Position numbers and translations under genes: made by a program
Notes under the pieces: generated by a model
What the model was told of the DNA's origin: nothing
The model's input: only the letters and a program-made list of their open reading frames with translations
The model's database searches: none
Part shown: in pieces, positions 1-64,000 of the stretch
How positions within the stretch are numbered: the stretch's first letter is position 1
Layout of the letters: every line of letters begins with the position of its first letter
Assembly: GCF_003431325.1 (NCBI RefSeq)
Contig: NZ_CP010515.1
Coordinates: 1-64,000 of the forward strand
Source: Acidilobus sp. 7A
Lineage (GTDB): Archaea; Thermoproteota; Thermoprotei_A; Sulfolobales; Acidilobaceae
Reading direction: 5' to 3'
DNA: 64,000 nucleotides

Positions 1-13
1 GGAGGATATTCCC

Positions 14-1258
14 ATGATAGTGGGCAGGATATTCAGCGACAGGAGGGTCTTCGAGGAGACCTACGTGCCGAGGACGCTGCCAGTTAGGGACCAGGAGGCC
101 GAGACCCTCCTGAGCAGGTACACGTCGCGCTTCAGCGAGGGCCCAGGGGCCACTGATGTAACCGTGATATATGGTTCAATAGGAAGGGTTGGCATAGGGA
201 AGACAACGCTAGCTAAGTATGTAGCGTACTCGCTTCAGGAGCACTTGAGGGGCAGGGGCGTCATCCTGAGGCCTGTCTACATAAACGTCTATGGGGCCCC
301 CAGCATACACCAGATGCTCTCGAGCGTTGTCTCAGAGCTAGGCGTTAACATACCTGTCAGGGGCACCGCTGCCATAGAGATGTTAAAGGCCATAACCGAC
401 TACCTCTACATAAAGGACTCCTACGCGCTCGTGGTCCTTGACGAGTTCCAGTCCCTCCTCATGTCAAACAGGTTGAGCAACGAGGACCTCTACATGCTGC
501 TCAGGGTCTACGAGGAGATACCGCCTAAGGACAACGTGAACAGGCTCAACTTCCTCCTGGTTTCGCAGGACTTCAGGGTTCTGAGCTACATGAGGGAGAG
601 GATACCCCAGGTCGAGTCGCAGATAGGCTTCAAGGTCTACCTAAAGCCGTACTCCGCTGAGGAGCTGAGGGCAATTCTTGAGCAGAGGGCGGCCCTGGGC
701 CTCGTGGACAGCGCGTGGAGCGACGACGTAATAGGCATGATAGCTGACTACTACGGCTACTCTGAGAGAGGGGGAGGAGGGGACGGGAGCGCCAGGAGGG
801 CAATACTCACCCTCAGGATGGCGGCAGAGATGGCTGAGGCCGAGGGGGCCTCCAGGATAACGGAGGAGCACGTGAGGAGGGCCATAAGCGCTGACGCTAT
901 ATCAAACATACCGCTTGAGGTCATGAGGTCCCTCAACCTCCATGAGCTTCTGATACTTATGGCGGTCTCAACACTGATAGCCACGAGGGGCGGCTGGCTC
1001 TCGACGGGTGAGGTAAAGGGAGAGTACGAGAGCCTTGCCAGGGCCTACGGCGAGGAGCCCAGGAGGCACACGCAGTTCTACGAGTACCTCAAGGAGCTCT
1101 CAAACGCCGGCCTGCTCGAGGCGAGGGTGAGCAACCTGCCGCAGAGGGGCAGGACCACGATGGTGAGGCTGCCGCCTGAGATACCCGCTGACAGGCTGAG
1201 GGAGGTCGTGGAGTCAATAATCATGGACAGGGCGGGAGGGCCTAAGGTGCCCCAGTGA
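14..1258 (+). CDS. Orc1/Cdc6-like AAA+ ATPase with C-terminal winged helix
   Basis: A 414-residue AAA+ ATPase of the Cdc6/Orc1-related type. The Walker A motif is GRVGIGKTTLAKY (about residues 57-69) and Walker B is ALVVLDEF (about residues 138-145). The last ~110 residues look like a winged-helix DNA-binding domain, with a TGEVKGEYESL helix and a basic QRGRTTMVRL strand. A ribosome site GGAGGA sits a few bases before the ATG. It overlaps the next gene, so the two are probably co-transcribed. It is more divergent than the canonical origin initiators, and no AT-rich origin repeats are visible beside it. I call it Orc/Cdc6-like, not a proven initiator. Confidence 0.75.
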   Translation: MIVGRIFSDRRVFEETYVPRTLPVRDQEAETLLSRYTSRFSEGPGATDVTVIYGSIGRVGIGKTTLAKYVAYSLQEHLRGRGVILRPVYINVYGAPSIHQMLSSVVSELGVNIPVRGTAAIEMLKAITDYLYIKDSYALVVLDEFQSLLMSNRLSNEDLYMLLRVYEEIPPKDNVNRLNFLLVSQDFRVLSYMRERIPQVESQIGFKVYLKPYSAEELRAILEQRAALGLVDSAWSDDVIGMIADYYGYSERGGGGDGSARRAILTLRMAAEMAEAEGASRITEEHVRRAISADAISNIPLEVMRSLNLHELLILMAVSTLIATRGGWLSTGEVKGEYESLARAYGEEPRRHTQFYEYLKELSNAGLLEARVSNLPQRGRTTMVRLPPEIPADRLREVVESIIMDRAGGPKVPQ

Positions 1259-1533
1259 GGTGGTCTTCATTGAGGGCCGAGGACATCCTCTCCAGCAAGG
1301 GGAGGGTCAAGGTCCTCAAGGTCCTGCTCAGCGAGGGGCAGGCAAACATAACGAGAATAGTCAAGGAGTCTGGGCTGAACCACAGGCTCGTTGAGAGGCA
1401 CCTGGAGGAGCTCGTCAGAATGGGCATAGTGCAGGAGAGAAGGTATGGCAGGCTGAGGATGTTCATGGTTGATCTCAGGGACCCCAAGGTAAGTGGACTG
1501 AGCGAGGTGCTCAGGCAGCTGGAAAGCCTCTGA
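1255..1533 (+). CDS. Small winged-helix (ArsR-like) DNA-binding protein
   Basis: A 92-residue winged-helix-turn-helix protein. It reads as a helix (SSKGRVKVLKVLL), then the HTH (ANITRIVKESGLNHRLVERHLEEL), then a wing (GIVQERRYGRLRMFMVD). The GTG start overlaps the stop of the upstream ATPase gene; a TTG at 1270 is an alternative start. Translational coupling to the Cdc6-like ATPase suggests a shared role or shared regulation. The ligand and target are not visible. No metal-binding cysteines are present, so a metal sensor of the ArsR type is unlikely. Confidence 0.7.
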   Translation: MRWSSLRAEDILSSKGRVKVLKVLLSEGQANITRIVKESGLNHRLVERHLEELVRMGIVQERRYGRLRMFMVDLRDPKVSGLSEVLRQLESL

Positions 1534-1578
1534 GCCAGACCTTAAAGCCCTCCCCTTCACCTAAGCCCTGGCGAGAGC

Positions 1579-2043
1579 ATGGCTCACATGGTTGACGTTA
1601 CTCAGAAGCCGGTGATCTACAGGGAGGCCGCGGCCTCAGGGGAGATAGTTCTGAGGCCCGAGACCGTGAGGAGGATAAGGGAGGGCAGGGTTGAGAAGGG
1701 CAACGTCGAGGCGGTGGCGTCAGTCGCCGCAATAATGGCAGCCAAGGACTCCTCCAAGATCATACCTCTGGCGCACCCAATACCTATAACGGGCGTCGAC
1801 GTCAGCTTTGACTACACCGAGAGCTCCGTCAGGGTTAGGGTAACCGTTAGGACTAAGGCTGAGACGGGCGTTGAGATGGACGCCCTCGCGGGCGTCATGG
1901 CCGGCCTCCTTGCCATCTGGGACATGGTGAAGGCCTATGAGAAGGACGAGCACGGCCAGTACCCGGTGACCTCAATAAGGAACGTCGTGGTGGAGTCAAA
2001 GCTGAAAGGTCAGCCTGGGGGCAGCAACTCCTATAGCCCGTGA
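1579..2043 (+). CDS. moaC: Cyclic pyranopterin monophosphate synthase MoaC
   Basis: MoaC makes cyclic pyranopterin monophosphate from the MoaA product in molybdopterin/tungstopterin cofactor synthesis in the cytoplasm. The 154-residue length fits the family. Visible motifs are LAHPIPITG (about residues 68-76), GVEMDALAGV and MVKAYEKDEHG, the last carrying catalytic Lys and Asp residues. A TATA-like CTTAAAGC lies near 1541 and the ATG follows at 1579; a second ATG three codons later could also serve. No other moa genes are in the window. The cofactor is likely used by tungsten/molybdenum oxidoreductases encoded elsewhere. Confidence 0.93.
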   Translation: MAHMVDVTQKPVIYREAAASGEIVLRPETVRRIREGRVEKGNVEAVASVAAIMAAKDSSKIIPLAHPIPITGVDVSFDYTESSVRVRVTVRTKAETGVEMDALAGVMAGLLAIWDMVKAYEKDEHGQYPVTSIRNVVVESKLKGQPGGSNSYSP

Positions 2044-2086
2044 GGTGCTGCAAAAGTACAAGGATGTTTATTCCCTGGCGTCAGGC

Positions 2087-2353
2087 ATGAAGCGGGGGTG
2101 CGAAGTGAGGGTCCACGACGCGCTTAGAAAGGCATTCACTAAGTACAACGCCTATGCCGACCCCTTCACCCTGATGGAGATAGAGAACTTCGTAACAGCG
2201 GCCCTCAAGGACGGCCCTGAGAGCAGCAGCATGAGGACACTCGTAGACAACCTTGAGGTCATCCTTAGGAGGTCTGAGGACCCAGACGCGGAGGGTAAAG
2301 CCAGGCAGATAGCGGAGTACGTGATTCAGCTCTGCTCCTCAGGGTGCAGCTGA
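2087..2353 (+). CDS. Small helical protein of unknown function
   Basis: About 88 residues, predicted mostly helical, with a cysteine pair at the C-terminus (CSSGCS). I do not recognise the family. The open frame extends back to a GTG at 2045, but a TATA-like TGTTTATTC near 2064 suggests that the ATG at 2087, or a GTG at 2105 behind a GGGGGTG site, is used. Its stop overlaps the ATG of the DHH phosphoesterase as TGATG, so the two are translationally coupled, which hints at a common nucleic-acid-related job. Confidence 0.5.
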   Translation: MKRGCEVRVHDALRKAFTKYNAYADPFTLMEIENFVTAALKDGPESSSMRTLVDNLEVILRRSEDPDAEGKARQIAEYVIQLCSSGCS

Positions 2354-3420
2354 TGAGCCTCAACAGGAACTCCTTGGCGGCCCTCCTGGCTGGAGGGGAG
2401 CCGCTCGTAATACACCACTGGGACGCCGACGGAGTAACCTCGGCAGTAACGATAGCACAGTTCGTGGGGCGGGGCGTCTCCTTCCTTGTGCCCCCCTTCA
2501 CCTACAGGCCCAAGGCAGACTTCATGAACGTAGTTGCTGGGCTGTCAGCTGACAAGGACCTTGTGCTAGTGGTGGATTACAACGTTCAGCCCGAGGTCTA
2601 TGCCTCGATAGTGGCGGCCGCAGCCGGTAAGCCGGTCGTAGTCATCGATCACCACGTGTCGGCCTACCCTAGGGTCGCCAACTTTTACTATTACAACCCT
2701 GCGGCCGAGGGCGACCCCATGGGCCTGTGGCCGAGCGCGGCCCACGTGATAGCGGATGCCCTGGGGTTCTACGACCCCATGCTGATAGCTGTAAGCATTT
2801 ACGGCGACCTGTGGGAGGAGGCCCTGAACAACAGGGTCTACAGGGCCTACATGAACGAGCTGGGCCTTGACGTTGAGAGGGACTCAGGCCTCATAAGGGA
2901 ATGCGCCATGCAGCTCTGGGCCTCGGAGGCTGCAAGGCTTACTGACGTCATAGGTGGCCTGGCCTACTCACTAGCATATGGCGGCGTCGACCCATGTCAG
3001 GCCATACTCAGCGACCCAAGGATGACAAACGCCAGGGAGGCCGTGGAGGCTGACATGAGGAGGGCTATCAACGACGCCGAGAGGGGTGAGGCGCTGGGCG
3101 GCAGGGTAATGATATATGGAATAAAAGCAAGCTACAGGGTGACAGGCATGATAGCCAGGCAGCTAGCGAGGCAAAACCCAGGTAAGGCGGTGGTGGTTTA
3201 CTCGCTTGAGGGCGGCGTCGGCAAGGTCTACGTCAGGGGGCTTAGGGACTCAAGGCCTCTCATAGAGCGGCTTCGCTCAAAGGGCCTCAGCGCAGGTGGC
3301 AAGAGCCAGCTGGGCAACAATGTCGTCTCCCTCGAGGTGCCCCAGGAGTCCCTTGACGTCACCGTAAAGGAGGTCATAAGGTCCATGGAGGAGCTCGCTG
3401 GGTCCATACTCCTGGCCTAA
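2353..3420 (+). CDS. DHH-family phosphoesterase (RecJ/NrnA-like)
   Basis: A 355-residue DHH superfamily protein. The N-terminal metal-binding motifs are HHWDADGVTSA (DxD), LVVDYNVQ and VIDHHVSAYP (the DHH signature, about residue 98). The C-terminal half contains GLSAGGKSQLGNN, the GGGH-like motif region of a DHHA1 domain. Family members are Mn-dependent exonucleases or nanoRNases, or hydrolyse cyclic dinucleotides. The DHHA1 end here reads GGKSQ, a slight departure from the usual GGH. ATG 2353 is chosen because it overlaps the upstream stop; GTG 2344 is possible. The exact substrate is unknown. Confidence 0.85.
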   Translation: MSLNRNSLAALLAGGEPLVIHHWDADGVTSAVTIAQFVGRGVSFLVPPFTYRPKADFMNVVAGLSADKDLVLVVDYNVQPEVYASIVAAAAGKPVVVIDHHVSAYPRVANFYYYNPAAEGDPMGLWPSAAHVIADALGFYDPMLIAVSIYGDLWEEALNNRVYRAYMNELGLDVERDSGLIRECAMQLWASEAARLTDVIGGLAYSLAYGGVDPCQAILSDPRMTNAREAVEADMRRAINDAERGEALGGRVMIYGIKASYRVTGMIARQLARQNPGKAVVVYSLEGGVGKVYVRGLRDSRPLIERLRSKGLSAGGKSQLGNNVVSLEVPQESLDVTVKEVIRSMEELAGSILLA

Positions 3421-4556
3421 ATAATGTCAGTTATAAGTGACGCGAGGAGCCTAAGCGAGTTCGCAGGGCTTCTTACGAGCGCCCTTAGGGCGCCGTAGTA
3501 GGCCCTCCAGCTCCTGGCAGACTCTCTGAACAGGCTGAAGTGAATGTCATAGTCCACCTTGCCTGAGACCTCCTCGGCCAGCCCTGACGACGTGGCAGCG
3601 TAGACGAGGAGGTCAACAGCCTCGGGGCGTGAGTGAAGGAGCTTTGACATGTGGTAGCTCCTCCTCAGCCCCCTGTTAACGCTCTTCACAGAAGCCTCAA
3701 GGGCGTCAGCGACGCTGATTCCTTTGGCTATCATCCGCTGGGCCATCCTTGAGGCTGCCGCAGAGGGGTACAGCCCGCCGCCCGTGAGCGGCTTGTTCAT
3801 GGAGGCGGCGTCCCCAACGACAACTACCCTGCCGAGCCTCACCTTATCTGACGGCGGGCCAGTTATTATGGGGCCCCCATACGTCTTCACGATGTCACCT
3901 TCTACATTGTGGGCCTTCATGGCCTCCCTGAGCTTTGCAGCTAGGACGCTGGGGCGTCTCGACGCCGTGCCGACGACGCTCACGGACCTCAGGGTCACCC
4001 TCCATGAAAAGAAGCCATCCGAGGTAGTTTCATCAAACTTCGCCTCAAAGTCAGGGCTTCCGCCGTCCTCGGCCTCTGCATTGACGCCATAAGTCACCTC
4101 TCCGTTAAAGCCTATTCCAAGCTGTCTCCTGGCGGTTCCGTTGAAGCCCTCTGCGAGGATCACGACGTCATAGCTTTTGCCTAGGGGGAGGACAGTTCCA
4201 TCCGGGAGGGGCCTGGTCTTCACGCCGTCTATGAACTTAACGCCCTCGGCCTCTGCCCCCTCAAGCATGAGCTCCTCCAGCCTCACCCTGTTCAGCTTCA
4301 CTATGGGCTGCGAGGCCCTGAGCCTGAGGGAAAGCCTTGGACCTGATATCACGAAGCTCTCTATGACCCCCAGCTCTGACTTGAGGGCAGGGCCGCCTAT
4401 CATCTCCTCTGTGGCCCTTGATATGAGGCCAGTGCAGTGCTCAGGGAAGCCGACCCTTCTGTGCTCCTCAAATAGGTCAACGTTGACTCCAGCCTGCGCC
4501 AGTGCCGTGGCAAACATCAGGCCTGAGAATCCTGCTCCTATTACAGCCGCCCTCAA
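3417..4556 (-). CDS. Geranylgeranyl reductase family FAD-dependent oxidoreductase
   Basis: A flavoprotein of the geranylgeranyl reductase family, which in archaea saturates the isoprenoid chains of membrane lipids. It starts with the dinucleotide-binding fold AAVIGAGFSGLMFATA, followed by the family substrate/FAD loop GFPEHCTGLISR (about residues 35-46). VVVVGDAASMNKPLTGGGLY near residue 260 is the second FAD motif. The frame extends to a TTG at 4589, but that codon is too close to the TATA-like box at 4592-4602, so TTG 4571 or 4556 is more likely. It ends against the DHH gene, overlapping by 4 nt on the opposite strand. Confidence 0.85.
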   Translation of the reverse strand: MRAAVIGAGFSGLMFATALAQAGVNVDLFEEHRRVGFPEHCTGLISRATEEMIGGPALKSELGVIESFVISGPRLSLRLRASQPIVKLNRVRLEELMLEGAEAEGVKFIDGVKTRPLPDGTVLPLGKSYDVVILAEGFNGTARRQLGIGFNGEVTYGVNAEAEDGGSPDFEAKFDETTSDGFFSWRVTLRSVSVVGTASRRPSVLAAKLREAMKAHNVEGDIVKTYGGPIITGPPSDKVRLGRVVVVGDAASMNKPLTGGGLYPSAAASRMAQRMIAKGISVADALEASVKSVNRGLRRSYHMSKLLHSRPEAVDLLVYAATSSGLAEEVSGKVDYDIHFSLFRESARSWRAYYGALRALVRSPANSLRLLASLITDII

Positions 4557-4591
4557 GCCCTGGACCTGCAAGTGCGCGCGCACTCGCAATA

Positions 4592-4602
4592 GCTAAAAAT
4601 TC
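4592..4602. promoter_or_regulatory. Shared AT-rich box between divergent GGR and aconitase genes
   Basis: GCTAAAAATTC lies between two divergent genes. On the plus strand it is about 26 nt before the region of the aconitase TTG start (4630). On the minus strand it is about 26 nt before the probable reductase start (4571/4556). It can serve as the TATA box in both directions. This is inferred from position and composition only. Confidence 0.5.
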
Positions 4603-4629
4603 AGATGCTCACCTGCCCTCGGGTCAAAG

Positions 4630-7341
4630 TTGAGCGCGCATGATATTAGCGTAGCCTTTGAGAAGATGGACTCCTACGCAGGGCCCCTGACAATAGTCAA
4701 CTTGCGGAGGCTTGAGGAGAAGGGGCTGGCTAAGGTCAGCGAGATGCCATACTCAATAAGGGTGCTGCTTGAGAACATAGTCAGAAACTATGACGGCTTC
4801 ATAGTGAGGGACGAGGACCTCGAGACAATATTCAACTGGAAGGAGAGCGCCGGTAAGGTTGAGATGCCCCTTCTGCCCGCGAGGGTCGTCATGCAGGACC
4901 TCACCGGCGTCCCGGCTGTAGTGGACCTGGCGACTATGAGGGACCAGTTCACCAAGATGGGCTATGACCCAAACCTTGTCAACCCCCTAATACCTGTTGA
5001 CCTGATAATAGACCACAGTGTTCAGGTAGACTACTACGGCACCGCCCTGGCGCTCAAGAAGAACATGGAGAAGGAGTTCGAGAGGAACTCCGAGAGGTAC
5101 AGGTTCCTGAAGTGGGCTCAGAAGTCCTTCCAGAACCTGAGGGTCGTGCCGCCTGGCAAGGGCATAATACATCAGATAAACCTTGAGTACCTTGCAAAGG
5201 TGGTCTGGGTAGGAAACGACAGGCGCAGGGGCCTTATGGCGTATCCCGACAGCGTGCTCGGCACCGACAGCCACACGACGATGATAAACGGCCTCGGCGT
5301 GCTGGGCTGGGGCGTCGGCGGCATAGAGGCGGAGGCTGTCATACTTGGCCAGCCCTACTACATGCTAGTGCCCCCAGTCGTCGGGGTTAGACTGGTCGGC
5401 AAGCCTAAGGAGGGGGTAACGCCAACCGACATAGTGCTCTACATAACGGAGCTGCTCAGGAAGGCTAACGTCGTCGGCAAGTTCGTTGAGTTCTTTGGCC
5501 CAGGCCTCAAGTACCTGAGCGTCCCTGACAGAGCCACAATAGCAAACATGGCCCCAGAGTACGGGGCTACAATGGGCTACTTCCCGATTGACGGGGTCAC
5601 TGTAAACTACCTGGTGCAGAGCGGCAGGGACCCGAGGCACGCGGCCTTTGTCGAGGAGTACGCCAAGAGGGTCGGCCTCTGGTATGACGAGAGCGCTCCT
5701 GAGCCCTCCTACAGCCAGGTCATAGAGGTCAACCTGAGCAACGTGGAGCCAGCCATAGCGGGGCCTGCCCACCCAGAGGACAGGATACCACTCGCATCAG
5801 CCAAGGAGGAGCTCACGTCGATCATGGAGTCCTATGTCAAGTCCCAGGGAAGGCAGAGGAAGTCAGCAAAGCTCATCATAGACGGCGAGACCTACGACGT
5901 CGGCGACGGCATGGTAATAATAGCTGCCATAACCAGCTGCACTAATACCAGCAACCCGACTAACCTAATAATGGCAGGTCTGCTGGCCAAGAAGGCCGTT
6001 GAGCGCGGCCTGAGGTCTAAGCCGTGGGTTAAGACGAGCAACGCCCCAGGCAGCAGGGTCGTCACGACCTACCTTGAGAGGCTCGGCCTGATGCCCTACC
6101 TTGAGGCCCTTGGCTTCCACATAACTGGCTACGGCTGCACTGTCTGCATTGGCAACACTGGCCCGCTGAGGAAGGAGGTCGAGGACTTCATAAAGGCTGA
6201 GAAGGTTTACACAGCTGCAGTGCTCAGCGGTAACAGGAACTTCGAGGGCAGGATACACCCGCTGGCCTCAGGGGCCTTCCTGGCGTCGCCCCCGCTCGTC
6301 GTCGCCTACGCCCTGGCTGGCAGGATAGACATAGACTTCAACAGGGAGCCCATAGGCTACGACCCCAACGGCGAGCCCGTGTACCTCAAGGACATATGGC
6401 CCTCTGCTGAGGACGTCGCTAAGTACGTGCAGGGAGCCCTCGACCCAAAGGAGTTCCAGGAGAAGTACAGCGACGTGTTTGAGGGCACGGAGGAGTGGAT
6501 AAAGCTCGAGGCCCCGGCCAGCCCGACGTTCCAGTGGGACCCAAACAGCACCTATCTAAAGAGGCCGCCGTTCTTCGAGGGCATGACTGAGAGCCCGGAG
6601 CCGCTCAAGGACATAAGGGGCGCCAGGGTGCTCATTTATGCCCCAGACAGGATAAGCACGGACCACATAAGCCCCGCCGGGGCCATAAGCCCGAGCTCAA
6701 AGGCGGGTCAGTACCTCATGAGCCTTGGGGTGAAGCCCGAGGACCTCAACACGTGCGGCAGCAGGAGGGGCAACCACGAGGTCATGATGAGGTGCACTTT
6801 CGACAACCCCAAGTTCAAGAACCTGCTGACGCCTGACAAGGTGGGAGGCTACACAATATATTGGCCCACCAAAGAGGTCATGCACGTCTTTGACGCAGCC
6901 GTGAAGTACAGGCAGGCCGGCATACCAGTGATAGTGCTTGGCAGGGCGCAGTACGGCGTGGGGAGCAGCAGGGACTGGGCCGCGAAGGGACCGTACCTGC
7001 TGGGCGTCAAGGCCGTCATAGCTAAGAGCTTTGAGAGGATACACAGGAGCAACCTTGTCGGCATGGGCATAGTGCCTATAGAGTTCACGTCAGGTGAGGG
7101 ACCCGATGAGCTAGGCCTCGACGGGAGCGAAACCTACGACATCATAGGGCTCTCAGACCTGACCCCTGGGAAGATACTTACCATAAGGGCCACCAAGCCC
7201 GACGGCAGGGTTATAGAGTTTAAAGCGAAGGCCAGGGTCGACACACCAATAGAGGTCGAGTACATAAGGCACGGCGGCATACTGCACTACATGCTCAGGA
7301 AGCTGGCGGAGGAGGCCAAGGAAAAGGGAGGCAAACGTTAG
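4630..7341 (+). CDS. acnA: Aconitate hydratase (AcnA/IRP type)
   Basis: A 903-residue aconitase interconverting citrate and isocitrate in the TCA cycle. The length and order match the AcnA/IRP1 class. The three cluster-binding cysteines are present: ITSCTNTSNP (about residue 437) and GYGCTVCIGNTG (about residues 503-506). The C-terminal swivel domain holds DHISPAG and GSSRDWAAKGP, the substrate-binding Ser/Arg loop. It starts at TTG, with no earlier in-frame start compatible with the promoter. It stands alone, divergent from the reductase. Nothing suggests loss of function. Confidence 0.95.
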   Translation: MSAHDISVAFEKMDSYAGPLTIVNLRRLEEKGLAKVSEMPYSIRVLLENIVRNYDGFIVRDEDLETIFNWKESAGKVEMPLLPARVVMQDLTGVPAVVDLATMRDQFTKMGYDPNLVNPLIPVDLIIDHSVQVDYYGTALALKKNMEKEFERNSERYRFLKWAQKSFQNLRVVPPGKGIIHQINLEYLAKVVWVGNDRRRGLMAYPDSVLGTDSHTTMINGLGVLGWGVGGIEAEAVILGQPYYMLVPPVVGVRLVGKPKEGVTPTDIVLYITELLRKANVVGKFVEFFGPGLKYLSVPDRATIANMAPEYGATMGYFPIDGVTVNYLVQSGRDPRHAAFVEEYAKRVGLWYDESAPEPSYSQVIEVNLSNVEPAIAGPAHPEDRIPLASAKEELTSIMESYVKSQGRQRKSAKLIIDGETYDVGDGMVIIAAITSCTNTSNPTNLIMAGLLAKKAVERGLRSKPWVKTSNAPGSRVVTTYLERLGLMPYLEALGFHITGYGCTVCIGNTGPLRKEVEDFIKAEKVYTAAVLSGNRNFEGRIHPLASGAFLASPPLVVAYALAGRIDIDFNREPIGYDPNGEPVYLKDIWPSAEDVAKYVQGALDPKEFQEKYSDVFEGTEEWIKLEAPASPTFQWDPNSTYLKRPPFFEGMTESPEPLKDIRGARVLIYAPDRISTDHISPAGAISPSSKAGQYLMSLGVKPEDLNTCGSRRGNHEVMMRCTFDNPKFKNLLTPDKVGGYTIYWPTKEVMHVFDAAVKYRQAGIPVIVLGRAQYGVGSSRDWAAKGPYLLGVKAVIAKSFERIHRSNLVGMGIVPIEFTSGEGPDELGLDGSETYDIIGLSDLTPGKILTIRATKPDGRVIEFKAKARVDTPIEVEYIRHGGILHYMLRKLAEEAKEKGGKR

Positions 7342-7644
7342 ACATCATAAAACTCTTCGGGCCTTTTTCAAGTCTAAACATAAGGAAGTAAGGGTGGGGG
7401 CATGGAAGCCTTACAAAACAGCTCTTTTTGATGAAAGTATAGGGTGATCTCTCCTAGGAGCTTCGTCCTCTAGAGCTATCACCCCCACTTATGTGGGACA
7501 ACAGGAGCTTAAATACTCTTCCACATATGCCGCTCTGAGAGTGCCGTGCCCGCATCTCCTTAGCGCGCTGACCCTGGGCCTGCCGCCAACAATGTTGAGT
7601 ATAATTGCGTTAGAAGAAGCCAATAAAGTAAACCACGAGGCCGT
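7342..7644. other. Non-coding gap between aconitase and the TnpB element
   Basis: No convincing gene is visible. A T-run at 7366-7370 may terminate aconitase transcription. An inverted repeat GGGTGAT/ATCACCC spans 7442-7484 around an inner palindrome CTCCTAGGAG. A TATA-like CTTAAATAC lies at 7508-7516. A 20-codon ORF at about 7593-7655 is too short to support. Confidence 0.4.
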
Positions 7645-7685
7645 TTACAACTGAAAAGCCTCGCCTTTTAAGGCGGGATGACCAG
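7645..7685 (+). repeat. Solitary TnpB right-end-like hairpin (family A)
   Basis: The first 33 bp (7645-7677) are identical to 12639-12671, which is followed there by the full GGAGGAGGTCAG end. The core is a hairpin CGCCTTTTAAGGCG. Here the downstream consensus is degraded to GATGACCAG. It lies just upstream of the zinc-ribbon/tnpB pair, so it may be a left-end structure of that element or an older relic. Confidence 0.55.
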
Positions 7686-7723
7686 AAAAGCCTATAAGGC
7701 CCTGTTTTCCTGGTAGTAGTTAG

Positions 7724-7855
7724 GTGGTAGTGATTGTAAAGCTGCGGTGCCCGCACTGCGGCTACGTCTGGGACTACAAGGGAAAGAAGATGTACTACGC
7801 CACCTGCCCCAACTGCCTGAGGAAGGTAAACATTCAGAAGAACAGGGTGGAGTGA
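7724..7855 (+). CDS. 43-residue zinc-ribbon protein in front of tnpB
   Basis: A 43-residue protein (GTG start) with two CxxC knuckles, RCPHCGYVWDY and TCPNCLRKVN, spaced as in a small zinc ribbon. The C-terminus is basic. Its TGA at 7853-7855 is followed immediately by the tnpB ATG at 7856, so the two genes form a zero-gap operon. Zinc ribbons of this size usually bind nucleic acid or act as adaptor domains. A role as a TnpB partner or regulator is inference from position. I cannot tell whether it belongs to the element or is a host gene it landed behind. Confidence 0.65.
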   Translation: MVVIVKLRCPHCGYVWDYKGKKMYYATCPNCLRKVNIQKNRVE

Positions 7856-9004
7856 ATGCTCACGGGCGGTGAGGGAGCGCTAACCGTGACCGTGAGGATG
7901 AAGGTTAGCCCCGAGCCCGAAAGCCAGCAGGCCTTGCTGGACCTAATGAGGAGGTACAGGGACGCCCTCAACTACTCGGTAAGGACGCTGATAGCGAGCA
8001 GGGCCCTGAGCCTCACTAAGGCCCACAGGCTCCTGTACAGCACCCTGAGGGAGAGGTACGGCCTGCCAGCCAGGGTCGCCCAGGACTGCTACAGGGAGGC
8101 CATAGCCATAGCCAGGTCGTGGCTTAAGAACCCGAGAAGGGGCAGTACGCCCACAGTTAAGGGCCTGAGTATGTGGCTGACGCACGGACTGGGCTACAGG
8201 GTCAAGGGCGACCACGTGGAGCTGGCAGGGAGTTACAGGCTCAGAGTCATCGGCTGGGACAGGAGGTATGACGACTTCCCTAATAGGGAGGCCAGGCTCG
8301 TATTTAGGGACGGCAGGTTTGACCTTTATGTAGCTAAGCGTGTGCCTAGGCCAGCAAAGTACGCCCCTAAGGGGGTGCTTGCCGTTGATGTAAATGAGAG
8401 GCAGATAGTCGTGGGCAACTCAAGCGTTGAGCAAAGGATAGAGACGCCCGTTGAGAGGGCCCTGCGCTACAGGAGGCTTGCTGAAAGGCTTCAGGGGAAG
8501 TACTCCTCCCCCAAATACAGCGCCTGGCGCAGGAGGAGCGGCGTAAGGAGGAGGGTAAGGCACTTCCACAGGAAGGCCAGGAACATCATAGAGGACTGGG
8601 CCAGGAGGACGGCTCATATAATCGTGTCGCTAGCAAAACAAAGCCAGCTGGCGGTAGCCAGGGAGGACCTCACGGGGCTGGTGGAGAGCCTAAGGGAGCT
8701 CCCGAAGAGCCATAGGACCGCCCTAATTGCGCTCGGCTACAGGAGGCTGGGGTTCTGGTTAGACTGGCAGGCCGAGAAGGGCGGCGTGCCGCTGTTCGTA
8801 GTTGAACCCGCTGGCACATCCTCAACGTGTCCAAGGTGCGGTACTAAGCTAGTGGAGGTTGGCTATCGCAGGCTCAGGTGCCCTAACTGCGGCCTTGAGG
8901 CCGACAGGGACAGCATAGCCGTGCTTAACATTGAGGGGAGGGCGCTTGGCAAGATGGGGGGATCTCTGGCCTCCCCGACTGCCCCCCAAATGACAACAGC
9001 ATAG
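7856..9004 (+). CDS. tnpB: TnpB RNA-guided nuclease (IS200/IS605 OrfB), C-terminus altered
   Basis: A 382-residue TnpB. The RuvC residues are all present: LAVDVNER (Asp), VAREDLTG (Glu) and LEADRDSIAVLN (Asp). The zinc finger CPRCGTKL...RCPNCGLE lies between the second and third. It begins with a typical beta-rich wedge domain (TVTVRMKVSPEP). The 3' end carries an 86-bp tandem duplication. With a single copy the frame would read on through a tail ending RPKGTLAL and stop inside the right-end hairpin; with two copies it stops early at MTTA. No Y1 transposase (TnpA) is in the window. In TnpB systems the transcript's 3' end becomes the guide RNA. Confidence 0.93.
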   Translation: MLTGGEGALTVTVRMKVSPEPESQQALLDLMRRYRDALNYSVRTLIASRALSLTKAHRLLYSTLRERYGLPARVAQDCYREAIAIARSWLKNPRRGSTPTVKGLSMWLTHGLGYRVKGDHVELAGSYRLRVIGWDRRYDDFPNREARLVFRDGRFDLYVAKRVPRPAKYAPKGVLAVDVNERQIVVGNSSVEQRIETPVERALRYRRLAERLQGKYSSPKYSAWRRRSGVRRRVRHFHRKARNIIEDWARRTAHIIVSLAKQSQLAVAREDLTGLVESLRELPKSHRTALIALGYRRLGFWLDWQAEKGGVPLFVVEPAGTSSTCPRCGTKLVEVGYRRLRCPNCGLEADRDSIAVLNIEGRALGKMGGSLASPTAPQMTTA

Positions 9005-9081
9005 CCGTGCTTAACATTGAGGGGAGGGCGCTTGGCAAGATGGGGGGATCTCTGGCCTCCCCGACTGCCCCCCAAATGACA
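8910..9081 (+). repeat. Perfect 86-bp tandem duplication at the tnpB 3' end
   Basis: Bases 8910-8995 and 8996-9081 are identical 86-bp units in head-to-tail order. Each starts with ACAGCATAGCCGTGC and ends with CCCAAATGAC plus one A. The unit covers the codons after the last RuvC aspartate. Because 86 is not a multiple of three, the second copy is out of frame and tnpB ends at the TAG created at the junction. Confidence 0.97.
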
Positions 9082-9161
9082 GATGTAAGCCCGAACAGAT
9101 GGGGGGAACCTGTGAACCGCCCTAAGGGAACCCTCGCCCTTTAGGGCGGGGAGGAGGTCAG
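9082..9161 (+). mobile_element. Right end of the tnpB element (putative omegaRNA 3' scaffold)
   Basis: After the duplication come the lost tnpB tail codons and then a hairpin with CGCCCTTTAGGGCG, followed by GGGAGGAGGTCAG ending at about 9161. The same hairpin plus GGAGGAGGTCAG recurs as solitary copies across the window, which marks it as a conserved element end. By analogy with ISDra2-type TnpB, the sequence just after 9161 would be the guide. That role is inference. Confidence 0.7.
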
Positions 9162-9166
9162 GCTAA

Positions 9167-9275
9167 CCACGACCGTAGCTATAAGCATGGCCAGGGGCGC
9201 GGCCTCGCCTGCAAGTATAATCGTGGCCGTCCCAAACATAAGCAACGATATAAGGGGCGCCGGCCCCCAAATGAG
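9167..9275 (-). pseudogene. Remnant of an APC-type permease N-terminus
   Basis: Read on the minus strand, this segment encodes APLISLLMFGTATIILAG and then a second hydrophobic stretch. It matches the fragment at 14104-14275, which keeps the typical amino-acid permease start (RDLLFISFGGQAPLISM). It begins directly at the tnpB right end, so the element sits in or against a permease remnant. No full-length permease frame is present. Confidence 0.5.
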
Positions 9276-9641
9276 AGAAAGAAAAGAAGAGCTCTCAAAG
9301 GCCTAGCTTCCCACTACGCTTCTCCTTGTTTTAGTAGAAGCTCAATCTTTGAACCTGACACTGGCGATGACCACCTACACGGCCTCCACTTATGTCACGT
9401 ACAGCTTCTCAGAGTTTGACTTCGCACTGTACGGGCTTGCCATGGAGCTTGTCGGGCTGGTGGAGGCCCTGTGGTGGGTTTTAGAAGGCTATGATGTGAG
9501 AATGAGGTCAACGGATTCTCTATCAGCGATACCGTCAAAGCCATCCTATAGGCCGCTGTCATGAAAAGGGTTTTTGATGAAGTAATTGTTACATAAGTTT
9601 AAAGGGTTTGTTTTCTGTGTGCAATATGTGGGATACCTGCG
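9276..9641. other. Gap with no supported gene
   Basis: It holds a 71-codon open frame (9349-9564, TTG start) with hydrophobic patches. I see no family signature, promoter or ribosome site for it, so I do not call it a gene. A TATA-like GTTTAAAG near 9598-9605 belongs to the next gene. Confidence 0.4.
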
Positions 9642-10163
9642 TTGGAGTCCTCGAACTACTTAGAGCTGCTAGACTACCAGGACGACGGCATAGCCATTAA
9701 GGTATGGGACGAGGCGATTAAAAATCTGACATCTAAGGAAGTTAGGGCTAAGGTAATGGCTCACCGCACAAGGATCCTCTCGATGCTCTCCTCGAGCAGT
9801 TTGCAGGTCAGAATGGCCGCCTGGCTTATTGCGGTGACCCTGCTCAGGGAGGGGCTCCTGAGCGATGATGTGCTGAGGCCCCTGGGAAGTTATTATATAG
9901 AGGCGCTGAAGTCTATAGGGCCCGATGACTACTCAAAGGCTATATTTGTCTCCGTGGCCCCTGAGCTGATTTTAAGAGGTATAATAAGCAGGGATGAGGT
10001 CAAGTCGGCCAGCGATGCCATATGGAGGCTGGTCGACAGGATGGGGGCCGATCTCCCCCAGCTAGCTCATGTAGTGGAGGAGCTGCTCAGGATCGGCGCG
10101 CTTTCAAGGAAGGGTCGGCCCAGCAAAGTCAGAGTCCTAAGCGACGATGCCATAATTCTTTAA
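9642..10163 (+). CDS. Helical protein of unknown function (173 aa)
   Basis: A 173-residue, probably all-helical soluble protein starting at TTG about 40 nt after a TATA-like GTTTAAAG. Repeated amphipathic helices (IKVWDEAIKNLTSKEVRAKV, QVRMAAWLIAVTLLREGLLS) resemble HEAT-like scaffolds. The C-terminal part (VEELLRIGALSRKGRPSKVR) is basic and could be a winged-helix end. No catalytic motif is visible and I do not recognise the family. It stands alone in an accessory stretch next to the tnpB element. Confidence 0.6.
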   Translation: MESSNYLELLDYQDDGIAIKVWDEAIKNLTSKEVRAKVMAHRTRILSMLSSSSLQVRMAAWLIAVTLLREGLLSDDVLRPLGSYYIEALKSIGPDDYSKAIFVSVAPELILRGIISRDEVKSASDAIWRLVDRMGADLPQLAHVVEELLRIGALSRKGRPSKVRVLSDDAIIL

Positions 10164-10227
10164 GTCTCACTAAACTTTTTAACCTCCCCTAAACCTGCTA
10201 TAAGAGCAGGCAGGTGATCCTCCAGAG

Positions 10228-10446
10228 TTGAAACGACGAAAGTCAGGGAAGTTCATGTATGTAGCCCAGGGCCTGGCGGTACTCACATCGCTGGCCTGGG
10301 TCTTGGCGTCGCATCACGCCTACCTGGGAGAGTTGGTAGGAGCCCTTGGAATATCAATGATAGATGACGTAGTCATAGCTACCGTTCCCCTGCTAATTAA
10401 GGCCCTGAAGGCCATAGGGGCAGTTAAAGGGTCAAGCTCTGCCTGA
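10228..10446 (+). CDS. Small two-helix membrane protein
   Basis: 72 residues. A basic start (KRRKSGKF) is followed by a hydrophobic helix (about residues 10-30) and a second helix (about residues 44-65). It starts at TTG behind AGGTGATC, with a TATA-like CTTTTTAACC near 10172. Its stop overlaps the 3' end of deoC on the other strand. Function unknown; the size and basic N-terminus fit a small membrane-inserted protein with the N-terminus inside. Confidence 0.5.
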   Translation: MKRRKSGKFMYVAQGLAVLTSLAWVLASHHAYLGELVGALGISMIDDVVIATVPLLIKALKAIGAVKGSSSA

Positions 10447-11172
10447 GCTTAAGTCCCTCCATATGGAGGCCGCCGCGCTCGTGCCAATCCTAAACCTTGA
10501 GGGGTCCGGTGGCCTTCCAGAGGCCTCAAGGAGCTCTTGTACCTGCCTCAGGGTCCTTATGCCGCCGGCGGCCTTTATTCCAAGGGAGGGGTTGTACCTG
10601 TTTGCAACCTCTGCCATAAGCCTTACGTTGTCTGCCTGGGCCCCTGGCATGTTTCCTATAGACGACGCGTACTCCCTGTCCTCAAAGCCTGTGCTGGTCT
10701 TTATGAAGTCGGCCCCTGAGGTGGCAACGGTCTCATAGAGCTTCAGCTTCTCGTCCCTCGTGGTGTACGCGTCCTCCACTATGACCTTTATTACTAGGCC
10801 CTCCCCGTGGGCAGCCCTCACAACCCTCCTCAAGTCCCTGGCCACCTCGGCCCAGCGGCTCGACTTAACCAGCGTGATGGGCGCTACTACATCCACTTCA
10901 TCTGCCCCGTTAGCGGCAGTCCTAACTATGGCCTGTACCCTGGACTCCGTGTCCATGGATCCAAAGGGAAAGTCTATGACCGAGCATACCTTCAGGTAGG
11001 CCCCTGCGTCGTCCACTAGGCTCCTGGCAAGGCTCACGTAAACTGGGTTCACGCAGATCGAGTGGCAGCCGAAGCTGACGGCTTCGTTGAAGACCCTCCT
11101 CACGTCTTCAAGCGTTGAGTAGGGCTTGAGCAGCGTGTGGTCGATGAGCCTCATGAGGCTCAGGTCAGTCAT
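10432..11172 (-). CDS. deoC: Deoxyribose-phosphate aldolase DeoC
   Basis: A 246-residue class I aldolase that cleaves 2-deoxyribose 5-phosphate to glyceraldehyde 3-phosphate and acetaldehyde. It opens with LIDHTLLKP, the family signature. The Schiff-base lysine is in FIKTSTGF (about residue 157), and GIKAAGGIRT (about residue 188) supplies the second active-site lysine. The length is normal. It is divergent from the FAD oxidase and shares the AT-rich region around 11200. A nucleoside-salvage partner is not nearby. Confidence 0.95.
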   Translation of the reverse strand: MTDLSLMRLIDHTLLKPYSTLEDVRRVFNEAVSFGCHSICVNPVYVSLARSLVDDAGAYLKVCSVIDFPFGSMDTESRVQAIVRTAANGADEVDVVAPITLVKSSRWAEVARDLRRVVRAAHGEGLVIKVIVEDAYTTRDEKLKLYETVATSGADFIKTSTGFEDREYASSIGNMPGAQADNVRLMAEVANRYNPSLGIKAAGGIRTLRQVQELLEASGRPPDPSRFRIGTSAAASIWRDLSSGRA

Positions 11173-11197
11173 CAGCGCTCCCCTGGAGGTAAGCTTA

Positions 11198-11212
11198 TTG
11201 GCGTTATTAAGT
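11198..11212 (+). promoter_or_regulatory. TATA region between deoC and the FAD oxidase
   Basis: GCGTTATTAAGTATA contains a TATA-like TTATTAAG about 26 nt before the TTG at 11233, fitting a leaderless transcript of the oxidase. The reverse strand of the same AT-rich patch lies upstream of deoC, so it may work in both directions. Confidence 0.5.
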
Positions 11213-11232
11213 ATAAGGGGATAGGTGGGCGC

Positions 11233-12648
11233 TTGGAGCGCTCAAAGACGGTTAAGGAGCTCCTTGACGAGCTCGGCGAGGAGAAGGTAATAGCTGACAG
11301 GAACGTGGTGGGCCTTTACTCCAGGGAGCCGGACGGCCTCACGGCCCAGGCCGAGGCTGTAGTCTTCCCCTCGACGCCCCAGGAGGTCAGCAGGGTGGTG
11401 GCCACCTGCTACGCTAATGACACGCCAATATACCCGCAGGGGAGCTCGAGCAGCCTCTCAGGCAACGCTGTCCCGCTCAATGGGGGCATAGTCCTCAGCC
11501 TTGAGAGGATGTCGTCGATACTTGACGTCAGCCTCGTTGACTCAACGACTGACGTGGAGCCCGGCGTCAGGATAGATGACCTGAACGTGGAGCTCTCAAA
11601 GCGCGGCTACATGTTCCCGGTAGACCCGGCCAGCCAGGCGGTAGCAACCGTGGGCGGGTCAATAAACAACGGGGCGGGCGGCATGAGGGGAGCTAAGTAC
11701 GGTACAATGAAGGACTGGGTCAACGGCCTTGAGGTGGTCTTAGCTGACGAGGCCGGCACAAGGCTCGAGCTTGGCTGCCGCACTGTAAAGTGCAGGGAGG
11801 GCTACGATCTCGTGAGGCTCATAGTTGGCAGCGAGGGCACCCTAGCCGTAGTCACAAGGGCTACCTTAAGGATAGCCCCGTTGCCTGAGAAGGTTGTCAC
11901 GGCGTTGGCCTTCTTCGACGACATAGAGTCCCTCATGAAGGCATACATATCAATAAAGTCAAGCAGGGTCCAGCCCTACATAGCCGAGTTCATGGATGCC
12001 CCAACTGTTGAGATGGCATCACAGGCGGTTAGCCTGCCCTTCGAGGCAAAGGGCGACATGCTCCTTGTAAGCCTCGAGAGCACCCCGGAGAGCTCTGAGA
12101 GGCACCTCAGGTGGCTCGAGGACCTCATGAGGTCATCAGGGGCCAGGGGTGTCTACACTGCTGAGAGCGAAGCTGAGGCCGAGCCGCTCTACCAGCTCAG
12201 GAGGTCCCTCTTCCCCGCCCAGGTGAACATGTTCAGGAGGGAGGGCAGGCCCTTCCAGCTCTTCATCGAGGACATAGTGGTGCCGCCCTCCAGGGTGCCT
12301 GATGCAATAAGGGCCCTGAGGTCGCTTGACTCAAAGTACGGCATAACGTCGTCGCTAGGCGGCCACATAGGCGACGGGAACCTGCACCCGGCCATAGGCT
12401 TCGACCCCACAGACCCTGAGTCCTCAAAGGCTGCGGCCCAGTGGTTTGATGATGTCGTTGACGTTGCATTGAGACTTGGAGGGGCTGTGAGCGCTGAGCA
12501 CGGCATAGGCATAATCAAGAGGGAGGCCCTCAGGAGGGCCGTGGGGGAGAGGCAGCTGGGGCTCATGAGGGCCATAAAGGCAGCCTTCGACCCGAGGGGC
12601 ATACTCAACCCAGGCAAGCTCTTCAGTGACAAAAAGGGTTACAACTGA
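11233..12648 (+). CDS. FAD-binding oxidase of the GlcD / D-lactate dehydrogenase type
   Basis: A 471-residue PCMH-type FAD oxidoreductase oxidising a 2-hydroxy acid such as glycolate or D-lactate. The FAD-binding half contains YPQGSSSSLSGNAVP and NNGAGGMRGAKYGTM. The C-terminal half has GGHIGDGNLHP and AEHGIGIIK, histidine motifs of the GlcD family, and ends with the typical ILNPGKLF. The frame continues upstream to 11137, but that would overlap deoC; TTG 11233 fits the TATA box. Its last codons and stop (TACAACTGA) coincide with a TnpB right-end repeat, so an element abuts the gene exactly at its end. Confidence 0.85.
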   Translation: MERSKTVKELLDELGEEKVIADRNVVGLYSREPDGLTAQAEAVVFPSTPQEVSRVVATCYANDTPIYPQGSSSSLSGNAVPLNGGIVLSLERMSSILDVSLVDSTTDVEPGVRIDDLNVELSKRGYMFPVDPASQAVATVGGSINNGAGGMRGAKYGTMKDWVNGLEVVLADEAGTRLELGCRTVKCREGYDLVRLIVGSEGTLAVVTRATLRIAPLPEKVVTALAFFDDIESLMKAYISIKSSRVQPYIAEFMDAPTVEMASQAVSLPFEAKGDMLLVSLESTPESSERHLRWLEDLMRSSGARGVYTAESEAEAEPLYQLRRSLFPAQVNMFRREGRPFQLFIEDIVVPPSRVPDAIRALRSLDSKYGITSSLGGHIGDGNLHPAIGFDPTDPESSKAAAQWFDDVVDVALRLGGAVSAEHGIGIIKREALRRAVGERQLGLMRAIKAAFDPRGILNPGKLFSDKKGYN

Positions 12649-12682
12649 AAAGCCTCGCCTTTTAAGGCGGGGAGGAGGTCAG
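12639..12682 (+). repeat. Solitary TnpB right end (family A) at the end of the oxidase gene
   Basis: A 33-bp block is identical to 7645-7677 and is followed by GGGGAGGAGGTCAG ending at 12682. In frame, the block would encode a tail LQLKSLAF ending at the hairpin stop, like the tail of an intact tnpB. No tnpB is attached. Confidence 0.65.
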
Positions 12683-12807
12683 CGTGTGAGCCTGTAGAGG
12701 CCGCTCTGGGCCATCAGGTTCAGCTGCAGGGAGTCCACCTGGCCGTGAGGGGTCCTGACGACCCTGCCTGCAGCCCTGTTCTCAGCCCTGACCGTCTGCA
12801 CTTCCAC
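12679..12807 (-). CDS. Short leaderless ORF of unknown function
   Basis: A 42-residue minus-strand frame starting at GTG, with a TATA-like GTTTAAAAA at about 12834-12842, the right distance upstream for a leaderless transcript. The product is basic and ends LNLMAQSGLYRLTR. Its stop overlaps the last bases of the right-end repeat. I do not recognise it. It may be a 5' fragment of a larger gene cut by the element. Confidence 0.3.
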   Translation of the reverse strand: MEVQTVRAENRAAGRVVRTPHGQVDSLQLNLMAQSGLYRLTR

Positions 12808-12915
12808 TCCCTGCACTTCTCTACTTCTGTGGGTTTTTAAACAGTAATTCTAATTGCAGAATCTGTAAAAATAGACATTAACAGATAATGAAATGTGTAC
12901 AGGCAGAGACCCACC

Positions 12916-13265
12916 TTAAGTGGTTATCGCCTTGGCTAGCCCGGGCAGTGAGTCTATCGGCAGTCCCTCTTGACGCCGATCCTGTACGCAAAGAGCTGGA
13001 GCAGCGCTGCAGCCGCTATTGGGTATAGCTCAGCCATGTCTCCGGCCGGCTGAAGGGGCAGGGAGCCTGATCCTCTGAAACCTCAAAATAACTTGGCATG
13101 CCTGGCTCTCAGCTCCTCCACGACCCTGGAGTAGAGCTCCACCGCCTCCTCCCTAGACATTATCACTATATTGGGCACTGGTCCCTCGCCAGCACCATGG
13201 GGCCGTGCCTCAGCTCCCCGAGCTGGACGCCCTCGGCGTGCATCATGGCTGCCTCCTTGAGCTTC
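12916..13265 (-). pseudogene. C-terminal remnant of a SIS-domain (GlmS-like) isomerase
   Basis: On the minus strand the segment reads KLKEAAMMHAEGVQLGELRH followed by GPMVLARDQ. After a frame change come IVIMSREEAVELYSRVVEEL, a stop, and then LYPIAAAALLQLFAYRIGVK and LPGLAKAITT. This is the order of the C-terminal SIS domain of glucosamine-6-phosphate synthase-like proteins, where HAEG...GELRHGP and the LAK..T ending are conserved. At least two frame breaks and the missing N-terminal domain make it a pseudogene. Confidence 0.65.
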
Positions 13266-13269
13266 AAGC

Positions 13270-13590
13270 TCCTCTTCATAGTAGCCATTGGGACGGCGGC
13301 CTATGGGCTCAGGTGGGCCCTCGGCCTCCCAGCAGTTAAGTACGCCTCGCGGCCCTCATGGGGGCTTCATAGCTTACTTCTCCGCAATAGCGCTTCTAGA
13401 AGGCCTCAGGCTCATCAGGGGCAGGCAGGTCAGCCAGGCAGACCCGCCGGCCTCGGGGCCGTACTTCTCAGGCCTCGCCCTCACGGCCCTCAACCCGTTC
13501 TTCCTGCTCTGGTGGCTCACAGTGGGTCTCGTCCTAGTCGCCCTCACGACCATCATGGCCGGGGCCTACGCCCTCGTTGCGCTCCTCTAG
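13270..13590 (+). pseudogene. Decayed duplicate of the LysE-family exporter
   Basis: This copies the gene at 16208-16840. It lacks the N-terminus, has a frame break near 13350, and has an internal deletion after WWLTVG that removes roughly 50 residues before rejoining at AGAYAL. An 86-bp stretch (13441-13526) is identical to 16535-16620, although flanking parts have diverged. That pattern suggests gene conversion between the copies. Confidence 0.8.
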
Positions 13591-14083
13591 GGCTTCCTGG
13601 CTATCAGGACTCCCTCTAGGGTAGGCACCACGGCGAAGCGCCACCCAGCCCTGATCAGCACCTGGAAGGTCTCGGCAGGAGGGGCGGCCTTATGGCGTTA
13701 TGGAATACCGCCAGGCCGCCGCGCTTGAGCTTCCTGAGCAGGAGCTCCGCTACCTTAGGGTACATGCAGACGTGGACATCTACAAAGGCAGCGTCAATAC
13801 TCTCATCGTCAACGCCCTCTAGCAGACCCACGGCGTCGCCCTCAGCGAATGATACCTTGGCCCTCTTGAGCTCAACGCCCCTGAAGAAGTCCTGGGCAGC
13901 CTTAACCCTGTCGCCCCTGACCTCAACGGCTATCACATCGCACTGGCCTGAGCAGGCCTCCTCGAGGGCCTTTGATATCCAGAGGGTAGAGTACCCCATG
14001 GCTGAGCCCAGGTCGAGCACCTTGGCTCCTGAGGCCCCGCTCAGGTGGGTGAAGAGCACCGAGTAGAGGACGAGGCCGTCACG
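13588..14083 (-). pseudogene. Decayed duplicate of the methyltransferase gene
   Basis: This copies the methyltransferase gene at 16837-17415, in the same convergent order after the LysE copy. The SAM-binding part is preserved (KVLDLGSAMGYSTLWISKAL). The 5' end is missing beyond the codons for DGLVLYSV, and a frameshift near 13680 disrupts the C-terminus. Roughly 130 bp covering the SAM motif differ from the intact copy by about one base. Confidence 0.8.
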
Positions 14084-14103
14084 CTCACGATAGTGGTAGC
14101 TAT

Positions 14104-14275
14104 ATCATGGCCAGCGCGGCGCCGCTGCCGGCCAAGGCTATCATGGCTGTCCCAAACGTTAACATTGATATAAGTGGGGCCTGGCCGCCAAACGATATGA
14201 AGAGGAGGTCCCTGAACCTCAGCTGTTTGGGGCCTTGCGCCTTGTAGCTATCTTTGCCGAGGCCTCCTGGGCCTG
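14104..14275 (-). pseudogene. N-terminal fragment of an APC-superfamily amino-acid permease
   Basis: The minus-strand frame reads QLRFRDLLFISFGGQAPLIS and continues MLTFGTAMIALAG before a stop. This is the conserved first helix of archaeal amino-acid permeases (FRDLxFISxGGQAPxxS). The rest of the ~450-residue protein is absent and no good start codon lies in frame. A related fragment lies at 9167-9275. Confidence 0.6.
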
Positions 14276-14362
14276 CGTCAAGTTCAATACATGACCTCTT
14301 TCTCTGTAAGCGGCCTAAAAGGATTAGAAGGTCAAACGCGCATTAATAATAAGCAAGGCAGG

Positions 14363-14962
14363 TTATGCCGTTGAGGTCCTCGTCCTCAGGAAGTCAACTA
14401 CTGTCTGGGTGAACCCGGCCGGGTCGTCCAGGTAGCATGCGTGCCTCTCGCCTATCCTCACGAGCTCGGCCGTGCTGACCCGGCTTATGACGGCCTCAGC
14501 GTTTTCTATTGGCGATACGTCGTCGTGGCTGCCCCATATTAGAAGTATAGGCTTCCCCGTCAGCACCTTGAACTGAGGACCGTGCCTCGCCAGGTCAACA
14601 GCTCCCACGAGCACTAGGCCCAGCACCCTGTCAGGGTGGGCCAGGGCGTACATGGCAACCGTGTTGCCCCCGAGGCTGGCCCCAAGGAGCACGCCCGAGG
14701 AAAAGTTTACCATAGGCAGAAAGTCCTCCAGGAACTTGACGCCGCCGCCGAAGCCGTACTTGCCCTGCGGCGTCTCGCCCTGGCCAGGCGGGTCTACAGA
14801 GATGGCCCTGAAGCCGGCGTCAGCCACGGCCTTTACTAAGCCCACCTGGACCCAAGTCCTTGCGTTGAAGGCGGCCCCCGGCATCATGACGACCGGGGTC
14901 CCTGAGCCCTCCTCTATGTAATGAACTCTGACTCCTCTAACGTTAACGTACTTGTCGGGCAC
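14363..14962 (-). CDS. Alpha/beta-fold hydrolase
   Basis: A 199-residue alpha/beta hydrolase. The nucleophile elbow is LLGASLGGNT (Ser, about residue 95), the acid is in LIWGSHDDVSP (Asp), and the histidine is in IGERHACYLDDP. The oxyanion region is MMPGAAFNARTW. It is shorter than typical family members (~260 aa) because the lid region is small. It starts at GTG behind a TATA-like GTTTTTAACC (about 14993-15002). It is an isolated gene among remnants; the substrate is unknown. Confidence 0.85.
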   Translation of the reverse strand: MPDKYVNVRGVRVHYIEEGSGTPVVMMPGAAFNARTWVQVGLVKAVADAGFRAISVDPPGQGETPQGKYGFGGGVKFLEDFLPMVNFSSGVLLGASLGGNTVAMYALAHPDRVLGLVLVGAVDLARHGPQFKVLTGKPILLIWGSHDDVSPIENAEAVISRVSTAELVRIGERHACYLDDPAGFTQTVVDFLRTRTSTA

Positions 14963-15014
14963 GCCGCTCGCCCAGGCGGCGAGGGAGCCGCAGGTTAAAA
15001 ACGGGCCCCGCCGC

Positions 15015-15200
15015 TCAGGGCCTGGGCCTCCCTATCCTGAGGCCCGCCCTCCTTATCTTACCTATGGCGTTCTTGGTTATGTCAAGGTTGCAGGAGCCGT
15101 GCGAATTGCACCAGGCTTCGCACTCCTTCGCCAGGTCCTTGCTTGAGTACACCATGCCGCAGGCCTCGCACGCGAAGAACCTGGAGTCCCCAATTACAAC
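15015..15200 (-). pseudogene. Cysteine-rich zinc-domain protein, 5' end missing
   Basis: The minus-strand frame gives about 60 residues with FFACEACGMVYSSKDLAKEC, then EAWCNSHGSCNLDITKNAIG. The spacing CxxC...C...C...C resembles a small archaeal metal-binding domain (CEECG..Y....A..CE.WC..H.SCNL.IT). No ATG, GTG or TTG is available upstream in this frame before a stop, so it is either a 5'-truncated remnant or uses an unusual start. A TATA-like patch is at about 15258. Confidence 0.5.
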
Positions 15201-15399
15201 CTCGAGCGTTGAGGGCCACCGAGAGGTTTCTCAGCTGTTGGGGGCCTTTAAGTGGGCCTATATATGGGGCCTGTGGACTTGGCGCCGCTGCCCCGTTAGC
15301 CCACGCCGAAGCCCCGGCGAGAGCTTAAAATGTAGAGAACAACTGTTCTCTAAGGTGTGCCAGGTTACCCAAGGACCTGGGCCTGACGCTTGACAGGGC

Positions 15400-15897
15400 C
15401 AGGTAGGGCAGGGCCCACACGTTAACATACGCCTCCACAGCCGTAGAGTTCTTCATATGGAGCGTATTAAACGCCCTCGCCTACGCCGTTTACCCGGTGT
15501 ACCAGAACGTCGTCTACATAGTAGTGGTCGCCCCCATAGGAGATCTCACCCTCTCCTGGCTCTCTGACAGGGCCCTGGGAAGGAAGGGCATGTACATAGT
15601 TACCATGAGCCTCTACGGGGCAGGCAGCGCCATAATTGCGGCTGACCTCCTCCTGCTTAAGCCAGGGCCGGCCCAGATGGCCATTTTCCTGGCGGTCTAC
15701 ACGCTCTCAATGATAGGGGTCAAGGGCGAGGTGCCTGTCGGCCTGGCGCTGTTGGCGGAGATAATGCCGGTCAAGTGGAGGCATAAGGCCCTGGTGCTCA
15801 GCCCCAACTTCGAGAACATAGGCGCCGCCGTGGGGGTGGCTGCTAGTGTTATAGGATGGTCTCCCTCCTGGCAGGCCTGGGCGCGTAGAGCGCGTTA
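15400..15897 (+). pseudogene. Remnant of an MFS transporter
   Basis: The middle of a major-facilitator carrier: LTLSWLSDRALGRKGMY is the loop 2-3 signature (D-R-x-G-R-K/R), followed by helices and LLAEIMPVKWRHKALVL. The N-terminal part is out of frame or missing and the C-terminal half is gone; after 15870 no MFS sequence is recognisable. A GTG or ATG start behind a promoter is not evident. Confidence 0.6.
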
Positions 15898-16207
15898 TGT
15901 GCCAAGGTTATAGCCGCGGCGGGCAGGGACGCTGCCACTAAAATTGTTATGAGGGCGGCTGAGGTCCTTGAGAGGGCTCTGCCCAAGAATGAGTGAAATG
16001 AAAGTGTGGGGCAAACGCTTTCCACAGCAAGGGAGGCGCTAAGGAGGCGAACCTTATTATTTTTAGTAAAGTGCTAGCTTCACTGTTTAGACGTGGTCAG
16101 CCTGCTGCGCAGCCGCGGAGTTGACAGACACACGCCTGCCCTGAAGGGTGAGGCCCCACCGTGTGAACACTTATTAACATGGCCCCGCGGTAGTCTGGTG
16201 AACTAAG
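15898..16207. other. Gap upstream of the LysE exporter
   Basis: No intact gene. The minus strand of about 15905-15995 reads a hydrophobic frame (LITILVAASLPAAAITLAHN) that may be another transporter remnant. GCCCTGAAGGGTGAGG near 16138 faintly resembles the family A element hairpin in minus orientation. A TATA-like CTTATTAAC at 16170-16178 probably serves the exporter. Confidence 0.35.
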
Positions 16208-16840
16208 ATGGACCCACTGAGGCTCGTCGCCCTCACCGTTGCCATAAGCGCCAGCGGTGCCCTCTCGCCCGGTCCCCTGTCGACGGCCGCGATGATTAAC
16301 GGCGCCAGGTGGTCGTGGAGGGCTGGCCTAAGGATGGCGGCCGGTCACATGACTTTTGAGCTCCCGTTCGTCGTCGCCATTGGCATGGCCGCCTACGAGC
16401 TGAGGTGGGCCCTGGGGCTCCCGGCCGTCAGGTATGGCCTAGGGGCCCTCATGGGGGCATTCATAGCCTACTTCTCCGCGACGACCATCCTGGACGGCCT
16501 AAGGTACCTCAGGGGCCGGCAGGCTGCTCAGGTGGACCCGCCGGCCTCGGGGCCGTACTTCTCAGGCCTCGCCCTCACGGCCCTCAACCCGTTCTTCCTG
16601 CTCTGGTGGCTCACAGTGGGCATGGCGCTCGTGGAACTGGCCTCAACGATGGGGCTCCTGCTTGGCTACGCAGTGATGTACCCCAGCCACGTCTGGATGG
16701 ACTTCGCCTGGCTCACCCTGCTCTCCTCCCTCGGCCACCAGGGTAGGAGGCTGTCAGGCAAGAGCTACGGGGCGCTCCTCGTGGCCCTGGCAGCTGTAAT
16801 GGCTGTCGCCGGCGCCTACGCCCTCTCCGCGCTCCTCTAG
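16208..16840 (+). CDS. LysE/RhtB-family amino-acid exporter
   Basis: A 210-residue six-helix membrane protein. The LysE-family N-terminal signature is GALSPGPLSTAAMINGAR. Helix regions alternate with short basic loops, and the conserved ALNPFFLLWWLTVG segment (about residues 121-134) contains the family NP motif. It probably exports an amino acid or a similar small metabolite. It overlaps the methyltransferase by 4 nt at the 3' end on the opposite strand. A decayed copy of the whole convergent pair is at 13270-14083. Confidence 0.8.
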   Translation: MDPLRLVALTVAISASGALSPGPLSTAAMINGARWSWRAGLRMAAGHMTFELPFVVAIGMAAYELRWALGLPAVRYGLGALMGAFIAYFSATTILDGLRYLRGRQAAQVDPPASGPYFSGLALTALNPFFLLWWLTVGMALVELASTMGLLLGYAVMYPSHVWMDFAWLTLLSSLGHQGRRLSGKSYGALLVALAAVMAVAGAYALSALL

Positions 16841-17415
16841 GGCTTCCTAGTTATCAGTATGCCCTCCAGCGTCGGCACCACAGCGAAGCGCCAGCCAGTG
16901 CGGCTGAGCACCTGGAAGGTCTCAGCTGGGGGAGGGGGCCTTATGGCGTTGTGGAACATGGCCACCCCGCCGCGCCTCAGCTTCCTCAGGAGGAGCTCGG
17001 CCACCTTAGGGTAGAGGCTCACGTGGACGTCAACGAAGGCTGCGTCAACGCTCTCATCATCAATTCCCTCCAGGAGGCTCACGGCGTCGCCCTCTACGAA
17101 GGAGACCCTCGCGCTCCTGAGCTCCACACCCTTGAAGAAGTCCTGGGCAGCCCTCACCCTCTCGCCCCTCAGCTCGGCAGCTATGACGTCACACGGGCCT
17201 GAGCAGGCCTCCTCGAGGGCCTTTGATATCCAGAGGGTAGAGTACCCCATGGCTGAGCCAAGGTCGAGCACCTTGGCTCCTGAGGCCCCGCTCAGGTGGG
17301 TGAAGAGCACCGAGTAGAGGACGAGGCCGTCCTCGAAGTCTATCCTGCTCACGCCGGCCGAGTCCGAGTCAAGCCTGAGCTTGAGCTCCAGGTCCCTGAA
17401 GTCGCTCTCCTTCAT
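16837..17415 (-). CDS. SAM-dependent methyltransferase
   Basis: A class I methyltransferase of ~192 residues. Motif I is KVLDLGSAMGYSTLW, motif II is DVIAAELRGERV, and the post-II acidic loop is FVEGDAVSLLEGI; AAFVDVHVSLYPKVAELLLR follows. This resembles the O-methyltransferase/tRNA-type fold. The ATG at 17415 is chosen because the TATA-like TTTTTAAAATA at 17448-17458 puts the transcript start near 17428, which excludes the GTG at 17442. Substrate unknown. Confidence 0.8.
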   Translation of the reverse strand: MKESDFRDLELKLRLDSDSAGVSRIDFEDGLVLYSVLFTHLSGASGAKVLDLGSAMGYSTLWISKALEEACSGPCDVIAAELRGERVRAAQDFFKGVELRSARVSFVEGDAVSLLEGIDDESVDAAFVDVHVSLYPKVAELLLRKLRRGGVAMFHNAIRPPPPAETFQVLSRTGWRFAVVPTLEGILITRKP

Positions 17416-17589
17416 GTTGATGCCCTGGGCCAAGGGCAGCACATATTTTAAAAAGTTGAGGTAGATATCTTTATGTTAAAGCAGTTTTTTGATGCGTTCT
17501 GAGGGGAAGAGGAATTTGTAACAGTTTTGTGTATAATTCTGAAAAAGGAAATTTAATTTAAGTTCACCTAAACCCCTTGAGGCGAGAGA

Positions 17590-19194
17590 GTGGACGCAAG
17601 GCTAGCAGGCCTCTCGGCCCTAGTAGTAGTGTTGGTGATAGTGGCTGGTGTCCTAGGAGTCATGTACTCCTCGCTGGCCTCTAAGTACTCAAGCCTGAAG
17701 TCAGAGTACAGCAACGTCAGCTCCGAGGCCAGCACCTACAAGAGCGAGTACACCACTCTGCAGGGCCAGTACTCGAGCCTCAACAGCAGCTACTCCGCAC
17801 TTCAGGGCGAGTACTCTACACTCCTCAGCGAGTACAAGAACCAGCAGGCCGACGTGGTCCTTGCCGCTGCCATGAGCCACTGGAACGACATAGCTATAGA
17901 GAACATAGACCTCGTTGCCCCAGAGTACCTGCCCAACGCAACTCTGCACTGGGTAGGAGGGCCCCTGAGCGGCACCTACAGCGGCATAAGCTCCATAGAG
18001 TCGGTCTGGAACAAGTTCTTCAACATGTACGAGACCGTCTACTGGTACACCATAATACCGCCCAGCGTGGTCATGGTGTCGCCTGGCGTCTACAACGCCA
18101 CGGGCTACGCGCAGTTCCTGGTGGCGCCGACGTCAGCGCCGATAAACGTGCTGGTCCTCAACGTGACTGAGATCCTGACTTACGTCAACACCTCCAGCGG
18201 CTACAAGATAGAGACCGAGGTCTGGAAGGTGAAGCCGCTGCCGCTGACGGACGTAATAGCTGGGTACCCAGGCCAGGAGGCCCTGGCGGAGAGCGCGGTC
18301 CTGGCTGACGCCATGAGCCACTGGAACGACATAGCTATAGAGAGCCCGCAGCTCGTCATGATGGAGTACGCGCCTAATGCGGTCCTGCACTGGGTAGGTG
18401 GGCCCCTCAGCGGCACCTACGTTGGCATCTCGGCTATCAACGCCACCTGGGTCAAGTTCTTCAACACCTACGAGACCGTCTACTGGTACACCATAATACC
18501 GCCAACCGTGACGCAGGTGAGCCCCACCGAGTTCAACGTGACCGGCTACGTCCAGTTCCTTGTAGCGCCAACCGCTGTCCCGATACATCCGTTCGTGCTG
18601 AACGTAACCGAGGTGCTCACGTACGTCTACAACGCTAGCGCTGCGCAGTTCCAGCTCGTCAACGAGGTGTGGAAGGTGAAGCCCCTATCGCTGAGCGACG
18701 TGATCGCCGGCTACCCGCCGCAGACCTACGTAGAGCAGCAGATGGTGCTGGCGGCCGCCATGAGCCACTGGAACGACATAGCCATTGAGAACGCCTCCCT
18801 GATAATCTCCGAGTACGCCCCGAACGCCACGCTGCACTGGATAGGCGGGCCTCTGAGCGGCAACTACACCGGCATCACCGCCATAAACGCCACGTGGACC
18901 AAGTTCGACAACACCTACGAGTACGTGGTCTGGTACGCCCTTGTGCCGCCCACTGTGCAGGTAAAGGGCGACACGGCGATGGCGAAGGCGCCGCTGCAGT
19001 TCGTTGTGTTCCCGTTCCCGACGGCCTCTAACCCGCATCCGCAGGAGTTCGTGCTGAACGTGACTGAGATACTCTACTACCAGTACAACACCACGGCCAT
19101 GCAGTGGCAGATAGTCAACGAGTACTGGATAGTGCACCCGCTGCCAATCTCTGACGTCGCCCCAGGCTACACGCCCGGCCAGTACCAGGGCTGA
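17590..19194 (+). CDS. Membrane-anchored surface protein with coiled coil and three NTF2/SnoaL-like repeats
   Basis: 534 residues. An N-terminal membrane helix (about residues 8-27) is followed by a coiled coil rich in Ser/Tyr/Leu heptads (about 28-84). Three repeats of about 147 residues follow, starting near residues 93, 240 and 389, each opening with AMSHWNDIAIE. Each has LHWxGGPLSGxYxGI and LNVTE and ends with PL..SDV..GY. The repeat looks like an NTF2/SnoaL-like cup domain. Many N-x-S/T sequons suggest glycosylation outside the cell. The likely job is surface display or ligand binding; it is unknown whether the repeats are catalytic. Confidence 0.8.
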   Translation: MDARLAGLSALVVVLVIVAGVLGVMYSSLASKYSSLKSEYSNVSSEASTYKSEYTTLQGQYSSLNSSYSALQGEYSTLLSEYKNQQADVVLAAAMSHWNDIAIENIDLVAPEYLPNATLHWVGGPLSGTYSGISSIESVWNKFFNMYETVYWYTIIPPSVVMVSPGVYNATGYAQFLVAPTSAPINVLVLNVTEILTYVNTSSGYKIETEVWKVKPLPLTDVIAGYPGQEALAESAVLADAMSHWNDIAIESPQLVMMEYAPNAVLHWVGGPLSGTYVGISAINATWVKFFNTYETVYWYTIIPPTVTQVSPTEFNVTGYVQFLVAPTAVPIHPFVLNVTEVLTYVYNASAAQFQLVNEVWKVKPLSLSDVIAGYPPQTYVEQQMVLAAAMSHWNDIAIENASLIISEYAPNATLHWIGGPLSGNYTGITAINATWTKFDNTYEYVVWYALVPPTVQVKGDTAMAKAPLQFVVFPFPTASNPHPQEFVLNVTEILYYQYNTTAMQWQIVNEYWIVHPLPISDVAPGYTPGQYQG

Positions 19195-19293
19195 GGGGCT
19201 GGGGTTGGGGAATAGATTCAGGTCAAACAGTTTTTATTTTGACCTTTCACTTATTTACTCTGGGCCCTCACAGGAGGAGCCGGAGCCCCATGA

Positions 19294-19611
19294 ATGGCTA
19301 GGAAGGGCCTCGGCTTCAGGGACTGGGACCACATGCTGTGGTGGCTGTTCGTCGGCACCAGGGGAGGGGAGATGAGGCTCAGGATCGCCGAGCAGATAAT
19401 CAAGGGGCCTGCCAACGCTAACCAGCTGGCCGAGGCCCTGGGCGTCAACTACAGGACCATTAGGCACCACCTTGAGATCCTCATGGAGGCGGGACTTGTG
19501 GAGAGCGAGGGGCCTAGGTACGGGCAGCTCTACTACCCCTCGAAGGACCTGACCGAGTCGCTGGAGAGGGTGAGGAGGATGATGAAGGAGGGTGGGAGGC
19601 CTTGGCGCTGA
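19294..19611 (+). CDS. ArsR-like winged-helix transcription regulator
   Basis: A 105-residue winged helix. The HTH is ANANQLAEALGVNYRTIRHH followed by LEILMEAGLVES, with a wing at GPRYGQLYYPS. It lacks metal-binding cysteines. The 3' end overlaps the next gene by 10 nt, so regulator and membrane protein are co-translated. This two-gene arrangement is common in archaea. It may control itself and the membrane partner. Confidence 0.75.
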   Translation: MARKGLGFRDWDHMLWWLFVGTRGGEMRLRIAEQIIKGPANANQLAEALGVNYRTIRHHLEILMEAGLVESEGPRYGQLYYPSKDLTESLERVRRMMKEGGRPWR

Positions 19612-19895
19612 CGCTCATGTCGTTCTGGAGCGTCGAGATAGGCCTCTCCGTGGTGGGCCTGGCGCTCTCGGCCTACGTCTTCGCCTTCTACCTTCGCTCT
19701 GCCGCCAGGAGGACGTCGATAGGCAGGAGGGTGACCGCCACGGTAGGCGTGCTGACGGCCCAGATGCTAGTTACGCTGGCGCTCTCCGTGCACCTTGCCT
19801 TGAGGTTCTCGGCCGACGTAGCGGTGCCCATGCTTACCATAGTGACCCTTGAGGTCACCGGCATAGCGCTGCTCACAATGGCCGTGAGGGAGTGA
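19602..19895 (+). CDS. Small membrane protein coupled to the ArsR-like regulator
   Basis: 97 residues with three predicted transmembrane helices (about 10-30, 45-65, 70-92) joined by basic loops (RSAARRTSIGRR). It starts at TTG inside the regulator gene. A further short hydrophobic frame (IIVVLPLAYMLVKRAA) follows at about 19914-19972 without a clear start, so a third small gene or a frame break is possible. Function unknown. Confidence 0.6.
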   Translation: MALTLMSFWSVEIGLSVVGLALSAYVFAFYLRSAARRTSIGRRVTATVGVLTAQMLVTLALSVHLALRFSADVAVPMLTIVTLEVTGIALLTMAVRE

Positions 19896-19992
19896 AGCGC
19901 AAAGCGGCCTGGCATCATAGTTGTGCTGCCGCTGGCCTACATGTTGGTAAAGAGGGCCGCAAAGGAGCTCTGAGGCCGTCGCGCGCTTTATT

Positions 19993-20225
19993 TCATTTCT
20001 TCATTAGTATTTTATTAAAGGCTAGCCTTCTTTCTTCACTTGGCCCTGCCTCTCCCCTGGCGAGCTCCCTCGGCAGCCCCTCGTCCCAGTCCGGGTGTCT
20101 CCTTAGGGCCTCCTCAAGCTCGTCGGCGCCTGCCACCTAGCTTTCCCCAGATCCTGCTCCACCTCCCACACGTAGGCTGAGCCGCCCGAGGACCTCAGCA
20201 GCTCCCTCACCCTCTCCTCGCTCAA
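19993..20225 (-). pseudogene. Frameshifted small charged protein
   Basis: Two minus-strand frames join into one plausible protein. The first starts at TTG 20225 (SEERVRELLRSSGGSAYVWE). The second continues from about 20140 (ADELEEALRRHPDWDEGLPR) to the stop at 19993. A one- or two-base lesion near 20145 would explain this. The family is not recognised. Confidence 0.35.
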
Positions 20226-20315
20226 GGCGCCTCCCGCTGCTAGGCCTTGCGTAGGTTAAAGGCGCTGAGAAAAGGGTTTTTGTCCAATAGCCAACACTAG
20301 GCGAGGGGGCGTGGA

Positions 20316-20858
20316 GTGGAGCCAGTAAGGGCCAAGAGGCTCGGCAAGGACTCGATCAACGGCGTCTACAGGTACGACTTCGACAGCGGCTACTGGGTCC
20401 AGCTTGATGAGTCTGCCTCGCCGCTGGTGCCGGCCGAGAGGTACTCCCTGGTCTACTTTGACAACACCCTGTGCCCGGTCTGCAGGAGGTATGACCTTCA
20501 CTGGTACCCCTTCGTTGAGTCTAACATTGACAAGCTGAGGGGCTTCGGGCTTTACATAGTGCTCTGCGACTGGTTCACGCAGCAGTGCACCTCGGCGAGG
20601 GCCGCCATGACGTTCATAGGGTATGAGGTGAAGGCGTCACCAACCACTGCGCTGCTCCTCAGCGAAGGCTCAAGGGTCGTCTACAGCGAGAGGTACGAGG
20701 GCCTGCTCACCGAGAGGGACCTGGGCAACGTTGTCTTCAGCTTCCCTGAGAGGGCCGAGAGGGCCGCCAGGGGCGAGAAGGTCGAGAGACCCATGACGGA
20801 GGAGGAGATGATGGAGAAGCTTTACACTATGCTCTCCCAGAGGAGCGGCAAGCCTTAG
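20316..20858 (+). CDS. Thioredoxin-fold protein with CPVC motif
   Basis: 180 residues. The central part is thioredoxin-like: YSLVYFDNTLCPVCRRYDLH (CxxC at about residues 56-59) and a cis-Pro-like SPTTALLLSEG strand. A second cysteine pair (LCDWFTQQC) could form a further disulfide. The C-terminus is a charged helix (MTEEEMMEKLYTML). There is no signal peptide, so it is cytoplasmic. It could be a thiol-disulfide oxidoreductase or a redox sensor. It starts at GTG and is not part of an obvious operon. Confidence 0.65.
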   Translation: MEPVRAKRLGKDSINGVYRYDFDSGYWVQLDESASPLVPAERYSLVYFDNTLCPVCRRYDLHWYPFVESNIDKLRGFGLYIVLCDWFTQQCTSARAAMTFIGYEVKASPTTALLLSEGSRVVYSERYEGLLTERDLGNVVFSFPERAERAARGEKVERPMTEEEMMEKLYTMLSQRSGKP

Positions 20859-20983
20859 GCTAAGGCGGGCGCCAAGGCGTTCGGCCCTAGTTAAAGGGCT
20901 TTTTATTCCGCGCCTCCAGCTGGCTAAGTGGGAAGGAGGGTAGCCAAGACAGAGCCCTCTTAGGCAAGGAAGAGGTGTGAGAC

Positions 20984-22312
20984 TTGCTGAAGTACCTGAT
21001 AAGGGCATCGTTTGAAGTGGACGGTAGGGTTGAGAAGCACGACATAATAGGGGCCGTCTTCGGGCAGACCGAGGGGCTCCTGGGGTCTGAGTTCAACCTG
21101 GAGGAGCTTCAGAACAAGGACAAGATAGGGAGGGTTCACATAGACCTCAAGTACCAGGGCACAAAGACCGTCGGCGAGATGCAGATACCGAGCAATCTTG
21201 ACAGGGTTGAGACCGTAATACTTGCGGCCATGATAGAGACCGTCGACAAGGTGGGCCCCTACAGCGCCAGGATAACCGTTGAGTCCATAGAGGACCTGAG
21301 GGCCGAGAAGCTTAAGTGGATAGTTCAGAGGGCCCGCGAGCTCCTGCAGAGCGTCAAGGAGCAGGAGCCTGACATAAAGGAGATAGTCAGGCAGGTCTCG
21401 CAGAAGGCCGAGGCCCAGCCCAGGGTGATAGAGTACGGCGAGGACAGGCTGCCGGCTGGGCCTGAGGTTGAGAGGTCGGACACCATAATAATAGTTGAGG
21501 GCAGGGCCGACGTCATAAACCTCGGCAGGTACGGCTACGCCAACACCATAGCCATAGGCGGAGCAAAGGAGAGGGTGCCGAAGACAATACTTGACGTGGC
21601 CAAAGGCAAGAAGGTCATACTCTTCGTCGACGGCGACAGGGGCGGCGAGATGATAATGAGGACCGTGCTCTCGCAGATGCACGTTGACTATGTGGCCAGG
21701 GCTCCCAAGGGGATGGAGGTAGAGCAGCTCACGGGGAAGGAGATAGCCAGGGCCCTGGCCCAGATGGTACCAGCGGAGGAGGCCATGAAGCAGCTTGGCA
21801 TGGTCCCTGCGCAGCCTGAGGCCGCTCCTCAGCCGGCCGAGCAGGCAGCTGTGCAGCAGCCGGCCCCCCAGGAGGCTGCCCAGGTTCAGCAGCCTGCTCA
21901 GCCGGCCGAGCAGGCCGCCCAACAGCCCCAGGCCGAGCAGGCGGTCCAGCAGGCCCCTCAGCAGCCTGAGGCCGCTCCTCAGCCGGCTCAGCAGGCGGGC
22001 GTCGCCTCCCTGATAATGCCGAAGCAGGTCCTCGACAGCATGAAGGAGCTCAAGGGCACTCTTGAGGCGGTCGCCTATGACAGGTCCTGGAACGAGGTGG
22101 CGAGGCTTAAGGTAAAGGACCTGTTCAACTGGATGCAGCAGGTGGAGTCCGGCAAGGTCTACGCTGTAGTCTTTGATGGCATAATAACCCAGAGGCTCCT
22201 GGACGCGGCCTCCGAGAAGGGCGTCGCCCTTCTCATAGGTGCCAGGATAGGCAGCAGGGTCTCCTCGAGGAAGGGCGACGTGGTCTTCATGACCTTTAGC
22301 GACATCGTGTGA
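20984..22312 (+). CDS. dnaG: Archaeal DnaG-type primase (exosome-associated)
   Basis: 442 residues. A conserved archaeal N-terminal domain (FGQTEGLLG, VHIDLKYQGTKTVGEM) precedes a Toprim domain with IIIVEGRADVINL (about residues 167-179) and LFVDGDRGGEMI (about 213-224). Archaeal DnaG is a core subunit of the RNA exosome and has primase activity. Between Toprim and the C-terminal domain lies a ~70-residue linker of Pro, Gln and Ala (about residues 273-345), clearly low complexity. It starts at TTG behind GAGGTG. The hairpin at 22326-22397 probably terminates it. Confidence 0.92.
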   Translation: MLKYLIRASFEVDGRVEKHDIIGAVFGQTEGLLGSEFNLEELQNKDKIGRVHIDLKYQGTKTVGEMQIPSNLDRVETVILAAMIETVDKVGPYSARITVESIEDLRAEKLKWIVQRARELLQSVKEQEPDIKEIVRQVSQKAEAQPRVIEYGEDRLPAGPEVERSDTIIIVEGRADVINLGRYGYANTIAIGGAKERVPKTILDVAKGKKVILFVDGDRGGEMIMRTVLSQMHVDYVARAPKGMEVEQLTGKEIARALAQMVPAEEAMKQLGMVPAQPEAAPQPAEQAAVQQPAPQEAAQVQQPAQPAEQAAQQPQAEQAVQQAPQQPEAAPQPAQQAGVASLIMPKQVLDSMKELKGTLEAVAYDRSWNEVARLKVKDLFNWMQQVESGKVYAVVFDGIITQRLLDAASEKGVALLIGARIGSRVSSRKGDVVFMTFSDIV

Positions 22313-22325
22313 CTTTTTAAACTTT

Positions 22326-22397
22326 ATGGGGGCTAAGGGGGCGAAAGTCCCCTCCGTGAGGTGGGGGATGGATAGCCCCCATAGAAAAGTTTTTTAT
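22326..22397 (+). terminator. Strong two-layer hairpin with T-run downstream of dnaG
   Basis: A 10-bp outer stem pairs ATGGGGGCTA (22326-22335) with TAGCCCCCAT (22373-22382). Inside is a second hairpin GGGG-GCGAAAGT-CCCC and then CCGTGAGGTGGGGGATGGA. A TTTTTTAT run follows at 22390-22397. It may be a terminator. Its CCGTGAGGTGGGG text resembles the CCGCGAGGTGGGG of the nearby element relic, so it may also be an element end or a structured RNA. Confidence 0.5.
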
Positions 22398-22531
22398 AGT
22401 TATCAATCATAAACTATTCATAAATTATAGAAGAGACATGTGCAGGCCTCTGGCTGTAAGGGCTGAGGCCGCGCCCTCGGGGCTGGGGAACTTACGCCTG
22501 CGGAGGGCGGCCTCCGCAACCCCTCCTCCGC

Positions 22532-22662
22532 GCGGGGCGCCACAGGGCGGCTCCGCCCGATGGAGCCTCCGCTGTGGGCGAGGGGGATCGAGGCCGCCCT
22601 GGGAGGCAGGAAGTCATCACCGCGAGGTGGGGTGCCCCGCCCGTGAGGGCGGGGCAATTCAC
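22532..22662 (+). mobile_element. TnpB-type right-end relic, family C, copy 1
   Basis: This ~131-bp block closely matches 63658-63791. Shared landmarks are GCGGGGCGC, GATGGAGCCTC, GAGGCCGCCCTG, AGTCATCACCGCGAGGTGGG and the end CAATTCAC/CAGTTCAC. It ends in a GCCCCGCCC...GGGCGGGGC hairpin. It overlaps the polB stop codon on the opposite strand. Protein-coding capacity is not evident. TnpB origin is inferred from the hairpin style and context. Confidence 0.55.
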
Positions 22663-25076
22663 TCATCACTCTTCTTCAGGTAGTCGAAGAGGGAGGCCTG
22701 CCTCCCCCCTGCTTTTAGCTCCCTCTCGCTCACTCCGAAGAAGCCGAGTATCCTCATGACGGCTGGCACGACCTGCTTATCTATGTAGTAGTTGACGTCC
22801 ACGTCCTGAGGCTTGACAAGGAAGTAGGGCCTGGCCCTCCTGGACAGCGGTCCGTCACCCTTGACTATGACGTAGCCTATCTTCGAGCCCACGTCCACCT
22901 TGAATCCCAGCTTCTCCATCATCTTGGCTACGTAGACGTGCGGGGCCTCAGCCTCGTACTTGTCAACGCTCTTAGTTAGGGTCTTCCATATGACCAGCTT
23001 CTCCACGTCGACCTTGTTGGACCTCAGGTCGTTTATGATGCCCTTGACGTAGTCAACGGCCTTCTTAACGTCATCATATCTCAGTATCAGCTCAGCCACC
23101 TGGGCCTGGGCCTCCTTGGCCAGCTCGCTCCAGTCGCCCCTCACGGCCTCAAAGCCAACTATGTCTATCTTGCCGTCAGGCGTGAGGCCCGCGTACCTCT
23201 TCTTGGCCTCCGTGAAGAAGACCCTACTGTAGACCTTGTCAACCTTTATGTCAAACTCAAGGCCCTTGGTTATCTCATCGATAACCTTCTGAACCTTCTC
23301 GGGGTCGTTTTCAACGAAGAGGCTGTCCGTGTCGCCATAGTAAACCTTGAGGCCGAGGGACCTGGCCAGGGAGGCGGCCTTAGTTATCAGGTCCCTGCCC
23401 CAGGCCGTCACGGACTCGGCGCACTCCCTGCAGTACCACCTCGCGGCGGCCCAGCCCATGTAGCCATAGCTGGCGTTGGCGAGCACCTTTATCGCCCTCT
23501 GCCTCTCGTTCAGCAGCCTGTACTGCGGGCTGCCCTCCGGGTACTTCTTCATGGCAGCCTTGACCTCGGCCCTCCACCTGAGGAACCTCTCGAGGACCCT
23601 CCTGAAGAAGGCCTCCTTGTCGGCGCAGAATCTGTGCTTAACGCCGGGCGCCTCGTTAACGCTCTCGCAGCTCTCCCCCGGCTTTATGAGGGTGTCGGGG
23701 CCGACGTTGTACTTGACCATTATGCTCGGGTACATGCTGGCAAAGTCCAGGACGGCCACATTGTGGTGTATGCCGGGCCTGGGCTCAAGCACTATAGCCC
23801 CTGTGTAGGTCTCAAGCTCCCTACTCTCCTCCTCAGCCCTGTTGGGCACCAGCTCACCCAGCTTTCTGGCCTCCCTCATGAACCTCATCTCAAGCCTGAA
23901 GGCCACGCTTGCCGCTGCGACCTGGTCGAGCGGGAGGCCGCTTATCTGGCTGAGCTGGGCCCCAAAGGGCAGGAACTGGTACGCCAAGCCCAGGGTTGAC
24001 ACAACGTCATCCATGTTGTAGGCCAGCAGGGTCTTCCTCCTCTCGGGGTCGTCCCAGTACTCGGCTATCCTCCACCAGTCCACGTTAGTCCTCTTGTCCT
24101 TAGGCATGACGCCCAGGTAGTCTGCCACCTCATCAAGTGTCTTGACCTTGACCTCCTCTATCCCCTCAGCGAAGTTATAGAGGTCGACGTTCAGCCTCCC
24201 CTGCACCGACACGTGGCCGAAGACGCTGGGCGTGGGCTCGGCCCCGGCCTTCCTACCTACCTCAAGCTTCACCCCGTTGGCCCTAGCCCTCTCGAGCAGG
24301 TAGGGCCAGTCGAAGGAGTTCTGGTTGTAGCCAACTATTATGTCGGGGTCCTTCCTCTTAATGATGTCAACGAACCTCTGTATGACCTCCTTGTCTGAGT
24401 GCCCTGAGGCCTGGAGCTGGAGCCTCTCGCCGTCGTTAAACGCCAGGCCTATTATTATAACTGGGTCCCTGGCCGGGTTGGGGGAGCCCTGGGGGTTATA
24501 GGCCTCTATGTCGAAGGCCATTACCCTCAGGCCCTCGAGCGGGTCAACGTCAGCTAGAGAGGGGTCCTCCTCAGGTTTACTAAGTAGCCTGTAGGAGCCG
24601 TCAGCTATCACGTCGCTCCTGGCCAGCTGTTCGACCTCAGCGACGTACCACCTCATGGGGTAGAGGTTCAGGTCTATGAGGTACCTCATTGAGAACCTGA
24701 CGTCAGCTTCAAGGACGTCTGAGACGCCCGACAGCTTTGCGGCTGCGTCCCTGTAGTCTCTGACCGTCTCCGGTATCACGGTGGTGACCTTGAGGGCCGT
24801 GACGGGCCTACCGAAGTACTTCATGTTGACCTTCTCAACGGAGGTTATTGGGCTCCTGGTCTTTGAGAGCCTTTTCAGCTCGGCCGCCAGCCTGTCAGTG
24901 TCCTCGCCATCCCTGGGGAGGACGTAGAAGTATGGTCTGAAGGCGTCGTCCAGGAGCAGGAGCCTCCTGCCCCTTGAGTCCCTGGCCCACAGCTCTATTA
25001 TAGGCCTGCCGCCCTCGATCGAGTAGCTTACGTCAAGGAGCTGAAACGTGAGCCTCTCGACCACCAGCTGCACCAT
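22659..25076 (-). CDS. polB: Family B DNA polymerase (PolB3-like)
   Basis: An 805-residue replicative-type DNA polymerase. Exonuclease motifs: MAFDIEAYN (Exo I), VGYNQNSFDWPYL (Exo II), YNMDDVVST (Exo III). Polymerase motifs: DFASMYPSIMVKYN (A), KVLANASYGYMGW (B) and VYYGDTDSLF (C). All catalytic carboxylates are present. DFASMYPSI and the length fit crenarchaeal PolB3 better than PolB1. The C-terminus ASLFDYLKK could be a PIP-like PCNA-binding motif. The stop codon overlaps an element relic. Confidence 0.94.
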   Translation of the reverse strand: MVQLVVERLTFQLLDVSYSIEGGRPIIELWARDSRGRRLLLLDDAFRPYFYVLPRDGEDTDRLAAELKRLSKTRSPITSVEKVNMKYFGRPVTALKVTTVIPETVRDYRDAAAKLSGVSDVLEADVRFSMRYLIDLNLYPMRWYVAEVEQLARSDVIADGSYRLLSKPEEDPSLADVDPLEGLRVMAFDIEAYNPQGSPNPARDPVIIIGLAFNDGERLQLQASGHSDKEVIQRFVDIIKRKDPDIIVGYNQNSFDWPYLLERARANGVKLEVGRKAGAEPTPSVFGHVSVQGRLNVDLYNFAEGIEEVKVKTLDEVADYLGVMPKDKRTNVDWWRIAEYWDDPERRKTLLAYNMDDVVSTLGLAYQFLPFGAQLSQISGLPLDQVAAASVAFRLEMRFMREARKLGELVPNRAEEESRELETYTGAIVLEPRPGIHHNVAVLDFASMYPSIMVKYNVGPDTLIKPGESCESVNEAPGVKHRFCADKEAFFRRVLERFLRWRAEVKAAMKKYPEGSPQYRLLNERQRAIKVLANASYGYMGWAAARWYCRECAESVTAWGRDLITKAASLARSLGLKVYYGDTDSLFVENDPEKVQKVIDEITKGLEFDIKVDKVYSRVFFTEAKKRYAGLTPDGKIDIVGFEAVRGDWSELAKEAQAQVAELILRYDDVKKAVDYVKGIINDLRSNKVDVEKLVIWKTLTKSVDKYEAEAPHVYVAKMMEKLGFKVDVGSKIGYVIVKGDGPLSRRARPYFLVKPQDVDVNYYIDKQVVPAVMRILGFFGVSERELKAGGRQASLFDYLKKSDE

Positions 25077-25111
25077 GTACTGGTGTGAGGCGAGGCCTTA
25101 AGGTGTTACGC

Positions 25112-26304
25112 TCAAAGCGAGGCCGCCAGGGCCATGAGGCCACTGGCAACGACGAGGGCAGACATGACCCAGTAGGCCGCCGCCCTGGCCCCCTTAGCCT
25201 GGCCTCCCCAGCAACGTCCTCCCTTGACGCTATCTTGCCAAGCATGTAGAGGAGTGGCGCCAGGATTATTGTAAAGGCCGCCATGAGGTCAAGTATGAGG
25301 CTTATGAGGCCGCTGAGCGAGAGGGCCACTATCACTACAGCTGGGACGCTCTCAACCACGTAGGTGAGCCTGTAGGCCAGCGTGCCCCTCCTGAAGTTAA
25401 CAGCCTCCAGGAAGCCCCAGGCGGAAGCCATGGAGATCACCACGAGGGCGAGGAAGCCTGAGGCAATGAAGCCGACTCCCATGACATACCTGCTCAGGCT
25501 CCCGAGGGGCTGCAGGGCCTCTGTAAGCGCCTCAGCGTTGAGCGCGTCCCCCACCCTCTGGCCGAGAAAGATGCCAACAATCACGGTTGCAGCCATGAGA
25601 AGCTCAGACACTATTGCGCCTAACAGGGTCTCAGCCCTCTCCGGCCTCAGGTCCTTTGGCCTCAGGCCCTTCCTGGCGTCCGCGCCGGAGTGGAAGAACA
25701 GCATCCATGGCATTATTACAGAGCCAACGCTCGCCGCTAACATGTAGTCAAAGTCGGGCCTCCAGATGGGCCACGGCGACAACAGCGAGGTGCCGAGCCT
25801 TGTGGGGTCGGGCCTCACCATAAAGGCGGTTAACAGCAGGGCGGCGACCAGGACGAAGCTTATCGGGAGAAGCGCGGCCTCTGTGTGCCTGTACCTTCCG
25901 CTCCAGGCCACGGCTATGTGTATGAGGAACACCGTCAGCAGCCCAGGGAGCACGGGGAGGCCGAGAAGCTTCAGCCCGACCGCTATGCCAGCATACTCAG
26001 CGACATACTCCATGACGTCAGCTGTTGCCATCGGTATTGATGCCAGCTGGGCAGCCCTTCGGCCATAGAGCTGCCTTATGGCAGTCCCCAGGCCCATGCC
26101 TGAGACGGTCCCCAGCACGCCCGCCACGTCCTGTATTACGAAGAGAGGCACTGTGAGGGCTAGCATCACGCCTACCATCAGGTAGCCCCACGTGGCCCCG
26201 ACCTGGAAGCCAGTCACTATTGAGGCCACGTCCACGTCAGCTATCATCACTAGCCACGCTGGGCCGAAGGTCCTCAGCGCGTCCCTGATACTGCTGGCGT
26301 TCAA
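25112..26304 (-). CDS. NRAMP-family divalent metal transporter, C-terminal frameshift
   Basis: Membrane transporter of the NRAMP fold with about 11 helices. The helix 1 motif is IADVDVASIVTGFQ, in place of the canonical DPGN, and helix 6 contains IMPWMLFFHSGAD, like the MPHN region. The literal frame runs to 25033 with an arginine-rich, non-membrane tail overlapping polB. Shifting frame near 25200 instead gives ARAAAYWVMSALVVASGLMA, a clear last helix, with a stop at 25112. A one-base indel or assembly error is therefore likely. It starts at TTG 26304. The altered helix 1 motif leaves the transported ion uncertain. Confidence 0.75.
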
Positions 26305-26337
26305 CCCTGCAGCTACACCATCCTTTCTGTCGGGCTC

Positions 26338-26453
26338 TGAGGCTTTTAAGTGCGCCTAAACATTAATCTTATTTATTTAATACCGCTTATCCGATTCTAG
26401 GTAACAATAAGTGAATAAAACTGAAGGGGAGCAGTTAGGGCCTAGGCTGGGGC
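26338..26453. promoter_or_regulatory. Divergent promoter region between NRAMP and tmk
   Basis: AT-rich stretch between two divergent genes. TATA-like patches are CTTTTAAG (about 26342-26349, readable on both strands) and ATTTATTTAATAC (about 26371-26383). There is no other feature. Confidence 0.35.
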
Positions 26454-27101
26454 TTGAGGGGTATTATAGTAGCGCTTGAGGGCATAGACGGCAGCGGCCT
26501 GACGACACACTCAAGGCTGTTGACCTCAAGGCTGTCAGGGGTGGGCCTCAGGGCGGTCTACACGAAGGAGCCCACAGGGGGTCCGGTCGGGCAGCTGATA
26601 AGGCAGCTCCTGGCGTCCGGGAGGCCTGACCCCAGGGTCGCGGCGCTCCTCTTCGCAGCGGACAGGGCCTGGCACCTCAGCCAGGACCCCAGCCTGCCCG
26701 GTGGCGTCCTTGGGGCGCTGGAGCAGGGCTACGTAGTAGTCATGGACAGGTACAAGTACAGCTCAATCGCCTACCAGGGGGCCTCGGGGGCTGACCCGGG
26801 GTGGCTCTGGGAGGTCAACAGCTTCGCGCCCGAGGCGGACATAATAGTCTTCATAGACGTGCCTGTGGAGGTCGCAGTGGCCAGGGTAATGAGCAGGGAG
26901 GTGAGGGAGGGCTATGAGACAGAGCGGTTCCTGAGGGCCGTCAAAGAGGCCTTCGAAGGTGTTCTCAGGGAGGCAGAGGCCAGGGGGGCCAGGGTCCTGA
27001 GGCTGAGCCAGGTGAGGGACGGCAAGGTAATGGATGTTGAGGCGTTCTCGTCACTGCTCTTTGATAAGGTCAGCGCGCTGCTCGAGGAGTCCCGCCGTTG
27101 A
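26454..27101 (+). CDS. tmk: Thymidylate kinase with non-canonical P-loop
   Basis: 215 residues of the dTMP kinase family, phosphorylating dTMP to dTDP. EGIDGSGLTTHSRLL is the P-loop, TKEPTGGPVGQLIRQLL the substrate loop, and VVMDRYKYSSIAYQG the DRY motif. The usual Walker A lysine (GxGKST) is replaced by leucine (GSGLTT). The rest of the protein looks complete. It starts at TTG. The gene may be an active variant that uses another basic residue, or a regulatory paralogue. Confidence 0.88.
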   Translation: MRGIIVALEGIDGSGLTTHSRLLTSRLSGVGLRAVYTKEPTGGPVGQLIRQLLASGRPDPRVAALLFAADRAWHLSQDPSLPGGVLGALEQGYVVVMDRYKYSSIAYQGASGADPGWLWEVNSFAPEADIIVFIDVPVEVAVARVMSREVREGYETERFLRAVKEAFEGVLREAEARGARVLRLSQVRDGKVMDVEAFSSLLFDKVSALLEESRR

Positions 27102-27153
27102 GAAAAGGTTAAATTTTGAGGCGACGAGAGACCCTTGGGCCAGGTGTGATCTC

Positions 27154-27459
27154 ATGGCAAGGGACAAGACAACAGGCGCGGCGCTGCTGATCATATCTGT
27201 GCTTGTTATAGTAGTCTACAACTTCGTCATGTGGTACCCGTCGCTGGCTAATATGGCCTCATACTTCCTGCTCAAGTTGACGGACTCCATATTGATAGTG
27301 GTTGTCCTTGCTATACTGGCGTGGATAGGCTACACGCTCCTCACGACGCCTCCGCCTAAGCCCATAGAGGAGATAGAGAAGGAGCTGGAGAGTGAGCTGA
27401 AGAACATAACGGCCCAGAAACAGGCCCCCTCATCGGAGGGCGGCAAGGATCAGAAGTAA
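27154..27459 (+). CDS. Small two-helix membrane protein
   Basis: 101 residues from the ATG at 27154, preceded by CAGGTGTGATC. Two transmembrane helices (about 8-27 and 43-62) are followed by a charged cytoplasmic-type tail (PKPIEEIEKELESELKNI). The open frame extends back into tmk, but that part has no membrane character. It is conserved-looking but of unknown function. The gap to tmk is ~50 nt, so co-transcription is possible. Confidence 0.55.
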   Translation: MARDKTTGAALLIISVLVIVVYNFVMWYPSLANMASYFLLKLTDSILIVVVLAILAWIGYTLLTTPPPKPIEEIEKELESELKNITAQKQAPSSEGGKDQK

Positions 27460-27523
27460 AATATGTTTGTTATAGAGAAAGTGCCGTGAACTTTTATTAT
27501 TTCTGAGCGGCCTCACACGTGGC

Positions 27524-28357
27524 ATGGGTGAACTTTTGAGGGGCAGGCTGAGCAGATTAAGCCTAAGCACAACGTCAACGATCATCATAATTATAATTGT
27601 TGCTGTGGCTGCCATAGCTGGGGTAGCAATCCTTGGCCCCCGCGCGGCCCCGCACGCCAGCACCGCCTCAAGCCAGCCGACGACCTCCAGCATTACGGTG
27701 ACTTCAAGCTCAGCTCCAGCTGTCAGCACAACTAGCGTCCAGCAGCTCACGCTGAGCTCCATCGAGTCGCTCAACTCCAGCTGGGTCATCTCGCTGGGCC
27801 CTGAGAACTCCTCTAAGGTCATAGTCATAATCTACGACCCGGAGTGCCCCTACTGCTCCCTTGAGCTCAACGCGACCCTGCCCTTCTTCTACTACGTATC
27901 ACTGAACACGAGCCAGGCGAGGGTGGTCTTCCTCGGCCTCCCGATACACCAGTACTCGGTGCAGATGCTCGAGATACTTTACGAGGTCTACAAGCTCTAC
28001 GGCCCCAAGGCCTTCGTTGAGCTGCTCGACTTCAACTACGCCTACTACACCAGGAATATAGAGCTATACCTTAACCATGAGGTGAACCAGCTGGTGATGC
28101 CTACAAATTACACCCTGATAGAGATGGCCGACGAACTCGGCTTCAACGTGACCCAGCAGGAGAGCAACGCCTGGTACCCGGCGGTCGCCGGGGTTGAGAG
28201 CTTCCTCCTCTCGCACAACGTCAGCGCCGTCCCTACGATATTAGCCTTCAACGGCTCTCAGGAGCCGGTCTACTATCATGTGGGACTTGAGCAGCCCGTG
28301 TACCTAGTAGGCAACCTGACCGAGAGGCTTGACCTCAATGTGCCGGGGCTGAGCTAA
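27524..28357 (+). CDS. Membrane-anchored DsbA/thioredoxin-like protein
   Basis: 277 residues. A cytoplasmic basic start, one membrane helix (about residues 21-38) and a Ser/Thr-rich linker (about 43-75) are followed by an external thioredoxin-fold domain. The active site is YDPECPYCSLEL (CPYC at about residues 108-111) and the cis-Pro loop is VSAVPTILAFNG. Several N-x-S/T sequons fit an extracellular location. It probably makes or isomerises disulfides in secreted proteins. ATG start after a TATA-like CTTTTATTA (about 27491). Confidence 0.82.
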   Translation: MGELLRGRLSRLSLSTTSTIIIIIIVAVAAIAGVAILGPRAAPHASTASSQPTTSSITVTSSSAPAVSTTSVQQLTLSSIESLNSSWVISLGPENSSKVIVIIYDPECPYCSLELNATLPFFYYVSLNTSQARVVFLGLPIHQYSVQMLEILYEVYKLYGPKAFVELLDFNYAYYTRNIELYLNHEVNQLVMPTNYTLIEMADELGFNVTQQESNAWYPAVAGVESFLLSHNVSAVPTILAFNGSQEPVYYHVGLEQPVYLVGNLTERLDLNVPGLS

Positions 28358-28396
28358 TCATCTCGCGCTGCCAGGCCCTCCTGGGGCGGACCGACG

Positions 28397-28849
28397 TTGA
28401 GCGCCTGCAGCGTCTACTCAGTTAAGGTCCCATGGAGTAAAGTGATGGTAGCCTTGTGCGAGGCCAATGTCAGCGACGAGGCCCTTGAGGAGGTCTCCTC
28501 AAGGCACGGGCTTGAGGCCCTCGTGCTGAGGCTCAGGGGAAGGCCTGACCCCTGCGAGGCGGCCCTCTACCTGCTGTACTCGAGGGAGGACGAGGTCCAG
28601 GGCATGGTGAGGCTGAGGAAGAGGCACCTGCAGGCGCTGCTCTACGCCACGAGGTCAAGGCAGCTCTCAGAGGCCCTCAGCGCCACGAGGGGAGGTAGAG
28701 TCATAGTGATAGCATCAGATGACGAGGGGAGGCTGAGGGAGGCGGCAGGCGAGCTGGGCCTCTCAGTAGGAAGCCCCAGCGAGGCGGCCTGCGACGTGGA
28801 GAGGCTGCAGGGCCTCGCGTCTTTTAGGCTCCAGCTGCTCGTGGGTTAA
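28397..28849 (+). CDS. Cgi121-like KEOPS complex subunit
   Basis: 150 residues. The best clue is RKRHLQALLYATRSRQLSEA followed by a hydrophobic strand (GGRVIVIASDDEGRL). This order resembles Cgi121, the KEOPS subunit that recruits tRNA for t6A modification. The N-terminal half (VKVPWSKVMVALCEANVSDE) is a strand-helix unit that fits the fold. It starts at TTG; ATG 28445 is an alternative. No other KEOPS genes are nearby. The assignment is from a weak pattern. Confidence 0.5.
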   Translation: MSACSVYSVKVPWSKVMVALCEANVSDEALEEVSSRHGLEALVLRLRGRPDPCEAALYLLYSREDEVQGMVRLRKRHLQALLYATRSRQLSEALSATRGGRVIVIASDDEGRLREAAGELGLSVGSPSEAACDVERLQGLASFRLQLLVG

Positions 28850-28929
28850 GCTTTAAGCCTCGGAGGGGACTTCAGGGAGGCCCGATGATTAGGTGGACCG
28901 CTGCTGAGCCGTGAAGAGCTGGTCCAAGG

Positions 28930-29781
28930 CTATGAGGGCTTCCTGGGCCTGACGTAGTCGACAATCTTCGTGTAGTCCAGCTCCCCCAGGCCGTGGAGCT
29001 CAGCCTGCTTGTAGAGGCTTGCCGCCGCTGATGTGACGGTAGCTGGGAGGCCGGCGTCAAAGGAGGCCCTGCTGGCGTACTCAAGGTCCTTCGCTGCCAG
29101 GGAGAGCCTGAAGTGAACCTCTGACCCCTTGAGCATCCTGTCTATGTACTTCTCCGCGACCCCCGCGAAGGCGGTCTTCCCCATAACAGCCTTAAGCTTC
29201 TCAGCGTCGACCCCGTATGCCTCGGCGAGCGACAGGGCCTCGGCTAGGGACGACATGGTCGTTACGAGGACGGCGTTGTAGGCCAGCTTCAGCGCCATGG
29301 CCTGCCCTAGGCCGCCTACCTCAACGACCTCCCCAGCGGCCTCGAGGACTTTCCTTGACAGCCTTATGCAGCTGCCGTCCCCCGAGGCCAGAAAGAGGGC
29401 CTTGCCGCTCACTATGTCGTTGGCGCCTCCTATGACTGGGGCCTCGACGTAGCATATGCCGAGGCCGGCGAAGTGCTCGCCCAGGGCCCTGCTGGTGCTT
29501 GGAGTTATCGTTGAGGAGTTGATGAAAAGGAGCCCGTCGGCCCTCTTCATCTCGGCCGCCACAGATATGGCAGCGTTGTCGTCAGAGAGAAACGCCACGG
29601 CAGCGTCAGCGTCCTCCGCGGCCCTCCAGGGGGACCTGAAGGCCTGGCAGCCGACCTCCTTGGCTATAGCCTCAGCCCTCTCAGCAGTCCTGTCCCAGAC
29701 CCCCACCTCAAAGCCCTGGGAGCTCAGCCTCCTCACCATGGCTGAGCCCATTATGCCCGTGCCGAGAACTGCTACCTTCAT
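28930..29781 (-). CDS. 3-hydroxyisobutyrate/6-phosphogluconate dehydrogenase-type oxidoreductase
   Basis: About 283 residues of the beta-hydroxyacid dehydrogenase family. The Rossmann motif is VAVLGTGIMGSAMVRRL at the N-terminus. The substrate loop is INSSTITPSTSRAL, and the catalytic lysine lies in ALKLAYNAVLV (about residue 168). PVIGGANDIVSGKALF is another family signature. ATG 29781 is preceded by GGGGGTGG, which is preferred over TTG 29799. A TATA-like TTTTAAAAG lies at about 29842-29850. It could act on 3-hydroxyisobutyrate, tartronate semialdehyde or a similar acid. Confidence 0.87.
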   Translation of the reverse strand: MKVAVLGTGIMGSAMVRRLSSQGFEVGVWDRTAERAEAIAKEVGCQAFRSPWRAAEDADAAVAFLSDDNAAISVAAEMKRADGLLFINSSTITPSTSRALGEHFAGLGICYVEAPVIGGANDIVSGKALFLASGDGSCIRLSRKVLEAAGEVVEVGGLGQAMALKLAYNAVLVTTMSSLAEALSLAEAYGVDAEKLKAVMGKTAFAGVAEKYIDRMLKGSEVHFRLSLAAKDLEYASRASFDAGLPATVTSAAASLYKQAELHGLGELDYTKIVDYVRPRKPS

Positions 29782-29944
29782 CAGCCCACCCCCTGACAAA
29801 AGGTACTACAAGCTCGCCCTATCTCAGGGGCCGGGGTAGAGCTTTTAAAATTCCCAACAGTTTAAGGGGGCAGCGCACGTGGAAGTGCATGGCGGGCGTA
29901 GTAAGTGTGCGCGTATCCCCACGCAGGCACATATCCTCAAGTCC

Positions 29945-30140
29945 AAAGGACTCACGGGCTGAGGGCTAACCCGCGGCGAGGGGTAACGGGCCGAAGGCCC
30001 GGCCCGCGGCCTGCCGCTGGACGAGCGGAGCGGTTGGACAGTTTCCCGCCAGCCGTGAGGTGATGAAGGTGAAGGCGATAAGCCATGAACCTATGATCCG
30101 CCATGGGGGCCCTCGCCCCTCAGGGCGGGGAGGAGGTCAG
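29945..30140 (+). mobile_element. Solitary TnpB 3'-end relic, family A (no tnpB gene)
   Basis: This ~195-bp block matches the minus strand of 63387-63580. Common landmarks are GGCGAGGGGTA, GGCTGGACGAGCGGAGCGG (with small changes), GCCGTGAGGTGATGAAGGTG and a final hairpin plus GGCGGGGAGGAGGTCAG ending at 30140. The intact tnpB at 7856 ends with the same hairpin. Only the element's 3' part is present, and codons are broken by stops. It could be a stand-alone guide RNA or a decayed copy. Confidence 0.65.
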
Positions 30141-30236
30141 CTGGAGGGCCCTGCCCTTTTAGGGGCAAACAGCATCAGCAAGATATATTGCTTTAGGGGG
30201 CGCTTTGGCAGGAGTGGGAGTAGCAGGTAGTCAGGG

Positions 30237-31277
30237 TTGCCAGAGAAGATATGTCCCATGTGCGGCAGGAGCAGCGCTGAGGTGGAGTTCATAGGCAACC
30301 TCTGCAAGGACTGCTTCGTAAAGAAGTACGGCGTGGCCCAGCTTCCTGAGCAGGTCGAGGTGACCTACTGCACCTCGTGCCACGCCCACAGGTCCATGGG
30401 GAGGTGGTCGGACCCCTATGAGAGCCTCGAGGAGTCAATAGCTGACTACCTAGAGGCATATCTGGCTAACAGGGTTAAGCCCGTCGAGCCCATAGAGGAG
30501 GTCACAATAAAGGGGCTGAGGCTTGAGATAGCTGGGAAGGAGGCTAGGGCCTACGTTGACCTTGAGGGCAGGTACGGCAGCGTCACGGCGAGCGAGACCG
30601 CTGTGGTGAAGGTCATACTGAAGCCCACGCTCTGCCCAATATGCTCGTCCCGCAAGACTGGCGAGGGCTACACCGCTGTGGTCCAGGTCAGGTCGTACCC
30701 GAGGCCCCTTAAGGGCGAGGCCCTCAGGAGGCTCAGGAGGATCATAGACTCCGTCAGCGAGGACGTGGTGAAGGTGAAGGAGCTTAAGGAGGGCATAGAC
30801 GTCTACATGAGGGACCACCCGACCGCCAGGGTCCTGGCCGCCAGGCTCAGGTCAGAGTTCAACGCTAAGGTGGTCGAGACGTTCAAGGGCATGGGCGAGA
30901 AGGTGAAGCTCTACGTCTCCGCCAGGCTCGCTACCCTGTCGCCTGGCGACTTAATAGAGGTCGAGGGCTCGCCCATGTTCTACCTCGGGGACACCAAGAA
31001 CGGCATGCTCCTCGTGAACCTGGACACGGACAAGAGGGTGATGATGAGCCCTGAGAGGCTGTGGGACAGCGGCTTCAGCCTGTACCAGGGGCAGAACCTG
31101 AAGAGCATGATGCTCCTGAGCAGGCAGGGCAACAGGTACGTCCTAGTCAGCGACGAGGACTCAATAGAGGTGCCATCTGACCAGGTGGAGGCCTTCACCG
31201 AGAGCCTTAACGAGGGCGAGAGGTACTTAGTTTATTTATCCAGGAGGCGCATATACCTTGTCAGGAGGGAAGGGTAG
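30237..31277 (+). CDS. NMD3-family 60S/50S export/assembly factor homologue
   Basis: 346 residues. N-terminal zinc-binding knuckles KICPMCGRSS, LCKDCFVKK, YCTSCHAHRS and TLCPICSSR give the NMD3 pattern of four CxxC pairs. The middle carries the KH-like part, and a C-terminal OB/SH3-like region follows (LSPGDLIEVEGS). In eukaryotes NMD3 binds the large ribosomal subunit during late assembly; in archaea its role is probably subunit maturation. It starts at TTG and heads a four-gene operon with aIF1A, Rio1 and Pno1. Confidence 0.9.
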   Translation: MPEKICPMCGRSSAEVEFIGNLCKDCFVKKYGVAQLPEQVEVTYCTSCHAHRSMGRWSDPYESLEESIADYLEAYLANRVKPVEPIEEVTIKGLRLEIAGKEARAYVDLEGRYGSVTASETAVVKVILKPTLCPICSSRKTGEGYTAVVQVRSYPRPLKGEALRRLRRIIDSVSEDVVKVKELKEGIDVYMRDHPTARVLAARLRSEFNAKVVETFKGMGEKVKLYVSARLATLSPGDLIEVEGSPMFYLGDTKNGMLLVNLDTDKRVMMSPERLWDSGFSLYQGQNLKSMMLLSRQGNRYVLVSDEDSIEVPSDQVEAFTESLNEGERYLVYLSRRRIYLVRREG

Positions 31278-31280
31278 CGC

Positions 31281-31616
31281 TTGGTAGACAGGAGGAGGCA
31301 GGGCAAGGGCGAGATGCCCCTCCCCAGCGACGAGGAGGGCACAATGCTCTGCGTCACTGAGAGGATAGTGGGAGGTAACTTCGTCGAGGTCATATGCGCT
31401 GACGGCAACAAGTACATGGCTATGATACCCGGCAAGATGAGGAGGAGGGTCTGGGTCCACGAGGGCGACCTCGTGCTCTTCCTGCCCTGGGGGACCCCCG
31501 ACAACAAGGGCGAGCTCGTCTACAGGTATAGCGAGTCGGAGTCAAAGGACCTCAGCAGGAAGGGCCTCGTGCCCAAGGACCTGCTCGACCTCATGAGTGG
31601 TGAGGGCGCTTCTTGA
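31281..31616 (+). CDS. Translation initiation factor aIF1A
   Basis: 111 residues with an OB fold. VTERIVGGNFVEVICADGNK, then YMAMIPGKMRRRVWVHEGDL, are the eIF1A core strands. It begins 4 nt after NMD3 with TTG and ends overlapping the rio1 start. aIF1A binds the A site of the small subunit and aids start-site selection. The short basic N-terminus and acidic C-terminus are typical. Confidence 0.93.
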   Translation: MVDRRRQGKGEMPLPSDEEGTMLCVTERIVGGNFVEVICADGNKYMAMIPGKMRRRVWVHEGDLVLFLPWGTPDNKGELVYRYSESESKDLSRKGLVPKDLLDLMSGEGAS

Positions 31617-32395
31617 GCCCGCACAGGCTTAGGGTTGACAGGGAGAAGAGCAAGGTAAAGGACGAGGACGTTATTAAGACCGTTGAGGAGGTGTTTGACT
31701 CCTTCACTAACTACCACATATACAGGCTCAAGAACACCATGAAGGCATTCAGGGAGCTCAGGGGGACCATAAGCGCTGGCAAGGAGGCCAGGGTCTACTG
31801 GGCCAAGGGCTGGAAGGGGGAGGACGTTGCAGTCAAGATATTCCTGACATCCTCGGCCGAGTTCAGGAAGAGCATAAAGAACTACATCTCAGGCGACCCC
31901 AGGTTCCCCTCGCTGCCCTCAAAGTTCAGGGAGCTCGTCTACCTCTGGGCCAGGAAGGAGTACAGCAACCTCTCTGAGATGGCTAAGGCCGGCGTCAGCG
32001 TGCCGCAGCCTATAGCCGTCTCCGGCAACGTGCTCGTCATGAGGTTCCTTGGCGAGGGAGGGCTCAGGGCCCCCCTCCTGGTTGAGGCCGCCAGGGAGCT
32101 TGAGGCCGAGGACCTTGAGAGGATGCTTGAAATGCTGATTAAGGACGTGGAAAGCATGGTCTGCAGGGCGAGGCTGGTCCACGGTGACCTGAGCGAGTAC
32201 AACGTCATGATATGGGAGGGAAGGCCGTGGATAATAGATGTGGCCCAGGCCGTCAGCCTCGAGCACCCAAAGTCGAGGGAGCTGCTTGAGAGGGACGTGA
32301 GTAACGTCTTTAGCTTCTTCTCTCACTGGCTGGACGTGAGCGAGAGGGAGGAGAGCCTCAGGAGGTCCTTAGAGGGATGTCTGGAGAGCAGGTGA
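31613..32395 (+). CDS. RIO1-type atypical protein kinase
   Basis: 260 residues. ISAGKEARVYWAKG is the nucleotide loop, VAVKIFL supplies the catalytic lysine, LVHGDLSEYNVMIW is the catalytic loop and IIDVAQAVSLEHP is the metal-binding loop (DVAQ, typical of RIO1). RIO1 acts in late small-subunit maturation. The TTG start overlaps the aIF1A stop (TTGA), and the 3' end overlaps pno1 by 19 nt, indicating tight coupling. Confidence 0.94.
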   Translation: MSPHRLRVDREKSKVKDEDVIKTVEEVFDSFTNYHIYRLKNTMKAFRELRGTISAGKEARVYWAKGWKGEDVAVKIFLTSSAEFRKSIKNYISGDPRFPSLPSKFRELVYLWARKEYSNLSEMAKAGVSVPQPIAVSGNVLVMRFLGEGGLRAPLLVEAARELEAEDLERMLEMLIKDVESMVCRARLVHGDLSEYNVMIWEGRPWIIDVAQAVSLEHPKSRELLERDVSNVFSFFSHWLDVSEREESLRRSLEGCLESR

Positions 32396-32961
32396 GGCCA
32401 CAGGCGAGGGCCTACGAGCCCGTGCCGCCCGAGGCCCTTGAGAGGGTCAAGGAGGGCCTCAAGGCCCTTGAGAAGCCCATAAGGGAGAGGCTTGGTCTGT
32501 CAGTCAAGGTCGATGAGCAGAACTCGGCCGTGATAATAGAGACCGCCAGCCCCCAGGGCTCAGCCAACGTGCTCAAGGCGAGGGACATTGTGAAGGCGAT
32601 AGTCATAGGGTTCCAGCAGCAGGACATAACAGAGCTACTTGACGATGACACTATGCTTGTCGTAGTGGACGTCCAGTCGGCCGTCAATGACAGGGAGAAC
32701 CACCTGAGGAGGGTCCTCGGCAGGATAATTGGGGAGAACGGGAGGGCCAAGAGGGCCATAGAGGAGATAACAGGCGTCAAGATGGCGGTGAGCGACGGCG
32801 GCCAGGTCGGTATAATAGGGGACTACGAGAGGGCCATGATAGCCAGGCACGGCGTTGAGCTCCTGGTCGAGGGCAAGATGCACGGTACCGTCTACAAGAG
32901 GCTCGAGGCCATGATGAGGGACCTCAAGAGGAGGGAGGCCACGGAGCTCTGGTACAAGTAG
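32377..32961 (+). CDS. KH-domain ribosome assembly factor Pno1/Dim2
   Basis: 194 residues with two KH domains. The second holds the GxxG-type loop IIGENGRAKRAIEEITGVKM. The C-terminal GTVYKRLEAMMRDLKRRE is typical of Pno1/Dim2. In eukaryotes Pno1 binds the 3' end of pre-18S rRNA together with Nob1. Its position directly after rio1 fits a shared role in small-subunit maturation. ATG start inside the rio1 gene. The 3' end lies 10 nt before the second tnpB element's right end. Confidence 0.93.
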   Translation: MSGEQVRPQARAYEPVPPEALERVKEGLKALEKPIRERLGLSVKVDEQNSAVIIETASPQGSANVLKARDIVKAIVIGFQQQDITELLDDDTMLVVVDVQSAVNDRENHLRRVLGRIIGENGRAKRAIEEITGVKMAVSDGGQVGIIGDYERAMIARHGVELLVEGKMHGTVYKRLEAMMRDLKRREATELWYK

Positions 32962-32962
32962 C

Positions 32963-33018
32963 CGTTTGTCCCTAGGTGTTTGTTCTCATTTGTTTATGTT
33001 TATTTGTTGCACCTAGGG
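32963..33018 (-). mobile_element. Right end of the second tnpB element with inverted repeat
   Basis: GTCCCTAGGTG (32968-32978) and CACCTAGGGAC (33008-33018) form a perfect 11-bp inverted repeat. The same structure, with GTCCCTAGGCG and CGCCTAGGGAC, occurs at 57560-57610 without a tnpB gene. Since tnpB is on the minus strand, this is the element's 3' (right) end. The minus-strand sequence beyond it, inside pno1, would be the candidate guide. Confidence 0.7.
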
Positions 33019-34339
33019 ACTTCCACCTCGCCCACGCCCCACGGGCTATCGGCGTAGGCTCATGGGCGGCCGTCGGGCCCAACGGCACGGGGCCCCCATC
33101 TATAGGAGTTAAAGCCCTCACGCGGCTTGGGGCATGGCCCCCATTGCCACCGAGGGCCCTTAAAAGGAGGTTGTAGCACGCAACCACGTCCCTGTGCCAG
33201 GTCTCGCCTCCCTTTGAGCATGTGCCGTGCCTGTCCTTACCGTAGACTATCTTAGCGCCGTGTATAGGGCACTTCCTTGAGGTGTTCTTAGGATTAACGT
33301 AAATCACTGGAACCCCGTACTCCCTCGCCTTCTCCTCAATGGCCCTCTGCACTCCTTTGAAAGCCGCCTGGAATATCCTGTGCCTGAGCTGGGGGTTCCT
33401 AATGCGCTCTATCATATGATTAGCTGGCTCCCTTCCAAGCCTCTCAAGTACTATGGCCGCCTGCCTCTTGGCGGCCTCCCTTACAATTAGCGCGGCCAGC
33501 TTCCACCTTATATCCCTCTTCAGAGCTTTCTCGTTGCTGCCCAGCCTCCTGAATATCCTCCTCGCTGGCCTGCTGCCCGGGCCGTAGACCCTGTCATATT
33601 TCTCCTGGACGCTCTTCCTCCTGTAATAATAACCCAGGGTCACCCTGCTCAGGCCAGTCTCAAAAAGGTAGACAATTCCGTCAATGAGGACTGCCTCAGC
33701 GTTCTCGTTAACGTCAACTGTGATGTAGTCCTTCGGCCTGTACACACTGACCTCCTTCCTGAACGTTAGGTAGAATATCAGCCTCCTCTCCCTGTGATCC
33801 AGCTTGACCTTTGCCTCCGAGGAGAGCCTCCAGCCCCTGTTAACGTACCTCAGGATGTGCCTGTTGATCTCAATGGAGACCCTGACCCTGCCCCTGTGGG
33901 TGGCCAGGCTCACCGACGTCAGCCCCTCGGCCCTCCACAAATGGTCGTCGAGCCATATGCTGACGCCCCTGACCTCGGGGTGGGGCTTCCTGGTCCTCCC
34001 CGTCCTCCTTAGCTTAAGGAACGAGTGGGACCTCTCTGCTGCGTCCTGGCAGGCGGTGTATGCGTAGTGTGAGGGAAGCTGAGGGTAGAGTGACCTCACC
34101 TCGCGGTACCTCTCAGCCTTTAGCCTGGTGAACTTAGTTATGTTATTGTCAACGGCATATAGGACTAGCTGCTCGACCATGTTCCTGTACATGCCCTCAA
34201 GCTCAACAAATACCTTGAAGGTCCTCCTGGGCAGCTGCTCAGACCTCACGGTAACCGTCCTTGTAACTTCACTTGCTCCTCTCTGCTCCTCATCGGCCCC
34301 CTCATCTACTGCCAGCCTGGCTATGTTAGCCCTGTACAC
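32972..34339 (-). CDS. tnpB: TnpB RNA-guided nuclease, second type (OrfB)
   Basis: About 455 residues. RuvC motifs: YITVDVNENAEAV (Asp), IVLERLGREPAN (Glu) and TWHRDVVACYNLL (Asp). The zinc site is unusual, KCPIHGAKI...GTCSKGGE, with a His and an incomplete last pair. It belongs to a different subgroup from the tnpB at 7856. The GTG at 34339 is preceded by GGAGGTG; the longer TTG 34363 start is possible. It overlaps the stop of the ribbon-helix-helix gene by 14 nt. The long Gly/Pro/His tail is encoded by the right-end region. No TnpA partner. Confidence 0.9.
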   Translation of the reverse strand: MYRANIARLAVDEGADEEQRGASEVTRTVTVRSEQLPRRTFKVFVELEGMYRNMVEQLVLYAVDNNITKFTRLKAERYREVRSLYPQLPSHYAYTACQDAAERSHSFLKLRRTGRTRKPHPEVRGVSIWLDDHLWRAEGLTSVSLATHRGRVRVSIEINRHILRYVNRGWRLSSEAKVKLDHRERRLIFYLTFRKEVSVYRPKDYITVDVNENAEAVLIDGIVYLFETGLSRVTLGYYYRRKSVQEKYDRVYGPGSRPARRIFRRLGSNEKALKRDIRWKLAALIVREAAKRQAAIVLERLGREPANHMIERIRNPQLRHRIFQAAFKGVQRAIEEKAREYGVPVIYVNPKNTSRKCPIHGAKIVYGKDRHGTCSKGGETWHRDVVACYNLLLRALGGNGGHAPSRVRALTPIDGGPVPLGPTAAHEPTPIARGAWARWKSLGATNKHKQMRTNT

Positions 34340-34469
34340 CCTTACACCTCCTGTACTCCTCAATTAGCCTGGTTATCACGTCGTCGTAGGTCTCCCTGGG
34401 GTGAACCTTCAGCCTGTTCAGCTCCTCCTTGGTCTCCCTCCTGACCCTGATGGGCTCGGTGACAGGCAC
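34326..34469 (-). CDS. 47-residue ribbon-helix-helix protein overlapping tnpB
   Basis: A small protein starting at GTG. It reads EPIRVRRETKEELNRLKVHP then RETYDDVITRLIEEYRR. This is the ribbon-helix-helix pattern of archaeal antitoxin-like/DUF7557-type regulators: a beta strand, then two helices. The stop lies inside tnpB, so translation is coupled. A DNA-binding partner in front of tnpB could repress the operon. No toxin gene of the VapC type follows. The role is inferred from position. Confidence 0.65.
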   Translation of the reverse strand: MPVTEPIRVRRETKEELNRLKVHPRETYDDVITRLIEEYRRCKGVQG

Positions 34470-34511
34470 CCTCGCACCAACTACAGAAGTAGCAAACAGT
34501 AGCTTAAAAGC

Positions 34512-34545
34512 CTTGCCCCGCCCTGAAGGATGGGGAGGAGGCCAG
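34512..34545 (+). repeat. Solitary TnpB right-end hairpin (family A)
   Basis: TTGCCCCGCCCTGAAGGATG followed by GGGAGGAGGCCAG matches the family A end (GGGAGGAGGTCAG) with one change. It lies just upstream of the ribbon-helix-helix/tnpB pair on the opposite strand. The gap 34546-34731 up to ilvC holds an AT-rich stretch (34625-34680) and nothing I can name. Confidence 0.55.
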
Positions 34546-34731
34546 CTAGCTAGGGCAGAATAACTGATGCCAGCCTTTGACAGGCCTCCCTAGGCCTCAG
34601 CAGCCTCTCCAAAGATGTTGACACTAATAATAAAACAAAATCAGAGCTCATAAACCTAATCATCAATCACCAGCAATGAAACAGCCTCCATGCTTTTCTA
34701 CTGCCGCGCTTTGCAATACTAGGGGTTTCGG

Positions 34732-35727
34732 GTGTCGGGCTCGGGTCTGGTCTTCTCAGCCGACCTTGCCCCCCTCAGGGACAAGGTCATAGCGGTCATA
34801 GGCTACGGGAACCAGGGCGAGGCCCAGGCCAAGGCGCTGAGGGACAGCGGGCTTAACGTCATAGTTGGCAACGCCAGGGACGAGTACAGGTCCAAGGCGG
34901 AGAGGGACGGGTTCAAGGTTTACGACATACCCGAGGCGGCCGCCAGAGCTGACGTCATAATGCTGCTCCTCCCTGACGAGGTTCAGCCCGGAGTCTTCAA
35001 GGACATAGAGTCGGCCGTCGGCAGCAGGGGCGTGGTCCTTGACTTCGCCAGCGGCTACAACGTCGCCTTCGGTCTCATAAGGCCGCCCAGCTCCTGGGAC
35101 GTGGTCATGGTGGCCCCGAGGATGATAGGGGCTGGCATACTTGAGCTTCACTCGAGGGGGAGAGGCTATCCGGTCCTGGTGGGAGTTGCGAACGACAGCA
35201 GCGGCCGCGCGTGGGACTACGCCCTTGCCATAGCCCAGGGCATAGGGGCCATAGGGAGGCCGGGCGGCGCGGCCGTCAAGGTCACCTTCAAGCAGGAGGC
35301 GCTCATAGACCTCCTCGACGAGCACACTAACTGGCCGCTCATACTGGCCAGCTTCATGGCCTTCTTCGACGTGGCCACAGAGGAGTACGGGGTGCCGCCG
35401 GAGGCCGTGCTGCTGGAGATGTACGCCTCAGGCGAGATGGCCGAGGTCGCGTCGCAGATGGCCACCATGGGCGCCTTCGAGCAGCTCAGGCTTCACTCGA
35501 CCACGAGCCAGTACGGCCAGCTCAGCAGGGCCTTCAGGTTCTACGGGGAGGTGAGGAGAATAGTTGAGGACGAGGCCAGGCAGATATGGCTCGGCGACTT
35601 TGCCAGGGAGTGGGCCCTTGAGCAGCTCGCCGGGAGGCCTAAGTTCCAGGCCCTCTGGGAGGCGGCCAGGAGCTTAACCATGGCGAGGGCCGAGGAGGGG
35701 CTGTTCAGGGCCCTCAGCAGGAGGTAG
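34732..35727 (+). CDS. ilvC: Ketol-acid reductoisomerase IlvC
   Basis: 331 residues. It converts acetolactate to dihydroxyisovalerate in valine/leucine synthesis. The NAD(P) motif is IGYGNQGEAQAKALRDSG and the specificity loop is VGNARDEYRSKAERDG, with acidic DE where NADPH enzymes often have Ser/Arg. Metal residues are in LIDLLDEHTNW and the following helices. The length is that of class I enzymes. No other branched-chain genes are adjacent. GTG start. The cofactor preference (NADH or NADPH) cannot be decided from the loop alone. Confidence 0.93.
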   Translation: MSGSGLVFSADLAPLRDKVIAVIGYGNQGEAQAKALRDSGLNVIVGNARDEYRSKAERDGFKVYDIPEAAARADVIMLLLPDEVQPGVFKDIESAVGSRGVVLDFASGYNVAFGLIRPPSSWDVVMVAPRMIGAGILELHSRGRGYPVLVGVANDSSGRAWDYALAIAQGIGAIGRPGGAAVKVTFKQEALIDLLDEHTNWPLILASFMAFFDVATEEYGVPPEAVLLEMYASGEMAEVASQMATMGAFEQLRLHSTTSQYGQLSRAFRFYGEVRRIVEDEARQIWLGDFAREWALEQLAGRPKFQALWEAARSLTMARAEEGLFRALSRR

Positions 35728-36804
35728 TCACCTGCTTACCTTGGACTCAACCTCTGACACGAGCTCAGCTATGTCTGGCCTCTCAAAGAGCTTCCTGGGG
35801 GCCTCCAGCAGGGTGTTGAGGGCATCCGCCACCGCCTCCTTCAGGTCAAGCGGGTGCAGCCTGCCCTCAACATAGGCCCTCTCAAGCTCAGCGTAGCTGG
35901 CGAAGTCGACGGGGCCGCCGTACTTCGTCGGCCTCTCGACGTGGAGCACGAAGCCTGGCCTCGAGAAGAGTATGTACTTGGCTATCTCAATGACGGGGTT
36001 CAGCTCGACCTGCCTCGGTGGGCAGTAGGCCGCCCTTATCTTAGCCCTGACCTGCTCTGGGCTGTCGTTGAGAAATATGGCTGAGGAGGCCTTCGACTTC
36101 GACATCTTGAAGGCAGCCGCCTGCTCGTCGCTCTCGGCGTTGTCCATCCTCTTGCCCCCCTCGAGGCCGGTGAGTATTGGCGTGTGGATGGCTATGACCT
36201 TCTTTTTGCCGAGCCTCTCAGCCACCTCCCTCTGAAGCACGTGGGCCTTCCTCTGGTCCAGGCCCCCGAGTGCTATGTCAAGGTCCATGTAAATTATGTC
36301 AGAGACCTGCATGGCTGGGTAGACTAGCTTTGAGGAGTCCAGCTCTGCCTCGTCCACTGTTCTGCCCATTATAGTCAGGGCCCTCTTCATCCTGGCAAGG
36401 CTTGTCATCTTCATGACCTTGAGCACAAGGGCCCAGTAGTCCTTGTCCGAGGCCATGCTCTCGGCGTCCACGAAGTTTACCCTCTCAACCGGGACCCCGA
36501 GGGACCTCATAATCTCCCTGAAGAGCACCGCGGCCCTCCTTATGAGCTCCACGTTGCCCCCGAGCTTGTCGTTTATCATGGCGTGCCACGTGGCCTCAAG
36601 AACGTTGAACTCGACGCCCGCCTCCACCAGGTCCTTCACCTTGAACATCCATATAAGGTGCCCTATGTGGGCCAGGCCGCTGGGCTCGTAGCCTATGTAA
36701 CCCTTCAACTTGACGCCGGAGTTCACCTTCTCCCTGAGCTCGTCGTAGGTTATTACCTCGACCAGGTTCCTAGTTATCAGCGAGAGCCTCTCCTCCACGT
36801 CCAA
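35728..36804 (-). CDS. tyrS: Tyrosyl-tRNA synthetase
   Basis: 358 residues, class I aminoacyl-tRNA synthetase. YIGYEPSGLAHIGH contains the HIGH motif and FKMSKSKAS the KMSKS loop. YPAMQVSDIIYMDLDIALGG, followed by DQRKAHV, is the tyrosine-recognition region typical of archaeal/eukaryotic TyrRS. The length fits the short archaeal form. TTG start. It ends back-to-back with ilvC on the other strand with no gap. Confidence 0.95.
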   Translation of the reverse strand: MDVEERLSLITRNLVEVITYDELREKVNSGVKLKGYIGYEPSGLAHIGHLIWMFKVKDLVEAGVEFNVLEATWHAMINDKLGGNVELIRRAAVLFREIMRSLGVPVERVNFVDAESMASDKDYWALVLKVMKMTSLARMKRALTIMGRTVDEAELDSSKLVYPAMQVSDIIYMDLDIALGGLDQRKAHVLQREVAERLGKKKVIAIHTPILTGLEGGKRMDNAESDEQAAAFKMSKSKASSAIFLNDSPEQVRAKIRAAYCPPRQVELNPVIEIAKYILFSRPGFVLHVERPTKYGGPVDFASYAELERAYVEGRLHPLDLKEAVADALNTLLEAPRKLFERPDIAELVSEVESKVSR

Positions 36805-36987
36805 GGTGATCCTATCATGCGCTTTTAGTGGGAAGCTAAAAAGCTTCGCAGCTTCGGCAGCGCAACGAGCGGCTCAGCAAAGGCCATTCTCCTCACTGCT
36901 CAGGGATAGCTGGCTCCTCATCGCCGACACCAGAGGCTATTGCCTGAACTTAAAACCTTAGGGTTCCTCGACCTGTGGGGGCTTAAC

Positions 36988-37782
36988 ATGAGGCTATGCG
37001 ACAAGGAGGCGTCCCAGCTGGGCCTGGGCACCTGGGGCATGGGAGGCGGCTACTGGGCCCCTGACTACAGCAGGGACGACTTCTACGTTAGCGCGATAAG
37101 GTACGCCTACGAGAGGGGAATAAGGGTCTTTGACACTGCAGAGATGTACGGCGGCGGCCACTCCGAGGAGCTGGTAGGCAGGGCCCTGGCTGACGTGGCT
37201 GACGATGTTATAATAGTAAGCAAGGTATGGCCAAACCACTTCCGCTACGACGACCTGATAAGGTCTGCGGAGGCCAGCAGGAGGAGGCTCGGCGTCAGGG
37301 CTATAGACCTCTACCTGCTCCACTGGCCGAGCAGTGAGGTGCCGCTCAGGGAGTCCATCAAGGCCCTTGAGGACCTCATAGACATGGGCGTTATAAGGTG
37401 CATGGGCGTCAGCAACTTCGACAGGCGGCTGCTCGAGGAGGCCATGGGGCTCGCTAGGAGGCACGAGGTGGTGGCTGACGAGGTGGAGTACAGCGTCTAC
37501 AACAAGTGGGCCGAGAGGGAACTGGTGCCTTTCGCCAGGGAGAGGGACGTGGCAATAATAGCTTACTCGCCCCTGGGCAGGGGTTCTATAGCCTCAGATG
37601 AAAGGCTCAGGAGGATCGGCGTGAAGTACGGCAAGACGTCTGTGCAGGTGGCCCTCAACTACCTTCTTAGGAGCTCAATACCTATACCTAAGGCCTCGAG
37701 GAAGGAGCACATAGATGAGATACTCGGGGCCGTTGGGTGGAGCCTGAGCGAGGAGGACTATAACTACCTCAGGTCCCTTTGA
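36988..37782 (+). CDS. Aldo/keto reductase
   Basis: 264 residues, TIM-barrel aldo/keto reductase. Catalytic residues: Asp in FDTAEMYGGGHSEEL, Tyr in EMY, Lys in IIVSKVWPNHF and His in LYLLHWPSSE. The NADP-binding C-terminal part is SIPIPKASRKEHIDE. The frame extends to TTG 36940, but a TATA-like CTTAAAACC at 36949-36957 places the transcript start near 36980, so ATG 36988 is preferred. Substrate unknown. A short tail of coding-like sequence follows (about 37832-37880) without a start. Confidence 0.88.
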   Translation: MRLCDKEASQLGLGTWGMGGGYWAPDYSRDDFYVSAIRYAYERGIRVFDTAEMYGGGHSEELVGRALADVADDVIIVSKVWPNHFRYDDLIRSAEASRRRLGVRAIDLYLLHWPSSEVPLRESIKALEDLIDMGVIRCMGVSNFDRRLLEEAMGLARRHEVVADEVEYSVYNKWAERELVPFARERDVAIIAYSPLGRGSIASDERLRRIGVKYGKTSVQVALNYLLRSSIPIPKASRKEHIDEILGAVGWSLSEEDYNYLRSL

Positions 37783-37881
37783 CGGTGTAGTCTTCGTCAG
37801 GAAGCTGCTCAGGACGAGGAGCGGGGAAGATAATAGAGCAGGTCAGGGAGGAGCTCAAGAGGGCCGTGCAGGGCCCTTAGC

Positions 37882-38280
37882 TCACTTGATGACCAGCGCC
37901 GGTATCACAAATATGGCCAGCATTAGGTTCATGAAGACAATAGCAGTGATGACGGTGTAGAGCCAGTTCCTCTCGTAGGCGAACTGTGCTATCCCTATGG
38001 CCACCCTCAGCACTGGCGTGGCCATGAGGACTATGAGGCCTATCAGAACGAAGGCCAGGCCGTTGAGGCTGCTCACGCTCCTCATATTTATGTAGCTCAC
38101 GGGCAGTATAGAGGTGTTAACCGGGGATCTTGAAATGACCAGGTCCCTGAAGCTGTAGGCGCCCGCGCCGTGGTGTATGTATATCAGAGCCACGCCGAAG
38201 ATTATGAAGGCTGCCGAGATCAGGACCCCTATCCTGAGGGCCCACCCAATTATGTCCTCGAAGCTTACATTCCTTGCCAT
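37882..38280 (-). CDS. DUF1634 membrane protein next to TauE
   Basis: 132 residues with three transmembrane helices (about 12-35, 70-92, 105-128). The order matches DUF1634: WALRIGVLISAAFIIFGVAL at the start, then LNGLAFVLIGLIVLMATPVLRVA. DUF1634 genes typically sit directly downstream of TauE/SafE transporters, as here (11 nt gap). It may be an accessory subunit of the transporter. Confidence 0.8.
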   Translation of the reverse strand: MARNVSFEDIIGWALRIGVLISAAFIIFGVALIYIHHGAGAYSFRDLVISRSPVNTSILPVSYINMRSVSSLNGLAFVLIGLIVLMATPVLRVAIGIAQFAYERNWLYTVITAIVFMNLMLAIFVIPALVIK

Positions 38281-38291
38281 TGGCGGTCACC

Positions 38292-39167
38292 TCAGTGGAT
38301 CACTCCTAACCCCCTCAGCACCATCTCAACTCCTAGGAAGGCCAGTATTGCAGTGAATAAGTACCTTATAGACTTGCTGGTCATCTTTGGCAGTACCTTA
38401 GAGGCCGACATGGAGCCTAGAAGGACGCCGAGGGCCGTGAAGCCAGCAAGTATGGGCTGTATGAGGCCGTAGGCCCAGTATATGGCGCTTCCCGTGGCCG
38501 CCGTGACCCCTATCATAAAGTTGCTGGTAGTCGTGCTGACCTTCATGGGGAGGTTCATGGCCCAGTCCATGCCCAGGACCTTGAGGGCCCCGCTGCCTAT
38601 CCCCAGGAGGCCAGATATGAAGCCTGCGAAGAACATTACTATCTCGCCCAGCCACCAGCGGACGCCGTAGTACTTGACCTCCTGCTTCAGGGCCTCGTCG
38701 TAGTACTCCCCGTGGAGCTGAAAAACCCTCGTAGTCCAGTCGGGCTTCATGGGCTGGGGGAGCTCGAACTTAGACCTCTCAAGCTGGAAATATATCTGGC
38801 TGAGGAGCACCACGCCGAACGCTATATAAATTATGTACTCAAGGTGGTGGGCGTAGATTAGGGCCGCCGTCAGCGACCCGACTATCGAGCCCGTAGTGGT
38901 GGCTATCTCGAGGCCCATGCCTATCCTGACGTTCGTTATTCTGTCCCTGATGTACGCGCTCGCTGAGCCGCTGGAGGTGGCTATAGTAGATATCAGGCTC
39001 GCCCCCGTGGCGTATGCTATGGGAATTCCAAGGAAGAGCGTGTAGAGGGGCACCAGGAACGTGCCGCCGCCGAGCCCCACCAGCGCTCCAAGGAAGCCCG
39101 ATATTATACTTACAGCGACGACCAGGGCAAAGAACACGTCAATCGGCACATTCAGCAACCCCTGCAC
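38292..39167 (-). CDS. TauE/SafE-family anion (sulfite/organosulfur) exporter
   Basis: About 291 residues with seven to eight membrane helices. The two TauE repeats are visible: FLGALVGLGGGTFLVPLYTL (about residues 30-49) and FISGLLGIGSGALKVLGMDW. An inserted soluble loop (QLERSKFELPQPMKPDW...HGEYYDEALKQEVKYYGVRW) lies in the middle. Members export sulfite, sulfoacetate or similar anions. The open frame begins at 39242, but a TATA-like TTTTTTAATTAA near 39195 indicates a start at GTG 39167, TTG 39158 or GTG 39149. Confidence 0.85.
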   Translation of the reverse strand: MQGLLNVPIDVFFALVVAVSIISGFLGALVGLGGGTFLVPLYTLFLGIPIAYATGASLISTIATSSGSASAYIRDRITNVRIGMGLEIATTTGSIVGSLTAALIYAHHLEYIIYIAFGVVLLSQIYFQLERSKFELPQPMKPDWTTRVFQLHGEYYDEALKQEVKYYGVRWWLGEIVMFFAGFISGLLGIGSGALKVLGMDWAMNLPMKVSTTTSNFMIGVTAATGSAIYWAYGLIQPILAGFTALGVLLGSMSASKVLPKMTSKSIRYLFTAILAFLGVEMVLRGLGVIH

Positions 39168-39331
39168 CCGGCCTAGGGTCTCTAAGATCTTAATTAAAAA
39201 ATTTTCAGTGACCCTGTAACGTTTCAGCTTAATTATTGACATCTCAGTTTAGAGATTTACGGGTGGCAGCTGGCGTTCATAACACTTATACCTTAATTAT
39301 TTTGCTGTTAACCCAACCCCAGGGGCATCGA

Positions 39332-40060
39332 TTGGAGGAGCCTGAAGCGTTCTCCTACAGGGCAGTAGCGATAAGGGTAGCGGGCGAGATAGCCCTCAGC
39401 AGCTCGCCGGGGGCGGCGCTCAGGAAGTGGAGGGAGTACTTCGGCTTGAGCCAGCAGGACGTGGCCAAGGTCATGAGCGTCTCCCCGAGCGTGCTGAGCG
39501 ACTACGAGAAGGGCCGCAGGACCCCTGGGGCGGGCTTCATAAGGAGGTTCGTCATGGCCCTCCTAAGGGCTGACGCCGAGAGGGGCTCCAAGAGGGCCGA
39601 GAACCTGATCAGGGCCCTCGGCATACCAACGACTGGAGTAATAGACATGCAGGAGTTCAGCGAGCCCCTAACGCTTGAGGACATAATAATAACAGTTGAT
39701 GGCATACTTCTCTACCACGACTACCCAAAGGGGGTCATGGTCTACGGCTACACGGTGGTGGACAGCATAAAGGCAATAACTGAGCTCACCAGCATGCAGT
39801 TCTACGCGATGCTGGGCTCGGTGCCTGAGAGGGTCATAGTCTTCACTAAGGTCACAGCGGGCAGGAGCCCCATGGTGGCCGTGAGGGTCTCCCTGGTGAA
39901 GCCGAGCGTCGTGGTGCTACACGGCCCCAGGGAGCACATGGACAGCCTCTCAATAGAGCTGGCCAGGCTGGACAGGGTGCCCCTCGTGCTCAGCACCCTG
40001 GGCAGCGTCGAGGAGCTCGTGAGGAGGCTGAGGGGGAGGGTGAGCGGCAGGGGCCTATGA
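39332..40060 (+). CDS. HTH (XRE-type) transcription regulator
   Basis: About 242 residues. An N-terminal helix-turn-helix (LRKWREYFGLSQQDVAKVMS followed by VSPSVLSDYEKGRRTPG) is joined to a C-terminal archaeal domain with EPLTLEDIIITVDGILLYHD, then YPKGVMVYGYTVVDSIKAI. This is the layout of the archaeal HTH family found near many crenarchaeal housekeeping genes. TTG 39332 is preferred to 39236 because of the TATA-like CTTAATTATT at 39292-39301. It overlaps the NAC gene by 6 nt at the 3' end. Target unknown. Confidence 0.8.
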   Translation: MEEPEAFSYRAVAIRVAGEIALSSSPGAALRKWREYFGLSQQDVAKVMSVSPSVLSDYEKGRRTPGAGFIRRFVMALLRADAERGSKRAENLIRALGIPTTGVIDMQEFSEPLTLEDIIITVDGILLYHDYPKGVMVYGYTVVDSIKAITELTSMQFYAMLGSVPERVIVFTKVTAGRSPMVAVRVSLVKPSVVVLHGPREHMDSLSIELARLDRVPLVLSTLGSVEELVRRLRGRVSGRGL

Positions 40061-40405
40061 GCCCTTAAGCTTAAGTATGGCCTCCGCTATGTCGCCGTTG
40101 GCCTCTATGAGGGCCCTCCTGGCGGTCTCCACGTCAACCCCCGCCTGCTCGGCGACCAGCTTCACGTCCTCCTCGCTCACCTGGGGCTGCTGGGCCGCCG
40201 CCTGCTGCTTCACCTCCCTCGGCTCCCCGACGACATATATCATGGTGGGCTGTCCCCTGCCCCTGACTATTATGACCTGGGGTGAGTCAACGACGTACCG
40301 GGAGTCCTTTGCCTCAATGGTGACCCTGGTGGCCTCCAGCTCCTCGGCCTCAATGCCCATCCTCTTGAGCATCCTCCTGAGCTCCCTTGGGTTTACCCCC
40401 ATCAA
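40055..40405 (-). CDS. nac: Nascent polypeptide-associated complex protein
   Basis: 116 residues. NAC domain: NPRELRRMLKRMGIEAEELE, then VVDSPQVIIVRGRGQPTMIY. A Gln/Ala linker and a C-terminal UBA domain follow (EDVKLVAEQAGVDVETARRA). Archaeal NAC forms a homodimer at the ribosome exit tunnel. The length is normal. A TATA-like TTAAGCGATAC is present upstream on the minus strand (about 40432-40442). Confidence 0.94.
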   Translation of the reverse strand: MMGVNPRELRRMLKRMGIEAEELEATRVTIEAKDSRYVVDSPQVIIVRGRGQPTMIYVVGEPREVKQQAAAQQPQVSEEDVKLVAEQAGVDVETARRALIEANGDIAEAILKLKGS

Positions 40406-40494
40406 GCTCCGCGCCCACTCTACAAGTAAGTATCGCTTAATATAGCCTTCTAGCAGACACAGCTGTGGGGCAAAGCAGAAAGGTCAGATGGAAG

Positions 40495-41784
40495 ATGAGC
40501 AGCGAGAGCTCAGGTAAGCCTAAGGTTAAGATCCTTGGGAGCGGCAGGGAGGTAGGAAGGGCAGCCATAGGGGTTGAGTACAAGGGGCGGACGGTGCTCC
40601 TGGACTACGGGGTCAACTTCGACGAGAACGAGCAGCCCATATACCCGCTGCACGTCAGGCCGAAGGACGTGGAGGCTCTTCTCCTGACGCACAGCCACCT
40701 CGATCACATAGGGGCAGCCCCGGCCCTCTTCATCTCAGTGAAGCCGAGGCTCCTGGCGACCCCCCTGACCCTTGACGTCACAAGACTGCTGCTCTACGAC
40801 ATGATAAAGCTTAATGGCCCGAACCTCATATTTGACAACAGCACCGTGGATGACATGCTTGGCGTTGCGGAGAGCGTGGATTATGAGAGGTCTGTGGAGC
40901 TGGGGGACTTCACGCTGACGCTCATGTCAAGCGGTCACATACCTGGGTCAGCCTCTGCCCTGGTCGACGTGAACGGCACCAGGGTCCTCTACACCAGCGA
41001 CATGAACAACATAGAGACCAAGCTGATGAGCCCCCACAGGCTCGCCGGCGTCAAGGCTGACGTTGTCATAATAGAGTCCACGTACTCCACGGTGACCCAC
41101 CCTGAGAGGTCTGTCACGGAGAGGGAGTTCTACGAGTCGGTCGAGGACGTCGTTAAGAGGGGGGGCACCGTCCTCGTCCCGGCCTTCAGCGTGGCCAGGG
41201 GGCAGGAGATTATGTGCCTTCTCGAGGAGAGGGGCTTCGGCTGGCCCGTCTGGATAGACGGCATGATAAGGTCCATCACCGACCTCTACCTGGCGCACAG
41301 CAGCTTCATCAGGGACCCAAGGCTCCTGGCGAGGGCCTCGGAGGAGCAGAACCTGGTCAAGGGCTGGGGCGACCGCAAGAAGGCGCTTAAGAAGCCTGGA
41401 GTCATAATTTCAAGCGCAGGCATGTTAAAGGGAGGGCCAGCCCTCTACTACTACTCAAGGATAGTCCAGAACGACAAGGACGCGGTGTTCCTAGTGAGCT
41501 ACCAGGCCCCAGGGACCCCTGGGAGGCAGGCGCTCGAGGAGGGCGTGTTCTTTGACGGGGAGAGGAAGCTGCCGGTCAAGGCAAGGCTCCAGCTCTTCGA
41601 CTTCTCAAGCCACGCCGACTGGAGGGGGGTCATGCAGACGCTGAGGTCCATAAGCGGCGTCAGGAAGGTGATACTGGTCCACGGGGAGCCGCAGGGGCAG
41701 ATGGAGCTGGCCTCCAAGATAAGGGACGAGCTCAGCCTTGAGGTCATGATTCCTCAGAACGGCGACGACATAGAGCTGGGCTGA
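40495..41784 (+). CDS. Metallo-beta-lactamase / beta-CASP ribonuclease (CPSF-like)
   Basis: About 430 residues. Metal motifs: LLTHSHLDHIGAAPALF (HxHxDH), MSSGHIPGSASA (His) and VLYTSDMNN (Asp). The beta-CASP motifs are VVIIESTYS (A), LVPAFSVARGQE (B-like) and FDFSSHADW (C, His). It has no N-terminal KH domains, so it matches the short aCPSF2-like group of mRNA 3'-end/turnover nucleases. GTG 40465, next to the TATA-like CTTAATATA (40435-40443), could be the start in place of ATG 40495. Metal residues look intact. Confidence 0.9.
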   Translation: MSSESSGKPKVKILGSGREVGRAAIGVEYKGRTVLLDYGVNFDENEQPIYPLHVRPKDVEALLLTHSHLDHIGAAPALFISVKPRLLATPLTLDVTRLLLYDMIKLNGPNLIFDNSTVDDMLGVAESVDYERSVELGDFTLTLMSSGHIPGSASALVDVNGTRVLYTSDMNNIETKLMSPHRLAGVKADVVIIESTYSTVTHPERSVTEREFYESVEDVVKRGGTVLVPAFSVARGQEIMCLLEERGFGWPVWIDGMIRSITDLYLAHSSFIRDPRLLARASEEQNLVKGWGDRKKALKKPGVIISSAGMLKGGPALYYYSRIVQNDKDAVFLVSYQAPGTPGRQALEEGVFFDGERKLPVKARLQLFDFSSHADWRGVMQTLRSISGVRKVILVHGEPQGQMELASKIRDELSLEVMIPQNGDDIELG

Positions 41785-41813
41785 GCGTTTTAAAGCCCGC
41801 GCGCCCTCCCTAC

Positions 41814-41878
41814 GCTTGATGAGGAATTTGCCGAGTGCTGAGCCTAACGGCTGTGAGGAGAGGGAACCTCGCCTGAGG
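41814..41878 (+). ncRNA. Candidate C/D-box sRNA (23S rRNA methylation guide)
   Basis: Boxes in order: C TTGATGA (41816-41822), D' CTGA (41838-41841), C' TGTGAGG (41852-41858), D CTGA (41873-41876). Spacing is about 15 nt and 14 nt to the D boxes. A TATA-like TTTTAAA (41788-41794) lies ~26 nt upstream. The guide before D' (AATTTGCCGAGT) is complementary to ACTCGGCAAATT, which I recall as a conserved archaeal 23S rRNA segment; the rRNA sequence should be checked. Box C deviates by one base from RTGATGA. Confidence 0.6.
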
Positions 41879-41930
41879 CGCTTAGGCCTTCCCTGAGTTC
41901 AATGAGGATGTGCCCTGAGCGCCTGCGACC

Positions 41931-43586
41931 TCAGAGGAACTTGAGCCCGGTGGCCCTGCTGCCCCTGGCTATCAGAGAGAGGAACACTATGTCTATTACC
42001 ATAGGCGGCAGCGCCGCAACCAAGGCCAGCGAGGCCAGCATGCCCCAGTCTATAGTCGACTCCTGTATGGCCGTCAGCGCATATATCATCATTGTCTGGG
42101 CCCCCTGGGGCGGGAAGCTGAAGTTATAGGGCGTGGCGCTGAATATGAGTGGGTAGAAGAGGGCGTTCCAGGCCCCCACTGTGGCAAGCATGAACGTCGA
42201 GAGGAGCACAGGCCTTGAGAGGGGCAGTATGAGCCTCCTGAAGCTGCCCTTAATGTTGTACATGGCCGCCACCTCGTCGTAGGCCTTCGGCAGGTCGACG
42301 AAGAAGCCGTTCATGAGCCAGAGGGCGTAGGTCACATAGCCGAGGGGCATTGCCATTATCAGGGCCCACCACGTGTTGAGCAGGTGCACCTTAGCGTAGG
42401 CGATGTAGAGCGGTATCACAAATGCCATGGGTGGCAGGACGTAGAGGTAAATGGAGAGCGGCAGGAGCCAGCCCCACGCCTTGCCCCTGGCTATCTCATA
42501 GGCCGCCCCTGAGGCGAGGAAGACCGCTATGACCCCGACGGCGATGCTGACGACAACGCTGCTTATAATGTATGGCACTGAGCCGCGGAGCGCGTCCATG
42601 AAGAACCTGCCCGTGAAAGCTATGGGAAGCATGACGGGCGGCGACCTGAAGTCAAGGGTGTTGGGCCTGAAGGCCACAAGGAACATCCAGTAGACGGGCA
42701 TTATGTTGAAGAACAGTATGACCGCCAGTATGGCCAGCATGAGCCCCTTGAAGACGGGGTCTGGCATCCTGAGCCTCACAGAGGGCAAAAGTGTCCTCCT
42801 GCTCCTCAGCACTATGAAGAGGGCTACGGCGGGGGCCGTGGCTAGCAGCGCTATGGAGGCCGCTATGAGGGCCCCTGCCGAGTAGCTGCCCAGGTTGTAG
42901 ACGGCATAGTAGGTGAGTATGCCCAAGGTCGTTGTCGCGTACCCGGGGCCGCCGCCCGTGAGCACGTAGGGGGCGTCGAAGGCACCGAAGCTGAAGGCCA
43001 GCTCTATTATGAAGGCTATAAGTATAGCCTTGCTTGCCAGGGGTATCGCCACCTCGCCGTAGTACCTGGCGAGGCCGACGTTGTCCATCATGGAGTTCTC
43101 CCTTATCTCAGGCGGTATCGACCGCAGCGTGGCGTAGATTATTATGAAGGGGAACGCTATGGCACCCCAGACGCTCACGAGTATAACTCCCCACAGGGCT
43201 GTCCTTGAGAGATAGAGGGGATCATATGGTATGTGAAAGATGTAAGTGAACCAGCCCCAGCCGCCGCCGTAGAGGCTTATCGACCATATGAGGGCCGCTG
43301 AGACGAAGGGCACTGTGTGGGGCAGCACGGTGAGCAGCGATAGCACCCTCTGGTACCTTACGCTTAGCATGTCAACTGCTACGGCGGCCAGGAGACCTAT
43401 GAGCGTCCCGAAGGTGGATGTCATGACAGCCAGTATCAGTGTGTTCTCGAAGATCTTGGCCACGGGCACGAGGCTCAGGGTCACGAGGGCAGAGTGATAG
43501 TCAACGCCAACTAAGGCGAAGGTGGCGGCGAACGGTATTATTCCAAAGGCCACTATGTAGGCAACGTAGGGGGCCGTGAGCCGCAA
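41931..43586 (-). CDS. Fused two-domain ABC sugar permease
   Basis: 551 residues carrying two permease domains. Domain 1 (about 1-265) has an EAA loop, NSMMDNVGLARYYGEVAIPL. Domain 2 (about 290-551) has a second, YDEVAAMYNIKGSFRRLILP. Usually MalF-like and MalG-like permeases are separate; here they form one chain with about 12 helices. The solute-binding protein gene lies upstream in the same direction. The ATPase is not in the window, so it must be supplied elsewhere. TTG start behind a TATA-like CTTTAAAAC (about 43621-43629). Confidence 0.87.
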   Translation of the reverse strand: MRLTAPYVAYIVAFGIIPFAATFALVGVDYHSALVTLSLVPVAKIFENTLILAVMTSTFGTLIGLLAAVAVDMLSVRYQRVLSLLTVLPHTVPFVSAALIWSISLYGGGWGWFTYIFHIPYDPLYLSRTALWGVILVSVWGAIAFPFIIIYATLRSIPPEIRENSMMDNVGLARYYGEVAIPLASKAILIAFIIELAFSFGAFDAPYVLTGGGPGYATTTLGILTYYAVYNLGSYSAGALIAASIALLATAPAVALFIVLRSRRTLLPSVRLRMPDPVFKGLMLAILAVILFFNIMPVYWMFLVAFRPNTLDFRSPPVMLPIAFTGRFFMDALRGSVPYIISSVVVSIAVGVIAVFLASGAAYEIARGKAWGWLLPLSIYLYVLPPMAFVIPLYIAYAKVHLLNTWWALIMAMPLGYVTYALWLMNGFFVDLPKAYDEVAAMYNIKGSFRRLILPLSRPVLLSTFMLATVGAWNALFYPLIFSATPYNFSFPPQGAQTMMIYALTAIQESTIDWGMLASLALVAALPPMVIDIVFLSLIARGSRATGLKFL

Positions 43587-43714
43587 CAGCGCTCCCGCAC
43601 AGGCCTGGCAGGCCGATGTTTTAAAGTGCTAGGGTCCACGTGTAGGGAATTGAATTTAGCTAACCTAAACCTCTCGGCTGGAACTTTTTAATCTCTTGGG
43701 GCCTCGGCCAGCGT

Positions 43715-43900
43715 GTGGTCAACGTGAGCTCCATAGGTGAGGTTGCCAGGAGGAAGACCGAGGAGGCATCGGCTAAGCTCAAGGAGCAGTATGACCAGGC
43801 CATCAAGGCCGTGAGGGAGGCCAGGGAGAAGGCGCTGCAGGAGGCCTCAAGGAGGCTTGAGGAGGCTGCCAGGGAGTTTGCCGCCTCCCTCAGCTCCTAA
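43715..43900 (+). CDS. Small coiled-coil protein
   Basis: 61 residues, almost entirely one charged helix (ARRKTEEASAKLKEQYDQAI, then KAVREAREKALQEASRRLEE), likely a coiled coil. GTG start (a later GTG at 43724 is possible) about 28 nt after a TATA-like CTTTTTAATC (43684-43693). It resembles the stalk-like small subunits of V/A-type ATPases in composition, but no such gene is near. It is unrecognised. It sits between two oppositely oriented ABC genes. Confidence 0.55.
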   Translation: MVNVSSIGEVARRKTEEASAKLKEQYDQAIKAVREAREKALQEASRRLEEAAREFAASLSS

Positions 43901-44022
43901 GGGGTTCAGCTCTCACATAGGCTTACATGACTTGATACATTGAGACCACGCGGAGACAAGCGGAAACAAGGGAAAAGAAAGAATGGGAATAGTTTTAAGC
44001 AGGGATAGTTTAAGTCAACCTA

Positions 44023-45567
44023 TCATGAGCTTGAGGCGCTGGAGCTCGTGGTTGTCGTGGTACTCAGGTAGTACGTTTTCAGTATACTTATGTACTGCGC
44101 GGCCACTGAGTTGAGGACCTGCTGCGGCGTCGTGCTCGTCGGGTTCTCAAGGTAGTTGAGGAGGGCGGTGTCAAGGGCGTCGCCCAGGTTGTCGGTCACT
44201 GGTATCAGGGGCTCCCACGCGTTGCCGTTCTCGGCTGATATCTCGTTCGCCAGCAGCCAGTTCTTCTGGTAGGCCGGCAGGGACGAGTTGCTGAGCAGCG
44301 CTGAGTAGGCCTGCTTAGATATTGGGAAGAGGCCCAGCTTCAGGAACATCTCCTCCTGGACCTGCGGCGACTCTATGAACTGCAGGAACTCCATAGCCAG
44401 CTGCTTGTGCAGCGAGTACTTGCTTACTGCAAAGTACGTGCCCCCAGCCATAGAGTAGTTGCCGGGCAGCGGCGCCAGGCCAACCTCCTGCGGGCTCACG
44501 TTAAGGGCAAGTATAGCCGCGAGCCTTGAGGCGTAGTTTATGCCGGCAGGCCCGAAGCCCTCGACCAGGAGCTCAGGCATGTTGTCGAACGACACCTGGA
44601 GCGTCGTGGGGCTCGGCTCGTAGCTGACAAGCTGCTGCATTATCTCGAGCGCCTGGACGCCAGCGCTCGTGTTAATTGCGGGCGGAGGGAACGGGTAGCT
44701 CCAGCCGCTCGGCATACAGCCCCAGAACTCTATGCCGAAGCCCGGTATGCCGTGTACTGTGCCGCAGTTCAGGGTCCTGTTGTTTATGTAGTAGTAGCCG
44801 TATATGGACTCAAAGCTTGAGCCTATGTCGCCGCCCTGGGTGTCATCCATTACTAGGACCCCAGCCTTAGTTATGTGGTGCGACACGAAGAACTGGCTGA
44901 CGTCAACGACCACGGTCCAGTTGTGCCAGGTCCACGGGTTGAGCTGCATGTGATACTCGTTGTAGAACTCCTGCTGCAGGGTGGCGTTGTTGAAGTACGT
45001 GGTGTTGTATATTATCAGCACGTTTGAGACCCATGGGGCCACGCCGGCGATCTCTGAGGTGTTGGTGGTGGCGTTATATATGACTCCGCCGAAGCTCTCC
45101 GCAGGCCATATTATGTCGCTCGCGTTTATGACTGAGGAGTTGAGGGGCACAACGTAGGGCGCCAGGGTCCTGGCGGTCGTGGGCGTGAAGGTCACTATGT
45201 CGTAGCTGCTCTGCCCGGCCTTAAGCACCGTCAGCTCGTTACTTATGTAGTCGCTAAACGGGAGGGCGTCAACCTGGACCGTCACGCCTGGGTGCGTGGC
45301 CTCAAACATCGGTATGACCATTTTCAGGAACTGCTGTGGGGCGCCCGTGTAGGTTGCTATAACTAGCGTGGCCTGAGGCGTGGTTGCCGTGGTCGGGACG
45401 CTGGTGGTTGTCATAGTAGATGTCGTGGTTGTCGTGGTTGTAGTAGTTGACGTCGTAGGTTTGTGATAGTACACATATGCCATGTAGCCGCCGACTGCAA
45501 CGATGACAATTATTAAAATGACTATCCCTGCTAGGGCAGCGGAGGAGATGGACGACCTATTTCTCAC
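44023..45567 (-). CDS. ABC-type sugar-binding protein, membrane-anchored
   Basis: About 514 residues. N-terminal membrane helix (AALAGIVILIIVIVAVGGYM), then a Thr-rich linker (about residues 38-66) and a family 1 extracellular solute-binding domain: VIATYTGAPQQFLKMVIPMF, PGVTVQVDALPFSDY and later ESPQVQEEMFLKLGLFPISK. A second Thr/Ser-rich stretch ends the protein. GTG 45567 is chosen because TTG 45600 lies on the TATA-like TTTTTAAT. It pairs with the fused permease downstream. The ligand is probably a sugar. Confidence 0.87.
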   Translation of the reverse strand: MRNRSSISSAALAGIVILIIVIVAVGGYMAYVYYHKPTTSTTTTTTTTTSTMTTTSVPTTATTPQATLVIATYTGAPQQFLKMVIPMFEATHPGVTVQVDALPFSDYISNELTVLKAGQSSYDIVTFTPTTARTLAPYVVPLNSSVINASDIIWPAESFGGVIYNATTNTSEIAGVAPWVSNVLIIYNTTYFNNATLQQEFYNEYHMQLNPWTWHNWTVVVDVSQFFVSHHITKAGVLVMDDTQGGDIGSSFESIYGYYYINNRTLNCGTVHGIPGFGIEFWGCMPSGWSYPFPPPAINTSAGVQALEIMQQLVSYEPSPTTLQVSFDNMPELLVEGFGPAGINYASRLAAILALNVSPQEVGLAPLPGNYSMAGGTYFAVSKYSLHKQLAMEFLQFIESPQVQEEMFLKLGLFPISKQAYSALLSNSSLPAYQKNWLLANEISAENGNAWEPLIPVTDNLGDALDTALLNYLENPTSTTPQQVLNSVAAQYISILKTYYLSTTTTTSSSASSS

Positions 45568-45653
45568 TCCTGAACCCTGTGGGCCTATGGGAGGCCTCAA
45601 TTAAAAAGGTGAGCGACGCAAGGGCTGTAACACTATATAGGCCTCAATAGGCC

Positions 45654-46337
45654 TCAGGGGGTGCCGAGGACCTTTGCCTCGGCCGAGGCGGCGGCCTGGT
45701 TGAAGGGGGCCTGCACAAGCTCTATGTCGCAGCAGTCCATTGAGATCCTCCTAATGTTAAAAGTCCTAAGCGGCGCCCTGTGAAGTGGGGAGTTAACGAC
45801 GACAGTGTGATATTCCCCGTTCTCACCAAGTGGGTCGGCCCCGTCGCTCTTTGCAAGGGAGAGGAACCACTCTATGTTGTCCCTGTTGATGACCTCCCCC
45901 ACGGCCCTCCTGAGCGCCCTGCCCCTCGCGCCCAGGACCTTCATAGAGTAGCCCTCCCCCACGTCCTTCATGAGTATCTCAAGCGTGTCCTGTCCCCAGA
46001 GGGGCTCAAGCAGGGAGGCCCCAGCCTCGGAGGCCAGGGACTCCATGTACTTCAGGTGGTCCTCCACGAAGACGTCCCCCGCTATTAGCTTATCAGCGCT
46101 CAGCCTCCTTAGAAGCTCAGCCGTCTCCTGGAACTCCCTCCCCTTGTCGAGCCTTGCTGCCACTATCGGCTTCCCTATGAGCGACGCCTCAGCTATGGTC
46201 GCCTGCACGTTCTCTATGTGAGGGCTCGGCTCTGGGAAGTCGTAGACCAGAAAGAGGAACACGTCGACGGGCCACGCGAGGCTTGCGGCCCTCAGCCCGT
46301 CCTTGCCGCCAGAGAACATGGCGACCCTGTTTCCCAA
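45654..46337 (-). CDS. Diphthine--ammonia ligase (Dph6-like)
   Basis: 227 residues with a PP-loop ATP pyrophosphatase motif MFSGGKDGLRA near the N-terminus. The Dph6 hallmark is DPLGENGEYHTVVVNSPLH (about residues 166-184), with GDVFVEDHLKYMESLA before it. It catalyses the last amidation step in diphthamide synthesis on elongation factor 2. TTG start, with a GGAGGG site upstream. Length and motifs are complete. Confidence 0.9.
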   Translation of the reverse strand: MGNRVAMFSGGKDGLRAASLAWPVDVFLFLVYDFPEPSPHIENVQATIAEASLIGKPIVAARLDKGREFQETAELLRRLSADKLIAGDVFVEDHLKYMESLASEAGASLLEPLWGQDTLEILMKDVGEGYSMKVLGARGRALRRAVGEVINRDNIEWFLSLAKSDGADPLGENGEYHTVVVNSPLHRAPLRTFNIRRISMDCCDIELVQAPFNQAAASAEAKVLGTP

Positions 46338-46356
46338 CGTTTCACCCTCCAGTTGG

Positions 46357-46566
46357 AGGCTTCGCCCTTTAGGGCGGGGAGGGTATGAACATTTATAAGC
46401 TCTTTGGAGTTGGGCGCGGGCGAGCTCAGCAGGCTGTGAGCCCGCGCCTCCCCGGGGCTGGCGGCGGGGCCTGAGCTTGTGATGCAGCGCCCGTGGGGGC
46501 CCTGAGAGGTGATGGGAAGGCCCCAGTGGGCGCAGAGCTCCCGTCCTTTAGGGCGGGGGCCGTCAG
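46357..46566 (+). repeat. Two TnpB right-end-like relics (family A)
   Basis: 46357-46381 holds GCTTCGCCCTTTAGGGCGGG and GA, the family hairpin with a short truncated end. A second, longer relic at about 46430-46566 keeps GAGAGGTGATGGGAAGG, CCGTCCTTTAGGGCGGGGGC and an end GTCAG at 46562-46566. Both are in plus orientation and lack a tnpB. They fill the gap between dph6 and the acetyltransferase gene. Confidence 0.5.
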
Positions 46567-46624
46567 CGCGAGAGGCGGAGGGCCTGGCAGGTTTAAAGCG
46601 GCGCGCAGCGCCCACGGCTCTGCC

Positions 46625-47197
46625 TTAAGGATGGCCTGCGGCGCTCAGGGCCTCGGAGTACTGAGGCTCGAGAGCCCCGCCCTTCTCAGCTATGACCTTC
46701 AGGGCAAGGTCCCTTATCCTGGCCACATCGGCCCTGCCGTGGTACACGTCATCCTCAAGCCTGAGGCAGAGGCCCAGCCTCTCGCCTATCCTTATGGCCG
46801 CGTAGTTGTCGCCGTGCATGTAGGCCTCCATAGTCCTTATGCCCCTCCTGTAGGCCTCAAGTATAAGGAGGGCAGCTATCACCGTGGCCAGCCCCCTCCT
46901 CCTGTGCTCAGGCATTACAGCGAATGCCAGCTCCGCGTCGGTGCAGTTTGAGAACCCCTCGCCCAGCGCCACTATTCTGTCGCCGAGGAAGCCGCCAACG
47001 GCATAGTTGCAGCTCCCTGAGAAAAGCCTCCTCGCGTGCCCCTCGAAGTCCCTGAAGACGTCAAGGAACCTGTAGTAGAGCGAGAGGGTGTCAAGGGAGG
47101 AGTAGAAGGACGCCACGAGGGGGGCGTCGGAGGGGCAGAGCAGCTCGAGCGAGTAGCTGCCAAGCGTCGCCAGCCTGCGCCTTGAGCAGGAGCTCAA
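46625..47197 (-). CDS. GNAT-family N-acetyltransferase
   Basis: 190 residues. The acetyl-CoA-binding motif is ELAFAVMPEHRRRGLATVIA (R-x-x-G-L-A), followed by ALLILEAYRRGIRTMEAYMH. The N-terminal part has the GNAT substrate strand ALGEGFS. TTG start with GGGAGG about 5 nt upstream. An additional cysteine pair exists at the N-terminus (SSCSRRR). The substrate could be a protein N-terminus or a small amine; not decidable. Confidence 0.83.
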   Translation of the reverse strand: MSSCSRRRLATLGSYSLELLCPSDAPLVASFYSSLDTLSLYYRFLDVFRDFEGHARRLFSGSCNYAVGGFLGDRIVALGEGFSNCTDAELAFAVMPEHRRRGLATVIAALLILEAYRRGIRTMEAYMHGDNYAAIRIGERLGLCLRLEDDVYHGRADVARIRDLALKVIAEKGGALEPQYSEALSAAGHP

Positions 47198-47298
47198 GTT
47201 CCTCCCTGTTAAAAAGTGGATTCAAAAAATTTAAATTGTAAAGGGGGTGTTCAAGTGAGAGAAAGATTAGGGGCCCACCTGTGGGAACCTCACAGGCC

Positions 47299-47871
47299 TC
47301 ACGCTGGCAGCGCCGGCCTCTTGGCAACCCAGTTGACGAGCAGGGCGGCCCCTAGGTAGAGTGCGTCAAGCCCTGTTATCAGCCCTATCCAGCCGCCGGC
47401 CTTTGTTATAGCGGCGCTCCCAGTGAAGAAGGCCGCCGAGAGCACCCAGAAGGTTACTGTCAGCAGCGCCAACACGGAGGCTAGCACCCTGGCCTTGGCC
47501 ATGTAGGCGCCCACCGTGTATATGAGCGTCAACACGCCCCACAGGGCGAACCAGGCGCCGTTCTCGCTGCCGCTCATTGGGAACGCCTTGGGGTCCCAGC
47601 TGTTAAGGACGAAGGCCATCGCTAGGCCTATCCAGAAGAGGCCGTAGGTGCTGAAGGCGGTGCCCCCTAGCATGTTGCCCCTCCTGAAGTCCATCCAGCC
47701 AGCGAAGACCTGGGCCGCCCCTCCCCAGAAGAAGGCGTATGCTAGGGTGAGGCCAGCAGTGGGTATGATGCCCGCGTTGTGGAGGCTCAGCACTATAGTG
47801 GTCAGGGCAAAGCCCCAGAGGCCCAGCGAGCTCGGGTCCGCGAAGGGCTGGTCCTGGCTCAAAGGGATCAC
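47299..47871 (-). CDS. GPR1/FUN34/YaaH-type acetate/succinate transporter
   Basis: 190 residues with six transmembrane helices. DPSSLGLWGFALTTIVLSLH is the family N-terminal signature (NPAPLGL-like, here DPSSLGL), and the C-terminus GGWIGLITGLDALYLGAALL matches the last helix. It begins 1 nt after the acetyl-CoA synthetase stop, so both are one operon. Likely job: acetate uptake feeding the synthetase. ATG start. Confidence 0.85.
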   Translation of the reverse strand: MIPLSQDQPFADPSSLGLWGFALTTIVLSLHNAGIIPTAGLTLAYAFFWGGAAQVFAGWMDFRRGNMLGGTAFSTYGLFWIGLAMAFVLNSWDPKAFPMSGSENGAWFALWGVLTLIYTVGAYMAKARVLASVLALLTVTFWVLSAAFFTGSAAITKAGGWIGLITGLDALYLGAALLVNWVAKRPALPA

Positions 47872-47872
47872 C

Positions 47873-49849
47873 TCACTTCATCTGCGCCTTGAACTCCTCC
47901 CAGGCCTTCACCAGCTCCTCGACGGCCGTCGGGTCCTCAAGGGTCGTGGTGTCGCCCAGGGGCCTGTCCTCCATTATGTTCTTGAGGAGCCTCCTCATTA
48001 TCTTCCCGCTCCTCGTCTTGGGCAGCTTCCTGACGAAGAGCACGGTCTTCGGCGTCGCTATAGGGCCTATCTGGGTCCTTATCAGCTCTATCAGCTCCTT
48101 CCTGAGCTGCTCGTCCGGCTGGTAGCCTGCCTTGAGCACCACCGCCGCCACGGGCACCTCGCCCTTCACCGGGTCGGGGGCGCCTATGACTGCGGCCTCG
48201 GCCACGGCCGGGTGCTTTATCAGGACGTCCTCCATCTCGGTAGTCCCTATCCTGTGGCCGGCCACCTTGAGGACCTCGTCAGCCCTGCCGAGGAGCCAGA
48301 AGTAGCCCTCCTCGTCCTTGACGGCGTAGTCGCCAGCGTAGAAGTAGCCTGGGAACCTGCTCCAGTAAGTCTTTACGTACCTCTCAGGGTCGCCCCAGAC
48401 GCCCAACATCATGCCGGGCCACGGCTTCTTGATTATAAGGTAGCCCCTTACCCCTGGCGGCGTCGGGTTGCCGTTCTCGTCTACTACATCAGCCACTATT
48501 CCGGGCAGCGGGAACGTGGCCGAGCCAGGCTTGAGGGTGACAAGCGATATGCCTGGGGCGGGCGATATCATGGCTGCCCCGGTCTCTGTCATCCACCATG
48601 TGTCTACTATTGGGCACCTCATCTTGCCGATCAGCTCGAAGTACCACCTCCAGACGTCGGGGTTTATGGGCTCGCCCACGGTGCCCAGTATCCTCAGCGT
48701 TGACAGGTCGTGCTTCCTGACCCACTCGTCGCCGTACTGCCTGAGCGTCCTCAGGGCGGTGGGGCTCGTGTAGAATATCGTGACGCCGTACTTCTCCACT
48801 ATCTGCCACGGCCTGTCGGGCTGCGGGTAGTCTATGGCGCCCTCGTACATGACCTCTGTGGCGCCGTTCAGCAGCGGACCGTAGACTATGTAGGTGTGGC
48901 CCGTTATCCAGCCCACGTCGGCCATCGTCCAGTGGACGTCCTCAGGCCTTATGTCCCAGTTCCACTTGAACACGTTGTAGACGTAGACCATGTAGCCGCC
49001 GACGCTGTGCATTACCCCCTTCGGCTTGCCAGTGGTGCCGCTGGTGTAGAGTATGAAGAGCACGTCATCAGACTTCCTCGGCACCGGCTTGACGTAGGTG
49101 GTGTCGGGGTACTTGGAGGTCAGCTCGTGGTACCAGACGTCCCTCCCCTCAACCCAGTTCACCGGGTTCCCGAGCCTCCTGACCACAACGACCTTCTCTA
49201 CCTTGGCCCCCTGCTTCTCAGCCAGGGAGACGCCCTCGTCGGCGCCCTTCTTGAGCTCAACTACCTTGCCCTTTCTCCAGTAGCCGTCAGCCGTTATCAG
49301 GACCCTCGACTTGGCGTCGACTATCCTGTCGGCGAGGGCCGAGGGGCTGAAGCCCGAGAAGACCACGCTGTGTATGCCCCCGACCCTGGTCACTGCGAGC
49401 ATGGCTATGGGCAGCTCCGGTATCATGGGCATGTATATCGTGACTGTGTCGCCCGGCTTCACGCCCAGGTCCTGGAGAGCCCTGGCGAGCTTGTTGACCT
49501 CCCTGAAGAGGTCCCTGTAGCTCAGGACCCTGCTGGTCCCGTCCTCGCCCTCCCAGTAGTAGGCCACCTTGTTGGCCACGTGGGTGCCCATCCAGCGGTC
49601 AAGGGCGTTCAGGTTGATGTTGGTCTCCCCTCCCACGAACCACCTGTAGAAGGGCGGGTTAGAGTCATCAAGGACCTTGTCCCAAGTCCTATACCACACC
49701 AGCTCCCTGGCCCTCTCGTCCCAGAACTTTATGGGGTCCTCAACTGAGGCGCGCCAGAAGTCAAGGTACTTGTTGTGGTGAGGGAAGTACTTCTCGCCGT
49801 AGGGTAAGGGCTCTATCCTCTGGGCCTCAGGAGATGACGTATATCCCAC
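47873..49849 (-). CDS. acs: Acetyl-CoA synthetase
   Basis: 658 residues. Acyl-adenylate motifs: ILYTSGTTGKPKGVMHSVGG (P-loop-like A3), DTWWMTETGAA (A5), ADEVLKVAGHRIGTTEMED (A8) and TRSGKIMRRLLKN (A10, catalytic Lys). It activates acetate to acetyl-CoA, with AMP and pyrophosphate as by-products. GTG start with GAGGTGGG and a TATA-like CTTTAAATAG (about 49885-49894). It is followed by the acetate transporter in the same operon. Confidence 0.95.
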   Translation of the reverse strand: MGYTSSPEAQRIEPLPYGEKYFPHHNKYLDFWRASVEDPIKFWDERARELVWYRTWDKVLDDSNPPFYRWFVGGETNINLNALDRWMGTHVANKVAYYWEGEDGTSRVLSYRDLFREVNKLARALQDLGVKPGDTVTIYMPMIPELPIAMLAVTRVGGIHSVVFSGFSPSALADRIVDAKSRVLITADGYWRKGKVVELKKGADEGVSLAEKQGAKVEKVVVVRRLGNPVNWVEGRDVWYHELTSKYPDTTYVKPVPRKSDDVLFILYTSGTTGKPKGVMHSVGGYMVYVYNVFKWNWDIRPEDVHWTMADVGWITGHTYIVYGPLLNGATEVMYEGAIDYPQPDRPWQIVEKYGVTIFYTSPTALRTLRQYGDEWVRKHDLSTLRILGTVGEPINPDVWRWYFELIGKMRCPIVDTWWMTETGAAMISPAPGISLVTLKPGSATFPLPGIVADVVDENGNPTPPGVRGYLIIKKPWPGMMLGVWGDPERYVKTYWSRFPGYFYAGDYAVKDEEGYFWLLGRADEVLKVAGHRIGTTEMEDVLIKHPAVAEAAVIGAPDPVKGEVPVAAVVLKAGYQPDEQLRKELIELIRTQIGPIATPKTVLFVRKLPKTRSGKIMRRLLKNIMEDRPLGDTTTLEDPTAVEELVKAWEEFKAQMK

Positions 49850-50193
49850 CTCGTATTCACAACTTTATACATATTAGCCCACTATTTAAAGGTTCCATAT
49901 AGTGGGTTTTATTATGTTCTGTCCCACTTATATCCTAGTTAGAGTTAAATATGTTTATATATATATTATAATTTAGAGTTACTTTCGATAGCCCTTAGGA
50001 CCAGGCCCTCCCGTAAAGGTCCTTTGAGCAGGGGGCCCTGAGGAGTCCCCTTCACAACGCCGTGAGCGTAGCCCTCCAGCCCCTTCCCCCTCATGCCTGA
50101 GGCCAGGAGCCTCCTCTGCGCTTCAACTCGCCTTGCAGAAGGCGTTTAACCCCTCCTTGGTAGAGGTCTCTAGACGCGAGGGCGACGCCGACG
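49850..50193. other. Gap with AT-rich tract and a 51-bp duplicated gene fragment
   Basis: 49910-49975 is very AT-rich (TTTATATATATATTATAATT). 50059-50109 is identical over 51 bp to 54157-54207, inside the 3' part of the amidohydrolase gene. It starts with GCCGTGAGCGTAGCCCTC and ends with GGCCAGGAG. The rest shows no gene. A TATA-like GTTTAACC (50151) may serve the next ORF. Confidence 0.55.
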
Positions 50194-50658
50194 ATGGGCG
50201 ACTGTGAAGAGCTTTACGAGAGGCTTGCCGAGACGAGGGAGAGAGTTAAGGACATTGAGAGTTCACTCACGGAGATATTAGACGATCTTCAGAAGGTGGC
50301 CAGCTCTGAGGTAGACCTTATATCATGCTTGAAGTCTCATGCCCCCGACTACTTCTCATGGCTTGATGGGAGTCCTGCGGACGGCCTTCAGCTCAACGTT
50401 CAGCTTAACGGCGACCCCGCCGCACAGGCCGGCGCGGGGCCTGAAGACTGCACGAGGGTACGTCAAGCCCTCATACAGGCCACCTCCAGAGAGGCCTCGC
50501 TCTCGTTCCAGATGGCTGAGGTCGGCGCCGTCATTAGGAACGAGGTGATAAGGCTGTCCGGCCTAGCGGCGCTCTGCAGGCACTACGAGCCTGAGCGATC
50601 TGAGAGGGTCAGCAAGGAGACGTTATACCCCCTTATCTCTAAGTACCTCTCCCTATAG
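50194..50658 (+). CDS. Coiled-coil protein of unknown function
   Basis: 154 residues, mostly helical. The N-terminal ELYERLAETRERVKDIESSL looks like a coiled coil; a less ordered middle contains GDPAAQAGAGPEDC; the C-terminus is helical again. Four cysteines are scattered. ATG start. It precedes the MutS-like pair by 300 bp in the same direction, so a functional link is possible but not shown. I do not recognise the family. Confidence 0.55.
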   Translation: MGDCEELYERLAETRERVKDIESSLTEILDDLQKVASSEVDLISCLKSHAPDYFSWLDGSPADGLQLNVQLNGDPAAQAGAGPEDCTRVRQALIQATSREASLSFQMAEVGAVIRNEVIRLSGLAALCRHYEPERSERVSKETLYPLISKYLSL

Positions 50659-50965
50659 CTCGCGGGTGCGCCCAGGCGTCAGAAGGCCTCGACCTGGCTC
50701 AGCGGGCTCCGCGCGGCTTAAACCTGTGCCGCGGTTAACGCTTACCTCTTCGCCATCACAAAGGCGGGAAGCCCGCAGTGAAGAGCAGGAGGTCAGCTTT
50801 CTGGCGACCCTGACGTCGTTGGTTCAATAAGGCGAGCGCTTTTAAGGGCCCCGCTTATCAAGGGCACAGGCGACGCCGATTGGGGGTACGGGGCTTTACC
50901 TGCTGGGCTCAAGGGGGTCAAAGGCTAACGAGAGGGTCCTCTGGGACCTGAGAATTGAGGAGCTA
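50659..50965. other. Gap upstream of the MutS-like pair
   Basis: AAGGCGGGAAGCCCGC (about 50761-50776) and GCAGGAGGTCAG (about 50785-50796) look like a degraded family A TnpB right end. A TATA-like CTTTTAAGG (about 50839-50847) probably drives the MutS-like genes. From about 50879 the reading frame of the first MutS-like protein is already open and looks coding. Confidence 0.4.
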
Positions 50966-52360
50966 GTGGATGATATTTTGGGTAAGGAGAAGGATCAGCT
51001 TCTGGCAGACATCTTTAAGGAGCCGCTCACGGACAAGGAGGTCATTGCGTTTAGGCAGAGGGTGTTCGAGGACCTTATTGACGAGAGGGCTTACACCATA
51101 GTGAGGGGCTTCGTAGAGAGCATTAAGGAGGTCAGCAGGCTGCTGAGCCTAGAGGCCGAGGCTTACGAGGAGTTCAAGTACGGCCTTCACATTGACGCAG
51201 CCCTAACTTACGTGAACGCCCTAGAGGCGACGTTGAACCTAGTGCGAGGCCTGAACGTGAAGTCTGAAGGCATCGCCAGCTTTATCAGTTACCTTGAAGG
51301 CCTGGTCCAGGGCAAGGAGTTTCAGGCCCTAAAGGGGTTGGCGTACGAGGCGAAGGCAGCCAGGGACAAAATAAAGGTTAGGGTAAGCGTGGACGGGAAC
51401 AGGGTAAGGGTCACAGGTGACGGCGGCGAGGATCTATCTTCAAGGGTCGAGCAGCTGTTCTCAAGGTTTAAAGGACAGCAGGTTCGTCAGATCAGGTTCA
51501 CGGGCAGCCGCGAGCAGACAACCCACGTGCACGCTATGATATTAAGGGGCATCTACACGATCTTCAAGGAAGAGTTTGATGTCATGAGAAGGCTGAGGGA
51601 CGAGTTCCCCAACATACTGGATGAGGGCGTTAAGAACTTCGCTAAGGAGTTCGAGTTCTACATTAAGTACATCGAGTACATGAGGGACATAGAGTCCAAG
51701 GGGTACAAGTTTTCAATACCACAGTTCACGGAGGACGGTTCGATTCACGTCAAAGGCTTCTATAGCATGTTGTTGGCTAGGAGGAGCACCGCCGTGACTA
51801 ATGACATTCACGCCTCCGGCGACAGGAGGGTTTTCATAATAACTGGCGTGAACGGCGGAGGGAAAACAACTTTTGCAATTACCTTCGGCCAGCTGGCGTT
51901 CTTAGCCTCAATAGGCGTGCCCGTCCCAGCCGAGGAGGCCAGGGTGCCCCTGTTTTCTAACATAATTACAGCCTTCCCGGTTGAGGAGGACAGGCTGGAG
52001 AGCCTAAGCAGGCTCGAGGAGGACATAGTAAGGGCAGTCAACATATTAAAGGCGGCTGACAGCAGGACGCTGGTCATAGTCAATGAGCTCTTCTCCACCA
52101 CTACGTCAGACGAGGGCTTTGAGCTCGCGAGGCGCTTCGTAAGTGAAATAGCTAGCAGGGGCTCATACCTCATCTACGTCACCTTCATCACTAAGATAGC
52201 CACGCTTGAGAACGTGATCAGCCTCGTGGCGCAGGTACAGGACGGGAGGCCGACCTTCAAGATAGTGGAGGGAGGCCCTCCGTCCAGCTACATGGCTGTC
52301 CAGATAGCCGCAAGGCACAGGCTGCTTTACGAGGATGTTAGGGGCCACGCCGGACGGTGA
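50966..52360 (+). CDS. MutS-like ATPase A
   Basis: 464 residues. The C-terminal ATPase has IITGVNGGGKTTFAITFGQL (Walker A, about residues 289-308) and TLVIVNELFSTTTSDEGF (Walker B, about 369-386). The helical lever and core region of MutS domains III/IV precedes it. The mismatch-recognition domain I is absent. Walker B reads NE instead of DE, as in MutS-related side families. The coding frame stays open upstream to about 50879 (ERVLWDLRIEELVD, like MutS core proteins). The real start may therefore be an unusual codon near there. It forms an operon with MutS-like B (6 nt gap). Confidence 0.82.
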   Translation: MDDILGKEKDQLLADIFKEPLTDKEVIAFRQRVFEDLIDERAYTIVRGFVESIKEVSRLLSLEAEAYEEFKYGLHIDAALTYVNALEATLNLVRGLNVKSEGIASFISYLEGLVQGKEFQALKGLAYEAKAARDKIKVRVSVDGNRVRVTGDGGEDLSSRVEQLFSRFKGQQVRQIRFTGSREQTTHVHAMILRGIYTIFKEEFDVMRRLRDEFPNILDEGVKNFAKEFEFYIKYIEYMRDIESKGYKFSIPQFTEDGSIHVKGFYSMLLARRSTAVTNDIHASGDRRVFIITGVNGGGKTTFAITFGQLAFLASIGVPVPAEEARVPLFSNIITAFPVEEDRLESLSRLEEDIVRAVNILKAADSRTLVIVNELFSTTTSDEGFELARRFVSEIASRGSYLIYVTFITKIATLENVISLVAQVQDGRPTFKIVEGGPPSSYMAVQIAARHRLLYEDVRGHAGR

Positions 52361-52366
52361 GCCCCA

Positions 52367-53851
52367 GTGATAGAGTTCGACCTCTTGAGGGTAGGCGACG
52401 TCCCTGAGGCGAAGGACAAGGAGGACCTGGTGAAGGACCTGGAGCTGGGGAAGATACTGGATGCCGTAGCCCAAAAGGACGAGCTTATTAGGGGCGTATG
52501 GAGCCACGTGCTCCTCCTCTCTGGCGCGGACGTAGAGTCCATAAGGTACAGGCAGGAGGCCGTCAAGGACGCCATTCAGAACAGGGACGTCGTTGTAGAG
52601 CTGTACAGGTTCACAGGGGACGTCATAACAAGGACTGAGAGGGCGGCGTTCCTCGTGACTTATGACAACCCAGAGCTAGTGGTCCTCGAGACAGCGGCCG
52701 GAATGAGGGTGATGATAGACGCCTTTAAGGACCTAAAGGGCATCCTCAGCAGGGCAAGCTTCTCCTCCCAGGCCTTCCAAGGGCTGGTGAACACGATAAG
52801 GGAGAACGTGGACGAAAACTTTATAGCGTCTGCAAAGGAGCTGCTGAGCTTTTTTGACATCAGGAACAACACGCTGGAGTTCTCAGTAAAGCTCGGCGCG
52901 CATAACACCTTAGTTGACCCGGTAGTTCTGGCCCCCAAGAAGGAGGGCGGCGTAATAAGGAAGCTGTTTAACAGGGAGAGCGCCTATGAGTTTAGGCTGG
53001 ACCCCCACGATGAAAGAGGGGCGGAGATCCTAGGGGACATAAGGAAGTGGGTTCTCGCCGGCTTAGCGCCGACCATGCTGAACGCCTACGAGCACCTGCT
53101 GCAGTTCTTTAAGACCTTGAACGAGCAGCTGGCATTCTTTGTGGGTGCCATAAACCTTCACGACCTCTTCCAGAGGCTTGAGTTGCCCTTAGCCTACCCT
53201 GAGATCTCCGAGGGCACGCTGTCGTTCAGGGACCTGCACTGCCTCTCCCTCGCGATTTCGCTTAACAGGAGGCCTGTCCCGAACTCCCTGGAGACCCGTA
53301 ACGTTAGCGCGTTCATAATAACGGGCGCCAACAGGGGCGGCAAGACTACGTTCCTGAGGTCGGTAGGCCAGGCGATACTGCTGGCGAGGGCCGGGGTCTT
53401 CGTGCCGGCCAGCAGGCTGGCGCTGCCGTCGGCCGGGGCCCCCCACACGCACTTCCAGAGGGAGGAGGAGAGGACGATGTCCTACGGGAAGTTCGAGGAG
53501 GAGGTGATAAGGTTCAGGAAGCTGGTTGACCTAGTGAGGCCTGGGGACTTCGTCCTAATGAATGAGAGCTTCTCAACCACTAACCAGGTTGAGGCGTCGG
53601 AGGTAGCTAAGCAGGTCGTGTCGGCCCTAGTGGACAGCGGGGTGACCGTCTTCTACGTCACGTTCCTGCAGGACTTCATACACCACTTCGTCAAGGAGTA
53701 TGGTGACAGGGTAGTCCTCCTAACGCCTGAGAGGCTGAAGGACGGAACCAGGACCTTCAGGCTGGTGCGGGGCTCCGTTCAGCCAGGTTACGCGCTTGAT
53801 ATATGGGATAAGCTCTTTAAGCGCGAAAGCAGTGCAGCGAAAGCCCTCTAG
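52367..53851 (+). CDS. MutS-like ATPase B
   Basis: 494 residues, homologous in layout to the preceding gene but only distantly similar. Walker A is IITGANRGGKTTFLRSVGQA (about residues 320-339), and Walker B is DFVLMNESFSTTNQVEASEV, again NE. VFYVTFLQDFIHHF resembles the switch/His region of MutS. It lacks the N-terminal mismatch-binding domain and the Smr nuclease domain. Two dissimilar MutS-like subunits in tandem suggest a heterodimeric DNA-acting ATPase. The role is unknown: repair, recombination or genome defence. Confidence 0.82.
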   Translation: MIEFDLLRVGDVPEAKDKEDLVKDLELGKILDAVAQKDELIRGVWSHVLLLSGADVESIRYRQEAVKDAIQNRDVVVELYRFTGDVITRTERAAFLVTYDNPELVVLETAAGMRVMIDAFKDLKGILSRASFSSQAFQGLVNTIRENVDENFIASAKELLSFFDIRNNTLEFSVKLGAHNTLVDPVVLAPKKEGGVIRKLFNRESAYEFRLDPHDERGAEILGDIRKWVLAGLAPTMLNAYEHLLQFFKTLNEQLAFFVGAINLHDLFQRLELPLAYPEISEGTLSFRDLHCLSLAISLNRRPVPNSLETRNVSAFIITGANRGGKTTFLRSVGQAILLARAGVFVPASRLALPSAGAPHTHFQREEERTMSYGKFEEEVIRFRKLVDLVRPGDFVLMNESFSTTNQVEASEVAKQVVSALVDSGVTVFYVTFLQDFIHHFVKEYGDRVVLLTPERLKDGTRTFRLVRGSVQPGYALDIWDKLFKRESSAAKAL

Positions 53852-53951
53852 ATCCCTCACTGTCGCGGCCGCTGCAAGGACATCTTAATTTATTAAAAGG
53901 GATAATGTTGATTTTGGGAAAGGCCGTTGGACCCTTGACTAAATGAAGGGC

Positions 53952-53986
53952 AGGCCCCGCACCTTCAGGGCGGGGAGGAGACCAGA
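53952..53986 (+). repeat. Solitary TnpB right-end hairpin (family A)
   Basis: AGGCCCCGCACCTTCAGGGC then GGGGAGGAGACCAG (ending at 53986) matches the family A end (GGGGAGGAGGTCAG) with changes. It stands between the MutS-like pair and the amidohydrolase. No tnpB is attached. Confidence 0.5.
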
Positions 53987-54093
53987 TTTGAACTAGAGTG
54001 GGATAAGCCGTTCCCCCGCTTTAAAAGGTGGAAGTGAGAGCTGCAAGTAGCGCTAAGAGCGCGCCGTTGCCTTCAGCGTAGAAGGGCCTGAAG

Positions 54094-55074
54094 TTAAAGC
54101 TCTAAGGAGCTGTAGGCCCCGTCTATGCACGAGGCCCCGTAGACCTCCTCCGCCGTGCCGTGAGCGTAGCCCTCCAGCCCCTTCCCCCTCATGCCTGAGG
54201 CCAGGAGGGTCATGAAGACCTCCTCCATGTACTCCCTGGGGCTGGCGTTTGAGACGGCCGGGTAGTCAGAGCCGTACATAACCCTCCCTGCCGGGAAGTC
54301 CCTAACGACCTCGGGCACCAGCTGAGGGGGCAGGGCTGAGGTGTCAGCGTAGACGTTGTCGAACCTCCTGGCTAACGACATGGTCTCCTCGAAGAAGACG
54401 CCCGGCGCTATGGCGCTGTAGCCTCCCGCGTGGGCTATGGTAACCACCGCGTCCCTATGCCTTGAGAGGACCGGCTCAAGCTTCGAGGGGTCACCGTACT
54501 TGCAGTACCTGGGCAGCTCCCATATGCCTGGGTCGCAGCCGCCGTGCACTACCACCGGCACCCCCTTGGCCTCCGCCACCTTGATGACGCTCTCCACCTG
54601 CTCGGAGTCGAGCCTCTTAAGGAAGAGCGTCGATATCACCTTGAAGCCCCTGAACCCCCTCGCTATTGCAGCCTCGAGCTGGGCCTCCAGCTCGTCCGGC
54701 GGCAGGCTGAGGTTAGCTGGGAACAACACGGGGAAGTTGGCGCTCACCGCCGCCTGGGAGTGCCTAGCGAAGGAGCAGAAGCTCTCGGCGAGCTTAACAG
54801 CTGAGAGGTAGAGGGCCTCAGGCTCCAGCTGGTCCATTATGTCCCTAGCAAGCCTCTCTATGAGCCCCCTGACCCTCTCGTGCTCGGCCCTGACCTCGTC
54901 AATTGGTATGTCCGCCAGCACGTCCCTGAAGGGCGGTATGCCCAGGATCACCGCCCCCCTAACGCCTGACTCCACGAGCCCCCTGACGTAGGAGTTGAAC
55001 TCCCCAACCTCCTTCACCACGGGCATGTGGACGTGGGCATCTATGACGCACTCTACTGGGACGTCAGCCCTCAA
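54094..55074 (-). CDS. Amidohydrolase-family metal-dependent hydrolase
   Basis: 326 residues, TIM-barrel amidohydrolase_2 type. Metal/active-site motifs: CVIDAHVHMP (HxH), GFKVISTLF (Lys region), VVVHGGCDPG (His), VTIAHAGGYS (His) and MYGSDYPAVSN (Asp). Substrate could be a decarboxylated aromatic acid or a related lactone; not decidable. TTG start behind a TATA-like GTTTAATACC (about 55103-55112). A 51-bp piece of this gene's 3' part is duplicated at 50059. Confidence 0.87.
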   Translation of the reverse strand: MRADVPVECVIDAHVHMPVVKEVGEFNSYVRGLVESGVRGAVILGIPPFRDVLADIPIDEVRAEHERVRGLIERLARDIMDQLEPEALYLSAVKLAESFCSFARHSQAAVSANFPVLFPANLSLPPDELEAQLEAAIARGFRGFKVISTLFLKRLDSEQVESVIKVAEAKGVPVVVHGGCDPGIWELPRYCKYGDPSKLEPVLSRHRDAVVTIAHAGGYSAIAPGVFFEETMSLARRFDNVYADTSALPPQLVPEVVRDFPAGRVMYGSDYPAVSNASPREYMEEVFMTLLASGMRGKGLEGYAHGTAEEVYGASCIDGAYSSLEL

Positions 55075-55124
55075 GGCGCCTCGGAGGGCCTGTGACCACC
55101 TGAGGTATTAAACGATGTATACTG

Positions 55125-55538
55125 TCACGCCCTCCTGGAGCAGGGCCTCAGCCCCCTGGACTTGAGGTAGCCGTCTATGTCCTGACCGGGCAGGAAGTAG
55201 TAGGACCTGCAGGGGCCCCCTGATGTTGCCTTGACTAGTACAACCATGCCCTTCCTTGTCAGGGAGGCAAGCACGTAGCCCAGGGCGCCCTTAGATATGT
55301 TGGCCTCCCCGCCTATCTCATCCCTGGCATGAAAGCCCCTGGATATGACGTCGAGGACTAGCTTCTGCACGTTGCCAACCTTCCTGGACCTGCCGTCGAC
55401 CCACGCTATTGCCCTGGAGACCTGAACAACTGCCGGCCCCTCAACCACTACGCTGCCGTCATCGTAGCAGGTGACGTTACCGTACTTTACCGTGATGCCT
55501 ATCGAGCTGCACTGCACCTGCCTGGACAGGGCAAACAC
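55125..55538 (-). CDS. Winged-helix DNA-binding protein
   Basis: 137 residues. A beta-rich N-terminal part (IGITVKYGNVTCYDDGSVVV) precedes a winged helix: VQKLVLDVISRGFHARDEIG, ISKGALGYVLASLTRKGMVV. The C-terminus GGPCRSYYFLPGQDIDGY resembles a wing and dimer region. GTG start. It sits next to the tRNA-Arg gene in divergent orientation. Regulator of unknown target. Confidence 0.65.
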   Translation of the reverse strand: MFALSRQVQCSSIGITVKYGNVTCYDDGSVVVEGPAVVQVSRAIAWVDGRSRKVGNVQKLVLDVISRGFHARDEIGGEANISKGALGYVLASLTRKGMVVLVKATSGGPCRSYYFLPGQDIDGYLKSRGLRPCSRRA

Positions 55539-55618
55539 CGCGTTGACGAGGCGGGGTCCGGCATAAATGCGTTAAGACGACGTGAAAGGGTTTATGCTCC
55601 GCCTTAGTATAGAGAGGC

Positions 55619-55693
55619 GGGTCCGTGGCGTAGTCAGGACCAGCGCGCCGGCCTTCGGAGCCGGAGGTCGGGGGTTCAAATCCCCCCGGACCC
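55619..55693 (+). tRNA. tRNA-Arg (anticodon TCG)
   Basis: A complete cloverleaf of 75 nt. The acceptor stem is GGGTCCG/CGGACCC, the anticodon stem-loop CCGGC-CTTCGGA-GCCGG gives anticodon TCG, and the T arm is GGGGG-TTCAAAT-CCCCC. No intron is seen and CCA is not encoded. A TATA-like GTTTATGC lies ~28 nt upstream (55589-55596). It decodes CGA and CGG, which are rare in this AGG-rich genome. Confidence 0.95.
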
Positions 55694-55806
55694 GTGGGCC
55701 TTGATCCTTCAAGCGGCCTGAAGAGGTTCGCAGGTCCTGGAGGCAACGACATTACCTACACGGCTTTGACTGACCGGCTGAAGTATCCCTGTAGGTCCGC
55801 AAAGCC

Positions 55807-55977
55807 TTACGGCCTCAAGGAGCAGTTATGCTCCTGGGAGTCCATAGCTACTGCGGTAAGGACCGCCCTGGCAAGGGGGTTCTCGACATTTTTAGCGGTC
55901 TCGAGGATCTTCTCAGCGTGCCTCACCTTCTCGTCAGCCCAGGCCTCCAGCCTTGACTTGAGCTCCCTCGCTGACAA
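55807..55977 (-). CDS. Small helical protein, possibly truncated
   Basis: 56 residues from TTG 55977, with a TATA-like CTTATATATA (about 56009-56018) at the right distance for leaderless transcription. Sequence: two helices (RELKSRLEAWADEKVRHAEK; ENPLARAVLTAVAMDSQEHN). The AMDSxxH pattern resembles archaeal ferritin-like or DUF helical proteins, which are longer, so this may be a 3'-truncated gene. Unrecognised otherwise. Confidence 0.45.
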   Translation of the reverse strand: MSARELKSRLEAWADEKVRHAEKILETAKNVENPLARAVLTAVAMDSQEHNCSLRP

Positions 55978-56189
55978 TCAGCGTCCCAGGTCTGTAGCGT
56001 ATTCATCATTATATATAAGTGATACGCTGTAGTTTTATATCGTATTGCAAATTTACAGTTTTTAGCTACCTAACCCTTGAGGCCTCGCCTGGCGCCGAGC
56101 TGGAGATATGCCCAGGCCTTACTCATGAAGGCCTTGGCTTCAGGAAGAAGGCAAAAACTCAAGGGAAGACTTAAGGGAACTACCAATGG

Positions 56190-56723
56190 TCACGGAAGCG
56201 CTATCCCAACGGCGCCCGCGTAGGCCATTATGAGGAACACGAAGGCGTCAATCAGCGAGGCTGCGGCGCCGATCTTCCTCAGCGCGGCGTTCTCCGTGTA
56301 TCCGGCGGCGCCTAGGAAGATCGTCACTATCACGAGCAACCCTAGCGCCACCGACAGCGTGTAGAGCCCGTGCTGGGCCGCGAATATGGTGAAGCCCAGG
56401 AACAGCAGCCCCGTGAACCACACGGCGTGGTTGACGGCCATCCTGTTCCCGCCGCCTATGGCCAGCGGGAGGCCCAGGGCCCAGAGAAGCAGGATGAAGG
56501 CAGCCGCCACTGTCGCCCCGAATATGTTCTTGTCAGCTATTATGAACCCCAGCGCTATGGTCTCCAGCAGGGCGCCCGTCAGGAGGACCCAGCCGAAGTC
56601 CCTGGGGTTGTTCTTACCCTTGGGCAGGTCCAGCTCAACAAAGCCTATGACCAAGGTCATGACGGCAGCCTCCCACAGAAGGGTGTTCAGGGCCACCTCA
56701 GACAGGGACGGACTACTGGACAT
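56190..56723 (-). CDS. Six-helix membrane protein, acetate-transporter-like
   Basis: About 177 residues with six hydrophobic helices. The order, including a late IGAAASLIDAFVFLIMAYAG helix, recalls the GPR1/FUN34/YaaH acetate transporter at 47299, but the NPAPLGL-like signature is missing. ATG 56723 is about 25 nt after a TATA-like CATAAATACC (about 56743-56752), so the longer GTG 56732 is less likely. Isolated gene; substrate unknown. Confidence 0.6.
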   Translation of the reverse strand: MSSSPSLSEVALNTLLWEAAVMTLVIGFVELDLPKGKNNPRDFGWVLLTGALLETIALGFIIADKNIFGATVAAAFILLLWALGLPLAIGGGNRMAVNHAVWFTGLLFLGFTIFAAQHGLYTLSVALGLLVIVTIFLGAAGYTENAALRKIGAAASLIDAFVFLIMAYAGAVGIALP

Positions 56724-56949
56724 AGGTTTCACGCTGTTGTGGTATTTATGTGGAACCCTTTATAAGAATTCTCTGAAAACTGATAAGTATCCAGCCTTAT
56801 AGACAACAGCATATATGTCAACAGATGCAACGCTTTTTTAAAAGGGTGCTTGATAGGGGGATGGGACGAAGTGCGTCAGTCCCAGGCTTTGGAGGCAAGC
56901 CCATCCTTATCCCCCCGCAGGTCTCCTACCTAATCGCCCAGGCCGAGAA

Positions 56950-57500
56950 GGCCCTCTTGGGAAGGCCCTGAAGCCTGTGGCTGAGCCGGTCTCGTAGGCC
57001 TCCCTCACTATGTCTGTGGGCCTCTCCTCAACTTCAGCGTCCTCGCTCAGCAGTACGAGTCCCCTGTTGCCTAGGAACCCCCTTGGGTCCTTGGCCGTAG
57101 TCCATATCAATGGCTCTCCCTCAGGCGGGGCCCTGCCGAGCCTGAGCACCTGGGCCATGAGGCCCTTGAAGCGGTCGTAGTTTTTCGGCACCCTCACGTC
57201 TGGCGAGAACGCGATTACCCTGCCGTCCTGGAGGTGCACGTAGACCTCCGCGAGCCCCTCCCTCACCGGTGCCTTCTCAAGGAGGTTAAGGAGGCTCAGG
57301 TGAACTATGTCTGGCCTCCCCCTCCTCCACCAGGCCTCAAGTGACCTCATGACCTTTCAGTGTGTGCCCGCGTCAAGCAGCATCTCCCCTGGCCTCAGGC
57401 CGTACCTCCTGGCGGTCCTCACAACCTGGGGGTGGCCCGCTATCTGCTCGGGGATAAGCTCAAGGGCGGCCTCGAGGAGGACCACTGTGACCTTGGCCAT
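56950..57500 (-). pseudogene. Broken nep1 (rRNA pseudouridine N1-methyltransferase)
   Basis: The frame starts at ATG 57500 (AKVTVVLLEAALELIPEQI, then GLRPGEMLLDAGTH) but hits an in-frame TGA at 57357-57359. It then continues in the same frame with RPDIVHLSLLNLLEKAPVRE and FSPDVRVPKNYDRFKGLMAQ, the Nep1 core. Near the end (GFRAFPRG, the IGAFPHG motif) the frame is lost and the last ~40 residues are missing. Nep1 methylates a pseudouridine in 16S rRNA. The gene looks decayed, or has an assembly error plus a real truncation. Confidence 0.75.
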
Positions 57501-57554
57501 AAGCTCATCCTCTGCGATCGTAGGGCCTCTTCATTGGTGCTCTCCGAAGCTCTG

Positions 57555-57756
57555 CCGTTTGTCCCTAGGCGCTCATCCTCATTAATTTGCGTTCGCTCGT
57601 CACGCCTAGGGACTCCCGCCTCGTCCATAGGGACTCGCCGTCCCCTATGGCGTCATGGGCGGCTGTCGAGTCCAACGGAACGGGGCTCCCATCTACGGGA
57701 ACTGAGGGGCCTCATCGCTATCATCTCCCTCGCCCTTGGGGCAGCGCCCCCATCAG
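57555..57756 (-). mobile_element. Solitary TnpB right-end relic, family B
   Basis: Matches the region 32962-33160, which is the 3' end of the second tnpB. Shared landmarks are GCCGTTTGTCCCTAGG, a mirrored CCTAGGGACT, CGTCATGGGCGGC/CTCATGGGCGGC, CAACGGAACGGGGCTCCCAT (with small changes) and TTGGGGCA. Only the 3' part is present. It sits upstream of the broken nep1 gene. Confidence 0.65.
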
Positions 57757-57891
57757 GTGAGGGTCATCCGTGAGACCTGTCACAGGTATTACCATAAAAA
57801 GGGCCTCTATCGATGTGAAAAGTGTTCAGCCATGTCATCACTGGTTGTCAGAGGGGGAGGAGAGGGCTTTCTGCGTTTCCACTGTATGTAA
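57757..57891 (+). CDS. Short zinc-ribbon-like ORF
   Basis: 44 residues starting at GTG. It contains CHRYYHKKGLYRCEKC and ends RFHCM, suggesting half of a zinc ribbon. No promoter is clear. It may be the remnant of a longer gene. Low confidence. Confidence 0.25.
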   Translation: MRVIRETCHRYYHKKGLYRCEKCSAMSSLVVRGGGEGFLRFHCM

Positions 57892-57967
57892 GTTCTAGCC
57901 TAGATCGTCCTAGCATCTGAAGGCCTTCACTTTTTAACGCCCTCAGCGACGAGTGTGCCCGGGCAGC

Positions 57968-59419
57968 ATGTCAAAGGGGCAGTGGAAGTACCCAAGGGGC
58001 TACCTGAGGCTGGTCTCCATAGTCACAGCTTTCGCGGCCATCCTCACGCCCCTGGACAGCACCATAGTCAGTGTCTCCCTTCCTGCTATAGCGAGGGGGC
58101 TGAGGGCCTCTTACCTGGAGACCATATGGGTCCCCATGGGCTACCTAGTGTCGCTCTCCGCCTTCCTCCTCCTGTTCGGGAGGCTTGGCGACGTGAAGGG
58201 CAGGAGGAAGGTCTTCACGACCGGGTTCCTTATCTTTACTGTGGCCACGGTCATGTGCGCCCTCTCAACGGGCGGCATTGAGCTCGACGCCTGGAGGGTT
58301 GTCCAGGGCATGGGGGCTGCAATGATACTGGCCAACAGCGGCGCCATAATAACTGACGTCTACCCGCCCTGGGAGAGGGGCAAGGCCTTCGGCTACTGGA
58401 CCCTTGCGGTCTATACAGGGACCACGGTGGGCCCCGTCGTGGGAGGGGCAATAACGACCTTGAGGACCATAGCTGGGGTTCCGAGCTGGAGGTGGGTCTT
58501 CCTCGTAACTGTACCCCTTGCCCTGACAGGCTACCTGCTCTCACAGGCCTACCTCAAGGAGTCCGTGGGGCAGCCGGGCCAGCCCATTGATGCAACGGGC
58601 GGCGCCCTGGCCGCCCTGGGGGTAGTGGCCTCCCTCTTCGGCCTGACGGCAGCCTCCTTTGAGGGCTGGTCGCCCCCTTACCTGGCCCTCCTGGTTGTGG
58701 GAGTGGCCCTCATAGCGGCGTTCGTTGCATGGGAGGCCAGGCTTGGCCACCTGGCCCTCCTCGACGTGGGCCTCTTCAGGTCAGTTCAGTTCTCCATGGG
58801 CAACCTGGCGGCCCTCCTGAACTACGCCGGCTACTTCTTCGTCCCATTCTTCCTCAGCTACTACATGATAGTGGTCCTGGGCATGAGGCCCATAGAGGCC
58901 AGCCTCGCCCTCCTATTGCTCTCCCTAGCAATGGTTGTCCTATCGCCCATAAGCGGCAGGCTGTCAGACAGGGTGGGCGCCAGGCCCCTCGCCACGGCCG
59001 GGATGCTGCTGATAGCCCTCGGCCTCCTTCTTCTCATGCAGCTGGGCCTAAGGGCCACGCTGGCGGACGTCACCTGGAGGGCCCTCATAATCGGCGTGGG
59101 CATGGGCCTCTTCTCAAGCCCCAACACGGCCTCGGTAATGGGCGCGGCCCCGAGGGAGAGGCTGGCAGTGGCCTCGGCAACGCTGAACCTCATGAGGTTC
59201 TACGGCCAGTCCCTCAGCCTCGCCCTGGCCAGCTCCCTCGCAGCGGTATACATACCCAGGCCCGTCCTGGTGAACGTCTTCACGGGGCTGCCCGTGAGCG
59301 CCGCGGCCAGCGCGCTTGACTTCATCAGGGGGGTGAGGCTCGTCTACGAGGTCATGGTGGTGCTAGTCGTGGTAGGAGCCATAGCGTCAGCCATGAGGGG
59401 GCGCGAGGGCAGGGCCTAG
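57968..59419 (+). CDS. MFS drug/solute transporter (14-helix DHA2/EmrB type)
   Basis: About 483 residues with 14 helices. LDSTIVSVSLPAIARGL is the helix 1 signature, GRLGDVKGRRKVF the loop 2-3 motif, and AVYTGTTVGPVVGGAI resembles motif C of drug/H+ antiporters. LSDRVGARPLATAG is the second loop. GTG 57953 or ATG 57968 follow a TATA-like CTTTTTAACGC (about 57930-57940). It ends before the SRPBCC gene. Substrate unknown; efflux is likely. Confidence 0.87.
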   Translation: MSKGQWKYPRGYLRLVSIVTAFAAILTPLDSTIVSVSLPAIARGLRASYLETIWVPMGYLVSLSAFLLLFGRLGDVKGRRKVFTTGFLIFTVATVMCALSTGGIELDAWRVVQGMGAAMILANSGAIITDVYPPWERGKAFGYWTLAVYTGTTVGPVVGGAITTLRTIAGVPSWRWVFLVTVPLALTGYLLSQAYLKESVGQPGQPIDATGGALAALGVVASLFGLTAASFEGWSPPYLALLVVGVALIAAFVAWEARLGHLALLDVGLFRSVQFSMGNLAALLNYAGYFFVPFFLSYYMIVVLGMRPIEASLALLLLSLAMVVLSPISGRLSDRVGARPLATAGMLLIALGLLLLMQLGLRATLADVTWRALIIGVGMGLFSSPNTASVMGAAPRERLAVASATLNLMRFYGQSLSLALASSLAAVYIPRPVLVNVFTGLPVSAAASALDFIRGVRLVYEVMVVLVVVGAIASAMRGREGRA

Positions 59420-59488
59420 GCCTTCAGATGTTGGCCTGCAGTACAGCGACTTTATAACGTGCCATAGGCCCAGCTGCCAGGGCCACGC

Positions 59489-59943
59489 TTGAGGTTCACG
59501 GTCAGGAGGGCCCTCGAGGGCGCAGGCCCCGAGGCCGCCTGGGCGGTCGTTAAGGACGTTGAGGACATGTCAAGGTATTGGCACGGCCACAGGGAGGTCA
59601 GAGCGAGGAGGCTTGAAGACGGCTCCTGGGACCTGGCGATAAGGTTCGCCTTCCCGGGCCCAAACAACAGGGGGAGGGCAAGGGCTACGCTCGACGAGGC
59701 CTCCAGGACGCTGACCCTAAGCTACTTTGAGGGGCCCGTAAAGGGCTTGGTGAAGGTCTACGTGACCGAGGGCGAGGTCGTGACTGAGTGGACGTCAGCC
59801 TGGCCTGGTACCTCAGGCCGCTTGAGGCGTGGGTTAAACGGCACTTCATGAGCGGCGCCCAGCACGCGCTCGACAGGGTAGTTGAGGCCGCCAGGGCTTC
59901 GGCGGGCGCGGGGCCGGCCCCTCCAAGGCCCTCAACTAGCTGA
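59489..59943 (+). pseudogene. SRPBCC/START-fold protein with a frameshift
   Basis: The first frame (TTG 59489) gives a SRPBCC domain: FTVRRALEGAGPEAAWAVVK, VEDMSRYWHGHREVRARRLE. Near 59790 the frame changes. Adding one G in GAGTGGACG restores WDVSLAWYLRPLEAWVKRHF and a C-terminal helix to the stop at 59943. The literal first frame stops at 59851. One base is probably missing (decay or assembly error). The ligand is unknown. It overlaps rubrerythrin's 3' end by 12 nt. Confidence 0.6.
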
Positions 59944-60633
59944 CGTGGCCTCGATGATATGAAAGGCGCGAGAGGCTACATGGGGTTCGCCGTGGGGCTG
60001 CTCTTCGGCCTGGGATCCTGGGCAGCGCAGTCCGCCGTGGTGGCCATGATGTACAAGGATCTCATCAAGGCAGTTCACGAAGTCCTTGCCCAGGGTGGCG
60101 CATATAGGGCACTTGGGCGGCGGGTCCCTGCCTATGACTGTGTGGCCGCAGACAGGGCATATCCATATGTACCCGTCGATCGGCATGTCCTCCCCCTTCT
60201 TAACGTGCTCAAGGGCCTCCTGGTAGAGCTTGAGGTGGATCTTCTCCGCCTCCAGTGCGTACCTGAAGGTCGCCTCAGCTGCCTTGTCGCCCTGCATCCT
60301 CGCGAGCTCTATGTACGCGGGGTACATCTCCTCAACCTCGAACTTCTCCCCCATTATGGCCAGCTCCAGGTTCTTCGCCGTGTCGCCCGGGCCGAAGGGC
60401 GCCTCCGCCACCACCTTTAGCGGGGCCTTGAGCTTCTCAAGCCTCTGGTAGTGGTTCCTTGCGTGGACCTGCTCGGCGAAAGCTATGGCCCTGAAGAGCC
60501 TGGCGACGTTCTTGAATCCCTCCTTCTCCGCTATGTCTGCAAATATGAGGTACCTCATGTGAGCCATGGACTCGCCGCCGTAGCTGGAGACTAGGGCGTC
60601 CTGGGTCATGGCCGGGTGGCCGCTCTCGCTCAA
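59932..60633 (-). CDS. Rubrerythrin
   Basis: About 233 residues. Ferritin-like di-iron site: SYGGESMAHMRY (E..H), AFAEQVHARNHY (E..H), MGEKFEVEEMYPAY and ALEAEKIHLKLY (E..H). A C-terminal rubredoxin domain follows (WICPVCGHTVIGRDPPPKCP, then IC). It reduces peroxide in the cytoplasm. The tail after KDFVNCLDE (about 50 residues, His/Gly-rich) is unusual and overlaps the neighbouring gene. TTG 60633 or GTG 60642/60651 fit the TATA-like CATTAATA (about 60663-60671). Confidence 0.9.
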   Translation of the reverse strand: MSESGHPAMTQDALVSSYGGESMAHMRYLIFADIAEKEGFKNVARLFRAIAFAEQVHARNHYQRLEKLKAPLKVVAEAPFGPGDTAKNLELAIMGEKFEVEEMYPAYIELARMQGDKAAEATFRYALEAEKIHLKLYQEALEHVKKGEDMPIDGYIWICPVCGHTVIGRDPPPKCPICATLGKDFVNCLDEILVHHGHHGGLRCPGSQAEEQPHGEPHVASRAFHIIEATSAS

Positions 60634-60818
60634 AACGCTCACCACGTGCACAGGGCGGTACAGCTATTAATGCATTGCAGGCTGTCAAGCGGAGGCCTGC
60701 CGCAAGGCCTTTGCCCTGCATATGAGGCCAGGCCTCCTCGGCCCTTTGGCCAGGCGCGTAGGACTTAAGTGTCAGGGGTGATACCTGGTAGCAGGGGTGA
60801 TACTCAACGCTCTTCTCT

Positions 60819-61877
60819 GTGGAGCCCAAGGAGTCGCTTCAGGACCTCTTCGACAGGGAGGACGAGGTGAGGAAGCTCAGGGAGGGCCTCTCCAGGGAGA
60901 GGCTGATACTTGTCCTGGGACTGAGGAGAATAGGCAAGTCAAGCCTAGTGCTTGCCACCCTGAGCTCGACGGGGCAGCCGTTCGTCTACGTTGACGTCAG
61001 GAGGGCCTACGACGATGTCTCCAGGAGGGTGCCAGCTGAGAGGCTCTATGAGGAGCTCCGCTCCTCCCTGCTGAGGCTGAGCGCCAGGGAGAGGGTCCTC
61101 GAGGCCCTGAGGAGGATGGAGGTCTCCCTCGAGTACCCGGTCAAGGTCAGGGTCCCGGCCGAGGAGGTGAGGGACAGCATAGCTAAGGCCTTCGACGCCC
61201 TCAACGAGCTCGGGAGGGTCGCGGTAGTCCTGGACGAGGCCCAGTACCTGAGGTACTCAACCGTAGGCCTGAGGCCCCTCCTGGCCCACGTCTACGACAG
61301 GCTCAGGAACGTGACCCTCATCATGACTGGGAGCGAGGTCGGCCTCCTCCACGACTTCATAGGAATTGACGACCCCTCCTCGCCCCTTTACGGCAGGTAC
61401 GGGCTCACCATAGAGCTGAGGCCCTTCGACGAGGAGAGGTCAAGGCAGTTCCTCATGAGGGGCTTCGAGGAGCTCGAGGTCAAGGTGAACGAGGGGGTGA
61501 TAGGGAGGGCGGTTGAGGAGCTTGACGGCATTGTCGGCTGGCTTGTGTACTTCGGAAGGCTGTACCTAGAGAAGGGGGCTGACGCGATTGACGAGGTCAA
61601 GGAGATGGGGGCCAGGCTCGTAAAGAGGGAGCTTGAGGAGGCGCTCTCGAGGAGCCCCTACTACGCTCACATAATGAGGGCCGTTGCCACGCTTGGGAGG
61701 GCCAGGTGGAGGAACGTGGTGGACTACGTGACGGCCCAGCTCGGGAGGAGGGTGACCAACGCCACGATAGCGAGGGACCTGAGGAACCTGGTCAAGATGG
61801 GCTTCATCGAGAAGGTCAACGACGAGTACAGGGTGGCGGACCCTATAGTCAGGTACGCCGTGCTTAAGGGGCTGTAG
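60819..61877 (+). CDS. Archaeal ATPase (AAA, PF01637-like) with winged-helix tail
   Basis: 352 residues. FDREDEVRKLREGLSRERLI then LVLGLRRIGKSSLVLATL is the P-loop (about residues 33-40), and VAVVLDEAQYLRY is Walker B. LIMTGSEVGLL is the sensor-like strand. The C-terminal part (ATIARDLRNLVKMGFIEKVN) is a winged helix. This family is widespread and of unknown function in crenarchaea, sometimes linked to mobile elements. GTG start. It stands alone. Confidence 0.85.
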   Translation: MEPKESLQDLFDREDEVRKLREGLSRERLILVLGLRRIGKSSLVLATLSSTGQPFVYVDVRRAYDDVSRRVPAERLYEELRSSLLRLSARERVLEALRRMEVSLEYPVKVRVPAEEVRDSIAKAFDALNELGRVAVVLDEAQYLRYSTVGLRPLLAHVYDRLRNVTLIMTGSEVGLLHDFIGIDDPSSPLYGRYGLTIELRPFDEERSRQFLMRGFEELEVKVNEGVIGRAVEELDGIVGWLVYFGRLYLEKGADAIDEVKEMGARLVKRELEEALSRSPYYAHIMRAVATLGRARWRNVVDYVTAQLGRRVTNATIARDLRNLVKMGFIEKVNDEYRVADPIVRYAVLKGL

Positions 61878-62544
61878 CCTGAGCGTGCCTCTGAGTAGGC
61901 CCTCAGCTCGAAGCCTGGACTTTTCATAGGATATGATTAAAGCCTAGTAATGGAATCATGGTAAGAGCTGTGGCCCTCTCAATAACATTTTCACGGGCAT
62001 TAAGGAGTTCTGGTAAAGGCAGTTTATGACGTCTGTCCGAGGCTAGGCAACATTGTTAACTCCCCAGTTTACAAGGAGAAGCCCCTGAGAACAATAAGGC
62101 GCGGGTGACGGCCTGGGCAGCCTCGGCAGGGCTGAGGCCTTGCCGTGTGAGTGGCAGTTGAAGGCCAGGCCAAGGTCAGTCCCTATGAGCGTGAGCAGCT
62201 CAGCCGGTAGCTCAGCCGAACTCCATCCTCGTAAAATGTCATCAGGTCCATTGAAAGGCAGTGGCGCTCGTGCAGCAAAGCTCGTTTTAGCCTCCTGGAG
62301 CTAACGCAGCTGGGCGATGAGGCAGGCTTGAGGGCTGATAGCTGATGAAAAGACCGGGCTTCTGAGCCCCCTTGACTGCTCGTGACGCCCTGCTTACCTC
62401 CTGACGCGCTCTAGCATGACTTTCGCGCCGCGACGATCACGACGAAGTTCACTCTTCACTGTCTGAGGCCCTCAGGTGCCCGCCGCGCTCAGCACGTACG
62501 CCTCCTCAGCTAGCCTAAAATGTCGGGAAGACCTGTTCTTCGGG
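61878..62544. other. 667-bp gap without a protein gene
   Basis: No frame here looks coding on either strand. It contains the C/D-box candidate at 62337-62408 and a TATA-like CCTAAAATG (about 62514-62522) that fits leaderless transcription of the HAD gene. The remaining sequence shows only weak coding bias, perhaps old decay. Confidence 0.45.
62337..62408 (+). ncRNA. Possible second C/D-box sRNA
   Basis: Boxes: TGATGA (62343-62348), CTGA (62362-62365), a weak C' GTGACG (62382-62387) and CTGA (62401-62404). Guide spacing is 13 nt in both halves. There is no clear TATA box at the right place and the terminal stem is weak. The guides are AAAGACCGGGCTT and CCCTGCTTACCTC; I could not match them to an rRNA by eye. 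Confidence 0.3.
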
Positions 62545-63267
62545 ATGGGGACCCACATGGCCATTAGGGCGGTGACCTTCGACGTCTGGGACACGCTGCT
62601 CAACCTGAAGGTTGCCAGGGAGTCCATGATATCGGCCGTGGCCAGGGAGACCGGCAGGCCTGAGGCGGAGGTGAGGGAGGCCGTCAGCGAGGCAGACAGG
62701 GCCGTGAGGAAGGAGAGAAGGTTAAGGGGCCTGGGCGGCTCTGAGGCGGTCAGGGCCTCCGTCTCCATCCTTGCCTCACGCCTCGGCTACGGCGGCGACC
62801 TCCTGGACGTCATAGATGGAGCCGTAGCGTCCCTTAGGCCAGAGGAGGTGGCGTTCAGCGACGCCGTTGATGCCGTCAGGGAGGTGAGGGGGCTCGGCCT
62901 GAGGGTTGGAGTCCTGGGCAACACGCTCTTCTGGACCAGCTCAGCGACAAAGGCACTGCTCAGGGCCTCCTTCGGGGACGCCTTCGAGTTCACAGGCTTC
63001 GCCGACGAGATAGGGGCCTCAAAGCCCAGCCCCGAGGCCTTCAAGGCGGCCGCCAGGGGGCTGGGGGTTGATGTTGAGGAGATGGCCCACGTGGGCGACA
63101 GGGCCTCCGAGGACTTTGGAGGTGCGCTGGCAGCAGGCCTAAGGGCCGTCCTGGTGGCGAGGGGCAGGGTGAGGGAGGCAGCAGTCTTCGAGGCCCTGGG
63201 CTTTGCAGTAGTGCCTGACCTCAGGGGCCTGGGCGAGGTGCTGCGGAGGCTCGGGGCCAAGGGCTAG
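62545..63267 (+). CDS. HAD-superfamily hydrolase
   Basis: About 240 residues. Motif I is TFDVWDTLLNL (DxWDT), motif II is GVLGNTLFW, the lysine is in GASKPSPEAFKAA and motif IV is HVGDRASEDFGGAL. The cap is helical, as in C1-cap HAD phosphatases. ATG 62545 lies about 26 nt after the TATA-like CTAAAATG; ATG 62557 is the alternative. The longer frame from 62476 precedes the promoter. Phosphatase of unknown substrate. Confidence 0.88.
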   Translation: MGTHMAIRAVTFDVWDTLLNLKVARESMISAVARETGRPEAEVREAVSEADRAVRKERRLRGLGGSEAVRASVSILASRLGYGGDLLDVIDGAVASLRPEEVAFSDAVDAVREVRGLGLRVGVLGNTLFWTSSATKALLRASFGDAFEFTGFADEIGASKPSPEAFKAAARGLGVDVEEMAHVGDRASEDFGGALAAGLRAVLVARGRVREAAVFEALGFAVVPDLRGLGEVLRRLGAKG

Positions 63268-63305
63268 AACATTAAACCTTGGGGCCCCTCACCGAGGGGA
63301 CCAAC

Positions 63306-63407
63306 GTGAGGGAGAGGGTCACCTCGAGTGAGGTCGACGTAGAGGTCGAGGTAGGCCAGTCAGCCGTGAGGAGGGCTGAGAGGCAGCTGACCTCCTCCCC
63401 GCCCTGA
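63306..63407 (+). pseudogene. 5' fragment of a gene cut by an element relic
   Basis: GTG at 63306 follows a TATA-like CATTAAACC (63271-63279) and opens a frame reading RERVTSSEVDVEVEVGQSAV. At 63387 it runs into the TnpB right end and stops soon after. The lost gene is not identifiable from ~27 codons. Confidence 0.4.
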
Positions 63408-63655
63408 AGGGTAAGGGTTCCCTTAGGGCGGCTCACTGGTTCGCGGCTTACAGCCCTCACCTTCATCACCTCACGGCCGGCGGGCGCATATGCGCCCACC
63501 CCGCTCCGCTCGTCCAGCTGTAGGCCGCGGGCTGGGCCTTCAGCCCATTACCCCTACCCCTCGCCAGGGGTTGCCCCCATCCCCTGGGTCCCAGGGACTT
63601 GGGGATATGTAAGATGTTTATAGCAGCGTTCAGGTCGGCGTTTATGACCTTCCCT
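63387..63655 (-). mobile_element. TnpB C-terminal relic with right end (family A)
   Basis: On the minus strand the relic starts with VINADLNAAINILHIPKS, the last RuvC aspartate region of a TnpB. It continues through sequence matching 29945-30140 and finishes with the hairpin and GGCGGGGAGGAGGTCAG at 63387. A second frame reads VMKVRAVSREPVSRPKGTLT, close to the lost tail of the tnpB at 7856 (RPKGTLAL). The rest of the tnpB is gone. It abuts a family C relic at 63658. Confidence 0.7.
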
Positions 63656-63657
63656 GT

Positions 63658-63791
63658 GCGGGGCGCTGCAGAGGCGGCCCCACTCGATGGAGCCTCTGCT
63701 GTAGGTGAGGGGGAATCGAGGCCGCCCTGAGAAGCAGGGAGTCATCACCGCGAGGTGGGGGTGCCCCATCTGCTAGGGCGGGACAGTTCAC
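63658..63791 (+). mobile_element. TnpB-type right-end relic, family C, copy 2
   Basis: Closely matches 22532-22662 over its full length, from GCGGGGCGC to the end AGTTCAC, with the hairpin partly degraded (GCCCCATCTGCTAGGGCGGG). It lies next to the minus-strand family A relic, forming a composite of two different relics in opposite directions. Confidence 0.6.
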
Positions 63792-63942
63792 GAAGGCGGA
63801 AAGCGTCACCTTTTAGGGTAAGGGATGGACTGTCTCCTTTGAAATGGTTCAGGCCCCTCCCCCTCTAAACCATTCTCAGTCGCAAAGCAGCGCGCTAGAT
63901 CAACGAGAGCCTTAATAGGGTTTAATTGGCCCAATGGGCCCA

Positions 63943-63953
63943 GAACTTTTAAT
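63943..63953 (+). promoter_or_regulatory. TATA box before the last gene start
   Basis: AACTTTTAATA lies about 26 nt before the ATG at 63978, the usual spacing for a leaderless archaeal gene. The gene itself (63978-64000, first codons GRAQPG) is cut by the window edge and cannot be identified. Confidence 0.4.
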
Positions 63954-64000
63954 AGGCCCGAGGGACCCAGAAAATCTATGGGCCGGGCTCAGCCTGGAAC

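Follow-up and report, generated by a model that had tools for sequence, protein, structure and literature searches.

A MutS4A/MutS4B gene pair in the archaeon Acidilobus sp. 7A and the probable tie of its family to the fluoride response

Introduction

MutS4 is an already named but hardly characterised subfamily of MutS proteins. With reference to Lin et al. 2007, Kim et al. 2017 (PMC5742357) describe it as MutS4A and MutS4B encoded by adjacent genes in which the stop codon of A overlaps the start codon of B, and present these proteins as the first mycobacterial MutS homologues to be found. The genes lie there in an island of enolase, NADH-dehydrogenase, hydrogenase and mutS4 genes, and M. smegmatis carrying the MutS4 operon showed more recombination and longer tracts, a gain-of-function result in a foreign host that comes from this single paper (PMC5742357). 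Weinberg et al. 2010 (PMC2864571) found the crcB motif, an RNA whose ligand was then unknown, before genes annotated as "DNA repair (mutS)", and an operon of Enterobacter cloacae FRM is proven to act in fluoride resistance, with no mutS reported in it (PMC5533749).

Here we analyse a pair of mutS-like genes from Acidilobus sp. 7A that lies in a stretch of 64,000 nucleotides (positions 1 to 64,000 of contig NZ_CP010515.1; hereafter the window), and compare it with these and other described systems.

Results

The pair consists of mutS4A (subunit A; 50879..52360, plus strand; about 490 aa) and mutS4B (subunit B; 52367..53851, plus strand; 494 aa), two open reading frames that lie head to tail and each encode a MutS core plus ATPase domain (Pfam MutS_V at 5.8e-16 and 7.6e-12, respectively). 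MutS_III is matched weakly and in A only (Pfam), and no Pfam or NCBIfam model for domain I, domain II (connector) or Smr matches either protein. AlphaFold models of A and B (pLDDT 84.2 and 82.5) resemble the folds of MutS2, MutS and Msh2/Msh3, and the original prediction of tandem, dissimilar MutS core-plus-ATPase proteins lacking both the mismatch domain and Smr is borne out by the Pfam matches, the domain searches and these folds. The two are the sole MutS_V proteins of this 1.54-Mb single-contig genome, and comparison with the same-genus copy reveals purifying selection on both (dN 0.117 and dS 0.73 for A, dN 0.112 and dS 0.62 for B; dN/dS about 0.16 and 0.18, respectively).

The Walker A motif reads GVNGGGKTT in subunit A (51845..51871, plus strand), where it occupies invariant columns in the alignment of A relatives, and GANRGGKTT in subunit B (53324..53350, plus strand) in the alignment of B relatives. 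As predicted, the Walker B acidic pair is NE instead of DE in the sequence and alignment of both window proteins (52082..52087 in A and 53561..53566 in B, plus strand), and the same holds for 118/121 A relatives and 88/118 B relatives, whereas each of the 23 other MutS ORFs compared has DE; these counts include some genes twice.

The gene bounds first proposed hold for both open reading frames except at the start of mutS4A, which is uncertain: frame reading on the plus strand gives ATT at 50879 and the first canonical start, GTG, only at 50966. Comparison with relatives finds the frame open and conserved even upstream of 50879, and starting at GTG 50966 would remove the conserved N-terminus; the same-genus copy of mutS4A has GTG as its start codon. 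mutS4B begins 6 nt beyond the stop of mutS4A, unlike in most relatives, where A and B overlap by 4 nt as they do in the same-genus copy, and the NTGA found at the stop of A in 108/116 pair records of relatives fits such a stop/start overlap. The 154-aa gene at 50194-50658, which had been listed with the pair, does precede it; on this comparison it is a lineage-specific gene outside the mutS4 unit, because the same-genus locus (L033) lacks it and it has no family match. An 11-mer, GGCGACGCCGA, occurs at ~50178-50188 and again at ~50868-50878 of the window, just ahead of this gene and of the apparent mutS4A start.

An alignment of A, searched against GTDB genomes, recovered relatives from Thermoplasmata, Marsarchaeota, Crenarchaeota, Actinomycetota, Acidobacteriota, Bacillota, Thermotogota and others. 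B follows A in 77/79 distant loci, the remaining two being contig ends, and this co-occurrence agrees with the predicted heteromeric pair, the subunits being found together rather than mostly alone. Full-length A and B copies reach profile scores of ~280-794 bits against at most 102 bits for MutS1, MutS2 and KamC proteins, and each subunit forms a single clade in a maximum-likelihood tree (support 98 for A and 99 for B). Both clades hold pairs from archaea and bacteria, including mycobacterial and other plasmid pairs, and the plasmid pair of M. branderi falls inside both; the window pair is sister to the pairs of two EvPrim MAGs (L114 and L116).

Like the described MutS4A/MutS4B, the window pair comprises two adjacent MutS genes for proteins of ~500 aa in the order A-B, with an ATPase domain and free of domain I, domain II and Smr according to Pfam and NCBIfam. 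The tree groups it with the mycobacterial pair, which stands in as a proxy for the sequences of Lin et al. 2007. It differs in being archaeal and in having a 6-nt gap in place of the stop/start overlap, which we treat as a usual rather than a strict signature of the subfamily. Because the layout matches that given by Kim et al. 2017 and the mycobacterial pair sits in both clades, we file the window pair almost without reservation as the MutS4A and MutS4B of an Acidilobaceae archaeon. Tree and gene order show the two proteins to be orthologues of a widespread and almost always paired MutS subfamily. The phylogeny thus places in a named, though hardly characterised, subfamily what had been billed as the strongest candidate in the window for an undescribed system, and that billing falls away.

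Three further observations concern these loci. Primers for M. yongonense from Kim et al. 2017 had no match above chance level in the collected loci. Actinomycete MAGs carry tandem mutS4 sets arranged A-B-A-B (L082:4466-10972) or A-B-A (L072:4484-9482), and a 127-aa mutS4A remnant (L049:2793-3176, genome G101), whose surroundings are syntenic with those of the intact pair in L040, marks a lost pair.

Other MutS families were compared and set aside. MutS1 of mismatch repair needs domain I and MutL; the window pair has no domain I, and a search for MutL-type PF01119 found none in 229 genomes of the class while being positive in 11/14 control genomes. Mismatch repair by the pair is therefore unlikely. 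MutS2/RqcU resembles the pair in combining core and ATPase without domains I and II, but is a single long gene with Smr and a DE Walker B that falls in a separate clade, and the window proteins score 88.5 and 37.7 bits on NCBIfam TIGR01069 against a cut-off of 400 and carry no Smr. The first NCBIfam lead was KamC (NF052383, named lysine 5,6-aminomutase reactivase), likewise a MutS-like ATPase of ~500 aa. The window pair scores only 71 and 60 bits on this model against a cut-off of 300, whereas MutS2-like proteins reach ~190-237 bits, about three times as much, so that the match reflects the shared ATPase fold. No Lys-AminoMut_A (PF09043, lysine 5,6-aminomutase) was found in 25 relatives, in a run whose control was silent and with a model shown to work separately, and a link to B12 enzymes was rejected since PF02310 proteins are present whether or not a genome has the pair. 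Genomes of one family, f8 (L022-L030, L224, L225), encode a distinct MutS protein of ~710 aa whose branch is very long (3.5).

The upstream regions of mutS4A in relatives point to a quite different context. In 20/50 MutS4-bearing genomes, a fluoride riboswitch (RF01734) that reaches the Rfam gathering score stands directly before mutS4A on the same strand. With a model built from Rfam hits, the riboswitch lies at most 207 nt upstream of mutS4A in 38/79 loci compared to 1.3 expected under uniform placement of all 77 hits, though some of these hits seeded the model and the Rfam count is the cleaner of the two. The linkage is found in archaea as well as in at least five bacterial phyla and is also seen on plasmids beside fluoride genes, with the pairs on M. 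branderi, Alicyclobacillus, Klebsiella and Burkholderia plasmids having the riboswitch within the operon itself or just ahead. Closer to the window pair, the riboswitch lies no more than 16 nt from the A match both in the sister clade (L114, L116) and in a genome of its own crenarchaeal subclade (G110, the same as L034/L128), and in all four pair-bearing genomes of the class with any RF01734 (G006, G007, G034 and G110) it comes immediately before mutS4A. In five bacterial genomes with additional MutS-type genes, the listed riboswitch hits are not near those genes. Because the fluoride riboswitch precedes the pair in many bacteria and archaea, this arrangement shows a mutS4 operon that is, by its predicted regulation, organised for induction by fluoride in these organisms.

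Relatives of the pair directly downstream of this RNA fit the crcB motif regulon (RF01734; PMC2864571), although the window copy lacks the RNA and PMC2864571 names neither the subfamily nor the ligand. Apart from an unrelated plasmid survey, a full-text literature search returned no paper in which fluoride, crcB and MutS are brought together; an earlier description in Baker 2012 is possible. Two back-to-back fluoride riboswitches on opposite strands, apparently serving divergent operons, adjoin mutS4A in four loci (L067, L076, L083, L094), and in a family of the same order as the window genome (f9; L230-L237) RF01734 precedes genes for membrane proteins resembling formate-hydrogenlyase or complex-I subunits rather than mutS.

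About half of the relatives have no detectable riboswitch near A. Together with its absence from the window and with the M. smegmatis recombination assay (PMC5742357), this would suit a MutS4 clamp for recombination or anti-recombination without any special tie to fluoride, with the riboswitch as a lineage-specific add-on and the window pair engaged in general DNA work. A linkage that spans archaea, at least five bacterial phyla and plasmids beside fluoride genes is hard to see as an add-on, and we regard this explanation as decidedly unlikely.

The neighbours of the plasmid pairs speak to the same theme. These pairs lie among genes for crcB, eno, uspA, phosphoglycerate mutase (gpmA), pyrophosphatase, an antiporter, CLC and NuoH/hydrogenase, a gene set that is that of the fluoride-resistance operon of Enterobacter cloacae FRM (PMC5533749), in which no mutS is reported, and that resembles the mycobacterial island of Kim et al. 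2017 (PMC5742357). No such genes stand beside the window pair. Across the class, CrcB occurs in 23/229 genomes, none of them with a complete pair where ~1.6 would be expected (small numbers), and CLC genes occur in 144/229 genomes, including that of the window, and are too common to inform. Patchy distribution and the presence of some pairs on plasmids could also be read as signs of a defence system or anti-invader complex, as had been suggested along with a linkage to nucleases. PADLOC and the neighbour surveys gave no match of note, no nuclease partner and no recurring defence neighbours, and the recurring elements are instead the fluoride riboswitch and fluoride-resistance genes, leaving a defence role highly improbable.

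The window pair itself lacks these fluoride features. RF01734 is absent upstream of its mutS4A and from the whole genome, no degenerate riboswitch was found upstream of mutS4A, CrcB is missing from the genome, and no gene adjoining the pair has a fluoride annotation. Within crenarchaea, the pair has no conserved neighbours beyond close relatives. A TATA-like box, CTTTTAAGG, read from the sequence at 50839..50847 (plus strand), is placed ~30 nt upstream of the apparent A start, which points to a 5' end that is short or leaderless and leaves no space for a riboswitch. The riboswitch may have been lost in this lineage or become undetectable, with the pair probably expressed from a short leader, and we infer a fluoride role of the window pair by analogy with its relatives.

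Discussion

At the level of the family, the evidence argues strongly for a role of MutS4 in the fluoride response, which we hold to be very probable. Judging from regulation and gene context in relatives, MutS4 pairs probably contribute to survival under fluoride and not to mismatch correction. As our best explanation of the window pair, to which we give a little better than even chances, we propose that A and B form a heterodimeric MutS clamp that serves fluoride tolerance, probably by acting on branched DNA. A heterodimeric clamp is likely in view of the near-strict pairing, the dissimilar subunits and the fold, and A and B would form a ring-like ATPase with two unlike ATP sites. This clamp would more probably bind branched DNA or DNA at stalled replication, and would support the cell while fluoride poisons its phosphoryl-transfer enzymes. 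We place action on branched DNA under fluoride stress first because the MutS4 operon raised and lengthened recombination in M. smegmatis (PMC5742357). DNA binding is not evident from the sequence, since the clamp region does not carry a consistently positive net charge; granted a fluoride role, we still consider DNA a reasonably likely target in preference to protein.

The same charge pattern would suit the main rival, a protein remodeller for fluoride stress, that is, a MutS-fold ATPase that releases enzymes or ribosomes trapped by metal fluoride, by analogy with KamC or with MutS2 on collided ribosomes. The riboswitch and the islands fit such an activity equally well, the co-regulated genes encode exporters and spare copies of fluoride-inhibited enzymes (PMC5533749), and MutS-fold proteins with targets other than DNA are known (PMC12292046; the name of NF052383). 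Yet the pair is no relative of KamC (71 and 60 bits against ~190-237 for MutS2-like proteins), and the sole experiment points to recombination (PMC5742357), so that we think a remodeller unlikely. A bolder version of the fluoride-tolerance clamp, which we offer as a tentative and rather doubtful idea, is that MutS4A/B forms a dedicated fluoride-response complex in bacteria and archaea whose Asn-for-Asp exchange in Walker B would keep the ATPase working while Mg-fluoride traps other phosphoryl-transfer enzymes.

MutS4 has been a name without clear function since 2007, and the link to the fluoride riboswitch described here spans two domains of life. If our reading is true, it would add a layer of fluoride tolerance beyond exporters and spare enzymes, would reveal a MutS complex that serves ion stress instead of mismatch repair, and would account for the "mutS" noted beside the crcB RNA motif in 2010.
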